Of a DNA stretch of 44,315 nt, positions 1-44,315 are shown one piece after another. Source of the DNA: a virus; the IMG/VR virus record IMGVR_UViG_3300010970_000156, positions 1-44,315 of that record; one strand, written 5' to 3'. How positions within the stretch are numbered: position 1 is the first letter of the stretch; each line of letters begins with the position of its first letter. Made by a program: the position numbers and the translations under genes. Below the pieces are notes generated by a model that saw only the letters and a list, made by a program, of their open reading frames with translations, was not told the DNA's origin and did not search any database.

Positions 1-55
1 AGAACTTCCCAAGATTCTTGCGGAGGTCTTTCTGTGGACTTTCTGGCAATGGAAC
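1..55. repeat. Left copy of the 55-bp terminal direct repeat
   Basis: Bases 1-55 are identical to 44261-44315. One reading frame continues correctly across the join if one copy is removed, so the repeat marks the overlap of a circular (or circularly permuted) genome rather than two biological repeats. The odd length suits an assembler k-mer overlap; a true 55-bp packaged terminal repeat is the less likely reading because it would lie inside a coding sequence. Confidence 0.9.
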
Positions 56-3000
56 CACCGTTTTGATAGTTCTCAAGAACCATGTCGCAAGCAGCCTTAA
101 GGTTCTTCTTGGAGTCTCCAAACATCTTACGAATCTGATTCTCTGTCCAGTATCTGCTACCGCCAGCATCAAACAGGTTGCCATTCCATGCGTTCTCTCT
201 GGCTGTATTTCCAGCAACAGGGTCATACATCTCGAAATACATCTCTGGCATACCTGGCATTTCTCCGCTTTCTTCATTAGGGGTCTTCTTCTTACCGAGA
301 GCATCCAAGTTGGAGTCTCTAATGATTACTCTCAACGGAACAAGCATTCTCTGCTGGGGCATGGTTCCGCCAACCTTTGTCTTCTTGGTAGTTCCAACTC
401 CCTTGCCCTGCCATACGCCAGAGTATTCTGCGATAAACACCTGCGTCCAACCCGGAGCACCGCCATCCTTTACGTCTCTCGACTTAGGGTCGAATCTGTT
501 TCCGTCTGCGATTGCCTCAAGGAAGATGGCAATGTTCTTCATGACAACTTCATTGCCCTCGGAATACTGACCGTAGTTCTCCTTGATATGTTCGATGATT
601 CGTCTTGTCTGGGCAACGTTAGGAGCACCGATAAGAACTGTCTTTCCGTCAACAGTCTTCTTGACCTTCATGCCGGACCAGTCTCCATCTTCTCCGATTC
701 TGGGAGTGATGATTCTTTGGATAAGAGACCCAAGGGGTTGCCACTCAGAATGCATCATTTCAGCAAGAGACGCTCTGAACATTCCAGTTTCTGGGTTGAT
801 AAACTTCTTTCGACCAGAAGCAAGTGCCCACATCAGTCTTCTACGCTTGGCACCATCGCTGGAGTCTTCTCTTTCGTTGAATACGGATTCAAGGTCAGTA
901 AGTGCATCAACATCCTGCGAACTACCCCTGTTTCGTGTGTGAGCAATCATCTGCTCAGCCCAACCCATAAGGGCGGGGTCAATGTCAAGCAGTTCTCCGC
1001 TGACAGGATGGCGAATCTTACCATGCTCCCAGAACTTGGTATAGTCGGGAGACTTATTTCCAGACTTGATGAAACCCATCATGGACAGTCTTTCCTCGCT
1101 GATAAATCTCCACATTTCATCAATCTTTCCTCCAGCACCGAATGCCAAGATGAATCTAGCGGCATCTCTGATGCTATCTCCGTTTCCAAACTTTGCGGTG
1201 GAATGCTTACCATCAAGGTCAACATCTGTAGCGTTGATAGGATTGCCGTCATTAACAATATCCTCAACTCTCAAGTCGCCAAGGATAAGTTTGCTAATCA
1301 GTCTGTTTCCAGATGTCAACTTTTTCAGTCTTGTCTCTCTGTCTTCTCCGGTAATCTGCTTCTGTCTGATTGGGATGCTTCCCATCTCAATGCTTCCCTC
1401 TCCAGTAGAACCCTGCTGGTCGCTTCTGGTCATGTGGGGGTTGGCAAGTTCCATTCTTGCTTGATAGAGTCTTCCGGCAAACTCGACGAACACGGACTGC
1501 ATCAGTCTGGTGTCGTCAGCATTTCTCTCAAAGTTCTTTTTTCCTCTATTCCAAGTCGCCTTAAACCACACGGAATCACTTTCGCTCAATGTGGATGCGT
1601 GTGCATCAACAAACTTATCCATCAAGGCAAGAGAGCCTTCAATCGTTTCAGCGATTAGCGGGGCGGACTTGACCTGTCTGGTTCCGTTTTGGTCAACCGT
1701 AATTTCTCCGAGAATTATGTTTCTGAGTTGTGCTCTAGAATCCTTCATGTTCTCGGTATAGAAGATTGCGTGTGCTATTTCTTCTCTGGCATCGGAAATA
1801 GAGAACTTCTCTTCATCTACGAACACGGAGGTTCTTCCGTCCTTTTCCCACACGGTAATGCCGTTCTTGTGAGACGTGAAAGAGGAGCCATCAAGCGGAT
1901 TAATTGTCATCTGCCCATCTCTGAACGGAGCAATACGCTTAACTCTACCAATCTGGCCAGCCTCGTCTGCAAGGTCGGTAAGTTGCTGGTTAATGTCCTT
2001 AATCTTGATGTTGTTCTCAAGTTCAAGTGCCTTGATTCTTTTGAATTCACTTCTGAAGGCCTTGAGTTTGTCAATGACTGGTCCAGTCATTCCGCTTGTG
2101 TCCACACCTCCGATGATTTCCGGCATCGGCGTGTCCGTTCCGCCAAAAGGAGTAGGACGCTGCCTTCCCTTGTGAGGAATTCCGTAAGAGGTTGTATCTA
2201 TGTTTTCTGCTTGCGTTACCGTCGTGTGGAATCCTGCAGAAAAGAGTTGCTCAGTATTAAGTCCAGCCTCTCTTGCAAGGACTTCAGCACCGGCACTAAG
2301 CGTTGCAAGTTCAGCACCAGTCGTTTCAATCAGTCTCTGCTTTGCGGCTTCAAGCAATCCTCTTTCCTTGCCAATTGTTCCGCTTCTAACAGTAGCAGCG
2401 TTACTCTCAACGATGGCACTAAGCATTTGCTTGGCATATGCAGTAGCAGCATCGCCCTTCATTCCCATCTTGTTGGCAACGCTGAGATAGTGAGTCTTGA
2501 TTTCATCAACGAAATCCGGGTCTTGCAATTGAAGGCCTTCCATCAAGGCAACCAGCCCTTGTCTTACGTCGGCATTTGTAATATGAACATCTGCGTTGGT
2601 TCTGTAGAGATTGGCAAGAGTTGCGATTTCCTTAGCAAAGAACACCTCGGCAGCCTTCTCGCCCTTCTCGGCAGAAATAATATCAGCCTTGTCTCTGGCA
2701 GCAACCATGACCTTTAGAAGTTTCATTCTCTGAACATCTCCTGCTGGGTCTTGACCCATGTTATCAAGTCTGTTTCTCAGTTCCATGAAGTCATGGTTTG
2801 TTCTTTCTCTGATAATTGCATTCTTTCCGAAGTGAGCAGTCCATCCGGATGTTATTGCATTGGTCGTGCTTCCAAATCCAGCATAGGCTGTTCCGCCACC
2901 AAATCCTGCGAAATTGTCAGTAATTCCGAGCAACATTTCATTGCTAGCAGATGACACCATGCCGTCTCTGAATAGTTTGGTGGCACCAGCAAGTGCTCCA

Positions 3001-5915
3001 TTGGCACCAAATGCGTGAATGTTCTTCGCCCAAAGGGACTTTGCCTCAAGGTAGGTAATCCTGGCATCAATATCAATAAGTTCCTTGTCGGCATTGACAG
3101 AACTTCCGATGAACTGCGGTTCGTCGAGTGCAACTGTCTCTCCCTTTTCAATAAGTCTTTCTCTGATTTCCTTCCAATCTCCACCTTTTACGGACGCTCT
3201 TCTGACAAGAAGTTTTCTAATCTCCCTGTTGTAGTTATTACGCATACCAAGAAGCGTGGAATTAAAGTCATGACCAAGTGCTCTCTGGTTCATGGTTTCA
3301 AAATCCTGCAAGAACTCTGCTGCCTCTCCTATCGTTCCCATGAATCGAAGTGCGGGAATGATTGCATTAGCCATTGCGAATCTGAACAGTCCGTTGCCTT
3401 GAGACTGAAGTGTGCTTGCGGCGACTCCGGGTGCGCTAGACATCTTTCCAATAGCGTTAAGTCCGCTTCTCGGGTTGCCATACACCTTTTCAATCTCATC
3501 TACCCAGTTTGCAAATCTGCTTCCAGTCTTAAGAGAGCCAGTAAGGAAATTGGTAACGAAGTTGTCATATACCCAATTTACTTGAATGGGCAACGCCTGT
3601 CCTCGTTTGTAGCCAGCAAGGTCTTTCGCATCAACCTTTCTCCAAACTCTTCCAACCTCTTGCGACATTGCTCTGATTTCGTTTTGAGAAAGCGTTTCAA
3701 CGCCCTTTGTCAGAGGAATGGCATTGTTTCTAATTCTTTCATAAACTACGCTATCTGGGACTACGCTCCAATCAATATCGGGATTCGCTTCTTGAAGTGC
3801 TTTGCGAGCCTTTGTGATGGTTTCCATCACCTTGGGGCTATAGGTAATCTTTCTTCCCTCTCTGGCTGCTTCAAGGATTGCATCACGCATCGTGGCTACG
3901 CTTTCAGCCTTGGTGGAAATAATTCCACTAAGTCTGTTAAGAACCTCTTCCGGAGCCTTCACCATTCTGAGAGGGTCTCTCTTATGAGGAACTCTTCCTC
4001 TTCCTTCATAGGCTCTCTTGATAGCCTCATAGTCATCAATTTTTTCTCCTGCGGCAGCACCCTGTGCTTTGATGTCATCAATCATAGCCTTGATTTCAAG
4101 GTCAACCATTCCCTCTGCAAACGGAACTCCCTGTCTGGAGAGCGTATTAAGTCTTTCAAGGGTAACGTCTAGACTTTCCTGCAGGCCTATTCTTTCAAGG
4201 AAGTTCTTGGAAACACCCGCACCTCTGGCACCTCTTAGTGTAAGAGCCTTTCCTGCTCTGAATCCGCCAGCAAGAAGGGCTGCACCTTCAAACGGAGTAA
4301 GCCAATGACTGCCATTTTCGTGATATCTTGTGTCCATCACCGCAGAGCCAAAGATACCTTCCTTGGAAAGATGGTGATGCCAAGTAGCATAATCAGCACC
4401 AGTATTCATTCCCTGCATCTGCATCTGCTCGTAAATCTGTTGAATATTGAGGGAGGAATCCGGGTCGGCAGGGCTAAAGTCAGCACCAGCCCATACTCTT
4501 CCAGTATGGAAGCCGTTGATAACTCTCATCGAGTAAGAATTGGGGTCGGAGTTGATTGCCATCATTCCAAGTCCAATACCGCCAGTAATCATAGAAGACA
4601 TGACAGTTAGTGCCGACGACAGGCCTCTGATGTCCTTCTTGAACGCACCCTTTGAATCGAGTTCCTTGACCTGCTTTGCAACTTCAATCAAAATGTCAGG
4701 CATCTTCTTCTTCGCATCTTCGTCAAACAGGTCCATGTCGATTGCACCAGTTTCTCCGAACTTCTTCTCAACCATGTGCAATGCCGTATCTTCAGTAAAT
4801 CCATCAAGAACCTCTCCGTTGCTTCTTGCAGAGGCAAGAATAAGCAACTTGTCTGTTAGTGCCTTTTTAGCGTCTTCATCCTTAAAGTCGGGATGCCAAT
4901 CAATCTCCGGGTCTCCAATCGAGGAGACGGATGTATAGACAGTTCTTATGACAGAATCAACCAGCATCTTGCCGACTGTGCTGAAGTTTTCCTGTGCTCT
5001 GTCAACGAGGGGCTTAAGGTCTGGGTGGTTTTCAACCCAAGTGTTATACTCTCTGAACATCTTTTGATGTTCCGGGTTCTTGGGGTTAAGTCGGAATCCG
5101 TTTTCGTCGATGTTAATCTTTAACTGCGACGGATGCATCGTTCCCTTATACTTGCCCATATGCTTCCTTTGAAGAAGGTGGAACGGACTAGTCTCATACT
5201 TGCCAGCATACTTGCTACCAGCACCAGCCTTGAAGAACTCTTCTTCCGTCTTGTTTGCAAACATACCAGGAATGTTCTTCATGGCATCAAACAACGCATC
5301 TGGGGCAGAAAGCAGGGAATCGTCAGACTCTATTAGTTTGGCAACGCCGGCTTTTTCATATTTGTCGGCATACGACTGTGCTCTGAGTTGTGCTCTGGCA
5401 AGGCCGCTTACAACCTCAACGTCAGTCTTGCCAAACGAAGTAAGGTAACTGGAAAAAGGATGAAGAACTGGCTCCTTAGTTTCTTGATTAGCAGAAGTGA
5501 CACCAGTTCCACCAGTAAGTCTATCTGTAAGTCCGCCAGCCCTCGGAGCACCTGCAACCTGCAGTTCTCTGTCAGCCTTCCACTTGGCGTGTCTCTTATC
5601 TACCGACTCCTTGTCCCTGAGTGCATATTTAACCTTATTGTGAATAATGACACCCTGCGGGTTGCTCTTGTCGACGATATTGGCGAAAGCCTGTGAATTC
5701 GCTTCTGTTCCGAGAATGGTAAAGGCAGGTTCAATGAACGTATCTTGACCCTCTTGGATAGGAATAAACGGAGGCCTCTCCTTTGTAGCATTGGCATTAT
5801 CAATTGCAGCCTTTACTGTCAAATCAACAGGAGCAGTATCTACTTTGGAGGGTGCGATTGGGTTCTTGGCTTCGACAGGCAACTTTGTCGGAGTAGTTTT
5901 AAGCGGTTCAGCCAT
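1..5915 (-). CDS. Giant internal virion/ejection protein, residues 1 to about 1972 of 2679
   Basis: The gene starts at the ATG at 5915 and stays open to base 1. Its frame resumes at 44260 and ends at the TGA at 42136, giving one 2679-aa protein once the circle is closed. It lies late in the virion operon just before holin and lysin, where short-tailed phages often keep very large internal or DNA-ejection proteins. Visible features: a Pro/Thr/Lys-rich N-terminus, a hydrophobic Gly/Met-rich stretch near residues 430-460, long charged helical stretches, and EEIAHA near residue 1376, which resembles a zinc-peptidase helix (HExxH) that has lost its first His. AAGGA about 13 nt upstream is a possible but distant ribosome site. 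I do not recognise a catalytic domain. The role as a polyvalent ejected or virion protein is inferred from size and position. Confidence 0.75.
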   Translation of the reverse strand, partial: MAEPLKTTPTKLPVEAKNPIAPSKVDTAPVDLTVKAAIDNANATKERPPFIPIQEGQDTFIEPAFTILGTEANSQAFANIVDKSNPQGVIIHNKVKYALRDKESVDKRHAKWKADRELQVAGAPRAGGLTDRLTGGTGVTSANQETKEPVLHPFSSYLTSFGKTDVEVVSGLARAQLRAQSYADKYEKAGVAKLIESDDSLLSAPDALFDAMKNIPGMFANKTEEEFFKAGAGSKYAGKYETSPFHLLQRKHMGKYKGTMHPSQLKINIDENGFRLNPKNPEHQKMFREYNTWVENHPDLKPLVDRAQENFSTVGKMLVDSVIRTVYTSVSSIGDPEIDWHPDFKDEDAKKALTDKLLILASARSNGEVLDGFTEDTALHMVEKKFGETGAIDMDLFDEDAKKKMPDILIEVAKQVKELDSKGAFKKDIRGLSSALTVMSSMITGGIGLGMMAINSDPNSYSMRVINGFHTGRVWAGADFSPADPDSSLNIQQIYEQMQMQGMNTGADYATWHHHLSKEGIFGSAVMDTRYHENGSHWLTPFEGAALLAGGFRAGKALTLRGARGAGVSKNFLERIGLQESLDVTLERLNTLSRQGVPFAEGMVDLEIKAMIDDIKAQGAAAGEKIDDYEAIKRAYEGRGRVPHKRDPLRMVKAPEEVLNRLSGIISTKAESVATMRDAILEAAREGRKITYSPKVMETITKARKALQEANPDIDWSVVPDSVVYERIRNNAIPLTKGVETLSQNEIRAMSQEVGRVWRKVDAKDLAGYKRGQALPIQVNWVYDNFVTNFLTGSLKTGSRFANWVDEIEKVYGNPRSGLNAIGKMSSAPGVAASTLQSQGNGLFRFAMANAIIPALRFMGTIGEAAEFLQDFETMNQRALGHDFNSTLLGMRNNYNREIRKLLVRRASVKGGDWKEIRERLIEKGETVALDEPQFIGSSVNADKELIDIDARITYLEAKSLWAKNIHAFGANGALAGATKLFRDGMVSSASNEMLLGITDNFAGFGGGTAYAGFGSTTNAITSGWTAHFGKNAIIRERTNHDFMELRNRLDNMGQDPAGDVQRMKLLKVMVAARDKADIISAEKGEKAAEVFFAKEIATLANLYRTNADVHITNADVRQGLVALMEGLQLQDPDFVDEIKTHYLSVANKMGMKGDAATAYAKQMLSAIVESNAATVRSGTIGKERGLLEAAKQRLIETTGAELATLSAGAEVLAREAGLNTEQLFSAGFHTTVTQAENIDTTSYGIPHKGRQRPTPFGGTDTPMPEIIGGVDTSGMTGPVIDKLKAFRSEFKRIKALELENNIKIKDINQQLTDLADEAGQIGRVKRIAPFRDGQMTINPLDGSSFTSHKNGITVWEKDGRTSVFVDEEKFSISDAREEIAHAIFYTENMKDSRAQLRNIILGEITVDQNGTRQVKSAPLIAETIEGSLALMDKFVDAHASTLSESDSVWFKATWNRGKKNFERNADDTRLMQSVFVEFAGRLYQARMELANPHMTRSDQQGSTGEGSIEMGSIPIRQKQITGEDRETRLKKLTSGNRLISKLILGDLRVEDIVNDGNPINATDVDLDGKHSTAKFGNGDSIRDAARFILAFGAGGKIDEMWRFISEERLSMMGFIKSGNKSPDYTKFWEHGKIRHPVSGELLDIDPALMGWAEQMIAHTRNRGSSQDVDALTDLESVFNEREDSSDGAKRRRLMWALASGRKKFINPETGMFRASLAEMMHSEWQPLGSLIQRIITPRIGEDGDWSGMKVKKTVDGKTVLIGAPNVAQTRRIIEHIKENYGQYSEGNEVVMKNIAIFLEAIADGNRFDPKSRDVKDGGAPGWTQVFIAEYSGVWQGKGVGTTKKTKVGGTMPQQRMLVPLRVIIRDSNLDALGKKKTPNEESGEMPGMPEMYFEMYDPVAGNTARENAWNGNLFDAGGSRYWTENQIRKMFGDSKKNLKAACDMVLENYQNGGSIARKSTERPPQESWEV

Positions 5916-5959
5916 TTGCTTATAGTCCTTATTTGTCAATAAATAGCAAGTATTTAATA

Positions 5960-8752
5960 CTACTTCTTGGCAGGAGCACTTCTAGCCTCAAGGGTGTCAA
6001 GCAGTCGGTTTGCGTAGTCAGACGCAATAGACTTGTTCTCATTACCAATGGCCTCATTGTTCGAGTAAACCTGTCTGGACCTAGTATAGTCGTTTCTCAT
6101 ACCAGTGAAGAATTCCTCAGTAACAGGGAATCCAAGAACACCACTAAGTTGGTCACTATACATCTTATAGGTTTCCGGTGTTGCCTCAAGTTTGTTAGCA
6201 AGCATTCGGTTATAATGGTTAAGAATGGCAATGGTAGCCAGAGCCTTGATTCTAGCCTTTTGTCTTTCGGGTCTTGTAAGGACATCCGTAGGATTAGGAA
6301 CAATAGATGCAATGACCTCTTGTTCATAGTTAGACGGATTGCCCGGACCAACAATTGCTTCTCGAATCTTACCAATAAGCGTCTTTTGATATGTGGTTCC
6401 AGCCGCATCTTCGGCTTCATACCACATTCTGTTCCAGTAGGACTTAGCCTCACCAGTCAACCCCTTGGAGGCCAACGCTACATACTTGTCGTTCATTTCA
6501 GCCAACTTTCTGATAGGAACAAGAGACTCGTTATACTTAAACTGGGCATCCATGATTCCAGTCTTCGGATTGCTGAGATTTTCAGCATTAGGCATACCAG
6601 AAGACAGGGAGTCAATTAGGTCATAACGCTTAGTTCTAAGAAGATGCGACATGAGTTCCGGAGCATCAAGTCTGTCTTGATATGTCTTTTGAACCTTGTT
6701 GCCAAATCTGTCAATGACCATAATCGGATTGCCGTCCCTGTCAGTCATAGGAATGGCACCAGTCTTGCCCTTGATGGACTTAAGTTTGGAGGCGATAAAT
6801 CCATTGGTCATGACTAGGTGTTCTGGCTCTGTTCCAATCCATCCCTCTCGAAGAACTCTAACAGCCTTGGATTGCTCAACCCTGCCCGTGGCTAGGTCTT
6901 GTGCAAGTTTATCAACCTTAAGTTCTTGCTCAACAGCGTTACGCTTTGCTTCGTAAGCCTTGAGGTCGATATCGTAGTTAGAACTGACAATCTGATTCTG
7001 CTGTGCCTTCGCTTGAATAACGGTCAGTTTCTTCATTTCAGCACCAAGTTCATTCTTGTAAGAAGTCTCGACATCAGACCCAACAATAAGGGGGCTGCTG
7101 AGATACTTTGTAAGTCTGGCAATCTTTTCTTCAGATTCAGCAAGTTGCTTTGTTACGTTATCAATAGACTCTTGAAGACCTGTAGGCTTTTGAGGGGCAC
7201 TACCAATGCTTTCAAATCTGCTAGCAAGTCTGGCAGATGCGGTGGACTCAAGGGCGACATTTGCATCTGCAACGATTTCCTCTTGATTGACCTGTTCTCC
7301 GTTAACCATGAACTGGGACGGAAACATCCCATACTTCTGCTGGAATGACAGGGTGAAATTATTGGCAGTAGAGTCAAAACCCTTGTAACCCTTGTCGGTG
7401 TTTCTCTTGACGACAGCCCAAGCCGAAGAAATCTCGGGAAGGTCAAAGGCGTTCTCCGGCGTTCCAAACAAGTCTCTGGCACTATCTCTTTCTTCTTGAG
7501 TAGGCTTGACCAGTTTATGCGTTCCTCCCTGTAACACTTCATTAATAAGAGTTAGTTGTCTAAGCGTTCTGACTCCAACTTCATTGGGTGTTCCATCAGC
7601 ATTCTGAAGGGCACTTGTATTGAACATGATTCTGGGAGTCTTTGTGACTGTTCCAGCAGAATCTGTGTTCTTTTCAAAGATGATTGTCCCGCTTACAGGA
7701 ACACTCGGAGTGAGCGATGTCTCGATAGCCTTAAGCGGCTCAGTCTGGACTATCTTGTTTCCAAGGGGGCCAGGAACTTCAACTCTTTCAATCGGTGCAG
7801 GGTTTTCTTCCGCAGTAGTCTGCGGATTCAGATGAGGGTCATCAGTATTGGAAGCATCAACGCTTGCTTCAGAAAACTCAGTAGCACCAGCAAGGTGTTC
7901 TTCAGGCAGAAAACTTCCCAGAACCGTCTTCTTCCCCGCCGGTGAAGTGACGGAAGAAACCCTTCCCCCCACCAGTTCGACTTTTTTTGCGGAACCTCCG
8001 TATGCTACTGTTTTTGTAACACCCTGTCGTTCGCCAGTAATAGGTGCGGGATTGAAAGCAGGAGATGTGTAATACGAGATAGGTTCCTTGCTGTCGGGAG
8101 ACCCTTTTTTCTCGGGGGTCTCAAAGGGCTTGACCCCAGGAACAGGATTGAGGACGCTACGTGTTCCGTCGGGGTTTCTGATAACAGGTCTGTCTGCACC
8201 AGCCTTTCTTCTGTCAGTAAGGAACTGGTCGTAAGAAGGAGGAGTGTTTTGAAGGTATCTTGTAAGTCCCTCAAGTGCTTGCTTCTTAAGCGGAGTAAGT
8301 TCGTTGACCTTCTTTTGTGCTGCCGCTTTGTCGGCCTCAGAAGACTTGGGCTCTTTAAGGATATTGCCAAAGTATTCCAATTGGGCATCAAGAGCCTTGT
8401 TGCTTTCAGAAATTCTCTTATATCCAGACTCATCGGCGGCAAGAACAGCAGTATATGCCTTGTATGTAGATTCAGTATCAGCCATGCCCTCCTTGATGAC
8501 ATTGGCTCGTTCGGCGGCGGCTACCTTTCGTTCGTTGATTGCGTTCTCTCCGGTCTTGAGAGCGTTAGACTTAGTATTCTGCTCTTCTGCTCTGTTCTGA
8601 GCCATCATGTTGGCAATGTTGCTACCAAGGCTTTGAGCAGCACGACCCCAAGAAGACATACCTTCCATATATCCAGCAGGAATTTGATTTACTTGTTCAG
8701 ACTGGTATCTGGAAAACATACCACCGGGGTTGGGTTGATTTTGGGCAGGCAT
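5960..8752 (-). CDS. 930-aa predicted internal virion protein
   Basis: This 930-aa product is mostly polar and helical. It has Ala/Lys/Glu-rich stretches around residues 50-170 and 500-620 that look coiled-coil, and a Pro/Thr/Val-rich linker around 180-340. There is no signal peptide or clear membrane segment. The N-terminus is Gln/Asn/Pro/Gly-rich. It lies directly before the 2679-aa giant gene and after the PP-loop enzyme, a position typical of internal core or ejection proteins in short-tailed phages. I recognise no enzyme motif. Assignment as a virion protein rests on operon position and composition. Confidence 0.65.
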   Translation of the reverse strand: MPAQNQPNPGGMFSRYQSEQVNQIPAGYMEGMSSWGRAAQSLGSNIANMMAQNRAEEQNTKSNALKTGENAINERKVAAAERANVIKEGMADTESTYKAYTAVLAADESGYKRISESNKALDAQLEYFGNILKEPKSSEADKAAAQKKVNELTPLKKQALEGLTRYLQNTPPSYDQFLTDRRKAGADRPVIRNPDGTRSVLNPVPGVKPFETPEKKGSPDSKEPISYYTSPAFNPAPITGERQGVTKTVAYGGSAKKVELVGGRVSSVTSPAGKKTVLGSFLPEEHLAGATEFSEASVDASNTDDPHLNPQTTAEENPAPIERVEVPGPLGNKIVQTEPLKAIETSLTPSVPVSGTIIFEKNTDSAGTVTKTPRIMFNTSALQNADGTPNEVGVRTLRQLTLINEVLQGGTHKLVKPTQEERDSARDLFGTPENAFDLPEISSAWAVVKRNTDKGYKGFDSTANNFTLSFQQKYGMFPSQFMVNGEQVNQEEIVADANVALESTASARLASRFESIGSAPQKPTGLQESIDNVTKQLAESEEKIARLTKYLSSPLIVGSDVETSYKNELGAEMKKLTVIQAKAQQNQIVSSNYDIDLKAYEAKRNAVEQELKVDKLAQDLATGRVEQSKAVRVLREGWIGTEPEHLVMTNGFIASKLKSIKGKTGAIPMTDRDGNPIMVIDRFGNKVQKTYQDRLDAPELMSHLLRTKRYDLIDSLSSGMPNAENLSNPKTGIMDAQFKYNESLVPIRKLAEMNDKYVALASKGLTGEAKSYWNRMWYEAEDAAGTTYQKTLIGKIREAIVGPGNPSNYEQEVIASIVPNPTDVLTRPERQKARIKALATIAILNHYNRMLANKLEATPETYKMYSDQLSGVLGFPVTEEFFTGMRNDYTRSRQVYSNNEAIGNENKSIASDYANRLLDTLEARSAPAKK

Positions 8753-8769
8753 ATAAGTGTAGGTTTAAA

Positions 8770-9570
8770 TTAGTCCTTCATATAAGAAGGGATTGTCTGG
8801 TTGAACCAAGGAAGTTTATCTGAGCAGTTTTCGACTACTCCGTCATACTTCGGACAATATACGAACTTGTTAGCCGTATTCCTTCTATCAATACAAGAGG
8901 TGCAAGCGTGAACATAGTCAACGTTGGTTAATTTGTCAACTTTCTCGCCCCACTTTCCGTCAACCTGCTCATATCTATCAAGGTCAATAGGAATATTGTT
9001 GGCGATGGTGTAGTTCCAGATGTCTTCGTGTGTCCAATCTCGGAGGGGGAACATCATTGTAGCCTGTCCTGGGACTACCCTTACTTCAGTTCTAGTGCCA
9101 GCGTCGCCACCATAAATAGGGTCGCTATCACAGGCCTTGTGTCCCACCCAAACCATATCCCAACCAGACATAAGATTCATCTGTTTGGGGCGTTTGAGCA
9201 TATCAATAGCACAAACCCACGGCTTTCCGTCCACCGGCTTTGTAATGCCGCTAGGACAGGTTACAATGGTTGTATCAAACGAATAGACATTTTGGACCTC
9301 AAACTCGTCTCCGGTTTGCTGGAACGAGGAAGACTGAGGGTGCCAAGTATAGGACTCAAGGCCATACTCTTGGATTATCCTGTCTTGGAACTTATACTTC
9401 CAAGGTTGCCACGGCTCCCTAAAGAAAATGATAGGGAATTTACGTCCAGTCTTAAGCATCAGATGCAGAAGAACCATAGAGTCCTTCCCACCAGACCAAG
9501 CAACTGCCGACTTGTTTGACATCGACAAGCCTCGCTGAATTATCTCTAGGCTTCTTTGTTCTTTTGTCAT
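8770..9570 (-). CDS. PAPS reductase-family PP-loop protein
   Basis: The 266-aa product has the PP-loop SGGKDS at residues 26-31, the ATP/adenylyl-binding signature of the PAPS reductase/ATP sulfurylase-like superfamily. Other family-like features are FREPW near 50 and a cysteine-bearing segment HACTSC near 228-233, with a further Cys near 244 and again near the C-terminus. In bacteria this fold reduces phosphoadenylyl sulfate; related members handle sulfur transfer to tRNA or DNA. Phages often carry members of unproven function, so the substrate is not assigned. It sits between two putative virion genes, overlaps the upstream stop as TAATG, and has no sulfur-pathway partner in the window. Confidence 0.8.
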   Translation of the reverse strand: MTKEQRSLEIIQRGLSMSNKSAVAWSGGKDSMVLLHLMLKTGRKFPIIFFREPWQPWKYKFQDRIIQEYGLESYTWHPQSSSFQQTGDEFEVQNVYSFDTTIVTCPSGITKPVDGKPWVCAIDMLKRPKQMNLMSGWDMVWVGHKACDSDPIYGGDAGTRTEVRVVPGQATMMFPLRDWTHEDIWNYTIANNIPIDLDRYEQVDGKWGEKVDKLTNVDYVHACTSCIDRRNTANKFVYCPKYDGVVENCSDKLPWFNQTIPSYMKD

Positions 9571-10433
9571 TAAATGAAGTAAGCAGCCGCAACGGTTGCC
9601 ACGCCACCAACGATACCCGCTTGATTCTGAGCCTTTGCCGCCTTGTCTGCATTCTCTTGAGAGATGCGGTTTCCACGGATATTGGCAAGATACTGAGACT
9701 CGGGTTGGATAAACTGAGGAGCCATATTTTGGAAAGAACCTTGTGTATTGTCATACAGGGAGGGAAGTCCATAAATAGACTGAGACTGTTGCATAGAGGG
9801 AGAAAGATACGCTTGGTGACCAAACTGCTGTTGCTGTTGAGCCATCTGCATCGCTTGCATACCCATCTGTTGACGCTCTTGCATTCTCTGGTGCCCGAGT
9901 TGATAGGAGTTCAGAACTTCCTGGCCAACCGCTTGATTTCCTGTCAAACCTCTAGCAGCCATCGCTGCTCTTGCGGTCTGCTGGGATGCCTGTTGGTCTT
10001 CAAAACTAAGTTGAGAACCCATGCCGAGACCCATGTTGGCCTGTTGCATGAATTGATTATACACTCCTTGGCCTCCGGCACCAAGACCTTGAATTGCATA
10101 GTCGGTCGCCATTCCGCCAGCACCACCATACATACCAAGAAGTTGTCCTTGATACTCACTCTGTCTCTCATTGGCCATTCCCTGCATATCGGCATACTGT
10201 CCAAGAAGGTTTCTGGACTGACTGCCCATTCTCTCTGCTTGATACTGCTGAAGGCCTCCAAGAATATCACGTTCTGCATTGATTGTTGCAGGTATGATTT
10301 TCTTTTGGGCAGCGACGGCACCGGCACTTTCGTTGTAATACTGTTGTGCGTCTTTGGTGAGGAACTCGCCATAATCGGGAGCAGCACTCCCCTTATTCAT
10401 GAACGGTCTAAATGCGATTGGTGTAAAGCCCAT
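9570..10433 (-). CDS. Gln/Met/Gly-rich predicted virion protein with hydrophobic C-terminal tip
   Basis: The 287-aa product is extremely rich in Gln, Met, Gly and Ala, including runs of Gln around residues 180-200. It ends with a short hydrophobic Ala/Val/Gly segment (about 271-287) that could contact or cross a membrane. Composition and position between the fibre-like gene and the large internal proteins resemble small internal core proteins ejected ahead of DNA in T7-like phages, but no family was recognised. Its stop overlaps the start of the PAPS-reductase-like gene. Confidence 0.6.
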   Translation of the reverse strand: MGFTPIAFRPFMNKGSAAPDYGEFLTKDAQQYYNESAGAVAAQKKIIPATINAERDILGGLQQYQAERMGSQSRNLLGQYADMQGMANERQSEYQGQLLGMYGGAGGMATDYAIQGLGAGGQGVYNQFMQQANMGLGMGSQLSFEDQQASQQTARAAMAARGLTGNQAVGQEVLNSYQLGHQRMQERQQMGMQAMQMAQQQQQFGHQAYLSPSMQQSQSIYGLPSLYDNTQGSFQNMAPQFIQPESQYLANIRGNRISQENADKAAKAQNQAGIVGGVATVAAAYFI

Positions 10434-10437
10434 AAAA

Positions 10438-11628
10438 TTAAAGAACTTGAGGATGTCCGTAGTTAATGGACGCAGTTTTTTGTCTGAATAAAATAAGATT
10501 AATATGACCCTTTTCCCACTTACTCCATCCGTATGGAGGCTTTGCAGACCAAGTAAGATTCATGGTTCCAGCATATGTCATATTAACAGTAGGAGAGATG
10601 ATTTGGTGCGTATTTCCAGTTGTTCCTTCATTTCTTACAACAATGCTTCTGGACACAGAAGATGTTCCTCCGTATCCTTGATTCCCGGCAGCAGCAGTAT
10701 CAACTAGCGAACCAGTAAGGCTTCCAACTAAGATATTCCAAGTATAGGCAACGTTAGGTCTTGTATTTCCAGTTGAGTTATATTGGTCAGTAATGGCAGT
10801 CCAAACAAAAGTCCAAGTCTCGCCAGGAGGAACATTAAACGATTGTGTTTGATAGTCAACAGTCCCGAAAGCCGTTCCATTAGGAAGCGTAACCGTTTTA
10901 ACGCTGATTCCAAGAAAACTGTCTTCTTGAGTAAGCGGAGTTTTGCCTCCGATTGTAAGAGAACCTACGCTGGCAGAACCATCAACCTTTAGGTTTCCAC
11001 CAATAAACGAATCTCCAGCAACCCTAGAGTCGTCGTTAACAATAAGATTGCCAATCAGATTAACAGTAGCAGCCTTCTTGTAGGACAGGACTCCGCTTCC
11101 GGCGGCAGCAGCAACCGTCTTACCATTGTTATAACTGAACGTATCAGCAGTAAGAACCGTAATCTGGAACCTTCCAGTATGGTCAACAGGAGAAGAACTA
11201 TAAAACTCAACCAGCGTTCCAGACTCAAATCCGTGTTCAGTAGATGTAACTGTTACTGTGAGTCCGTCTAAAGAGAAGTAATTCTTACCGGAAACAAGGA
11301 TGCCGACATAGGGAGTTACATCAATGTCAGATTCAGCCTCTGCGTTAATTACGGATGTCTCAATGTAATCGGCAACTACCGGAGCCCCAGAACTAAACAG
11401 ACTTTCAACCTGCACCTTTCTCAGTTTATTCGTAGTAACTTCAGATTCGTCATAGACAACAAGGCTATCAAGTCTGTCAATCGTAGGAATAACGGAGTCA
11501 GTAATAGCAGTCTGCTCTGTAATAGAGCCGTTCTGAAGTGTGGCATTTTTGACATGACCATTGAACGCTTCCGCATTGATAGGGTCTCCGTCAAAATATT
11601 CGATAGGGGGTGAGATTTGAGAAGGCAT
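10438..11628 (-). CDS. Tail fibre-like/virion surface protein
   Basis: The 396-aa product is rich in Ser, Thr, Gly and Val. Its centre (about 190-230) has short repeats of the type GNLxVDGSxSVGSLTIGG, typical of beta-helical or trimeric shaft segments in phage tail fibres. The segment around 105-175 looks like a small beta domain. The C-terminal ~150 residues could be a beta-sandwich tip. It follows the nozzle gene with a 1-nt spacer, as tail appendage genes often do. A receptor-binding role is inferred and no host receptor can be guessed. Confidence 0.55.
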   Translation of the reverse strand: MPSQISPPIEYFDGDPINAEAFNGHVKNATLQNGSITEQTAITDSVIPTIDRLDSLVVYDESEVTTNKLRKVQVESLFSSGAPVVADYIETSVINAEAESDIDVTPYVGILVSGKNYFSLDGLTVTVTSTEHGFESGTLVEFYSSSPVDHTGRFQITVLTADTFSYNNGKTVAAAAGSGVLSYKKAATVNLIGNLIVNDDSRVAGDSFIGGNLKVDGSASVGSLTIGGKTPLTQEDSFLGISVKTVTLPNGTAFGTVDYQTQSFNVPPGETWTFVWTAITDQYNSTGNTRPNVAYTWNILVGSLTGSLVDTAAAGNQGYGGTSSVSRSIVVRNEGTTGNTHQIISPTVNMTYAGTMNLTWSAKPPYGWSKWEKGHINLILFRQKTASINYGHPQVL

Positions 11629-11629
11629 A

Positions 11630-13228
11630 TTAGGATGAACGGATGTTTGTTCCTGTTCTCATCGCAGTAATGGCTAGAGACCTAATATTGGCCTCACCAT
11701 TAAAGGACTGAACTTTGATTATACAAGATGACGCAATTTTGCGAATTGGCAAGTCTCTTACGCTGGCATAGTTATCGGGAGCACCAAACTCGTCTATTTG
11801 AACCTCAATGTCTGGGTTTTGAGCAATATACGAGGTCTTCGTATAGGTAGCCAAAGGCAGTCTCATATCGAGTTCAACCTGCGAATAACGCTTATCCTCA
11901 CTCATTCCAAAATTGTAAGAGCGTGTATGAATCTTGCTATCAATAGGATAGATGCTCCATCTGATTTCATCTCTGAGGAAGAATCTGAGAATCACCGGCA
12001 ACACGTTATTAATGGTCGAATGGTTGAAGTTGTCCCCCTCTTGCAGTTCTTCGGCAAGATAAATACCGTAGTCCTTGTCGGTAAAGAACAGTCGCTTCTT
12101 TCCGTCATAGTTTGCGGTGAACATGGACTGAATGTCAATCCCTGGAGGGAATGTGTCAATAGATTCCCATTGCTTATTAACAAAGTTGAATACAAGAACT
12201 ACGTTATTGACAGTAGAACCATCAAGCGGAACGGCAAGATAGTATCTATTATTGTAATAGGCAGAACAAGCCTTGCTTACATGGTTCTGATTGATGCGGT
12301 ATATGATATCCTCAATCGGTGCAGAAAGAGGCTCTCCGATTACGCCAGCACGCATACCTTCGGGCGTAGTGGCTTGCTGAGGGGTGAAAGCATACACTCC
12401 AGAGTCAGACAGGAACATCATTCCACCGCCAGCCTGTGTGATGCTTCTTTTTGCAACGCAACCCATGTCAGTAGCGAGAACCTTGACATAAGAATCTCCG
12501 GCAACAGGAAGGTCTCCAGCGTTATACGCACCAGCACCGACAGATGCGTAATAGATGCGGTTACGCATGAATACGACCCATTCGTTAAGAACCCAAGGGG
12601 CAATAGCCGTGATTGAATCATTGGAGCCGTCGTTAATCTTAAACACATCCATTAACTCAAACTTATCAATATTCAGATAGTGAGAGACGGACAGTTCATC
12701 AGAAGAACTTTGAACTATTGCCCTATTATTGACATATATGCCCTGTTCGGAGTTAGGCATAAACTTTGATGTAGTTCCAGCGTCCGTAATAGTAGAATTG
12801 CCATCCCAGATAAGTGGCTTCTTGTTAAAGCCTCTGAGGATTATAAGTTTACCAAGTGCTTGAAATGCGTCAACCTTGTCGGTGTCCTCTATCGTCCCAT
12901 AGGAGTTATATAGAACAGGTCCGGTAATTGCACCAGTATTTGGAGTAAAAACGTAAAGTCCAAGCCTGCAAATTAGGACTATTATGTCAGTTCCGTCAGA
13001 CTTTCTAAAAGCAGCGACATGACGGATACCATAAGTAGAGGTATTGACGTTAAGGAGTTTTTTAAGCCCCTTTCTAGCCGTAGCAATGCCTCTATTAAGT
13101 CTGAAGTTCTGGCTCAGAGAAAGAGTCCCAGGACTAAGCACAGTCGGATTGTCTCTCGAATTGAAACCAGTGAATCCTTGGTCCCCGTCCGAAAGTTCTC
13201 CAGTTTTACCCTGTGCCTGTTGAGCCAT
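11630..13228 (-). CDS. Tail nozzle/tubular protein B-like
   Basis: The 532-aa product opens with a pattern common in podovirus tail proteins: GDQGF..GFNSRDNP followed by a segment with N.R...G.a..RKGLK. Repeated beta-strand pairs follow, such as GVYAFTPQ and WESIDTFPPG, as expected of the beta-propeller nozzle proteins (T7 gp12-like). It lies downstream of the adaptor and connector genes in the same operon. The family call rests on recalled sequence character and order. Its ATG shares one base with the stop of the 41-aa gene before it (TAATG). Confidence 0.7.
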   Translation of the reverse strand: MAQQAQGKTGELSDGDQGFTGFNSRDNPTVLSPGTLSLSQNFRLNRGIATARKGLKKLLNVNTSTYGIRHVAAFRKSDGTDIIVLICRLGLYVFTPNTGAITGPVLYNSYGTIEDTDKVDAFQALGKLIILRGFNKKPLIWDGNSTITDAGTTSKFMPNSEQGIYVNNRAIVQSSSDELSVSHYLNIDKFELMDVFKINDGSNDSITAIAPWVLNEWVVFMRNRIYYASVGAGAYNAGDLPVAGDSYVKVLATDMGCVAKRSITQAGGGMMFLSDSGVYAFTPQQATTPEGMRAGVIGEPLSAPIEDIIYRINQNHVSKACSAYYNNRYYLAVPLDGSTVNNVVLVFNFVNKQWESIDTFPPGIDIQSMFTANYDGKKRLFFTDKDYGIYLAEELQEGDNFNHSTINNVLPVILRFFLRDEIRWSIYPIDSKIHTRSYNFGMSEDKRYSQVELDMRLPLATYTKTSYIAQNPDIEVQIDEFGAPDNYASVRDLPIRKIASSCIIKVQSFNGEANIRSLAITAMRTGTNIRSS

Positions 13229-13353
13229 TACTTTCCTGTAATTTCGTCAAGAAGGCTTTTGGCCTTTTCAACCTTTGAGGACTTGCCGTTCTTCAGACCG
13301 ACCCAAAGGCCGCCAGAAAATCCGACAATAAAAGAGATAAATGCGATAATCAT
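13228..13353 (-). CDS. 41-aa small membrane protein
   Basis: This short gene runs from ATG 13353 to TAA 13228. It begins one base after the stop of the 64-aa gene and its own stop overlaps the nozzle start, a tight fit supporting translation. The product has one N-terminal hydrophobic helix (about residues 2-19, ending GGLWVGL) and a Lys-rich tail. It would sit in the inner membrane with the tail inside. The function is unknown; a minor virion or membrane-contact protein is possible. Confidence 0.6.
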   Translation of the reverse strand: MIIAFISFIVGFSGGLWVGLKNGKSSKVEKAKSLLDEITGK

Positions 13354-13354
13354 A

Positions 13355-13549
13355 TTACTTGGTAGGTTCGGTGTAATTAAGGTTCAGTTTCTTGATTTCA
13401 GCAAGAACTTCTTCCTTGGTATTCTTATTGATAAGTGTAAGTGCCGTATCAGCCTTACCGCCATTCTTAAACTCTGTGAGTCCAAGAACCTTCTTTGTAG
13501 TAGGTTGGAAGAAAGCAGTCCAGCCCTTGGGGATGTCAATTTTAGCCAT
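13355..13549 (-). CDS. Hypothetical 64-aa protein
   Basis: A 64-aa soluble product with an aromatic N-terminal half (around WTAFFQPTTKKVLGL) and a helical Lys/Glu-rich C-terminal half. It lies between the Gly/Tyr-rich protein gene and the small membrane protein with almost no spacing, so it belongs to the virion operon. No motif was recognised. Confidence 0.6.
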   Translation of the reverse strand: MAKIDIPKGWTAFFQPTTKKVLGLTEFKNGGKADTALTLINKNTKEEVLAEIKKLNLNYTEPTK

Positions 13550-13551
13550 AG

Positions 13552-14805
13552 TTAGAATGTGATTGTGGTGCTAAACCAAGCACCGTTTTGAAGGATAATT
13601 TGAGTCTTATACTGGCCACCTTCTCCAGCCCAACCCGGACTTTCCCAGATGACATGACCATCGCTAACAAGCGGTGCGACGTAAAGTCTATCCATGTAGG
13701 TAGAGCCTTGGTTAATCTTCCAAACTCCAACTTCGTCAGCCCACTTGAAAGTTCCATTGTAAGAACCGTCAGGACCATTGTAATCCCAGTTAGTCTTTAG
13801 TTCGGTTCCATACGGAGCAGTAAAGATGTCCGAGCCGTCAGCATAATCGTAATAACTTCCAGACTCGTTATACGAACCTCCATTGCCGTCTGCGTAGTTA
13901 TTGCTATAAGAGTATCCGATTGAAATATCAGTATTATTGCTTTGATAATTTCCATCTACATATCCATCATACGAAATGTTGGTCGTAATAGGGCTGCTGC
14001 CTCCGTCTAGGTATGTTCCATAAGAAGGATAACTAGAACCTCCGCCTCCGCCTCCGCCAACGTAATTAGAAGTTACGTTCCCATTTCCATCGTGATAGTA
14101 TTCGTAGTCGTTGCAGTATCCAATTATTCCAGATGAATTCCATCCACCGCCGGCAAAAGATTCAAAGGTTCCGCCATAACCATCTGCATAGATATAATTA
14201 GTATATCCACCAATAGATACGGTCCAGCAGTCTGTAGTATAATCGTTGCTGTAAAAATGGTCACCAAGGTAGTAACCATAGTTATACCAGAAGGCAGATT
14301 GTCCTACTGACACATAGGCCATGTAGCCTTCAGCCCAATTGTTTTCTCCGCTAATGTTCCAACCTTGCGGGTTGTTTTCAATAACACCTGCCGTATGAAC
14401 TTCCCCGCCAGCACCGTCGGAATAGTAATAATCCCAAGTAACTCCCCAGACATAGGTTCCAGAAACACCTCCATAGTTCCAACTCAGACTGGCAGCACCA
14501 TCGAAAACTCCGGAAGTTACATATCCATACGGATAGTAGCACGGATTTGCGTTATCGGAAACTCCAACCCACATAGAACCACCATTGCCATCTGCAATGA
14601 GGTTATATTTCTTGAACATTCCATTCCAAGGATTGCCAAGAGCGTCGTAGTAGTTGTCTGGTTGCCCTTGTCCAACTTCGCTACCGCAAGCAGTCGAAAG
14701 AACCGTTCCATAAGGAGGGTTAACGACTGGCGGCTGCCCAGCAAAACTCAGACTATCAAAGAATGCTCTGCCAATACCATTTAACTTTCTGAGCCTATTA
14801 AACAT
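13552..14805 (-). CDS. Gly/Tyr/Asn-rich repetitive virion-surface protein
   Basis: The ATG at 14805 overlaps the upstream stop by 8 nt, giving 417 aa; a TTG six bases earlier is possible. The protein is dominated by Gly, Tyr, Asn, Ser, Asp and Trp. It has three spaced PYGT/SYGT units followed by L (near residues 31, 265 and 345), many DGxGG loops, and an eight-glycine hinge near 255-263 that divides two similar halves. Cys occurs in the first half only. Such composition suits a beta-rich repeat protein exposed on the tail or capsid, possibly binding host glycans. It lies among tail genes. No family was recognised, so the adhesin role is inference. Confidence 0.6.
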   Translation of the reverse strand: MFNRLRKLNGIGRAFFDSLSFAGQPPVVNPPYGTVLSTACGSEVGQGQPDNYYDALGNPWNGMFKKYNLIADGNGGSMWVGVSDNANPCYYPYGYVTSGVFDGAASLSWNYGGVSGTYVWGVTWDYYYSDGAGGEVHTAGVIENNPQGWNISGENNWAEGYMAYVSVGQSAFWYNYGYYLGDHFYSNDYTTDCWTVSIGGYTNYIYADGYGGTFESFAGGGWNSSGIIGYCNDYEYYHDGNGNVTSNYVGGGGGGGSSYPSYGTYLDGGSSPITTNISYDGYVDGNYQSNNTDISIGYSYSNNYADGNGGSYNESGSYYDYADGSDIFTAPYGTELKTNWDYNGPDGSYNGTFKWADEVGVWKINQGSTYMDRLYVAPLVSDGHVIWESPGWAGEGGQYKTQIILQNGAWFSTTITF

Positions 14806-15100
14806 TAGCAAAGGCTACATGAACAAGGCTGGAAGAACCGGCAGACTTACAACGAAGGGTGCCGTTGTAATTGTCAAAGGAAATCAACTGATTAGGTTGA
14901 ATGTCAATTCCGACCGTAACGGTAACATCAGAACTAAGGATAGCCGTGATAACGTCAGTCGACTTATTTTGAATGACAAGCAGGATACGCTTTTCGCCAG
15001 GATTTACAGCAGAAATAACGGTAGAAACAGCGGTGCCGATTGTGGTTTCTTCGTGCGTAAGTTTGGAAAAGAAGGGGGAGGAAATCTTAATGTGAGACAT
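14798..15100 (-). CDS. Hypothetical ~100-aa beta-rich virion protein
   Basis: The 100-aa product looks all-beta, with alternating hydrophobic residues and Ser/Thr/Val throughout. It has no Cys-rich or charged motif. It lies between the tail adaptor and the Gly/Tyr-rich protein, suggesting a small capsid-decoration or tail-fibre connecting protein. The precise role cannot be read from the sequence. Confidence 0.6.
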   Translation of the reverse strand: MSHIKISSPFFSKLTHEETTIGTAVSTVISAVNPGEKRILLVIQNKSTDVITAILSSDVTVTVGIDIQPNQLISFDNYNGTLRCKSAGSSSLVHVAFANV

Positions 15101-15102
15101 AA

Positions 15103-15951
15103 TTAGTATATTTTGTTAAATTTCATTCTGGGCTGAATACCTTGCTGGACAATACACTTTTGAATCTCCAAGTCAAGCAAAGCATTGGCCTCCTTGTCTG
15201 CATTCATGCCGAATTCAATCTGCATTTCAGACTTAAGCCAATCACTATGAATGCCCTTGATGATGTATTGACCGAAGATTGCGGGAATCTTTACCTTTTC
15301 CCATTTGTCTCCGGCAGTAGGGTTGTTTAGGTTGCCAAGGTTCGGCACGGTATTGCCTTCAACTATGCACTTCCAGAAGTTGCCTTTCTTGCTTCCAGCA
15401 GACGCTCCGCTTGTAGGTGCAAAGTATTTAAGGTTTTGATATGCCCAATATGCCACCTGTCCGGGGTAATATGTCTGTTCAGTCCAGAGTTCGCCAATAA
15501 GTTCTGGACAGTTGATTCTGTATGTCAAATAGACTTCAGAATAGTTAGCATTGTCAATTATAAGTCGTCTGGACGTCGTATAGACGTCGCCAGACACAAG
15601 CACATCCTGCTCGTCTGTCGAGAAGCCGATTTCCTTGACTCTTCCAGTCGTTCTGGGGTCTTCACCAGTAACTTGCATGATATCGCCCACATCGACCTTA
15701 AACGTGCCCTGTGAGTTAACTACGACCCCATTAGAGGGTATGTTAACCGAGTAGATGGCTCCACTCTTGGTAACAGGGAATAGGGTGGTGCGAACGAGGT
15801 CCGGCCAGACATCATACTCCCAAGCAAACTTGAGTCTGAAGTTGGCAAAGTCTCTAATCTGCCTAAATGACTGGGCTGTCAGATTCTCTCTGTCAAGGCC
15901 GGCAATCTGAAGTGATTGAGCGAGAATAGTCTCGAAGTCAATGGTTCTCAT
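15103..15951 (-). CDS. Tail adaptor/tubular protein A-like
   Basis: The 282-aa product begins with a helical segment containing LAQSLQIAGL and FANFRLKFAWEYDVWPDL, a pattern found in T7 gp11-like adaptors that join portal to tail. A beta-rich middle follows (around 55-160) and then a helical end with DKEANALLDLEIQKC near residue 260. It overlaps the 123-aa gene upstream by 4 nt and comes before the nozzle gene, the expected order for connector genes. Family assignment is from recall, not a search. Confidence 0.7.
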   Translation of the reverse strand: MRTIDFETILAQSLQIAGLDRENLTAQSFRQIRDFANFRLKFAWEYDVWPDLVRTTLFPVTKSGAIYSVNIPSNGVVVNSQGTFKVDVGDIMQVTGEDPRTTGRVKEIGFSTDEQDVLVSGDVYTTSRRLIIDNANYSEVYLTYRINCPELIGELWTEQTYYPGQVAYWAYQNLKYFAPTSGASAGSKKGNFWKCIVEGNTVPNLGNLNNPTAGDKWEKVKIPAIFGQYIIKGIHSDWLKSEMQIEFGMNADKEANALLDLEIQKCIVQQGIQPRMKFNKIY

Positions 15952-16319
15952 TTGATAAGGGTTCCAGAGGAGTCAAAGATGCCAGCGGCACCATTAACCA
16001 TTGTTCTTTTCATTCGATTACGGACGGCTACCTCTGGGTTGTCCCTAATGAACTCGTTGACGAATTGCTTATCTTCCCAGCACTCATAGCCGAGTCGATG
16101 ACCCCAATAGTGGAACGCACTAACAGGGATTCTTGCTTTTAGTTGGCCTACGCCTTCAATTGCCTTTGCAGCATTTGCATGACCATAGATGGCTGTCTGT
16201 TTAGCGTCAGCCTTTGCTTTGATTTCTTGTTGATTCCAACCGAAACGAAGTTCCCTCTCAACCTCCTTGCGGAGATTGGAGGGAATCACGTCAGCCAGAC
16301 TTTGGATAAAGTCCGACAC
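15948..16319 (-). CDS. Hypothetical 123-aa protein after the major capsid gene
   Basis: The 123-aa product is charged and helical with several Trp residues (FGWNQQEIKAK, FHYWGHRLGYECWEDKQF). It sits five bases after the major capsid gene and overlaps the adaptor gene as ATGA. That position often encodes a head-completion or accessory protein, but no known family was recognised. Confidence 0.6.
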   Translation of the reverse strand: MSDFIQSLADVIPSNLRKEVERELRFGWNQQEIKAKADAKQTAIYGHANAAKAIEGVGQLKARIPVSAFHYWGHRLGYECWEDKQFVNEFIRDNPEVAVRNRMKRTMVNGAAGIFDSSGTLIK

Positions 16320-16324
16320 CTCGC

Positions 16325-17395
16325 TTACGAGAGGTCCAACTTACCGAAGGCAAGCGGGTTGTGGACAACGAGGCCAGCGACGGCTTCGATGAGGCGAGCA
16401 GGGCCACCACCGTTATCGGGGAGGTTGGTCACTTCGGCAACATTGCCACCGTAGCGAACTTCCACCATGTCAAACGGAATGATGTAACCGACCTTATGGT
16501 TCTTGAGGAACAGGGACGGATGCAGTCTCAGACCACCGAAATCGCCCTCGAAGAGGTCAATCGAGGAGGTGTAGGACGAAGACGAAGCGTCTCTGTTATT
16601 CGTTCTCTGGGACTCGAGGGGACCGGTAGCGGCCGATTCCTTCGTGGTATAGACGAGGTTCGTGAACGCTCTCTTCAGCAGGGGACCGCCAAGGAGGTCA
16701 TAGGTTCTGAACTGACCAGTCTGCTTGTAGATGGACGTAAGGACGTTCTGAATCTGAGTCTCGGAGAGGTCAGCCAGAGCACCTTCGGCAATCGAGGAGT
16801 TGGTCGGGTCAACAGCGTCGTAGGGAACGCAGAACTCATCCGGAACGATTGTGGCGTTTTCGTTTGTGTCCTTATCGGCAGCCTTGACAATCCACTTATC
16901 CAGACCACGGGTCTTGTAAGGGACAACGGTGCCACCGACAGTCTTTTCGGCCTGAGACTCGTTATCCGAGCAGAAGGTCTTTTCCATGTCACGCTTCAGC
17001 ATCGTAATAGCCTTGGCGACATTGTTGGCGAGTTCATCCTTCACACCAGCGATGTTCGTAACAGAAGACTGGGTGAGTTTGGAAACTCTGGTCTGTCTGC
17101 GGAAAATCTGGATGAAAGCGGCGAGTTCGTTACGATACTGCTTGGTGTCAGTCTTGACGAAGTTCTCGAAGTCAGCGTTGGTCACATCCGTGCCATCGAC
17201 AACACCATCTGTCTTCGGTTCGGGGAGAGAGTCAACCTGCCAGCGGAACAGGGTTTGTTGGGGCTGGGAACCCTTCTTCGCCATAGAGGTAAAGGGGGTG
17301 TCCTTCGCATCAACGAGGGAGATAAGGTTAGCAATTTCTTCACGGCGACCAAGTTTGTTGGCGGCGGAAAGACTGCGTTCTGTGAGCATAGCCAT
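16325..17395 (-). CDS. Major capsid protein (SU10/DUF5309-like)
   Basis: The 356-aa product matches my recollection of the SU10-type HK97-fold capsid family: an N-terminal segment with DAKDTPFTSMAKKG, then W..DSLPEP, FVKTDTKQYRNELAAF and a central RDMEKTFCSD. It follows the scaffold gene and precedes connector genes. Two in-frame ATGs lie close together (17395 and 17389) and the first was used. The segment looks more GC-rich than its neighbours and leaves a long antisense open frame, consistent with strong codon selection in a highly expressed gene. No Shine-Dalgarno is visible; the leader is A/C/T-rich. Confidence 0.85.
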   Translation of the reverse strand: MAMLTERSLSAANKLGRREEIANLISLVDAKDTPFTSMAKKGSQPQQTLFRWQVDSLPEPKTDGVVDGTDVTNADFENFVKTDTKQYRNELAAFIQIFRRQTRVSKLTQSSVTNIAGVKDELANNVAKAITMLKRDMEKTFCSDNESQAEKTVGGTVVPYKTRGLDKWIVKAADKDTNENATIVPDEFCVPYDAVDPTNSSIAEGALADLSETQIQNVLTSIYKQTGQFRTYDLLGGPLLKRAFTNLVYTTKESAATGPLESQRTNNRDASSSSYTSSIDLFEGDFGGLRLHPSLFLKNHKVGYIIPFDMVEVRYGGNVAEVTNLPDNGGGPARLIEAVAGLVVHNPLAFGKLDLS

Positions 17396-17424
17396 AGTAG
17401 TGGATATTTAGGGGTTAGGGGGTA

Positions 17425-18429
17425 TTAGAGGTATTTTGACACCACTCGCTTCAGGTCTTCACGGCTTCCAGTCTTTGCAAATCTGGATTCAACACTTCTC
17501 GCAGAGGCATCATTTCTGCTTGATTGTGTCTGTGTAGAGGTAGGCTTAACCGCAAGTTGCGGGGACTGCTTGATAGCAACACCCTTCTTGCCGATTTGAC
17601 TGGTTCTGGCTGTATAGCCACGAACATAGTCGCCAATGAACAATTCAAAATCCGGGAAACGCTTAAACTGCGGGAACGTCTTCAACACTTGCTGGGCCAA
17701 CTTGTATTCGCTCGATTCCTTGTTTTTAAGCCAAGGATACGATTCGACTGCAACAGGCTTCCATTGTTCTCTTGCCTTGACAAACTCCAATTGCTTGGGG
17801 AGGTGGACCTCCATCGCTTGCATGGCATTGAGTTTCATATTTCTGACTTGTTCAGAGTCAAAGTATGTTTCTCCAATTTGGAAACCTTCTGGGTTCGCTT
17901 CGCACTTATATCTGATTTGTCTCGCCTGTTCATACTCGCCCTTGATAGCATCGTGTGTAGTGAGGTCCGCAAAGGGGCTTTCAGCCGTAGGCTGCACCGC
18001 TTCGCTGCTCTTCTCAAACTCTGCAATTTTGGACTTGTATTGCTCGACCTCTGTTCGCATCGCTTCAACTTGCTCTTCAGCAGTCTTACGCAACGCAGTC
18101 AGTTTGTCGATACGCTTCTGAACACCGGTCTGTTCTTGTTCATTATCATCCGTCTCTACTTGTGAAAGAACATCTTCGCCATCCTCTGCCGTGGGGGTGA
18201 GTTCGGTATCTTCAACTAGGCCGTCACCCAGTTCGTCAACTTGTTCACCCTTGTCTTCCGTTTGGACTTCTCCCTCTTGTTCAACAGGCTCGGGATTGCC
18301 TTCATCTTGTTCGTCGGAGAACAGTATGCCTCGTAATTGGCTTACAAGGGTTTCTTCATTTTGAATGCTTCCGATAGCATTTTCCACGGGATTTTGTGCC
18401 TCTCCGTTATCGGCATTGGTTGTAGTCAT
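17425..18429 (-). CDS. Capsid scaffolding protein
   Basis: The 334-aa product has the usual scaffold layout: a very acidic first ~100 residues rich in Glu/Asp/Gln, a coiled-coil segment around 105-150 with Lys/Glu heptads, and a basic Ser/Arg-rich C-terminus (from about residue 285) that would bind the capsid protein. It lies between portal and major capsid genes, the standard place. It would direct procapsid assembly and leave before DNA packaging. Sequence identity of scaffolds is low, so the call rests on layout and position. Confidence 0.8.
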   Translation of the reverse strand: MTTTNADNGEAQNPVENAIGSIQNEETLVSQLRGILFSDEQDEGNPEPVEQEGEVQTEDKGEQVDELGDGLVEDTELTPTAEDGEDVLSQVETDDNEQEQTGVQKRIDKLTALRKTAEEQVEAMRTEVEQYKSKIAEFEKSSEAVQPTAESPFADLTTHDAIKGEYEQARQIRYKCEANPEGFQIGETYFDSEQVRNMKLNAMQAMEVHLPKQLEFVKAREQWKPVAVESYPWLKNKESSEYKLAQQVLKTFPQFKRFPDFELFIGDYVRGYTARTSQIGKKGVAIKQSPQLAVKPTSTQTQSSRNDASARSVESRFAKTGSREDLKRVVSKYL

Positions 18430-18489
18430 CAGTCAGCGTTTAGAGTTCGCAGAAACTTAATTTGTAAGTTAATCATTGATTAACACTTG

Positions 18490-18750
18490 TCAAGAACCTT
18501 TTCTGTTAGACAAACGAAGTGCTTCTTCTCTTGTCTGTTCTAAAAGGTCTTTGATATAGACTAATCCGTCTGCACGACCAGACTGGTGTGCTCTCTTCGA
18601 CTCCTCAATGGATTGACTAATAGCCATGTCGCTTTCCATCTTGATTGCTTCAGATAGAATCCACATAACGGAGTTCCAGAGTTCGCTTTCTTGAAAGACA
18701 AGCGAGCGTTGAACCTTGTTCTTAATTTCCGTCTTCTGTTGTTCGGTCAT
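18490..18750 (-). CDS. Hypothetical 86-aa protein between portal and scaffold
   Basis: The 86-aa product is mostly helical, with Gln/Lys/Glu in the N-terminal part, a hydrophobic LWNSVMWILSEAIKM segment near the middle and a charged C-terminus. It starts three bases after the portal gene. A minor head-assembly role is possible; no motif was recognised. Confidence 0.6.
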   Translation of the reverse strand: MTEQQKTEIKNKVQRSLVFQESELWNSVMWILSEAIKMESDMAISQSIEESKRAHQSGRADGLVYIKDLLEQTREEALRLSNRKGS

Positions 18751-18753
18751 AGA

Positions 18754-20955
18754 TTATTGAGGTTGCTGACCCATGCCAACAGGATTAATGGCCTGTTGCA
18801 TCTCTGTCGGTTCTATAAGTTCTTGCTGCTCACCGGCTTGCGCCTGTTGAGCGAACTTGTTGCCAACCGGAGAAACTCCAGTTCTGCCAATCTGAGCATT
18901 CTGTTGCTGGCTAATTGACATCTGGAGGTTCTTGGAATAGTTCTGGAGCAGGGCTTGGAACACAGGGTCTCCCTGCGAAGCCTGTTGAGCCTTCGGGTTC
19001 TTAGACATGATATCCTGCATCGCTTGCATCTTCTGATTCGCTTGCGGGTCGTTCTCGGTGTATTGAGCCTCAAGTCCAAGCATCATCAGAGCAAGGTCAT
19101 TCTGAACTTCCTTGTATTGCTTCTGGGTTGCGGTTCTCTGGTCAACAAGAATGTCCTTGGCGGTTTCCGGAGCGATGGCCTCGGCCATAGCCTTAATCAA
19201 CTTTGCTCTGTCGATAGCACCAACGGAATCCATCGGAAGAACGAACTGGTTGAGGGTCTTCATCTTCTCGAGAACGTAATCCGTATCATGCTCTCTGATG
19301 TCGAACTTAACCATGAAGTCAAACTGACCATGATTGTCCGTGAAGTTGGTATCAATCGGCATACCTGCGATTCTTTCAATCTCTTCTGGCAGAAGATACT
19401 GCATCGAAAGCGAGAACAGTTGCTTATAGACAACGCTCCAGCAAAGGAAGAAGTTGTTGACCATGAACTGTTGTGTCATCTGGGTCTGTGTCGGAACAAC
19501 CTCCGGGTGGTAAAGTCCAAACTCTTGAGCAACCTTAAGTTCAATCTTTTCCATCAATGCAAACGCAGTAGCGGGGGTTCCGCTTGGGCCTGCAAGATAC
19601 TGATACTCGTCGGGCTGTCTGACAGGAAGTAGTTGGCCAGGACCGATGCGTGTTTGATTAGCAAGACGATTCTTGACCATCAGCGGAGGGCTGACTTCGA
19701 TTGCGGTTCTGTCTCTGATGGCATCCTTTTGAGCCTTCAATTCTTCTTGTTCCGTATAGAGCAGTTCCGGAACGCCTCTGGACTCAACGATAGAACGTCG
19801 AAGTCTTTCTCTTCTGAACTCGACAAACGGATACTCTCCGTGGGCATAGTCGAGAATCTCGTGCTTGCCGTAAAGGTGTTCTTCGACTGTCGGGCAGAAA
19901 ACTGTGTAGTAGATAGCGGAGTTGTTATTCTTGTCCAATTGCTTGGCGTAAGAATACACGACTTCTATGAGGTTATTGGCCTTTTCAATGGCATTGGGGA
20001 CCGTATTGATAAGAGGGATAATCTGCGAGTCTTGTAGGTATCCTGTCTTTCCAGCGGTGTTAACCGCAGCGTCCATAAAGTCTTCGTCCCAGTTCTCGGA
20101 CTTGCCGATGCTTCTGAACTGAACTTCGGACATGAACACTCTTCGGAAGATGACTCTGGCATCTTGGATGTCCACAGTCTCGGGAGGGAAAGAGATTTCG
20201 TCAAACGGCTTTAGGGCAGCGACTACAGGAAGGTTTCTAGAAATGTAAGGTTGCTGATACTCCGACCAACCCTGCGTGGCGAGGTTGCGACAAATAATCT
20301 TGGCTTCGGACGCATCACACATCAGAGCCTGTTGGATAATCATTTTGCCAAGGTCAGAGTCCGGGTCGGACTGGATTGACTGGATGGCTTGAAGCATCAT
20401 ACCGTCGCCCTGTTGGGCGGTCTGAAGCAGTTCATCAATCTTGATGATTTCGTTTCGCTTGGAAATCTTTCTATCCCAGCCGATATGGACGGCAGACCAA
20501 CCAAATTGCATTGTGTATTGAACCCAGAGTTCGGCTTCTCTTGTCAGTTCTGCTCTAATCTTGTTTTCGACAATCCATTGCATCAGCGTCTGGGCTGCTC
20601 CTGCAATCTGGGCATCACGCATCTCAACACCAGACACTCTGATATTGGCACGACTCCAACTTGTCATTAGAAGAATAACCAGTTGATTTATAGTGTCGTC
20701 AATAAGTCGGACTCTGACATCGGATGCACCTTCAAACGGAAACGGCTCAAATCCAAGAGCATCTTCATGCTTTCTGCCGTCGTCGGACTGACCTTCCCAG
20801 CGACACATTCTCTGGTCGTCAGAGGTTGTCAGTCTGGACATATTGCCACCATAGAAAAGGGAACGGTGCAACTCGTCATTGAGATATTGCACATCCGGCT
20901 CGTCGCTGGCTCTTGTAATCTTGTCCATCCCGTTCTTCCAAAATTGTTCAGACAT
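18754..20955 (-). CDS. Portal protein (head-tail connector)
   Basis: The 733-aa product has the length and character of portals of short-tailed phages. The N-terminal half has many aromatic and acidic helices, including WVQYTMQFGWSAVHIGWDRK, a recurrent pattern in podovirus portals. The C-terminal ~110 residues are very Gln/Met-rich and would form the barrel or crown. It lies directly after the large terminase gene and before scaffold and capsid genes. It would form the dodecameric ring at one capsid vertex through which DNA passes. Confidence 0.85.
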   Translation of the reverse strand: MSEQFWKNGMDKITRASDEPDVQYLNDELHRSLFYGGNMSRLTTSDDQRMCRWEGQSDDGRKHEDALGFEPFPFEGASDVRVRLIDDTINQLVILLMTSWSRANIRVSGVEMRDAQIAGAAQTLMQWIVENKIRAELTREAELWVQYTMQFGWSAVHIGWDRKISKRNEIIKIDELLQTAQQGDGMMLQAIQSIQSDPDSDLGKMIIQQALMCDASEAKIICRNLATQGWSEYQQPYISRNLPVVAALKPFDEISFPPETVDIQDARVIFRRVFMSEVQFRSIGKSENWDEDFMDAAVNTAGKTGYLQDSQIIPLINTVPNAIEKANNLIEVVYSYAKQLDKNNNSAIYYTVFCPTVEEHLYGKHEILDYAHGEYPFVEFRRERLRRSIVESRGVPELLYTEQEELKAQKDAIRDRTAIEVSPPLMVKNRLANQTRIGPGQLLPVRQPDEYQYLAGPSGTPATAFALMEKIELKVAQEFGLYHPEVVPTQTQMTQQFMVNNFFLCWSVVYKQLFSLSMQYLLPEEIERIAGMPIDTNFTDNHGQFDFMVKFDIREHDTDYVLEKMKTLNQFVLPMDSVGAIDRAKLIKAMAEAIAPETAKDILVDQRTATQKQYKEVQNDLALMMLGLEAQYTENDPQANQKMQAMQDIMSKNPKAQQASQGDPVFQALLQNYSKNLQMSISQQQNAQIGRTGVSPVGNKFAQQAQAGEQQELIEPTEMQQAINPVGMGQQPQ

Positions 20956-20985
20956 AGTAATTGTTTATCAATAGTTGTGAAAAAA

Positions 20986-22605
20986 TCAATAAGAACCTCC
21001 ACCGTAAGGTTTATAGGCATCTTCTGATTCAAATACTGGATTCATCACTACGATATAGCGAAGAGCATCAATTGGGTCTTTCGCAGCACCCTTGTCTCCG
21101 TCACCACCAGTCCACTCTCTCATCGAGTAGATTAGGTTTTGACACTTCTCGGAGATGAACAACTTCGGCTTGTTGATATAGGTGATGGGTTCAGACTGGT
21201 CAAAGTATAGCCAGTCATTAATGATTGACACACCTTGGTCAATCTTGACACCGGCAGCAGGCTTGAAGAACATCGGGTCGTCTCCGTCATTGAGAAGGTC
21301 AATGAGCGTAAACCCGCCTTCCTTGCCTATTGCCTGTGTAGCACCTGCTCTTGGGTCAATGTAACGCTCGGCTATTTCTTCTCCTTCCCCTTCAAAATCT
21401 CGAATAAGTCCTTTATACTCGTCAATACCGCGACCAGCACTCGAACGCTGTGCTGGACCTTCTCTGCCATCTGCTTTAGAGTCGGGAAGTGCCCACTCGC
21501 CATACGTCTCGTCCGGGAACTCACGGTAGATGTAGAAGTCCCCTTCTTTCGTCGCCCTGCACCAGAGCATGAACCAGTTTCTCGCCCCCGCTGGGTCGCA
21601 CGACATATAGTTTGTCCCTTCTTGCGGGATTTTGTCTTCTTTAATGATGTGGGCTTCCGAGAACATCGGGAATTGCGAGCCGACAAGGGCTTGTGCCCAT
21701 CCATACGCTCTGATTTTCTTTTCATAGTCGGTTTTGTTGTCCAACTGCTTCACCATCTGGTCAAATGGAGAATATACGTTGAATTTGGAGTGAAACCAGA
21801 TGATTCCAGAGGTTTTAGAACGACCTTCAGCCAAGTAAGGCATATGACCCTTGGGACAACCAGCGACGTGTATCAAGTTTTGCGGAAGAATGTCCGCTTT
21901 CATTGTTTTCGTGAACTTGCAGCCGTTCACATACTCTTTAACAACCTGCGAGAATCCACCGATAGGAGTAAATGTGATTAGCAGTCTGCCACGGCGGGTA
22001 AGAATACGATATCGGAGCGTTTGAACCCAGTCGAGAGGCACAAGTTCGTCGCACCAGATGAAGTCCGGCTCGCCACCTTCGATAACAACCTTGTCCTGTG
22101 CATAATTCATGAAAATGCACTGGCTTCCGTTAGGAAATACGAACGAGTTGTGCGAAAAGCCGTTCTTAAGGCTGTATTGGATGTTGGTAATGCGTCCCTT
22201 CTTCATCGTTTTGTATTCCGAAGGGATATATTTCCAGATTACGTTCTGTTGCATCTGCACAGACGACATGGAAGTAGTGTGAATACACCACACGATGGAG
22301 TTTGGCTTGTTGCATAGCGTAAATATTGCTCTTTTGGCTGCATATTCAGTCTTTCCGGCTCGATTTCCGCCTAGAATGAGCAGTTCTTCCTTGTTTTTAA
22401 GCATCTCATCGGCATCTTTCCAATGGAAAGGCTCATAGCCATGACGATAAGGGTCTTCTTTTTCAGCAGTAATCTTGTCTTCTCTGAGTTGAATCAGTTC
22501 AGCAACCTTCTCGGCTCCATCTCTTTCAATAATCAGACGCAACGCTTCCTCTGTCGGTTTGACGAGCAACGGATGGTCGCTCATCTTGTCGAGAATAGAA
22601 CTCAT
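20986..22605 (-). CDS. terL: Terminase large subunit
   Basis: The 539-aa packaging motor has Walker A GGNRAGKT at residues 79-86, Walker B FIWCDE at 182-187 with the catalytic Glu, and coupling motif LLITFTP at 208-214. The C-terminal nuclease half has conserved acidic positions at CDP (near 335), RYIDPRAG (near 412) and DALRY near the end. It would pump and cut concatemeric DNA at the portal. The start ATG overlaps the TGA of the gene before it. No clear small subunit is adjacent, which is unusual. Confidence 0.93.
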   Translation of the reverse strand: MSSILDKMSDHPLLVKPTEEALRLIIERDGAEKVAELIQLREDKITAEKEDPYRHGYEPFHWKDADEMLKNKEELLILGGNRAGKTEYAAKRAIFTLCNKPNSIVWCIHTTSMSSVQMQQNVIWKYIPSEYKTMKKGRITNIQYSLKNGFSHNSFVFPNGSQCIFMNYAQDKVVIEGGEPDFIWCDELVPLDWVQTLRYRILTRRGRLLITFTPIGGFSQVVKEYVNGCKFTKTMKADILPQNLIHVAGCPKGHMPYLAEGRSKTSGIIWFHSKFNVYSPFDQMVKQLDNKTDYEKKIRAYGWAQALVGSQFPMFSEAHIIKEDKIPQEGTNYMSCDPAGARNWFMLWCRATKEGDFYIYREFPDETYGEWALPDSKADGREGPAQRSSAGRGIDEYKGLIRDFEGEGEEIAERYIDPRAGATQAIGKEGGFTLIDLLNDGDDPMFFKPAAGVKIDQGVSIINDWLYFDQSEPITYINKPKLFISEKCQNLIYSMREWTGGDGDKGAAKDPIDALRYIVVMNPVFESEDAYKPYGGGSY

Positions 22606-24005
22606 TTAGACTTGTTCCAGAAGGGTGAATTAAGAATATTCGTTTCAACTTCAGTAGTTTTCTCTCTTCTCTCACGAAGAATCTTGGCTACCCTTGCTTC
22701 TTCCTTCTTGATTCCCGGAAAGTCAGCCTCAAGGTCGTCCATTTGAACTTTGTCTATCGTATCAGCAAGTCTGATGTTGGACACTCGTTCAACTTCCCTT
22801 TGGTTAGCAAGCCTTTGCTGTCTTTCAATCGGACTCATTCCAAACATCGGGTCTTCTCGTCTTTGTTTAGCGTAGGGGTCAACTTCCGGAGCCCCAAGAG
22901 TTCCTATTTGTCCGACAAATCTTTCATAAAGTGCGAATTTGGCTGCATTTAATACGATTTCTCCTGCGGTCTGTCCAACTGCCGCAGGTAGCGACTCGCC
23001 TTCGTCCATCTTTTGTTTGACCATGTATCCACCAAGACCTGCCGCAAGCACTCCTGGGACTTTGGCCTTCAATCCTTGATTAACACTTGCTCTGAAAGCA
23101 GCGTCATTTGCGTATTTGCTTTGGAACATCTGAACTTTTTCAGAGTTAATTTGAGCACTACGCTTAAGGTTGAACGCAGCCTTATCAGACATATCATCAA
23201 GAAACTGCAAAGGAACGCCGGAAAGCAGATAGGGCCCTTTTGGACCTTGAAACACGGCTTTCTTTTGAAGCAAATCATCCCAGTTTCCTAGGCTTTTGTT
23301 TACAGCACCTTGGGCTAATTCTATTTTGAAATCAAGACCTTTAGATATTGGAATACCTGCATTAAATTTATTAGTTCTTTCTCTTACAAGACGGCCTAGG
23401 TCACGCTGATTTTGCTCTGCAAGTCCTGCAAGTTCATTTGCCTCCGGGTCCCAACCTCTAAACGTTTCAATGCCAATCTGTCTATTGTAGGCCGTATCAA
23501 GAAACATTGCTTCCTGTTTTGCACTTTCTGCTTGCTTGGACAAAGAAAGATATTTTTCAGAAAGGTCAGAAAGTGCCACATCTCTTCGTCCCTGTCCTCC
23601 GGGTGCGTCAAGATCTTCACTTCCCATGTTGGCAATAGACTTCCAAGTATTGTCTATGTTGTAAGCACGATTTGAAAGATTTGCGTATCGTCCGTATGCG
23701 GCATTCGGGTCTATGTCTGTATTAAGCGGAAGGATGCCAGACCTATCAGCAGTTCTGGGAAGTGCGTTTTCTCCTCCATAAAAGTTGGGAGGTATTGAAG
23801 GAACATATGTAAACCTGTCCTCTATAAGCATTGAGTCATCTCCAGCAGGAGGCCATGCCCTAAGTCTTTGGCTTTGAGAATTTACAAAATCATACTTTGC
23901 CTGTTCGTATGCGTTCTCTCCGTATTGATAGGCATCCTGTGCCTGCAATACTCTATCATAGTCAGGCGACCTAGGGTCCGTTCTGTCGAATTCAATGTTT
24001 GCCAT
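22602..24005 (-). CDS. Hypothetical 467-aa protein upstream of terL
   Basis: The ATG at 24005 shares one base with the preceding stop (TAATG) and gives a 467-aa product; a TTG six bases earlier was not preferred. The protein is Asp/Asn/Arg/Gln-rich and helical. It has one Gly/Ala/Val-rich weakly hydrophobic stretch around 335-350, a possible membrane-contact helix, and a highly charged C-terminal ~100 residues. It overlaps terL by 4 nt. The function is unknown; a minor virion or packaging-associated protein fits the position. Confidence 0.6.
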   Translation of the reverse strand: MANIEFDRTDPRSPDYDRVLQAQDAYQYGENAYEQAKYDFVNSQSQRLRAWPPAGDDSMLIEDRFTYVPSIPPNFYGGENALPRTADRSGILPLNTDIDPNAAYGRYANLSNRAYNIDNTWKSIANMGSEDLDAPGGQGRRDVALSDLSEKYLSLSKQAESAKQEAMFLDTAYNRQIGIETFRGWDPEANELAGLAEQNQRDLGRLVRERTNKFNAGIPISKGLDFKIELAQGAVNKSLGNWDDLLQKKAVFQGPKGPYLLSGVPLQFLDDMSDKAAFNLKRSAQINSEKVQMFQSKYANDAAFRASVNQGLKAKVPGVLAAGLGGYMVKQKMDEGESLPAAVGQTAGEIVLNAAKFALYERFVGQIGTLGAPEVDPYAKQRREDPMFGMSPIERQQRLANQREVERVSNIRLADTIDKVQMDDLEADFPGIKKEEARVAKILRERREKTTEVETNILNSPFWNKSK

Positions 24006-24148
24006 TAGCAAGCCCTGCCCTTGTAGTTCTTGCTACGAGAGCCACGAGCCTTGCCGTGCATCTTTCCTTCAAGCATTTCCATCTTGGCGTTGCCGGCCTT
24101 CTTCTCGGCTGCTTCGTGCTTCTTGCTTTCTTTCTTCTCGTTCTTCAT
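24005..24148 (-). CDS. 47-aa Lys-rich small protein
   Basis: This short gene runs from ATG 24148 to TAA 24005-24007, coupled by TAATG to the next gene. The product is very basic (Lys/Arg/Glu-rich) with a helical first half and a Gly/Arg/Ser/Lys tail ending in Cys. Such a peptide could bind nucleic acid. No homologous family was recognised, and coding status rests on tight packing and the absence of other content in the gap. Confidence 0.6.
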   Translation of the reverse strand: MKNEKKESKKHEAAEKKAGNAKMEMLEGKMHGKARGSRSKNYKGRAC

Positions 24149-24168
24149 TTGTTAAGTAATGTAAATGC

Positions 24169-24429
24169 TTACTTCTTTTTGTCAAGTATTGCCTTTGCTC
24201 CTGCGACAGAACACAAAGAACAAGAATTTAGCAACTTGATATACTCGCTATCCTTCTGGTTGCCAGTAAAGACCATGATGTTGTCTTCATTGTCAGGCAT
24301 CTTCAGGTATAACACTCCGCTTATCCCATAGTGTTCCAAATTCAGTAGAAACGCTTTGGCATGACCCTCCATCTGTTCTGCTGCGTGAGCAGCGAGAACC
24401 GCATTATTTTTTTTGGGCTTCTTAGGCAT
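24169..24429 (-). CDS. Hypothetical 86-aa protein
   Basis: The ATG at 24429 is preferred because AGAGGA lies eight bases before it, one of the few convincing ribosome sites in the genome; a start at 24447 would add six residues. The product begins with a Lys/Pro/Asn-rich tail, then an Ala/His/Glu helix and a hydrophobic core with two nearby Cys (CSLC) near residues 70-73. It overlaps the previous gene by 8 nt. The function is unknown. Confidence 0.65.
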   Translation of the reverse strand: MPKKPKKNNAVLAAHAAEQMEGHAKAFLLNLEHYGISGVLYLKMPDNEDNIMVFTGNQKDSEYIKLLNSCSLCSVAGAKAILDKKK

Positions 24430-24883
24430 GAATTCGTCCTCTTTCATCGACTCGATTGCGGGAAATGAATCCCTCGGCGGTTTCTTCTACGTCGAGGATA
24501 AGATTTAGACGCATATAGGTATTGTCACGGACCTTGACTTTGACCTTCTGGCCACGGACCTCACAGTCAACGAGACGCTTGTTGGGATACTTACGTTTGA
24601 CAATGCCTAGGCACTTGACGATTTCCTTCTTGGCTACCACAGCAGGGGGCGGAGTCGCTACGGCAGAACCCTCAGATACGAACGTAGGAGCCGGTTGTAG
24701 GCCTTTTGACGACAGCAAGGCTATCACCCCCTTCATCGTCCAAAAAACGGTCGCAGGACGGCTCGACGACTCAGCCACAGTCATCCAGTCAACACCAACT
24801 TGATACTTGTCCGACTTCCGAGCAACTATCAAGTCAGCCTTCGTGAACGGATACTCGGCAATAATCTGTTTCTCTTTGAACAT
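24422..24883 (-). CDS. Hypothetical 153-aa first gene of the late operon
   Basis: The start ATG at 24883 is preceded at eight bases by GGGGA, and a TTG 27 bases upstream lacks this support. The 153-aa product has an N-terminal ~60-residue region with mixed helix and strand, an Ala/Pro linker (about 70-85), and a basic beta-rich C-terminal domain with RGQKVKVKVRDN. It is the first gene after the control region, so a late regulator, DNA-binding protein or small terminase subunit are all possible, but no motif decides between them. Confidence 0.6.
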   Translation of the reverse strand: MFKEKQIIAEYPFTKADLIVARKSDKYQVGVDWMTVAESSSRPATVFWTMKGVIALLSSKGLQPAPTFVSEGSAVATPPPAVVAKKEIVKCLGIVKRKYPNKRLVDCEVRGQKVKVKVRDNTYMRLNLILDVEETAEGFISRNRVDERGRIHA

Positions 24884-24969
24884 AGTCGTTCCCCACAACC
24901 TACACAACAACCAATCCCTGTCGAATTAAAAATCCATACCCCCACCTATTTTTAATCACCGCCCTGTAT

Positions 24970-25069
24970 CTTTATCTACTATTACTATCTCTATTACTAT
25001 ATGGTGCCGGAAAACTGGCGGGGGTCCGCCGGAAAACTGGCGGGGGGGTGCTAGAAAACTGGCGGGGGG
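24970..25069 (-). repeat. Second origin-like iteron array with AT-rich block (inverted copy)
   Basis: Three iterons on a 22-bp period share the core GCCGGAAAACTGGC: 25006-25019, 25028-25041, and a variant starting GCTAG at 25050-25063. Each is followed by a run of five to seven G. Read on the minus strand, the array is followed by GGCACCATATAGTAATA and an AT-rich tract, matching the block inside the initiator gene at 35386-35520 but in opposite orientation on the genome. The iterons would bind the phage initiator, and the AT-rich tract could melt as a second origin or act as a regulatory site for the late operon. Confidence 0.75.
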
Positions 25070-25177
25070 TAGGGGTGTTGATACACGATAGTCAAGTCTT
25101 TTTACCAAAAATTATGCAAGTGAAGATGATTCGCCGCCTGGCCCTCGTCCGGTAGGATTCGACCCCCTCCACCCCAG

Positions 25178-25217
25178 TTAGAATTATTCTAAACTGATTT
25201 TCCGACCTGTTCTAGAA
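25178..25217. promoter_or_regulatory. TTAGAA/TTCTAA palindromic operator candidate
   Basis: TTAGAATTATTCTAA at 25178-25192 is a perfect 7-1-7 palindrome. TTCTAGAA follows at 25210-25217 and a further TTCTAA half-site near 25222. Spacing of the two palindrome centres is about 28 bp. This looks like a binding cluster for a dimeric regulator; the regulator is not identified. Confidence 0.5.
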
Positions 25218-25233
25218 TCGGTTCTAAGGCCTT

Positions 25234-25350
25234 TTGACTGTCAACCCTACCTAGACCATTGACTGTCAATCCGGGCGATTCCTGGGGCAACTGGGATGCC
25301 TTTAAGACCCCATTCCAATTGACAGTCTAAACTGGGGTTTGACTGCCCGA
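25234..25350. promoter_or_regulatory. TTGACTGTCAA operator-like repeats
   Basis: TTGACTGTCAA, a perfect 5-1-5 palindrome, occurs at 25234-25244 and 25259-25269 with a 25-bp period. A degenerate copy TTGACAGTCTAA lies at 25319 and a half-site TTGACTG near 25340. Further half-sites occur beyond the isolated gene at 26019 (TTGACTG) and 26238 (CTGTCAA). The sites also resemble -35 boxes but no matching -10 was found, so an operator for a repressor or activator is the better reading. Confidence 0.5.
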
Positions 25351-25449
25351 AAGAAAGTTGAAAAAAGGTGAAATTAGGCATTGAAAGGGGCGGGGGATTC
25401 GGATTGTCTATCGGAGTTGTTCTTTGAGTGGTCTTAATCAAACCTTCCT

Positions 25450-25527
25450 CCCCGATTCGGGGCGGGAATCCCCAGTAGCAAGCCCCGCTTGCGAACAGGT
25501 TCCAGTAGGTTCCCCCGATTGGGGGAA
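25450..25527 (+). promoter_or_regulatory. GC-rich leader hairpins before the isolated gene
   Basis: CCCCGATTCGGGG (25450-25462) is a perfect palindrome, and TTCCCCC-GATT-GGGGGAA (25510-25527) is a 7-bp hairpin with a tetraloop. Both precede the ATG at 25573 and neither is followed by a T run. They may structure the mRNA leader or serve as protein sites. Confidence 0.45.
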
Positions 25528-25572
25528 ACTGGGGAAGGGTTGAAACGACCGAACAGAGGCAACCCTATCAAC

Positions 25573-25920
25573 ATGGCTGAAGCAAAAAAGAAGGTTCTCT
25601 CCCTCGAACAGTATCGAGCAAACAGGGCAAAGGAAGCGAACCCCGAACAGGTTCGACTGGTCGAAGCAATCGACACCTATCAAGATGCAGGTGCGGGCAA
25701 GATGGCAATCCGTGCCCGACTGGTAATCGGTGGTAAGGTGCTCGGAATCGTTCTCGTCCGATTCGAGGACTTGGACGATTGCAAAGGTCAATGGACTCCC
25801 GCTGTTATCCGCTGGAAAGCGGACAGCGATTCGGTGAAGTCCCTCATTGAAGCAATCGAGGAAAAGGGTTGCGAACTCCCGCCCGAACAGCGGACGGAAA
25901 AGGAGGAATCCGCGGAATAA
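25573..25920 (+). CDS. Isolated 115-aa hypothetical protein
   Basis: The ATG at 25573 gives a 115-aa protein with a Lys/Ala-rich N-terminal helix, a compact alpha/beta middle (around 40-85, including GGKVLGIVLVRFEDLDDC) and a Glu-rich tail. It is the only plus-strand gene in the control region, has its own long structured leader, and is followed 14 bases later by a strong terminator, so it forms a single-gene transcript. It has no visible helix-turn-helix. Its position between two regulatory stretches suggests an early regulator or host-takeover protein, but no family was recognised. Confidence 0.65.
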   Translation: MAEAKKKVLSLEQYRANRAKEANPEQVRLVEAIDTYQDAGAGKMAIRARLVIGGKVLGIVLVRFEDLDDCKGQWTPAVIRWKADSDSVKSLIEAIEEKGCELPPEQRTEKEESAE

Positions 25921-25933
25921 GCGGACTCAAGTT

Positions 25934-25960
25934 AGACCCCCAGAAATGGGGGTCTTTTTT
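25934..25960 (+). terminator. Rho-independent terminator of the isolated gene
   Basis: AGACCCCC and GGGGGTCT form an 8-bp stem around the loop AGAAAT, immediately followed by a run of T. This is a textbook intrinsic terminator 14 bases after the stop codon of the 115-aa gene. Confidence 0.9.
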
Positions 25961-26111
25961 GTGCCTATTTCCTGGGCGTCCGGCGCCGAGGGGATTGCTC
26001 AATTTCGATCAACCCGGCTTGACTGGAATCCCAGTAGCCCCGGAATCCTGGATTTGCCCCAGTCCAACTGTCATTCATCTTCCTCCGCCAGTTGTAATAC
26101 TGTAAAAGCAT

Positions 26112-26212
26112 TACGTCTATTAATTCATTAAATGCATTAAATCATTAATTACATTAATTCATTAAATACGTTAATTCATTAAATGCATTAGTTCAGTAAA
26201 TGCATTAAATGG
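26112..26212. repeat. AT-rich tandem repeat array
   Basis: About 100 bases consist of variants of TTAATTCATTAAATGCATTA. Clear copies start at 26120, 26154 and 26171 and a degenerate one at 26191, with intervals of 34, 17 and 20 bp. ATGCAT recurs within them. The array lies in the ~500-bp gene-free stretch (25921-26427) between the isolated gene and the accessory operon end. It could be an easily melted DNA segment, a partition or packaging site, or an array for a DNA-bending protein. Confidence 0.6.
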
Positions 26213-26375
26213 TAGCGTTCATTGGGTTATTTGATCACTGTCAATGCTTGTAAATGGTTCACTTCATCAGTCTTATCCTTTAAAACCAATAGTGTAATGA
26301 TGCCGGCTCTACCGGATTGTGGAACCGCGTATTTTGACAGATACTACCTATCAAGCATAGCAAGCAGGCACAAAA

Positions 26376-26400
26376 AAGGAGCATTCCTAGTGCTCCTTGT
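26376..26400. terminator. Bidirectional terminator ending the accessory operon
   Basis: AAGGAGCA (26376-26383) pairs with TGCTCCTT (26391-26398) around a 7-base loop. On the minus strand the stem is followed directly by a T run (CAAAAAA on the plus strand), so it ends the leftward accessory operon. On the plus strand T-rich sequence follows after two bases, so it may also stop rightward transcripts. Confidence 0.8.
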
Positions 26401-26414
26401 ATTTTTATTTTTTT

Positions 26415-26441
26415 ATTATTGGTATCGTTAATACCAATAAT
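26415..26441. promoter_or_regulatory. Perfect 11-bp inverted repeat
   Basis: ATTATTGGTAT (26415-26425) and ATACCAATAAT (26431-26441) flank CGTTA. The repeat overlaps the last codons and stop of the 41-aa gene and lies about 15 bases before the terminator. It may be a second transcript-end hairpin or a protein-binding site. Confidence 0.5.
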
Positions 26442-26553
26442 TGTATTCGAGTTCTGCTTCTGCCTTGAGTAATAGTAGTTTTACACGAACCCAGTAATCC
26501 TTGTAATCCAGGATATGCTGGTCTAATTCAATTGTATTATCCGGAGGGTGCAT
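26428..26553 (-). CDS. Possible 41-aa gene at the accessory operon end
   Basis: An ATG at 26553, inside the end of the 133-aa gene, opens a 41-aa frame ending at 26428 just before the operon terminator. The product is amphipathic and coherent, with acidic and aromatic residues, LLLLKAEAELE near the C-terminus and a Tyr/Trp end. The 17-nt overlap allows translational coupling; there is no Shine-Dalgarno. Coding status is plausible but not certain. Confidence 0.45.
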   Translation of the reverse strand: MHPPDNTIELDQHILDYKDYWVRVKLLLLKAEAELEYNYWY

Positions 26554-26938
26554 CGAATGGATTGACTTTAGCCTTTGTTAGTTTCAAGTAACGCTTGGCA
26601 TTGTATTCTTTGAAGTATTGCTTTCGTTTGAAGTAATACTCCTTTTGATGCTTTCGTTTCTCTGCTTTAGTTAGACGCTTTCCTGCCGGACCACCAAGTG
26701 CCGTAATGATAGAACTATCCAATTTGGGAGATTGCCGCTTTGCTTCAATTCGATCGCTTTCAGCCTTCTTCAATTCCTGCTGTTTGTTCCATTCTTCAGT
26801 AGAAATCATTTTGTACATCACTACCGGTTTACCAATTACGTTAACTGCTTTGACTTTAGGCTTTGCCGACTTCTTCAAAGTCAACTTGCACACGGAGTCA
26901 AGCAATTGAATTGGGACGTGTAATCGTTTAGGGGTCAT
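26537..26938 (-). CDS. Basic 133-aa hypothetical protein
   Basis: The 133-aa product is strongly basic. It has a beta-like N-terminal third and a C-terminal Lys/Arg/Tyr-rich helical region (about 88-125, with KRKHQKEYYFKRKQYFKEY) that could bind nucleic acid. It starts after an A/C-rich leader and an intercistronic hairpin. It is next to the amidoligase gene but has no recognised domain linking it to that chemistry. Confidence 0.6.
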   Translation of the reverse strand: MTPKRLHVPIQLLDSVCKLTLKKSAKPKVKAVNVIGKPVVMYKMISTEEWNKQQELKKAESDRIEAKRQSPKLDSSIITALGGPAGKRLTKAEKRKHQKEYYFKRKQYFKEYNAKRYLKLTKAKVNPFDAPSG

Positions 26939-26961
26939 ATTAGTTGGATTTGTAGGGTTTA

Positions 26962-26987
26962 GGTAACCACCGGAATTGGTGGCTACC
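26962..26987 (-). promoter_or_regulatory. Intercistronic hairpin downstream of the amidoligase gene
   Basis: GGTA-A-CCACC and GGTGG-C-TACC pair around GGAATT with one internal mismatch. It lies between the amidoligase stop and the next ATG, followed by an A/C-rich leader, the same arrangement seen at 28554 and 29755. It has no T run, so mRNA processing or stability is likelier than termination. Confidence 0.5.
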
Positions 26988-27001
26988 CTTGCCCAGTTGA
27001 A

Positions 27002-28471
27002 TTACTCTACTCCGTTGTCAATAGACTGGAAAGCCTTTGCATAATTAGCGAAATTAGGCAAAGCGTTCTGTTGATTGTTGAGGTAGGTGGACTCGAACTT
27101 GAGGATTCGACGGAACACGTAATGCTTCAAACCGATATCAGCATCCGATTCCATGAATTCCTCAAGAGTAGCAACACTAGTGTAAGGTTTAGCCAAGTAT
27201 TGCATGAACGCACACCAATACTTCAACTTGTAGAAGTTGAGCGTCGGCATACCCAGTCGAACCTCTACCGTTTGATGCTCCGAGATACATTGAGTATTCA
27301 CAGCGGTGTAACGATTGTTCTGCCACTCGCGGTCGATGCCGCAGTAGGTATTATGTGCTCGGGTAAACGATACCGTTCGATGAGCCCAGGTATTCAGAGC
27401 ATCACGGATTTTGCTAGCGGTGCGAGAAGCCGACTGTGCCGTGCGGTGTCGCATATCAATATGCACATGGTTTCCACAACTGTTATTAACGCCGGCACCA
27501 TTAGAAGTCATGGCTTTCAGCACCTGCTCCATGTTCTTCCAATCGTTGGAAGACGAGCCATTGATGAACCACGTCAATTCCTGGTATTGAGCGAGTTGCT
27601 CGGAATCACGATTAGGACGGATGCTACCATCACCCTTAAAATACAACCACGGGTGAACAGGGTAATCCTCGTGGTCCCATGATACGATATCACTACCAGC
27701 ACTAGCAACAAACTCCAACTCGATTCCGAGGCATTCACCGGAAGGACGAAGACGATTGGCGATAGTAGCCTGAGAACTCGTCAAACTGGAGTTCCAGCGA
27801 TGCGGACGAACACTAGTAATGTTCTGAAGCAAGTGATTGAAGCGTTGACCAAGCGTCATGTTTCCGGTGCCACGAGCAGCAGTGGTTCGCCAGTGATTAC
27901 GACGATGGTTGATTCGGGTAAACCAGCGACATACTTGGATGATGTTTCCATGCAAATCGAGGATTTCCTGGCCTACTGTGGCCTGTTCAAACGTGTTATT
28001 CTGCTTATGCTCGATTTCGTTGTAAGTGAAACTCGAAGCCTTCATGCGTTCCACCATAAGGTAGCGGTCATACATAAAGCAGTCTTGAATCATCTGATGA
28101 TGCTTACCGACATACGAAAGCAGGTTATTCGACGGATTGTCGGACAACTTGATATCGATCATTTGCTTCATCATGTTGCAACGGCTAACGATAGTATCGA
28201 TAGAGATACTAGCACGATGGCCACGCTCGAAATACTGGTGTCCGGTAAGTGCTACCTTAATCAGAACCGGGTTATTTCGGTAAGCAACAGGAATGCTATT
28301 CCAAGAAGCAATACGAGCCTGATTGAATTCCTCACGACGAGGAACATTCATGCCGATATTAGTTCCATGAACAATCATACCATACACTTCCAACTGTTTC
28401 TGCCGGAGCGTCGGCTTGCTCGAAAGGAGCAATTCAACTGGCTTCGGATTAGGGGTTTCTTCTTGACTCAT
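27002..28471 (-). CDS. Amidoligase (Amidoligase_2/COOH-NH2 ligase family)
   Basis: The ATG at 28471 follows an A/C-rich leader and gives 489 aa; an upstream start at 28513 would read through that leader. Residues from about 240 on carry the family marks: GIELEF 249-254, KGDGSI 279-284, QELTWF about 297-302, CGNHVHID 332-339 and TVEVRLGMPTL 401-411, a layout like glutamine-synthetase/GCS-type ligases that join a carboxyl to an amine using ATP. The first ~240 residues form an unrecognised helical domain rich in His and Arg. The gene lies downstream of a class II glutamine amidotransferase in the same operon, a pairing described for predicted peptide- or metabolite-modifying systems in bacteria and phages. 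Substrate and product are unknown. Confidence 0.85.
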   Translation of the reverse strand: MSQEETPNPKPVELLLSSKPTLRQKQLEVYGMIVHGTNIGMNVPRREEFNQARIASWNSIPVAYRNNPVLIKVALTGHQYFERGHRASISIDTIVSRCNMMKQMIDIKLSDNPSNNLLSYVGKHHQMIQDCFMYDRYLMVERMKASSFTYNEIEHKQNNTFEQATVGQEILDLHGNIIQVCRWFTRINHRRNHWRTTAARGTGNMTLGQRFNHLLQNITSVRPHRWNSSLTSSQATIANRLRPSGECLGIELEFVASAGSDIVSWDHEDYPVHPWLYFKGDGSIRPNRDSEQLAQYQELTWFINGSSSNDWKNMEQVLKAMTSNGAGVNNSCGNHVHIDMRHRTAQSASRTASKIRDALNTWAHRTVSFTRAHNTYCGIDREWQNNRYTAVNTQCISEHQTVEVRLGMPTLNFYKLKYWCAFMQYLAKPYTSVATLEEFMESDADIGLKHYVFRRILKFESTYLNNQQNALPNFANYAKAFQSIDNGVE

Positions 28472-28553
28472 GTTTTTGTTTTGTTTTGGGTTTTCGTCTC
28501 TTCCGGGTTCCACGAAGTTGTGGGATTGTCCGGATTCAACAGAAAGGAGGGAA

Positions 28554-28590
28554 AGTTTTACATCACTATTTCTAGTGATGCTTTAAAACT
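28554..28590 (-). promoter_or_regulatory. Long hairpin between amidotransferase and amidoligase genes
   Basis: CATCACTA (28561-28568) pairs perfectly with TAGTGATG (28573-28580) around TTTC, and AGTTTTA (28554-28560) pairs with TAAAACT (28584-28590) across a 3-base bulge. On the minus strand it lies between the two coupled enzyme genes, with only a weak downstream T content. A processing site or attenuator that sets the enzyme ratio is possible. Confidence 0.6.
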
Positions 28591-28653
28591 CAATTTAGTT
28601 CTGTTTTTGAACTATGGTAATTGATGAATTAAAGATTTGTGAGAAGGCCAGGA

Positions 28654-29715
28654 TTAGTAGCCGTAGTCAGAATCCTTCCAAGGCTTGACTTGCTTGCGGG
28701 AGTTCTTTTTCGACCGTTCCACGGTTTGCTGGTGATATGCGTCAAGGATGGCTTGCTCTTCCGCTTCAACTACATCAGCAGGAGTAGCAGGAGGAGTGCT
28801 AGTAACAACAGAAGGGACAGCAGGAGTCGATTTGTGGTAACTCCCATAGCCCGAGTATCCGTGGACTCCGGCAGAACCAAGGCTTCGATAAATGCCGGCA
28901 GTTGAGGAATACGACATTTTGTTGTCAAACTTGGGAAACTCGACCGAGGAGATTTCTCCGTTTTCATGAAACACGTGCTTTACGTAATCTGCTAGCATCA
29001 TGGGAGTGCTAATGTTTGCATTCTTGATCGAATTGAAGTCGCACAACATTTTCGTCAGTTCGTCGCAATGCGTCTTATCCGTGCAAATTACGTAGGAGTC
29101 GAGTTCTACGATGTATGACATGAATAGCGGTGCTTTATTATCACGAAGCACAAACATATTGCCTAATGGGTCAATTCCAATGACAGCAGCGTAACCGGAA
29201 ATCCCGTCCTTGAAGGATTGCTCGCCGTCAAGGTGAAGGAAGCAATTCAACAGGTGCTCGGAATCACAGGTTGTGTTAAGCGGTAGTTTCACACCGGACC
29301 ACTCAACGATACCGTTATGAGCAATCGTCCAGTTGCCGTGCTGGTTCATTCCAGTAAACGGATGCGTATTCTCAATTGTCTTACCACAAGTAGCAGTTCG
29401 ACCATGAGCAATGAAGCATCCGTTGATTGCACCCTTCTTGGGTTTTACACCATCCGTGTCAAAGTCGATTCCTTCGATCAGTTTGGTTCGGATGTTGCTT
29501 TTAAGCATATCAACGCTTTCTTTTAGGGTGCCAAGACCAGCGACATAATCAGCCGAAAGATAGCGTTCGGTGTATTGACCATTCTGGTGCTTGATAGAAA
29601 AGCCGAAACCGTCCTTTTGGGAGGCTCCGAGCAATTCACTTGACCGCTTAACCAGAAGCGATGCCTGTTTGCTGTTTTTAGTCGAAACGCGACTAATAGC
29701 GATTAACTTACACAT
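28654..29715 (-). CDS. Class II glutamine amidotransferase
   Basis: The 353-aa product begins MCKLIAIS, placing the catalytic Cys at residue 2 once Met is removed, as in Ntn-type glutaminases. Further family motifs are DGFGFS 35-40, HGRTAT 104-109, HPF 118-120, AHNGIV 132-137 and CDSEHLL 150-156. The domain would free ammonia from glutamine for a partner enzyme. No synthase domain follows; the C-terminal ~90 residues are Pro/Thr/Ser-rich and then Lys-rich, probably flexible. The downstream amidoligase is the natural partner. The start follows an A/C-rich leader without Shine-Dalgarno. Confidence 0.9.
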   Translation of the reverse strand: MCKLIAISRVSTKNSKQASLLVKRSSELLGASQKDGFGFSIKHQNGQYTERYLSADYVAGLGTLKESVDMLKSNIRTKLIEGIDFDTDGVKPKKGAINGCFIAHGRTATCGKTIENTHPFTGMNQHGNWTIAHNGIVEWSGVKLPLNTTCDSEHLLNCFLHLDGEQSFKDGISGYAAVIGIDPLGNMFVLRDNKAPLFMSYIVELDSYVICTDKTHCDELTKMLCDFNSIKNANISTPMMLADYVKHVFHENGEISSVEFPKFDNKMSYSSTAGIYRSLGSAGVHGYSGYGSYHKSTPAVPSVVTSTPPATPADVVEAEEQAILDAYHQQTVERSKKNSRKQVKPWKDSDYGY

Positions 29716-29754
29716 ATGTATTTGTTGTTTTGTTGGTTTCCACCTTTACTGGGT

Positions 29755-29770
29755 CCGGCAGGATTGCCGG
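29755..29770 (-). promoter_or_regulatory. Intercistronic hairpin before the amidotransferase gene
   Basis: CCGGCA and TGCCGG form a perfect 6-bp stem around GGAT in the spacer between the 92-aa coiled-coil gene and the amidotransferase start. An A/C-rich unpaired leader follows up to the ATG at 29715. Confidence 0.5.
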
Positions 29771-29794
29771 ATTACCAGTGCTAGTGGGAAAGGT

Positions 29795-30070
29795 TTACTT
29801 GGTAGAGTTAGAGGATTTGCCGTTGATGATGAAAACGATCTTTTGCCAGATAGAAACCTTTTTGACGTAAGAATCGATTTCGGTTTTCAACTCTTTGATG
29901 TATTCACGCAGTTCCTGATTCTCGGAACAGATGAATTCGTTGGTATCCTTCAAGTCGATGAAGTCCCGCTTCAGTTGAATATGGGTTTTGACATATTCCT
30001 TGATACGCTCGGGACTCATCTCATAGATGGATTTCCGCTTTTTGCTGTTGATGGATTTGCAGTTACACAT
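29795..30070 (-). CDS. Small coiled-coil protein with hydrophobic C-terminal segment
   Basis: The ATG at 30070 follows the leader AAAACAAAAACC and gives a 91-aa protein; the longer frame from 30115 would use the leader as codons. It starts MCNCKS with two close Cys, has a Lys-rich stretch, then a long charged helix (about 25-70) and a short hydrophobic segment WQKIVFIING near the end. It may associate with membrane or partners. It lies directly before the amidotransferase gene, so it could be part of that module, but there is no direct evidence. Confidence 0.6.
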   Translation of the reverse strand: MCNCKSINSKKRKSIYEMSPERIKEYVKTHIQLKRDFIDLKDTNEFICSENQELREYIKELKTEIDSYVKKVSIWQKIVFIINGKSSNSTK

Positions 30071-30234
30071 GGTTTTTGTTTTTTGTATTTTGGGTGGAAC
30101 TTCTACCATTTGCATTAATACAATACTTCGATCATTGCACGAGTTGTGCTAATGTAACCGGAGCATTTAATACAAGCATAGGTTTGATTCACCCCTTCAA
30201 TGTATCAATTCTTTTGAAACACTCAATCCCTAAA

Positions 30235-30258
30235 TCATCTTTTTTCTACCTAATACTT
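30235..30258. repeat. 24-bp direct repeat, copy 1
   Basis: A 24-base sequence beginning TCATCTTTTTTCTACC and ending TAATACTT is repeated exactly at 30299-30322. The flanks after each copy are also alike (TTCTACTAATT and TTCTAGTAATT), so the unit is about 40 bp with a 64-bp period. It lies in the 270-bp spacer before the small coiled-coil gene, in which I see no gene. Confidence 0.8.
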
Positions 30259-30298
30259 GAATTCTACTAATTCGACTATTTTCCACCAAGGGATTTTT

Positions 30299-30322
30299 TC
30301 ATCTTTTTTCTACCTAATACTT
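30299..30322. repeat. 24-bp direct repeat, copy 2
   Basis: This is the exact second copy of the repeat at 30235-30258. On the minus strand each copy carries an A-rich run preceded by TAGGTAG. The pair may be duplicated promoters or regulator sites for the amidotransferase/amidoligase part of the operon. Confidence 0.8.
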
Positions 30323-30340
30323 TTAGTTCTAGTAATTGCA

Positions 30341-30574
30341 TTAATCCAGGATACGCTTACAACTATCATTTACATCAATCAAGAATCCTACAGATTCATC
30401 ATTTGAATCCGGCAAGCAGAATACTTCTAGTTTGCGATTTGATAGCAAGTCAAAGATTGCTTGCGATTTGTTTAATGCTTGTGAGATCAAAATTACATCC
30501 GTATCCTGGATTGCTTCCTGGGCCGGCGTTGCTTGCATTTCTGACGTTGCTTTTGCCTGTGTAATTGCTTGCAT
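30341..30574 (-). CDS. Hypothetical 77-aa protein
   Basis: The 77-aa product has an Ala/Gln/Thr-rich N-terminal third and a compact alpha/beta remainder with VILISQALN and VGFLIDVNDSCKRIL. It starts after a leader containing a GCCGGA/TCCGGC hairpin and then A/C-rich sequence. No family was recognised. It lies just downstream of the four tRNA genes on the same strand. Confidence 0.6.
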   Translation of the reverse strand: MQAITQAKATSEMQATPAQEAIQDTDVILISQALNKSQAIFDLLSNRKLEVFCLPDSNDESVGFLIDVNDSCKRILD

Positions 30575-30720
30575 TTTATGTTTTGTTGAATTGCTTTGCC
30601 GGAGTTTTTGATTTTCCGGCGGAGTTTTTGTTTTTGCGGCTGCGGGCGAAGGCCGGCAGTTGTTGTTTTTGTTATAGCGTTACAATTTGGTTTTCATTTT
30701 TCTGATTCCTCTAGCAAAAA

Positions 30721-30795
30721 TGGAGCATCGGGCGGGACTTGAACCCGCAACATCCTCATTACAAATGAGGTGTTCTACCATTGAACTACCGATGC
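30721..30795 (-). tRNA. tRNA-Thr(TGT)
   Basis: The reverse strand folds as a cloverleaf with acceptor GCATCGG/CCGATGC, anticodon stem CCTCA/TGAGG and loop TTTGTAA giving anticodon TGT (reads ACA). CCA is encoded at the 3' end, unlike the other phage tRNAs here. Confidence 0.92.
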
Positions 30796-30799
30796 AAAA

Positions 30800-30871
30800 T
30801 GCGGCAGACAGGACTTGAACCTGCAACAACCTGTTTGGAAAACAGGCACTCTACCATTGAGTTACTGCCGC
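30800..30871 (-). tRNA. tRNA-Gly(TCC)
   Basis: Acceptor GCGGCAG/CTGCCGC, anticodon stem CCTGT/ACAGG and loop TTTCCAA give anticodon TCC (reads GGA). The T arm has GGTTCAAGTCC. CCA is not encoded. Confidence 0.92.
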
Positions 30872-30877
30872 TAAATG

Positions 30878-30950
30878 TAGGCGTGAGGGGATTCGAACCC
30901 CCGACTTAAGCCTTATAAAGACTCCACTCTAACCGCTGAGTTACACGCCT
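30878..30950 (-). tRNA. tRNA-Ile(TAT)
   Basis: Acceptor AGGCGTG/CACGCCT, T arm GGGGGTTCGAATCCCC and anticodon stem GAGTC/GGCTT with loop TTTATAA give anticodon TAT (reads ATA). Most bacteria read ATA with a CAT anticodon modified to lysidine, so a genomic TAT anticodon is unusual. CCA is not encoded. Confidence 0.85.
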
Positions 30951-30956
30951 GTAAAT

Positions 30957-31025
30957 ACTCCAACTAGGATTTGAACCTAGACTAGAAGGACCAAAACCTT
31001 CCGTGCTACCATTACACTATTGGAG
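30957..31025 (-). tRNA. tRNA-Gln(TTG)
   Basis: Acceptor CTCCAAT/GTTGGAG, anticodon stem GAAGG/CCTTC and loop TTTTGGT give anticodon TTG (reads CAA). The T arm has AGGTTCAAATCCT. One more A-T pair could extend the acceptor at 31026. CCA is not encoded. Confidence 0.88.
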
Positions 31026-31099
31026 TGAGAGGGACGGCCCTCGGACATTGCTATCAGTTATAGTCCTCTTGGCCTTGGGTTAATTACTCCCCATTATAA

Positions 31100-31606
31100 T
31101 CAAGGTTGGCGTTTGCTATATTGCATTACGACTTCTTTGCCACCCACATAGACCACTTCGAATTCCTCCCACAGTTCGAACTCATTGTTTGAAACAAGTT
31201 CAAACATGATATCCGGATACTGGTTGGAGATTTCCTTAAGCCATGCGATAGGGGGCTTACTGCGAGTCTTGAACTCATAGGTAACGGTGTGTTCTTCCTC
31301 TGCAATCATATTGACATCTACAGCATCAGATACACAGCCCCAGTTCTTGTTAGTGTATTCGTGAAGATTGCGGCAACCAGTAACCTTGACACATTGCTCG
31401 ATAGTGTATTCGTCGTCCTGTCCGAATGTATCTACAAGCATATCTGGGATAGGAGCGTGGGTATAGAAGGTCAGAGGAGACAAGTCATCTGGGTCTTCCA
31501 ATTCCTGGACGATTTCCATCAGATAGATAAGGTCTTGCTTTTCGTCATTAATGGTGCACACGGACAGGGTGTTGTATGCCCACTCGATATTGATATGTTT
31601 GCTCAT
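31100..31606 (-). CDS. Api92-like ferredoxin-fold phage protein
   Basis: The 168-aa product has an acidic N-terminal half and a C-terminal segment with WLKEISNQYPDIMFELVSNNE and a following YVGGKEV strand, the pattern of the ferredoxin-like domain of Api92-type phage and plasmid proteins as I recall it. The function of that family is unknown. The gene starts after an A/C-rich leader without Shine-Dalgarno and precedes the tRNA cluster. Confidence 0.6.
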   Translation of the reverse strand: MSKHINIEWAYNTLSVCTINDEKQDLIYLMEIVQELEDPDDLSPLTFYTHAPIPDMLVDTFGQDDEYTIEQCVKVTGCRNLHEYTNKNWGCVSDAVDVNMIAEEEHTVTYEFKTRSKPPIAWLKEISNQYPDIMFELVSNNEFELWEEFEVVYVGGKEVVMQYSKRQP

Positions 31607-31649
31607 TGTAATGTTGTTAGGATGTTGAGTTGATTTGTTGGGTTGGTTT

Positions 31650-31859
31650 TTAGTATCCGTTCATGTTGTATTGCATGAAGTCATCTTCGTCAGTCCATCC
31701 CTGTTTGTTGAACATGGAGGTGTCGTAGAGAAGTTTGAATGCTTGTTTACGTGCCTTCTCGTTAGGGACTTCTCCGTTGAAATACTTATTAAGGACTTCC
31801 TTAAAAACTACGCTTTCTTGTTCGTAGTGTTGATTCTCCGGCAGTTCTTCGTTACTCAT
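31650..31859 (-). CDS. Hypothetical 69-aa protein
   Basis: The ATG at 31859 follows the leader ACCAACAATACAACCCA and gives a 69-aa acidic protein rich in Glu, Asn and Gln with aromatic residues near the C-terminus (FMQYNMNGY). A longer frame would need a TTG at 31928. The ~170-bp spacer upstream (31860-32032) holds small hairpins (for example AACCGCA/TGCGGTT) and no gene that I can support. Confidence 0.55.
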   Translation of the reverse strand: MSNEELPENQHYEQESVVFKEVLNKYFNGEVPNEKARKQAFKLLYDTSMFNKQGWTDEDDFMQYNMNGY

Positions 31860-32032
31860 TGGGTTGTATTGTTGGTAGAAAGGAAACTGATTAAGGGGCT
31901 TGCTTCTGCAACTTGCGTCTTTGGTCAATCGACCTCCGAACCCCCTCGTCAGTCAACCGCAGTTTCAAGGTGCGGTTCGTTACGAAACTAAATAATACCT
32001 GCCATCTCCGAACTGGCAAGCACTATTAAGGA

Positions 32033-32500
32033 TTACTTTGCGGTGGCTGTGGTGCTGATGTATCGCAGGATGTGCTGAAGGACGAACATACGATAGGTCA
32101 TATTGCTCGGGATGTTATCAGCATACGGACTGGCTTGAATCATCAGATTGTCGACTTCATCAGACTTGAGATGGCGAAGTTCCTTCAACTTAAGGTAGGC
32201 CTTGCGTTGCTTTTCATAAGCCATAACAAGTTTAGAACGAGATACGACTCCGGTAGATTCGCTATTCATTACGTCGCTGGCATTCATGAAGGCCAACTTA
32301 TCAATCTTAGGTTCCTTGCAGAACTCGAGATACGAAATCGTAATGGTCTTACCGAATTCCTTGGTTGTGATATTCAAGAAGTCCGCTTCGGACGTGAACA
32401 GAGAGTTGAAGCGAGATGCTTCACGGCTGTTGAGTCCCTTGACCTTTGCGAAAAGGAACATAGGGGACGACTTGATTTCCGGCGTTAGTTGCTTGCTCAT
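32033..32500 (-). CDS. Hypothetical 155-aa protein
   Basis: The ATG at 32500 is used because the longer frame reads through the A/C-rich end of the previous gene. The product is helical with an Lys/Arg-rich centre (SRSKLVMAYEKQRKAYLKLKELRHLK) and a hydrophobic C-terminus. No motif was recognised. It belongs to the leftward early/middle operon. Confidence 0.6.
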   Translation of the reverse strand: MSKQLTPEIKSSPMFLFAKVKGLNSREASRFNSLFTSEADFLNITTKEFGKTITISYLEFCKEPKIDKLAFMNASDVMNSESTGVVSRSKLVMAYEKQRKAYLKLKELRHLKSDEVDNLMIQASPYADNIPSNMTYRMFVLQHILRYISTTATAK

Positions 32501-32501
32501 A

Positions 32502-32945
32502 TTAGTTTTTGTTTTTGTTGGTGGGAGAGGATTTCTTCTTCTTGGTTTTACCAGTATTGGAGGGCTTGTCAAGGGGGTTCTTGACCGAAACCTTGGCTTT
32601 CTTCTTCAGCGTTGCAGACAGTTCTTCGAAGAGTTTCTTTTCAGTTTCGTCGTCAATGATTCCTTCGTGGCGAAGCATATCGCAACCTTGGTCATACAGG
32701 GTCTTGAACTGCTCGATATCCTTGGACAGAGAGAACACGGTGATGATGCCATACTGCGGAAGACCGCATTTGATTTCATCGTCGTGAATCAGTCGCAGGA
32801 TTTGCCAAGCGTTAAAGCGAGAAATCAGACCTTGATTAATCGCATGAAGGATACCAATCGGTTCCTTCTCTACCAGCACATTGCTGGTAAAGATGAACGG
32901 AGGGATACCCATGTCAGCATCTTTATCTTCTTTGTTATTTGTCAT
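32502..32945 (-). CDS. Hypothetical 147-aa protein with Lys/Asn-rich tail
   Basis: The 147-aa product has a compact N-terminal region (residues 1-95) with helices around INQGLISRFNAWQILRLI, and an extended C-terminal ~35 residues of Lys, Ser, Pro, Thr and Asn ending in NKNKN. The codons of that tail (AACAAAAACAAAAAC) also form the A/C-rich leader of the next gene, so the end may serve both coding and translation initiation. The function is unknown. Confidence 0.6.
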   Translation of the reverse strand: MTNNKEDKDADMGIPPFIFTSNVLVEKEPIGILHAINQGLISRFNAWQILRLIHDDEIKCGLPQYGIITVFSLSKDIEQFKTLYDQGCDMLRHEGIIDDETEKKLFEELSATLKKKAKVSVKNPLDKPSNTGKTKKKKSSPTNKNKN

Positions 32946-32960
32946 ATGTGTTTAGGGAAA

Positions 32961-33323
32961 TTATTTGTTCTCGTGCTTGAAGAACTGCTCCATCACGGAC
33001 TCGAGAGAGTGCTTAGTGTTCTGCATCAAGTCAAGAACTTCTACAGCCTGCTTTGATGCATCCGCAAATTCCTCCTTATACAGTTTGAGTTGCTTTTCGA
33101 GCGACTGGATTTCTTCGGACTGTTGGGTGATTACGGATTGTGCGGTCTTCCACATGGATTCATGTGCGTCCAACTTGACCTTGGCATCCTTAAGTTCCGC
33201 ATCGAGGCGAGCGACGACACGCTCGGCCGCATCGAGCAACTTGATTGCGACAGGTCCGGGGAGGGTTTCTTCCTTTTTCGGGAAGATGAATTGATTCAGT
33301 TCGTTACTGTTGTTTTGGCTCAT
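32961..33323 (-). CDS. Coiled-coil 120-aa protein
   Basis: After a short Asn/Ser-rich N-terminus the 120-aa product is almost entirely a charged coiled coil (about 25-118) with Leu/Val heptads and Glu/Lys/Gln. It overlaps the upstream helix-turn-helix gene by 20 nt. It may be a structural or multimerising partner; no specific function can be assigned. Confidence 0.6.
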   Translation of the reverse strand: MSQNNSNELNQFIFPKKEETLPGPVAIKLLDAAERVVARLDAELKDAKVKLDAHESMWKTAQSVITQQSEEIQSLEKQLKLYKEEFADASKQAVEVLDLMQNTKHSLESVMEQFFKHENK

Positions 33324-33792
33324 TTTCGTTGGTTATGTTGGGTGTTGCATCTATCACCTTACTTGCCTTTGCGTCCGTGTCAATGTCGAAAGCACGATTA
33401 AGTTCGTCCTGTGTAATCTTCAGTCGAGTCTCGATACGAACAGTCGGAGCGTCAGCCAAGTCTCTCACCTTGTCGATGGCGATAGCGATAGCCATAGGCA
33501 GTTGCCCGATAGGGATGCTTTCGACGTTCTCCGATAGTCTGACCGCCCCCTTGGAAACAAAGTCTCCCAGAAGCCCTGCGACCTCTCGCTTCCAAGAGCC
33601 GAGTTCCAACTTCCCATCGCCCTCCATTTGTTGTCTTACAGATACAATTGTTGACTTTCTCACACTTACTATCTTTGCAGTCTCTTCACAACTCTTCCCA
33701 TCCAGGATTAACTTCTCTGCAATCTTTCTTACCGGTGCCGGAAGATTCTTAGTAGGGTCATTAAGTGATTCGTTATTTGCTTGATATTCCAT
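33304..33792 (-). CDS. Helix-turn-helix protein heading the leftward operon
   Basis: The 162-aa product has a likely helix-turn-helix at about residues 24-53 (LILDGKSCEETAKIVSVRKS then a recognition-like helix), a middle helical segment with QLPMAIAIAIDKVRDL and a polar tail. It is the first gene of the accessory operon, only 23 bp from the divergent resolvase gene. Regulator of the divergent promoters is the main option. A small terminase subunit is another, since such proteins also start with an HTH and none adjoins terL. Confidence 0.55.
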   Translation of the reverse strand: MEYQANNESLNDPTKNLPAPVRKIAEKLILDGKSCEETAKIVSVRKSTIVSVRQQMEGDGKLELGSWKREVAGLLGDFVSKGAVRLSENVESIPIGQLPMAIAIAIDKVRDLADAPTVRIETRLKITQDELNRAFDIDTDAKASKVIDATPNITNENEPKQQ

Positions 33793-33815
33793 GATACTTG
33801 TTTTAGTAGGACACT
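33793..33815. promoter_or_regulatory. Divergent gene junction
   Basis: Only 23 bp separate the start codons of the leftward accessory and rightward replication operons. Back-to-back promoters must therefore lie partly inside coding sequence. I could not pick convincing -35/-10 elements. The site marks the transcription divide of the early region. Confidence 0.45.
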
Positions 33816-34247
33816 ATGAGCGAAATACTAATGGATGTCAATATGATTCCAACGAAGGCCACGCACCAGTCTTCGCTAAGAATAATGAAAAGCAAATCTG
33901 GAAGAATGTTTGTTGGTAAGTTTGCCAAGAGTAGCATTAATGCTTGGATTAAGGAATTCGAGTTGCACATCTTAAAGCATAAACCTACTAATCCATGGGA
34001 TGGTCCGGTGTCTGTATATATTGAATTCAGATTTCCCTGGAATAAGTCAGCGCCCAAAAAATATCTCAATAGAGAAGAGTGGAAGACCACCCGCCCGGAC
34101 CTAGACAACATGGAGAAGGTAATCCTTGATTCACTTACTAGAACTGGATTCATAGTAGATGACTCAATTATCTGTTACAAAACCACGTCCAAAAAGCATT
34201 CAAATAACCCAGGAATCACGATAAAATTAACTCAGATTCCCGCTTGA
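33816..34247 (+). CDS. rusA: RusA-like Holliday junction resolvase
   Basis: The 143-aa product matches RusA in length and in the signature RPDLDNMEKVILDSL (residues 93-107, with Asp95, Asp97 and Asn98) followed by GFIVDDS (111-117), which supply the metal-binding acids. It would cut four-way DNA junctions during recombination and concatemer processing. It opens the rightward replication/recombination operon. Confidence 0.88.
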   Translation: MSEILMDVNMIPTKATHQSSLRIMKSKSGRMFVGKFAKSSINAWIKEFELHILKHKPTNPWDGPVSVYIEFRFPWNKSAPKKYLNREEWKTTRPDLDNMEKVILDSLTRTGFIVDDSIICYKTTSKKHSNNPGITIKLTQIPA

Positions 34248-34291
34248 CCCCGTGATTTAAATATGGATACTGCGTGCTCATCCCTACGCAT

Positions 34292-35104
34292 ATGAGCACT
34301 CCCAACGGCAAGATTATCAACGGCATTTCTTCTGAGGAATATGATTCTTGGACTGGCATTAACGCCTCGTCTTTGAAGAAATTCCTTATCAGCCCCCTCC
34401 ACTACAAGGACTGGCTGGACAAGAAGGATAACGAGCCTACCAGCGACGCTTTCCGTCTCGGAACTGCGATGCATATGCTTATCCTTGAACCTCATCTTTT
34501 CGATGAGTCTTTCAAGATTGCACCCGATGTTGACCGCCGAACTGTTGGTGGTCGTATGGCTTGGCGTGAGTTCGAATCGCAACTGAATGCCGAACAGGAC
34601 AATTACGTTGATACCAAGGAAATGAATATGCTTGGTGCCATGTCCAAGAGCGTTGCAAAGAACTCTCTGTGGAAGGCTCTCAATTCCGAGGGCGATAAGA
34701 TTGTCAAGGAAGCAGGATTCGAGTGTGAGTATATGGGCATCAAGATTAAGGGTCGCCTTGATTTCTTCAATAAGACGCAGAACATCATTGTGGACTGGAA
34801 GACTATCAACGACACCCCCACCAAGCGAACTGTTAAATCTGAAGTTTACTCCAAGGGCTACGATGTGCAGAACTTCCTTTACCAGAAGGGTGTTGAAATC
34901 GTTACCGGAGTTAAGCCCAAGTTCTACTTTGCTTTTGTTGAAAAGAAAGCCCCTCATGCTATTGGATTCTACGAACTACCGGAATGGCGAATCAATGAAG
35001 TGAAAGAAATGGTAGATATCGAGTTGGTCCGCATGGAGAATGCAAAGAAAACCAATATCTATGCTGGACTCCCCAGCGAGATTTGTCCTATGATGCTTGA
35101 ATGA
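34292..35104 (+). CDS. RecE/Exo8-type 5'-3' exonuclease (PD-(D/E)XK)
   Basis: Counting from the ATG at 34292 (270 aa), the fold marks are visible: LKKFLISPLHY near 29-38, RLGTAMHMLILE at 55-66 with His61, GRLDFF at 154-159 with Asp157, IVDWKT at 166-171 with Asp168 and Lys170, and YDVQNFLY at 190-197. This matches the exonuclease VIII C-terminal domain, which makes 3' overhangs for an annealing protein; an ERF annealer lies three genes downstream. An earlier start at 34274 is possible. Its stop overlaps the initiator start as ATGA. Confidence 0.85.
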   Translation: MSTPNGKIINGISSEEYDSWTGINASSLKKFLISPLHYKDWLDKKDNEPTSDAFRLGTAMHMLILEPHLFDESFKIAPDVDRRTVGGRMAWREFESQLNAEQDNYVDTKEMNMLGAMSKSVAKNSLWKALNSEGDKIVKEAGFECEYMGIKIKGRLDFFNKTQNIIVDWKTINDTPTKRTVKSEVYSKGYDVQNFLYQKGVEIVTGVKPKFYFAFVEKKAPHAIGFYELPEWRINEVKEMVDIELVRMENAKKTNIYAGLPSEICPMMLE

Positions 35105-35787
35105 GCGACAAACAATCAATGTTTTCTGGGGTATTCATTCCTCGTGAAGTCTTGCTGGACGCAGATATTACTGCGTCTGGCAAGATTATCTTCGCCATCA
35201 TCCAGTCTCTTGACAACGAGAAGGGATGCTTTGCGAGCAATGAGTATATCGGCAAGATGCTCGGACTGTCGGAATCGTCAGTTCGTGCAAGCATCGGGGA
35301 CTTGATTAAGAAGAATTACATCAGCCGTGTGGTCAACGAATGTGGCCTACGCACCATTCGCACCTGTTCCACGGCATCCTTCTTACCCCCCCAGCAGATT
35401 TCTGGCACCCCCCGCCAGATTTCTATCGCCCCCCCGCCAGAAAACAATCGCCCCCCCGCCGGAAAACTGGCACCATATAGTAATAAAGATAATAATAAGG
35501 ATATAAAGACATTGATGTTGCCTCCTCTACCTCATTCTGACTCATTCCATAAGGTCTGGGACGATTGGGTGGAGTATCGCAAAGAACGCAAGAAACCCCT
35601 CACTCCAACAACAATCAAACAACAACTAGAATTCCTCTCCAACCAAAACGAACATGACGCAACCCAATCAATTATTCTCAGCATCCGCAACGGATGGCTT
35701 GGTATCTTCCCTGTTGGCGGGACTACCAGCAAGCAAATCAAGTATCAGCCCAAGCCCCTCACAGCCGAAGACCACAATGCGTTCTAA
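35101..35787 (+). CDS. Lambda O-like replication initiator with an internal origin
   Basis: The 228-aa product has an N-terminal winged helix-turn-helix (about 10-80: FIPREVLLDADITASGKI, then NEYIGKMLGLSESSVRASI), a Pro/Gln/Asn linker (about 95-130) and a C-terminal helical domain (147-205, with WDDWVEYRKER and SIRNGWLGIF) like the helicase-loader-binding part of phage initiators. The linker is encoded by four iteron repeats followed by an AT-rich tract, the same design as lambda O, whose gene contains the origin. The next gene is a DnaC-like loader. It would bind the iterons and recruit the loader with host DnaB. Confidence 0.8.
   Translation: MSDKQSMFSGVFIPREVLLDADITASGKIIFAIIQSLDNEKGCFASNEYIGKMLGLSESSVRASIGDLIKKNYISRVVNECGLRTIRTCSTASFLPPQQISGTPRQISIAPPPENNRPPAGKLAPYSNKDNNKDIKTLMLPPLPHSDSFHKVWDDWVEYRKERKKPLTPTTIKQQLEFLSNQNEHDATQSIILSIRNGWLGIFPVGGTTSKQIKYQPKPLTAEDHNAF
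35386..35520 (+). repeat. Intragenic replication origin: iterons plus AT-rich tract
   Basis: Four 14-bp cores preceded by C runs lie at 35393-35406 (variant), 35414-35427, 35436-35449 and 35458-35471. The last is GCCGGAAAACTGGC; the spacing is 21-22 bp. Immediately to the right is ACCATATAGTAATAAAG and about 45 bases of A/T-rich sequence without GC runs, fitting a DNA unwinding element. All of this lies inside the initiator gene. A related array sits at 24970-25069 in the opposite orientation. Confidence 0.8.
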
Positions 35788-36460
35788 TAAGTGTGAATGC
35801 GGTGGCAGTCGTATCCCTATGACTGACGGCTCCAAGATTATCTGGCCGGACTACTTCTGCTTCTTCTGCAAGGACAAGTATGAAATCAGCCGTGACGCAC
35901 GATACCGTGAACTCAACTGGGCTATTGAACCTATTGGTATGCCAGTAGTGTTCCAAGAGACAGTCATTGAACAGATTCCCTGCCCCAAGATGCGTGACGT
36001 CGCATCAAACTGGAATTCCTGGGGTAATCGTTCTCTGTTACTTCATGGAACCACCCGACTTGGTAAGTCCCGAGCCGCATACGAAGTAGCACGTCGCTAC
36101 TGGAAGTCTCAATACAAGAAGCAACAGTTCATCACGATGCGTAAGTTCGAACAGAACATCGAGGAAGGCTTCTCCAAGTTTAACCACAACCAACTGGTTT
36201 CCGGTATGATTAACGTCCCATTCCTGTTCATTGACGACTTGGGCAAGGAAAAGATGACTGCCCGAATCGCTTGCGACCTGTTTGCCGTCATTGACGAGCG
36301 AACCATTAATCACCGCCCTACTGTCATTACGACTAACTTTACATCCGCTGGACTGTTGAGCCGTTTCGATGATGTGGAACTAGGCAAGGCTCTAATGGGT
36401 CGCTTCAAGGACTTCTTTGACCTCGTAGGTGCCACGAAGAAAGATGAAAATATCTCTTGA
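35777..36460 (+). CDS. DnaC-like helicase loader ATPase
   Basis: The ATG at 35777 overlaps the initiator stop and gives 227 aa; a longer frame from 35654 would run inside the initiator gene. Cys6, Cys8, Cys28 and Cys31 form a zinc-binding N-terminus. The AAA+ core has Walker A GTTRLGKS (91-98), Walker B FLFIDDL (149-155) and sensor-like TTN (185-187). DnaC/IstB-type loaders open the host DnaB ring on single strands. Together with the initiator it forms an O/P-like pair; no phage helicase gene is present. Confidence 0.85.
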   Translation: MRSNKCECGGSRIPMTDGSKIIWPDYFCFFCKDKYEISRDARYRELNWAIEPIGMPVVFQETVIEQIPCPKMRDVASNWNSWGNRSLLLHGTTRLGKSRAAYEVARRYWKSQYKKQQFITMRKFEQNIEEGFSKFNHNQLVSGMINVPFLFIDDLGKEKMTARIACDLFAVIDERTINHRPTVITTNFTSAGLLSRFDDVELGKALMGRFKDFFDLVGATKKDENIS

Positions 36461-36464
36461 CCCT

Positions 36465-37295
36465 ATGAACAATTTCAGCATACATACCTACTCACCCATC
36501 CATAACATGACCCAAGATAATCCTACAAACGACTACTACGACACCGCACTCGCTGAACGCACTCGCCAGCACATCGCCTTGCAGAAGGCACTTGTGTCGG
36601 CTATTGCTGAAACGACTGATGTTCACGCAGACAGCAACAATCCGTTCCACAAGAGCAAGTATGCTTCCCTCAATGCACACCTTGCGTTGATTAAGCCTAT
36701 CTTCGCCAAGCATGGTCTTGCGGTTCTTCAGTTTCCCATCGGTTCTGAAAACTCCGTAGGCATCAATACCGTTATCATTCACAATGAAGGCGGTCGCATT
36801 GAAGAGTCTGCATACATTCCGTGTCCCGCTGGAATTGATGGGCAGAAGGCTGGCTCCATCTTCTCCTATCTTCGTCGTTACGCTCTGGCTGCTGTTGCCG
36901 GTGTTGCTACTGAAGATGATGATGCCAATGTAGCCACATTTCCCACCACCAATACTAGTTCCCCTAAGCCACAGTATAGCAATGCTGTATCCAATGCCCC
37001 CGCAGGTAAGTTCATCGCTAATCCGTCTGCGTCTAAGTTAGCGACTGGAGAGGTTGACTTCTCCCTGCCTGTTCCGTTTGGCAAGGCAAAGGGCACGGCT
37101 CTTCAAGACCTCCCTCTTAATGACCTCAACTACTGGGCGAATACGTGGGAACCTAAGCCTTGGGAAAAGACCGGCAAGGTCGGCATCAAGGACTTGTCGC
37201 TTAAGTCGTCTGCACAGGCTCTGTGGGCCATGAAGAACAGCGAAAGCGGCAACTCCGTTGACGACGAACCTTCCGAAGACGCTATTCCGTTCTAA
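36465..37295 (+). CDS. erf: ERF-family single-strand annealing protein
   Basis: The product, 276 aa from the ATG at 36465, has the ERF core: NNPFHKSKYASLNAHLALIKPIFAKHG, then a strand-rich middle and AGSIFSYLRRYALAAVAGV, in that order, within about the first 160 residues. The C-terminal ~70 residues carry a second conserved-looking piece (LPVPFGKAKGTALQDLP and WEKTGK) and an acidic tail ending DAIPF, like tails of SSB-contact proteins. It would anneal single strands made by the exonuclease. Start choice is uncertain: ATGs at 36444 and 36507 are alternatives and none has a Shine-Dalgarno. Confidence 0.85.
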   Translation: MNNFSIHTYSPIHNMTQDNPTNDYYDTALAERTRQHIALQKALVSAIAETTDVHADSNNPFHKSKYASLNAHLALIKPIFAKHGLAVLQFPIGSENSVGINTVIIHNEGGRIEESAYIPCPAGIDGQKAGSIFSYLRRYALAAVAGVATEDDDANVATFPTTNTSSPKPQYSNAVSNAPAGKFIANPSASKLATGEVDFSLPVPFGKAKGTALQDLPLNDLNYWANTWEPKPWEKTGKVGIKDLSLKSSAQALWAMKNSESGNSVDDEPSEDAIPF

Positions 37296-37310
37296 CAAAT
37301 AATTGATACA

Positions 37311-37380
37311 GCCCCGTAGTTCAACGGATAGAACACCCGCCTTCTAAGCGGGTTATCTTGGTTCGATTCCAAGCGGGGCT
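37311..37380 (+). tRNA. tRNA-Arg(TCT)
   Basis: Acceptor GCCCCGT/GCGGGGC, anticodon stem CCCGC/GCGGG and loop CTTCTAA give anticodon TCT (reads AGA). The T arm has TTGGTTCGATTCCAA. It lies 15 bases after the ERF gene in the rightward operon. CCA is not encoded. Confidence 0.92.
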
Positions 37381-37398
37381 AGTTTCAAAACAAACAAA

Positions 37399-37605
37399 AT
37401 GACCAAACGAAACTGCAAGCACATTGAAAAATTCAATCCTCGTATATTCGGCCCATATATGTCAGTCCAATACGCTGATGGTGATATTAAAGATTTCATC
37501 GGATATACCTGTGAGTATTGTCCTAAATGCGGTCAACGTATCCATCCTGACCTAACCAAGCACGCAAAAGATTTCAACGACAATGACGAAGAAGCAACAG
37601 AATAA
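37399..37605 (+). CDS. Small zinc-ribbon protein
   Basis: The 68-aa product has Cys6 and His8 near the start and a CEYCPKCG cluster (Cys38, Cys41, Cys44), suggesting a single zinc ribbon, and an acidic C-terminus. It starts after the leader AAAACAAACAAA without Shine-Dalgarno. The partner or nucleic-acid target is unknown. Confidence 0.65.
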   Translation: MTKRNCKHIEKFNPRIFGPYMSVQYADGDIKDFIGYTCEYCPKCGQRIHPDLTKHAKDFNDNDEEATE

Positions 37606-37792
37606 CTCGATTCGTGCGGCAGCACTATTGCTGTCAATGCCGGTCGAGAAACTTGAAGAACTGCTTGACCTGCAGATGACACTATCTGTATGTCAAACGG
37701 AGAAGCGTCAGATAGCGGATATGTATAAGAAGTTGTTTGCTGATAATGCACTTCTTGAAATTGAAGTAGAGCAACTCCGAAAAGCACGATGA
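37583..37792 (+). CDS. Hypothetical 69-aa helical protein
   Basis: The 69-aa product is nearly all helix with heptad-like Leu/Val/Met and a Glu/Lys-rich C-terminus. Its start overlaps the zinc-ribbon gene by 23 nt and its stop overlaps the next start as ATGA, so it fits a real coupled gene. No motif was recognised. Confidence 0.6.
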   Translation: MTKKQQNNSIRAAALLLSMPVEKLEELLDLQMTLSVCQTEKRQIADMYKKLFADNALLEIEVEQLRKAR

Positions 37793-38046
37793 AAAAGAAG
37801 GACGAACAGCATTGGACTCACCTTCAGTTGCTTGAGCAGACCATCATCGAACTCAGAAATGAGAACGATAAACTGTCTGACGACAGAAAGAACCTTAAGG
37901 GTTTCTGTATGGCATTCGCATTCATACTGCCGGAACCTATCAAGGATGTTCATGACTCCGTGACCAACAGCGAACTGTATCGAGTCCAGTATAAGATGGC
38001 CAAGAAGCAATGGATTGACTGGTTCAACAAGAATCAAACTCCATGA
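37789..38046 (+). CDS. Hypothetical 85-aa coiled-coil protein
   Basis: The first ~40 residues form a charged coiled coil with Leu, Glu and Lys; the rest is amphipathic with MAFAFILPEP near the middle and KKQWIDWFNK near the end. It is coupled by ATGA overlaps to both neighbours. The function is unknown. Confidence 0.6.
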   Translation: MKKKDEQHWTHLQLLEQTIIELRNENDKLSDDRKNLKGFCMAFAFILPEPIKDVHDSVTNSELYRVQYKMAKKQWIDWFNKNQTP

Positions 38047-38663
38047 GAGTGTTGGTCGCTTGCGAGTTCTCTGGAACAGTTCGTGATGCGTTCACGAAAC
38101 AGGGGCATTATGCAATGTCTTGCGACCTTCTTCCGACTGAAAAGCCCGGAGAGCATTACGTTGGAAGCGTCTTTGATATCATTGACAGAGGGTGGGACTT
38201 GATGATATGCCATCCCCCTTGCACATATCTTACTATCAGCGGAAATCGCTGGTTCAAACCAGAGTATAAGGACAGATATCCAGACAGACCGCAGCAACGC
38301 CAGGATGCCATCGCGTTTGCCGTTAACCTTTTTAACTCTAACATTGATAAGGTGTGTATGGAGAACCCAGCGGGTGTCCTTACCACACAGTTCAGACCCC
38401 CGAATCAATACATACAGCCATACCAATTCGGTGAACCTCATGCTAAAAGAACCGGACTTTGGCTAAAGAATTTACCTTTACTTGTCCCAACTAACATAGT
38501 AAAACCAGAATACTATGTATATAAAGACGGCACAAAAGACCCAATGTGGCATTACCAATCCTTCCGTTTTAACAAAGACGAACGTGCTAAAATGCGTTCT
38601 CGAACATTTCAAGGCATAGCAGACGCTATGGCTGAACAATGGGGCAAACAGATTTTACTATGA
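38043..38663 (+). CDS. DNA cytosine methyltransferase-like protein
   Basis: The 206-aa product opens with MRVLVACEFSG, a Rossmann-type SAM-binding start, then has HPPC at 57-60 followed by TYLTISG, comparable to the catalytic Pro-Cys motif of C5-cytosine methyltransferases, and MENPAG at 106-111. It is shorter than classical enzymes and lacks an obvious target-recognition domain. Related short proteins are frequent in phages. It could methylate phage DNA against host restriction, but base and sequence specificity are not readable. The gene overlaps its neighbours as ATGA. Confidence 0.7.
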   Translation: MRVLVACEFSGTVRDAFTKQGHYAMSCDLLPTEKPGEHYVGSVFDIIDRGWDLMICHPPCTYLTISGNRWFKPEYKDRYPDRPQQRQDAIAFAVNLFNSNIDKVCMENPAGVLTTQFRPPNQYIQPYQFGEPHAKRTGLWLKNLPLLVPTNIVKPEYYVYKDGTKDPMWHYQSFRFNKDERAKMRSRTFQGIADAMAEQWGKQILL

Positions 38664-39430
38664 AAAAATACCAGACATTTCTTTGTGTAGGAGATAACCA
38701 CGGTGATATGTGCGACCCTGTTGCATTCGGAGGCCTTAAAGAGTTCATCAAGGACTTCAAGCCCCAGCATCGCATTCATCTTGGAGATTGCTTCGACTTC
38801 CGTTCTATCCGACGAGGAGTCTCTAACTCGGATAACGAATCACATGAGTCATTGATAGATGACGTCGAGTGTGGTTTTGAATTCATCGAGGCAATGAAGC
38901 CTACCGCATTCCTGTATGGAAACCATGAGGACCGCCTTCACCAGATGATGGTTGGAAGCAGCAGCGGTGTCATTCGAGACTATGCGTTCGAACTTGATAA
39001 TAAGATTAAGTCAACCCTCCGTCAGAACAAGTGTAAGACTATCCTTCCCTACCATGCCGACAAGGGCGTGTATCGACTTGGGCCTATTACTGCCGTGCAT
39101 GGCTACACCTGCGGAACCCGAGCAGTCCAAGAACACGCAGTCCACTACGGAGAGGTTGGAGGTGCCGTAATCATGGGTCATATCCACAGCATCCAGCAGT
39201 CTAATGCAAAGCGTCATGGCGGAGTTGTTGGATTCTCCGGCGGATGTATGTGCAAAAAGGGCGAAATGGACTACGCAAAGAACCGACTGGCCACATCTAT
39301 GTGGGGTCTTGGTTGGACTTATGGCGTAATTGAAGGCAAAGAATGGAAGGTCTGGCAGGCACATCGCTTCAACAATGGCTGGATTTGGACCAAGGATGTT
39401 CGCACTTGGACTCACAAAAATGGGGAATAA
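38660..39430 (+). CDS. Calcineurin-like metallophosphoesterase
   Basis: Counting from the ATG at 38660 (256 aa), the five metal-binding motifs are present: GDNHGD (11-16), LGDCFD (41-46), GNHED (87-91), VHG (146-148) and GHIH (173-176). The family cleaves phosphoester bonds in nucleotides, nucleic acids or proteins using two metals. Position between the methyltransferase and small HTH genes suggests a role on nucleic acid or nucleotide signals, but the substrate is unknown. Confidence 0.88.
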   Translation: MKKYQTFLCVGDNHGDMCDPVAFGGLKEFIKDFKPQHRIHLGDCFDFRSIRRGVSNSDNESHESLIDDVECGFEFIEAMKPTAFLYGNHEDRLHQMMVGSSSGVIRDYAFELDNKIKSTLRQNKCKTILPYHADKGVYRLGPITAVHGYTCGTRAVQEHAVHYGEVGGAVIMGHIHSIQQSNAKRHGGVVGFSGGCMCKKGEMDYAKNRLATSMWGLGWTYGVIEGKEWKVWQAHRFNNGWIWTKDVRTWTHKNGE

Positions 39431-39845
39431 TCACCCGACAGTTAAGTTTAATAATCATACCATTACTCAAGGACTTCTCATGCGTCTTGTTGCCGCAGAG
39501 AAGGAACTGATTCGTCTTAACGAGAAGGAGCGACTTAATATGGTAGATATGGCTATCGCCATGAACATATCAGAAGATACCTTAAAGCGATGGATTAAGA
39601 TACTTGGCATAAAACTTCTCCATAAGAAACCTTGGTCGAATGTCGATAAATCCAAATGGCATGAGATTATCCTTCCAATGACCAAGAAGGGTATGCTATA
39701 TAAGGACATCGCCAAAAAGGTTAACTCATCCACATCGGTAGTATATAACTGGTGCGTCAGAGAGGGGATTGACCGAAAAACAACTTGCCGTAACTGGCAT
39801 TCAAGACACAACAAACAAAATGAAAACACCAAACGCACTTCTTAA
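39420..39845 (+). CDS. Helix-turn-helix protein, 141 aa
   Basis: From the ATG at 39420 the product has two HTH-like units: VDMAIAMNISEDTLKRWIKILGI near 40-65 and KDIAKKVNSSTSVVYNWCVREGI near 95-120. The second resembles recombinase/resolvase DNA-binding folds, but no catalytic domain is present. A longer frame from 39330 runs inside the phosphoesterase gene. It may regulate transcription or bind packaging or recombination sites. Confidence 0.6.
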   Translation: MGNNHPTVKFNNHTITQGLLMRLVAAEKELIRLNEKERLNMVDMAIAMNISEDTLKRWIKILGIKLLHKKPWSNVDKSKWHEIILPMTKKGMLYKDIAKKVNSSTSVVYNWCVREGIDRKTTCRNWHSRHNKQNENTKRTS

Positions 39846-40068
39846 ACTTCTCATCTGGGAACTTCAGCAAAAGAGCATAGACGAAATCCCGAAGGGTTTC
39901 TTCTCTACGCAGGAATGTGCCAAGGAGATGAATCGTTCCCTGTGGATTGTTCGTAAGAAACTGCGAGCACTAGCCAAGGAGGGCAAGTTGGAGCGTAAGT
40001 TGTTCCGTGTTAAGTCTGAAAGCGGTTCCATCATCAGCATCCCTTACTACAAGAAAATCAAGAACTAA
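39820..40068 (+). CDS. Small winged helix-like protein, 82 aa
   Basis: The ATG at 39820 follows ACACAACAAACAAA and overlaps the previous gene by 26 nt. The 82-aa product looks like a winged helix-turn-helix: FSTQECAKEMNRSLWIVRKKLRALAKEG, then a beta wing with KLFRVKSESGSIISIPYY. A DNA-binding regulator is likely, with unknown target. Confidence 0.6.
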   Translation: MKTPNALLKLLIWELQQKSIDEIPKGFFSTQECAKEMNRSLWIVRKKLRALAKEGKLERKLFRVKSESGSIISIPYYKKIKN

Positions 40069-40382
40069 TGGCCTCGCTCATCGAAGTCTATCGTCTAGCC
40101 ATCATCGAGAATCTTACGGCACGTGATGCCGGAAACAAGTATGGCGTTAGTTGTCGTTCGTTAGCCAAGATGAAGACACGACATAACCTTCCGTCGCTTC
40201 GCTCGGAGTTGACCAAGAAGATAGACGGACAACTATCCCGCCTTAACGATACCCAGTTAAAGTCTTACTGGGAGGCTCTCCAACTTCCGAAGAACGCCAA
40301 CACCAGTAAGACCGAGAAAGAACTAGTCCGACTCGAACTGATAAAACGCTCCCTGTCCGTTCGTGCAGGAGTAACGGATTAA
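40068..40382 (+). CDS. Helix-turn-helix protein, 104 aa
   Basis: The start overlaps the previous stop as TAATG. The 104-aa product has an HTH-like N-terminus (VYRLAIIENLTARDAGNKYGVSCRSLAKMK, about residues 7-36) and a helical C-terminus. It closes the rightward operon. Such proteins can be regulators or small terminase subunits; nothing here decides. Confidence 0.55.
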   Translation: MASLIEVYRLAIIENLTARDAGNKYGVSCRSLAKMKTRHNLPSLRSELTKKIDGQLSRLNDTQLKSYWEALQLPKNANTSKTEKELVRLELIKRSLSVRAGVTD

Positions 40383-40428
40383 AGGGGAGACTTCGGAAAG
40401 GTCAGCACCCAACGGATAACAACGAAAC

Positions 40429-40482
40429 ATGAGCAACAATCCTCTGCACGGCTGAACTATCTTCAGTTACTAGGTTGCTCAT
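40429..40482. terminator. Inverted repeat at the convergent operon junction
   Basis: ATGAGCAAC (40429-40437) and GTTGCTCAT (40474-40482) form a 9-bp outer stem; inside, CTGAA (40452) pairs with TTCAG (40462-40466) around CTATC. It lies where the rightward operon and the leftward late operon meet, partly inside the last codons of the lipoprotein gene. There is no strong T run on either side, so termination is inferred from position only. Confidence 0.4.
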
Positions 40483-41197
40483 CATCCTTACCTTGTCCAG
40501 TTCTTTTTGCCCTTATGTAGTCTAGGCTCTTCTTGCCTATGACAACAACGATATCTAAGACAATAAAACCAACACCAAATCCGGCAATCCAACTAAACCA
40601 ATGACTGTCAAAAATCCACGAGACGGACGTAGCCAAGGCCCCACATACTGCTACGATTCCTCCGCCAATCTTCTTAGTTGTGAACGCTACTATGAAAACT
40701 CCTATCGCAAACATCGCAATGCCTACGCTTGTTATCATATGCAGATGCTCGCTTTTGACCGCCCTGTTCTCCGCTTCGATGGCAAGTTCTTTGGCAAGAT
40801 TTGCTTCGGCAAGTTCTCTGTCAAGCGCCTCAACTCGGCTGTAGAGGATAGTGGTTTCCTTGTCAACTTTGTCGGCTTCAATCTTATCTTTCGCAACTGC
40901 CTTAACATCGTTGTTCTTAATGATAAGTCTTTTTTCAGCCAGTTTAGCAACTGTGGGGGGCTTTATACCCCCTAATCTGGCCGTCTCAGCCTCTAATACC
41001 GAGTAAACGATAGAAGGGCTAGGGGTAACCTCCAAGACGGCTGTAATGCCAGCCCCAGCGTCAGAAACAATAGACTCAAGTTTGTCTATATAGACATCCT
41101 TCTCCTTGTTGTCTTTTATCACGACAGTAGGCACTTGGCCAGGAGTGCACCCGGAGAGAATCATCAAGAAACCAGCGATGCACATTGACTTAATCAT
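40463..41197 (-). CDS. Unimolecular-spanin-like lipoprotein with C-terminal membrane segments
   Basis: The 244-aa product starts with a lipoprotein signal and lipobox LSGC with Cys17. It continues with a periplasmic-looking helical stretch (about 85-150, rich in Ala/Glu/Lys) and ends with three hydrophobic segments near 154-173, 177-195 and 201-221 and a basic cytoplasmic tail. An outer-membrane lipid at one end and inner-membrane anchor at the other is the design of unimolecular spanins, which fuse the two membranes in the last step of lysis. It follows holin and lysin with an ATGA overlap. Three segments rather than one is unusual; a different envelope function is possible. Confidence 0.6.
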   Translation of the reverse strand: MIKSMCIAGFLMILSGCTPGQVPTVVIKDNKEKDVYIDKLESIVSDAGAGITAVLEVTPSPSIVYSVLEAETARLGGIKPPTVAKLAEKRLIIKNNDVKAVAKDKIEADKVDKETTILYSRVEALDRELAEANLAKELAIEAENRAVKSEHLHMITSVGIAMFAIGVFIVAFTTKKIGGGIVAVCGALATSVSWIFDSHWFSWIAGFGVGFIVLDIVVVIGKKSLDYIRAKRTGQGKDDEQPSN

Positions 41198-41823
41198 TTC
41201 TTCTTGGAATTCTGCTTCTCTTCTTCTTCGTGGGCACTTTTGGCCGCAAGGTAAGATTCCCTATACTTCTTATTTGAATCGTTATTGAAACTCTTCATAG
41301 AACCCGCTTGGTGCAGTTGTGCTCTCTCGACGCTATTAGGTTGTCTTCCGTATTTCTGCTCAAACTCCTTACCAATCCAATACTGATGTATGTCAACCAT
41401 CTGTCTTGACTTTTCTGTAGAGTTTCTGTCTTGAAGCGTAAAGTGAGGAGGAACCTTTTCGCCTCTTCTTGCTCTTACATCAATGAGTTTATTGACTTGT
41501 TCGACAAACTCTGGGTGTAGTTGTGCCGGACCAACAGCAAGCATTACACCCTTATTCTTGGTGCTAGGGTCGCCTAATGCTGCTTCTCTTTGTGCCTTGG
41601 TCTTATTGGGGCCAGTCTCATTACGCAAAAGGATATTCCACTCATTGTCTGGAATATGATAATATTTATCAACAACAGGAGGCTGAACCGGAGTCGCAGT
41701 AGGAACTATGATGTTGGGAGTCAATGTCTCTACGCTCTGGGACTTGTTAATTGGAGTCTTTACGTTAGGAGTAGCCGTAGGAACAGGCTTATCTTCACCG
41801 AAAATGCTATCTAGGAATCCCAT
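41194..41823 (-). CDS. Lysozyme/lytic transglycosylase-like lysin
   Basis: From the ATG at 41823 the product is 209 aa. A Pro/Thr-rich N-terminal ~55 residues precede a murein-hydrolase-like region: WNILLRNETGP (62-72, Glu69 a candidate catalytic acid), VMLAVGPAQLHP (93-104), FTLQDRNS (128-135), KSRQMVDIHQYW (138-149) and LHQAGS (170-175), which together recall goose-type or SLT lysozymes. The C-terminus is Lys/Glu-rich. It lies between holin and spanin-like genes. A longer frame from 41955 would overlap most of the holin gene and is less likely. Confidence 0.75.
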   Translation of the reverse strand: MGFLDSIFGEDKPVPTATPNVKTPINKSQSVETLTPNIIVPTATPVQPPVVDKYYHIPDNEWNILLRNETGPNKTKAQREAALGDPSTKNKGVMLAVGPAQLHPEFVEQVNKLIDVRARRGEKVPPHFTLQDRNSTEKSRQMVDIHQYWIGKEFEQKYGRQPNSVERAQLHQAGSMKSFNNDSNKKYRESYLAAKSAHEEEEKQNSKKK

Positions 41824-41824
41824 G

Positions 41825-42139
41825 TTATTCTGATTTAGAGAACATACTTCTAGCACGATTGCTGATAAAGTCAAACAACTCAGGAGCAATGGCACCGGAA
41901 ATAGAATACAATATGCCTTTATAGATTGGTAGTATGTCAACGTAGTAGAGAGCAAAGTAGGTTATAACGCCAACACAGGCTCCTGCAAACACCTTTCTTC
42001 CCCAAACAAACACATGATACTTTTCGTTCTTCATTACTAGACTGACAAAAGCACCAATTGCTCCCAGGATTATGACAACCCAGCCGCCAGACTTAAAGTC
42101 CGCTATAACCGCCTTCATTGACTGGTCGTGCTCATTCAT
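41825..42139 (-). CDS. Holin
   Basis: The 104-aa product has three hydrophobic segments (about 17-36, 50-70 and 76-92) and a short charged C-terminus with NRARSMFSKSE. The segment ISGAIAPELFDFI resembles a conserved end in class I phage holins. It is the first gene of the lysis cassette. Its ATG overlaps the giant gene's stop as ATGA, coupling lysis genes to late expression. It would form the membrane lesion that releases or activates the lysin. Confidence 0.8.
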   Translation of the reverse strand: MNEHDQSMKAVIADFKSGGWVVIILGAIGAFVSLVMKNEKYHVFVWGRKVFAGACVGVITYFALYYVDILPIYKGILYSISGAIAPELFDFISNRARSMFSKSE

Positions 42140-44315
42140 CGTTGTGCAGGCCTGTCATAGCGGTTAGCGGGAGCCCTGCTCGGAACAGGGTTATTGCTCT
42201 TGGGGATGCCGTGCTTTCTCAGTCTCATGGCTTCTTCATTGGTGAAACCAAGGTTAAGTCCTTCGTTGTTGGTAATGAAGTTCTTAAGCCATTGAGGTTC
42301 CCTCTGCTTGTATGCTTCCTCTACCGCCTCTTCTCTGCTCTTTGCACGGAGCAGGATTTGGCCACCCGGAGAATACAGGATATAGTTGGCCTGTTTGACA
42401 TCCGCCTTCTTGTCTCCAAGGACAAGCAGTTTGTTATGAGATATCTCCATTCCGAATGTAGGCCTTTCAGCCTTATACATCAGTTGCTGGATGATATATC
42501 CAGAGTTCTCGACATACCAGATAGACTCGCCAGCGACTCTGGCATCAGCCATTGCATTTCTAGCGAGTGTCAAAGCATCAATCGGACCTTCTGCTCTGGC
42601 AGCAGCAAAGCCCTTGTTCGACAATGCTCCACCAAGCGTTGCAACTCTAAGGAACTCGTCTCCTCTGGTCTTGAGTTTCTTTGTGTAATTAAGCAGGTAG
42701 TTTACTTCTCCTTCGCTGAGTGGCATTTCATCTACTGCCTTTTGATGGTTAGTCCAAGCAATGGATTCTTCATTAAACTTGGCCATAGCCTTGTTGAACT
42801 TTTCGATATCCTTGTTTGTGGCACCAGCCTTAGGCTTCTGAGGCTCGACAGGCTTGCTCCAAGTGAGTTGCTCTCCGTGTCTTAACGCAAGGAGTTCTCT
42901 TTCAGTCTTGTTGATATCATCAAGTTCGAGTCTAGCATCGGCAGAGGCTCTTTCAGCCATCTGTCTGAGTTGGTCGGAATGCCAGTTGTGTGTCCAGTCC
43001 TCAACCCATTTGATGACTGCCTCGGAGTCCCTTGCCACAACATCGTCGCCAAGAGCCTTACGCATCTCTCTTGTGATTTCATTGACCTTCTTCCATCCAA
43101 GGACTTCGGCAAATCTTTTTCTCACGTCATAATACACAGGATTCTCGCTGGCAAAGAACACCTTGTTTTTCTTGCCGTCTTGATGGATGATTGTCCAGTC
43201 AGACAAACCTCTTGTTTCACCAATCTTGGCCTGGAATGCTTCGCTCATCTTCAACTTGACTGTTCCTCCTTCAATTGCAGCCTCAACAGCCGCATTTAGG
43301 TCTTCAATCATCGGGGTCTTTCTGTCAGACTTAAGACCGAGTTTGATGCCTTCAGCCACGACAATGCCGGACTTAACATCAATAAGGTCATACCCCTTGG
43401 CACCGCCAGTATATTGTCTTTCAGCCCTCCAGTTTCCGTCAGCAGACACAAATGTGCTTCTGATTCTTCCAGCAAAGTTGATACCCTTCGGGTTCCATCC
43501 AGCGCCCTTTAACGCTATCTCTATGGAGTTAGCATTTTCTGGGGGAAGGGTGGCACCTTGTGCGTGTTCTTCAGCCGCATCAAGAGCAGTATCCTTGTTT
43601 CTATATCCTCTGCCTACGAGTTTTCTGTTAGGGTCGAGGAGGAAGTATTCGGAGTTGGGCTTCTTGTTCGGGTCGGCTGGTTGAGGGTCTTCCATCTTGA
43701 ACAGGGAATAGCCGGACTTATGGGTCATGCCTTCAACGATTGTTCTATGGCCAGTATTGAAACCAGTTCCAGTATCAGCCAGTTGCTTCGCTGCCATCGG
43801 AACCCAATTCTGGGAGGCGTAGTTTGCATTACCCCATCCCTGCGTAAACTGATTCCATCTGACCTTGTGAGGCTGTCCTGCGTCATTGACATGGGCAACC
43901 GCTTCGCCTGTAAATCTATCTGCTCTGAACAGGGAGATAGGAGATTGAGTATCTCTCATCGGAGTTTGTCCGTATAGGTTGGGACGCTCTCCGTAGAAGA
44001 CAGCCATCTTTCTTTCCTTTTCAGTAATGCTATCAAGCGGCGTCCTGCCGTCTTCGTTCTCATTCTCTTCGCTGAACTTTTCACGAAGGTCTTCAAGTCT
44101 CTGTTCCTTCTTGGCAGGGAGACCCCTTCCCTTGCTCTTGATGAGTTGTTGCTCAAGAGCGTTGAGTTCCATGAAATCAGTCTGTTGGAATCCAAGGATT
44201 CGATTGACCATAGAAGCCATCTTTTTCGCCTCGCCAGGATTTCCGTCAGCCAAATCAAGTAGAACTTCCCAAGATTCTTGCGGAGGTCTTTCTGTGGACT
44301 TTCTGGCAATGGAAC
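42136..44315 (-). CDS. Giant internal virion/ejection protein, residues about 1973 to 2679
   Basis: This is the C-terminal part of the gene starting at 5915. The frame continues from base 1 to 44260 after removal of the duplicated 55 bases. The segment is rich in Lys, Asn, Ala and Glu and helical, with alternating strand-like modules such as AEGIKLGLKSDRKTP and VVARDSEAVIKWVEDW, and a basic Arg/Pro/Asn tail. No catalytic motif was recognised. The stop overlaps the holin start. Confidence 0.75.
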   Translation of the reverse strand, partial: SIARKSTERPPQESWEVLLDLADGNPGEAKKMASMVNRILGFQQTDFMELNALEQQLIKSKGRGLPAKKEQRLEDLREKFSEENENEDGRTPLDSITEKERKMAVFYGERPNLYGQTPMRDTQSPISLFRADRFTGEAVAHVNDAGQPHKVRWNQFTQGWGNANYASQNWVPMAAKQLADTGTGFNTGHRTIVEGMTHKSGYSLFKMEDPQPADPNKKPNSEYFLLDPNRKLVGRGYRNKDTALDAAEEHAQGATLPPENANSIEIALKGAGWNPKGINFAGRIRSTFVSADGNWRAERQYTGGAKGYDLIDVKSGIVVAEGIKLGLKSDRKTPMIEDLNAAVEAAIEGGTVKLKMSEAFQAKIGETRGLSDWTIIHQDGKKNKVFFASENPVYYDVRKRFAEVLGWKKVNEITREMRKALGDDVVARDSEAVIKWVEDWTHNWHSDQLRQMAERASADARLELDDINKTERELLALRHGEQLTWSKPVEPQKPKAGATNKDIEKFNKAMAKFNEESIAWTNHQKAVDEMPLSEGEVNYLLNYTKKLKTRGDEFLRVATLGGALSNKGFAAARAEGPIDALTLARNAMADARVAGESIWYVENSGYIIQQLMYKAERPTFGMEISHNKLLVLGDKKADVKQANYILYSPGGQILLRAKSREEAVEEAYKQREPQWLKNFITNNEGLNLGFTNEEAMRLRKHGIPKSNNPVPSRAPANRYDRPAQR
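44261..44315. repeat. Right copy of the 55-bp terminal direct repeat
   Basis: This is the exact copy of bases 1-55. It should be removed when the circle is closed. Confidence 0.9.

Follow-up and report, generated by a model that had tools for sequence, protein, structure and literature searches.

The phage genome analysed here carries two origin-type blocks, one (block A) inside the gene for a lambda-O-like initiator and the other (block B) in the leader of the late operon, and the presence and place of block B are conserved among its relatives. We hypothesise that block B is a second initiator site of the same type as oriR in phage SPP1, which when bound would act as a barrier to replication forks, or as a place for their restart, and so aid the switch to concatemers. 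We regard this reading as having about an even chance of being correct.

The window (the whole stretch of DNA analysed, 44,315 nt, record IMGVR_UViG_3300010970_000156) has identical ends of 55 bp, and is taken as a complete, circularly permuted phage genome of 44.26 kb. Early genes occupy the plus strand from approximately 31.6 to 40.4 kb, and the remaining genes, including terminase, scaffold and capsid, are on the minus strand. A set of recombination helper genes is present, encoding a DUF3799/RecE-like exonuclease, an ERF annealing protein and a RusA resolvase. No phage DnaB was recognised among the early genes scanned (some small ORFs fell outside the scan), and a host search of bacterial genomes with the alignment of the major capsid protein found no relative. 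Elsewhere in the genome, an amidoligase-like gene and a class II glutamine amidotransferase-like gene adjoin at 27002-29715, and both are kept across the clade. Genes for tRNA-Thr, Gly, Ile and Gln stand in a row (30721-31026), with a single tRNA-Arg gene in the early operon (37310-37381); near the tRNA cluster, at 30235-30322, is an exact 24-bp direct repeat, TCATCTTTTTTCTACCTAATACTT, with 64 bp between the copies. The features relevant to the two blocks are as follows.

35101-35787, plus strand: initiator gene, lambda-O-like (phrog_678, E 3e-22; HTH_36).
35654-36460, plus strand: DnaC/IstB-like helicase loader gene, overlapping the initiator gene (phrog_50, E 3e-20; IstB_IS21).
35387-35509, plus strand: block A, inside the initiator gene, identified from sequence as a motif cluster.
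35387-35473, plus strand: the four iterons of block A, starting at 35387, 35408, 35430 and 35452 (spacing 21, 22 and 22).
35474-35509, plus strand: AT tract of block A, identified from sequence.
24939-25069, minus strand: block B, leader of the late operon, likewise identified as a motif cluster.
25048-25069, 25026-25047 and 25004-25025, minus strand: the three tandem, near-palindromic iterons of block B, on an exact 22-bp period.
24963-25003, minus strand: AT tract of block B, a candidate DNA unwinding element.
About 24945-24958, strand not assigned: isolated fourth iteron of block B, degenerate in the window.
24992-25008 on the minus strand and 35469-35485 on the plus strand: boundary motif GGCACCATATAGTAATA, a 17-mer identical in A and B.
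24897-24924, minus strand: TCGACA-N16-TAGGTT, a candidate late promoter separated from the late ATG by 13 nt and picked by eye from aligned leaders.
24422-24883, minus strand: first gene of the late operon, encoding 153 aa of no known family, with a homologue after block B in all ten genomes compared.
20986-22605, minus strand: gene for the terminase large subunit (phrog_2, E 1e-13), by which the late operon, downstream of block B, is recognised.

The two blocks share a plan: three or four near-palindromic iterons with a period of 21-22 bp are followed by GGCACCATATAGTAATA and then by a C-poor AT tract. A blastn comparison of the initiator gene with the rest of the genome gives a match of 103 nt (78%, E 6e-19), as against E 0.84 for the reversed query, and the ungapped inverted repeat between A and B is 91 nt long with 78% identity. 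GGCACCATATAGTAATA occurs exactly twice in the genome and its reversed control pattern not at all. Clusters of the iteron motif are found in the window at A and B only, and Markov shuffles have a mean of 0.1 close pairs per genome. The junctions of the two blocks are 10,467 bp apart and, in the window, inverted.

These results uphold the initial annotation in its recognition of two origin-type blocks, and in the exact 22-bp period of the B iterons. Its count of three iterons in B against four in A is right for the tandem iterons, but leaves out the isolated degenerate iteron of B. Its statement that the blocks have the same 14-bp core is correct as to a shared motif, but holds only because the core is a near-palindrome, GCCRG-WWWW-CYGGC: read in block orientation, the boundary iteron is GCCGGAAAACTGGC in A and the reverse complement, GCCAGTTTTCCGGC, in B. 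These opposite senses partly explain why the A-B identity is no higher than 78%, and they suggest a symmetric binding unit.

It could be argued that the similarity reflects a recent duplication, or else a chance or trivial repeat made of low-complexity G/C runs and an AT stretch. Simple sequence of this kind (G runs, AT-rich DNA) is indeed present, but the blastn match stands against clean reversed-query controls, and the two blocks are found in syntenic positions with diverged linkers in ten diverged genomes. Together these refute the explanation, and we give it a negligible probability.

The AT tracts have further features in common. In both, C is nearly absent from the strand running from iterons to AT tract. 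On one strand, the period-3 pattern TnnT is found 43 times in the A tracts of the ten genomes, with 22.5 expected, and 44 times in the B tracts, with 27.2 expected; both comparisons use related genomes with kinship ignored, and the A tract is coding. The strand polarity of TnnT in both tracts is that of the B. subtilis DnaD recognition element (DRE) sequence of PMC10201434. A DRE-like feature is a lead only.

An AlphaFold model of the initiator contains a winged helix (residues 15-88), a disordered linker (91-138) and a helical C-terminal domain, and the linker is the part that is encoded by the iterons and AT tract of block A. Block B is non-coding, although both its iterons and its AT tract are kept. 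Beyond the AT tract, some 60 bp from the boundary iteron, stands the isolated iteron of B, which is clear in five relatives (G002, G006, G012, G013 and G014) and absent from block A. Fold searches with the initiator and with the first late protein returned only generic winged-helix and OB-like matches, none below E 0.001. A distant blastn search of the B region against named phages gave no match, and neither did Rfam over 24500-26600. The suggestion that the first late gene encodes the small terminase subunit was rejected, as no family supports it.

Relatives were obtained from IMG/VR by pattern and protein scans, which added nine clade members with sufficient sequence, making ten with the window; two of the nine (39.5 and 28.4 kb) may be incomplete. 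The number of iteron clusters is exactly two in all ten: the first lies within the initiator gene, the second ahead of the homologue of the first late gene, and they occupy syntenic positions 8.5-11.7 kb apart. Across the ten genomes A matches B with E values between 5e-5 and 6e-19, and no reversed-query control did better than E 0.09. No genome that could be judged keeps only the intragenic block; in four shorter contigs of the clade, which are outside the ten-genome counts, the initiator-side block alone was found. With synteny retained throughout, and with both linkers and cores diverged, the proposal that the pair is a functional unit which the clade has conserved, and not a recent duplication, is supported.

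The blocks also change together. G005 has CTAGCACCATATAAGACTA in both of its blocks and G011 has CTGGCACCATATAAGACTA in both; CACCATATAAGACTA is common to both blocks of these two genomes, and the remaining genomes have CATATAGTAATA in B. These two genomes differ from each other only in having CTAGC or CTGGC ahead of the boundary, and here too A and B of the same genome agree. More generally, A-B distances within a genome are smaller than in shuffled pairings (permutation p 1e-4, with kinship ignored). Joint change of this kind could reflect either sequence exchange between the blocks or the adaptation of both to one initiator. The evidence that a single initiator serves both sites, namely the common motif and the joint change, is only indirect.

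The orientation of block B, by contrast with its place, varies. A and B are inverted in seven of the ten genomes (the window and six relatives) and direct in G006, G012 and G014, where B has been flipped in place with the direction of the late gene unchanged, so that the tandem iterons, instead of the AT tract, adjoin the late gene. These three form one clade in the structural-protein tree (support 0.994), and a single flip event therefore suffices. What is conserved is thus the presence and place of B, and not the inverted orientation that the initial annotation described. Since orientation varies within the clade, its suggestion of an origin firing the other way cannot describe a conserved function.

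Its two functional proposals, a second origin and a late switch controlled by the initiator, are each possible. As a second active origin, B would be used together with A or after it. It contains every part of A (iterons, boundary and AT tract), with an iteron beyond the AT tract in addition, and oriR of SPP1 has been termed a late replication origin (PMC3485210). Against this, the flip in one clade would reverse a one-way origin, theta replication in SPP1 is reported to start at oriL, and GC3 skew gives no signal, having no clear change at B and no clear sign of fork direction. We consider a second active origin rather unlikely. An in-place flip suits a roadblock better than it suits a directional element, and a fork barrier or theta-to-sigma switch, which the initial annotation did not raise, fits an orientation-independent site better than either of its proposals.

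Orientation independence would equally be compatible with a copy-control site, at which B pairs with A through the initiator or titrates initiator away from it (handcuffing), as in iteron plasmids; the presence of two iteron sets for one initiator and the near-palindromic sites point the same way. A phage of lytic style would however gain little from copy limitation, and titration alone would preserve neither the AT tract nor the fixed place before the late genes, which makes this explanation distinctly improbable.

The position of block B raises the question of transcription. It does lie at the head of the late operon, as had been proposed, and in all ten genomes it occupies the first late gene's leader; nine of them have 87-125 bp between junction and start codon, and G014 has 367 bp. 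In the window B ends about 20 bp upstream of the candidate promoter at 24897-24924, and six relatives have weak matches to the same layout between B and the ATG, a TTGACA-like and a TANNNT-like element 16 bp apart. A scan with the consensus sigma-70 promoter gave fewer matches than the shuffles did, and called no late promoter, 24897-24924 included. B could on this basis be mainly a transcription switch, at which initiator bound just ahead of the late promoter would either activate late-operon expression or repress it, making the virion genes depend on replication or on the amount of initiator; SPP1 itself needs an early factor for late transcription that has yet to be identified (PMC6316719). 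The weak promoter calls count against this, as do the greater distance in G014 and the flipped genomes, in which it is the tandem iterons and not the AT tract that stand by the promoter. A pure operator, moreover, would have no need of the parts that B has in common with the origin, the AT tract and the boundary. We regard a switch as unlikely. A combined role is conceivable, in which the initiator is also a late-gene regulator and the bound origin-type block, fused to the late promoter, couples a fork block or second initiation to the onset of virion genes in either orientation; this we find quite unlikely.

Other repeats are found in the region upstream of the late gene. A tandem array, AT-rich and with a period of 17 bp (TTAATGCATTTAATGAA), occurs at 26109-26208, approximately 1.2-1.3 kb upstream of it. 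Arrays of the same period occur at -1.1 to -1.7 kb in G001, G002, G005 and G011 and are absent from the other five relatives; except in G001, their units are largely different in sequence from those of the window. Palindromes of the TAGAATAATTCTA type (25180-25240), about 295-345 bp before the late ATG, are common to the window, G001, G005 and G011, and farther relatives have an element of the TTTTTTTACAAAAA type about 175-460 bp before the late ATG.

We return to the reading of block B as a second initiator site like oriR. Theta replication would most likely start at block A, the intragenic origin. The O-like initiator would bind the iterons of B as well as those of A. At B, about 10 kb from A, it would form a tight nucleoprotein complex, which would most likely block forks or restart them. 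This would help the switch to recombination-dependent, concatemer-making replication, in which the exonuclease, ERF annealing protein and RusA resolvase of the phage could be used. The binding of both blocks by the initiator, the standing of A as main origin and a barrier or late-origin role for B are inferred. We favour the SPP1-like reading because of the two clusters in all ten genomes, their joint change, the tolerance of a flip, the precedent of SPP1 and the helper genes. Arguing against it, the conservation of the AT tract in B is not obviously needed for a site that is only a barrier, B is placed at a candidate late promoter, and the GC3 skew lends no clear sign of fork direction.

Lambda has its ori in gene O, where an AT-rich tract follows four near-palindromic iterons, and the loader gene adjoins. 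The window has all of these: an O-like initiator gene, intragenic near-palindromic iterons with an adjacent AT tract, and the loader next door. Lambda differs in having no second copy (best self-match E 0.42), where the window has block B. Iteron plasmids and multi-site replicons (R6K, and P4 with ori and crr) have one initiator and two separated groups of binding sites; the likeness of R6K and P4 to the window is one of description and not of sequence comparison, and a literature search for P4 ori/crr found nothing. A search for second origin copies gave none above controls in lambda, most of PM1 and parts of HU1, Cruim01, Ceridwen and RCIP0034. Three further records (L109, L110 and L071) have short or local self-matches of E 0.003 to 1e-4 that are better than their reversed-query controls; weak self-matches in several other phage records were mostly no better than such controls.

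The closest parallel is SPP1, where oriL is inside the initiator gene 38, oriR is some 12-13 kb away in the late region, and gp38 binds both (PMC6316719, PMC3485210). It has been proposed, as a model only, that gp38 bound at oriR stalls forks and triggers sigma replication (PMC6316719, PMC3485210), a limit that also weighs against the reading preferred here; gp38 at oriR may also restart stalled forks (PMC5615212). Sequence comparison with this layout used the SPP1-like phage 049ML001 (NC_070625), in which the replisome-organizer gene matches a late intergenic region over 79 bp (82%, E 1e-14), in direct orientation and about 13.9 kb apart. As in block A, the origin of SPP1 and 049ML001, with repeats and an AT tract, is inside the initiator gene. 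Their late region too holds a second copy, about 10-14 kb away, with repeats and an AT-rich tract, and B, at 10,467 bp (8.5-11.7 kb in the relatives), likewise occupies a non-coding late stretch. The circular maps are of 44-45 kb, with a RecE-type exonuclease, an annealing protein and RusA nearby.

There are also differences. The SPP1 and 049ML001 repeats are unrelated in sequence to the window iterons. As to membership of the G38P family, the 049ML001 replisome organizer has no detectable pairwise similarity to the window initiator (hhalign probability 0.1%); both match phrog_428, 186 and 345, with different best matches. SPP1 has a G39P loader and a phage DnaB, whereas the window has a DnaC/IstB-like loader and no recognised DnaB. 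SPP1 oriR is inside the late region, and block B heads the late operon, beside a candidate late promoter. The copies in 049ML001 are direct, those of the window inverted, and those of the clade variable. The window thus appears to work like an SPP1-type dual origin, but we do not class it as a member, given its different type of loader, its different orientation and an initiator whose family could not be matched. In the literature found, what is said of the function of a second origin-type site in phages rests on SPP1. The present clade provides an independent case, with unrelated iterons, a lambda-O-like initiator and a similar spacing; the flip of B is a natural experiment on whether orientation matters, and the location of the second site at the late operon makes a link between replication mode and late transcription testable.
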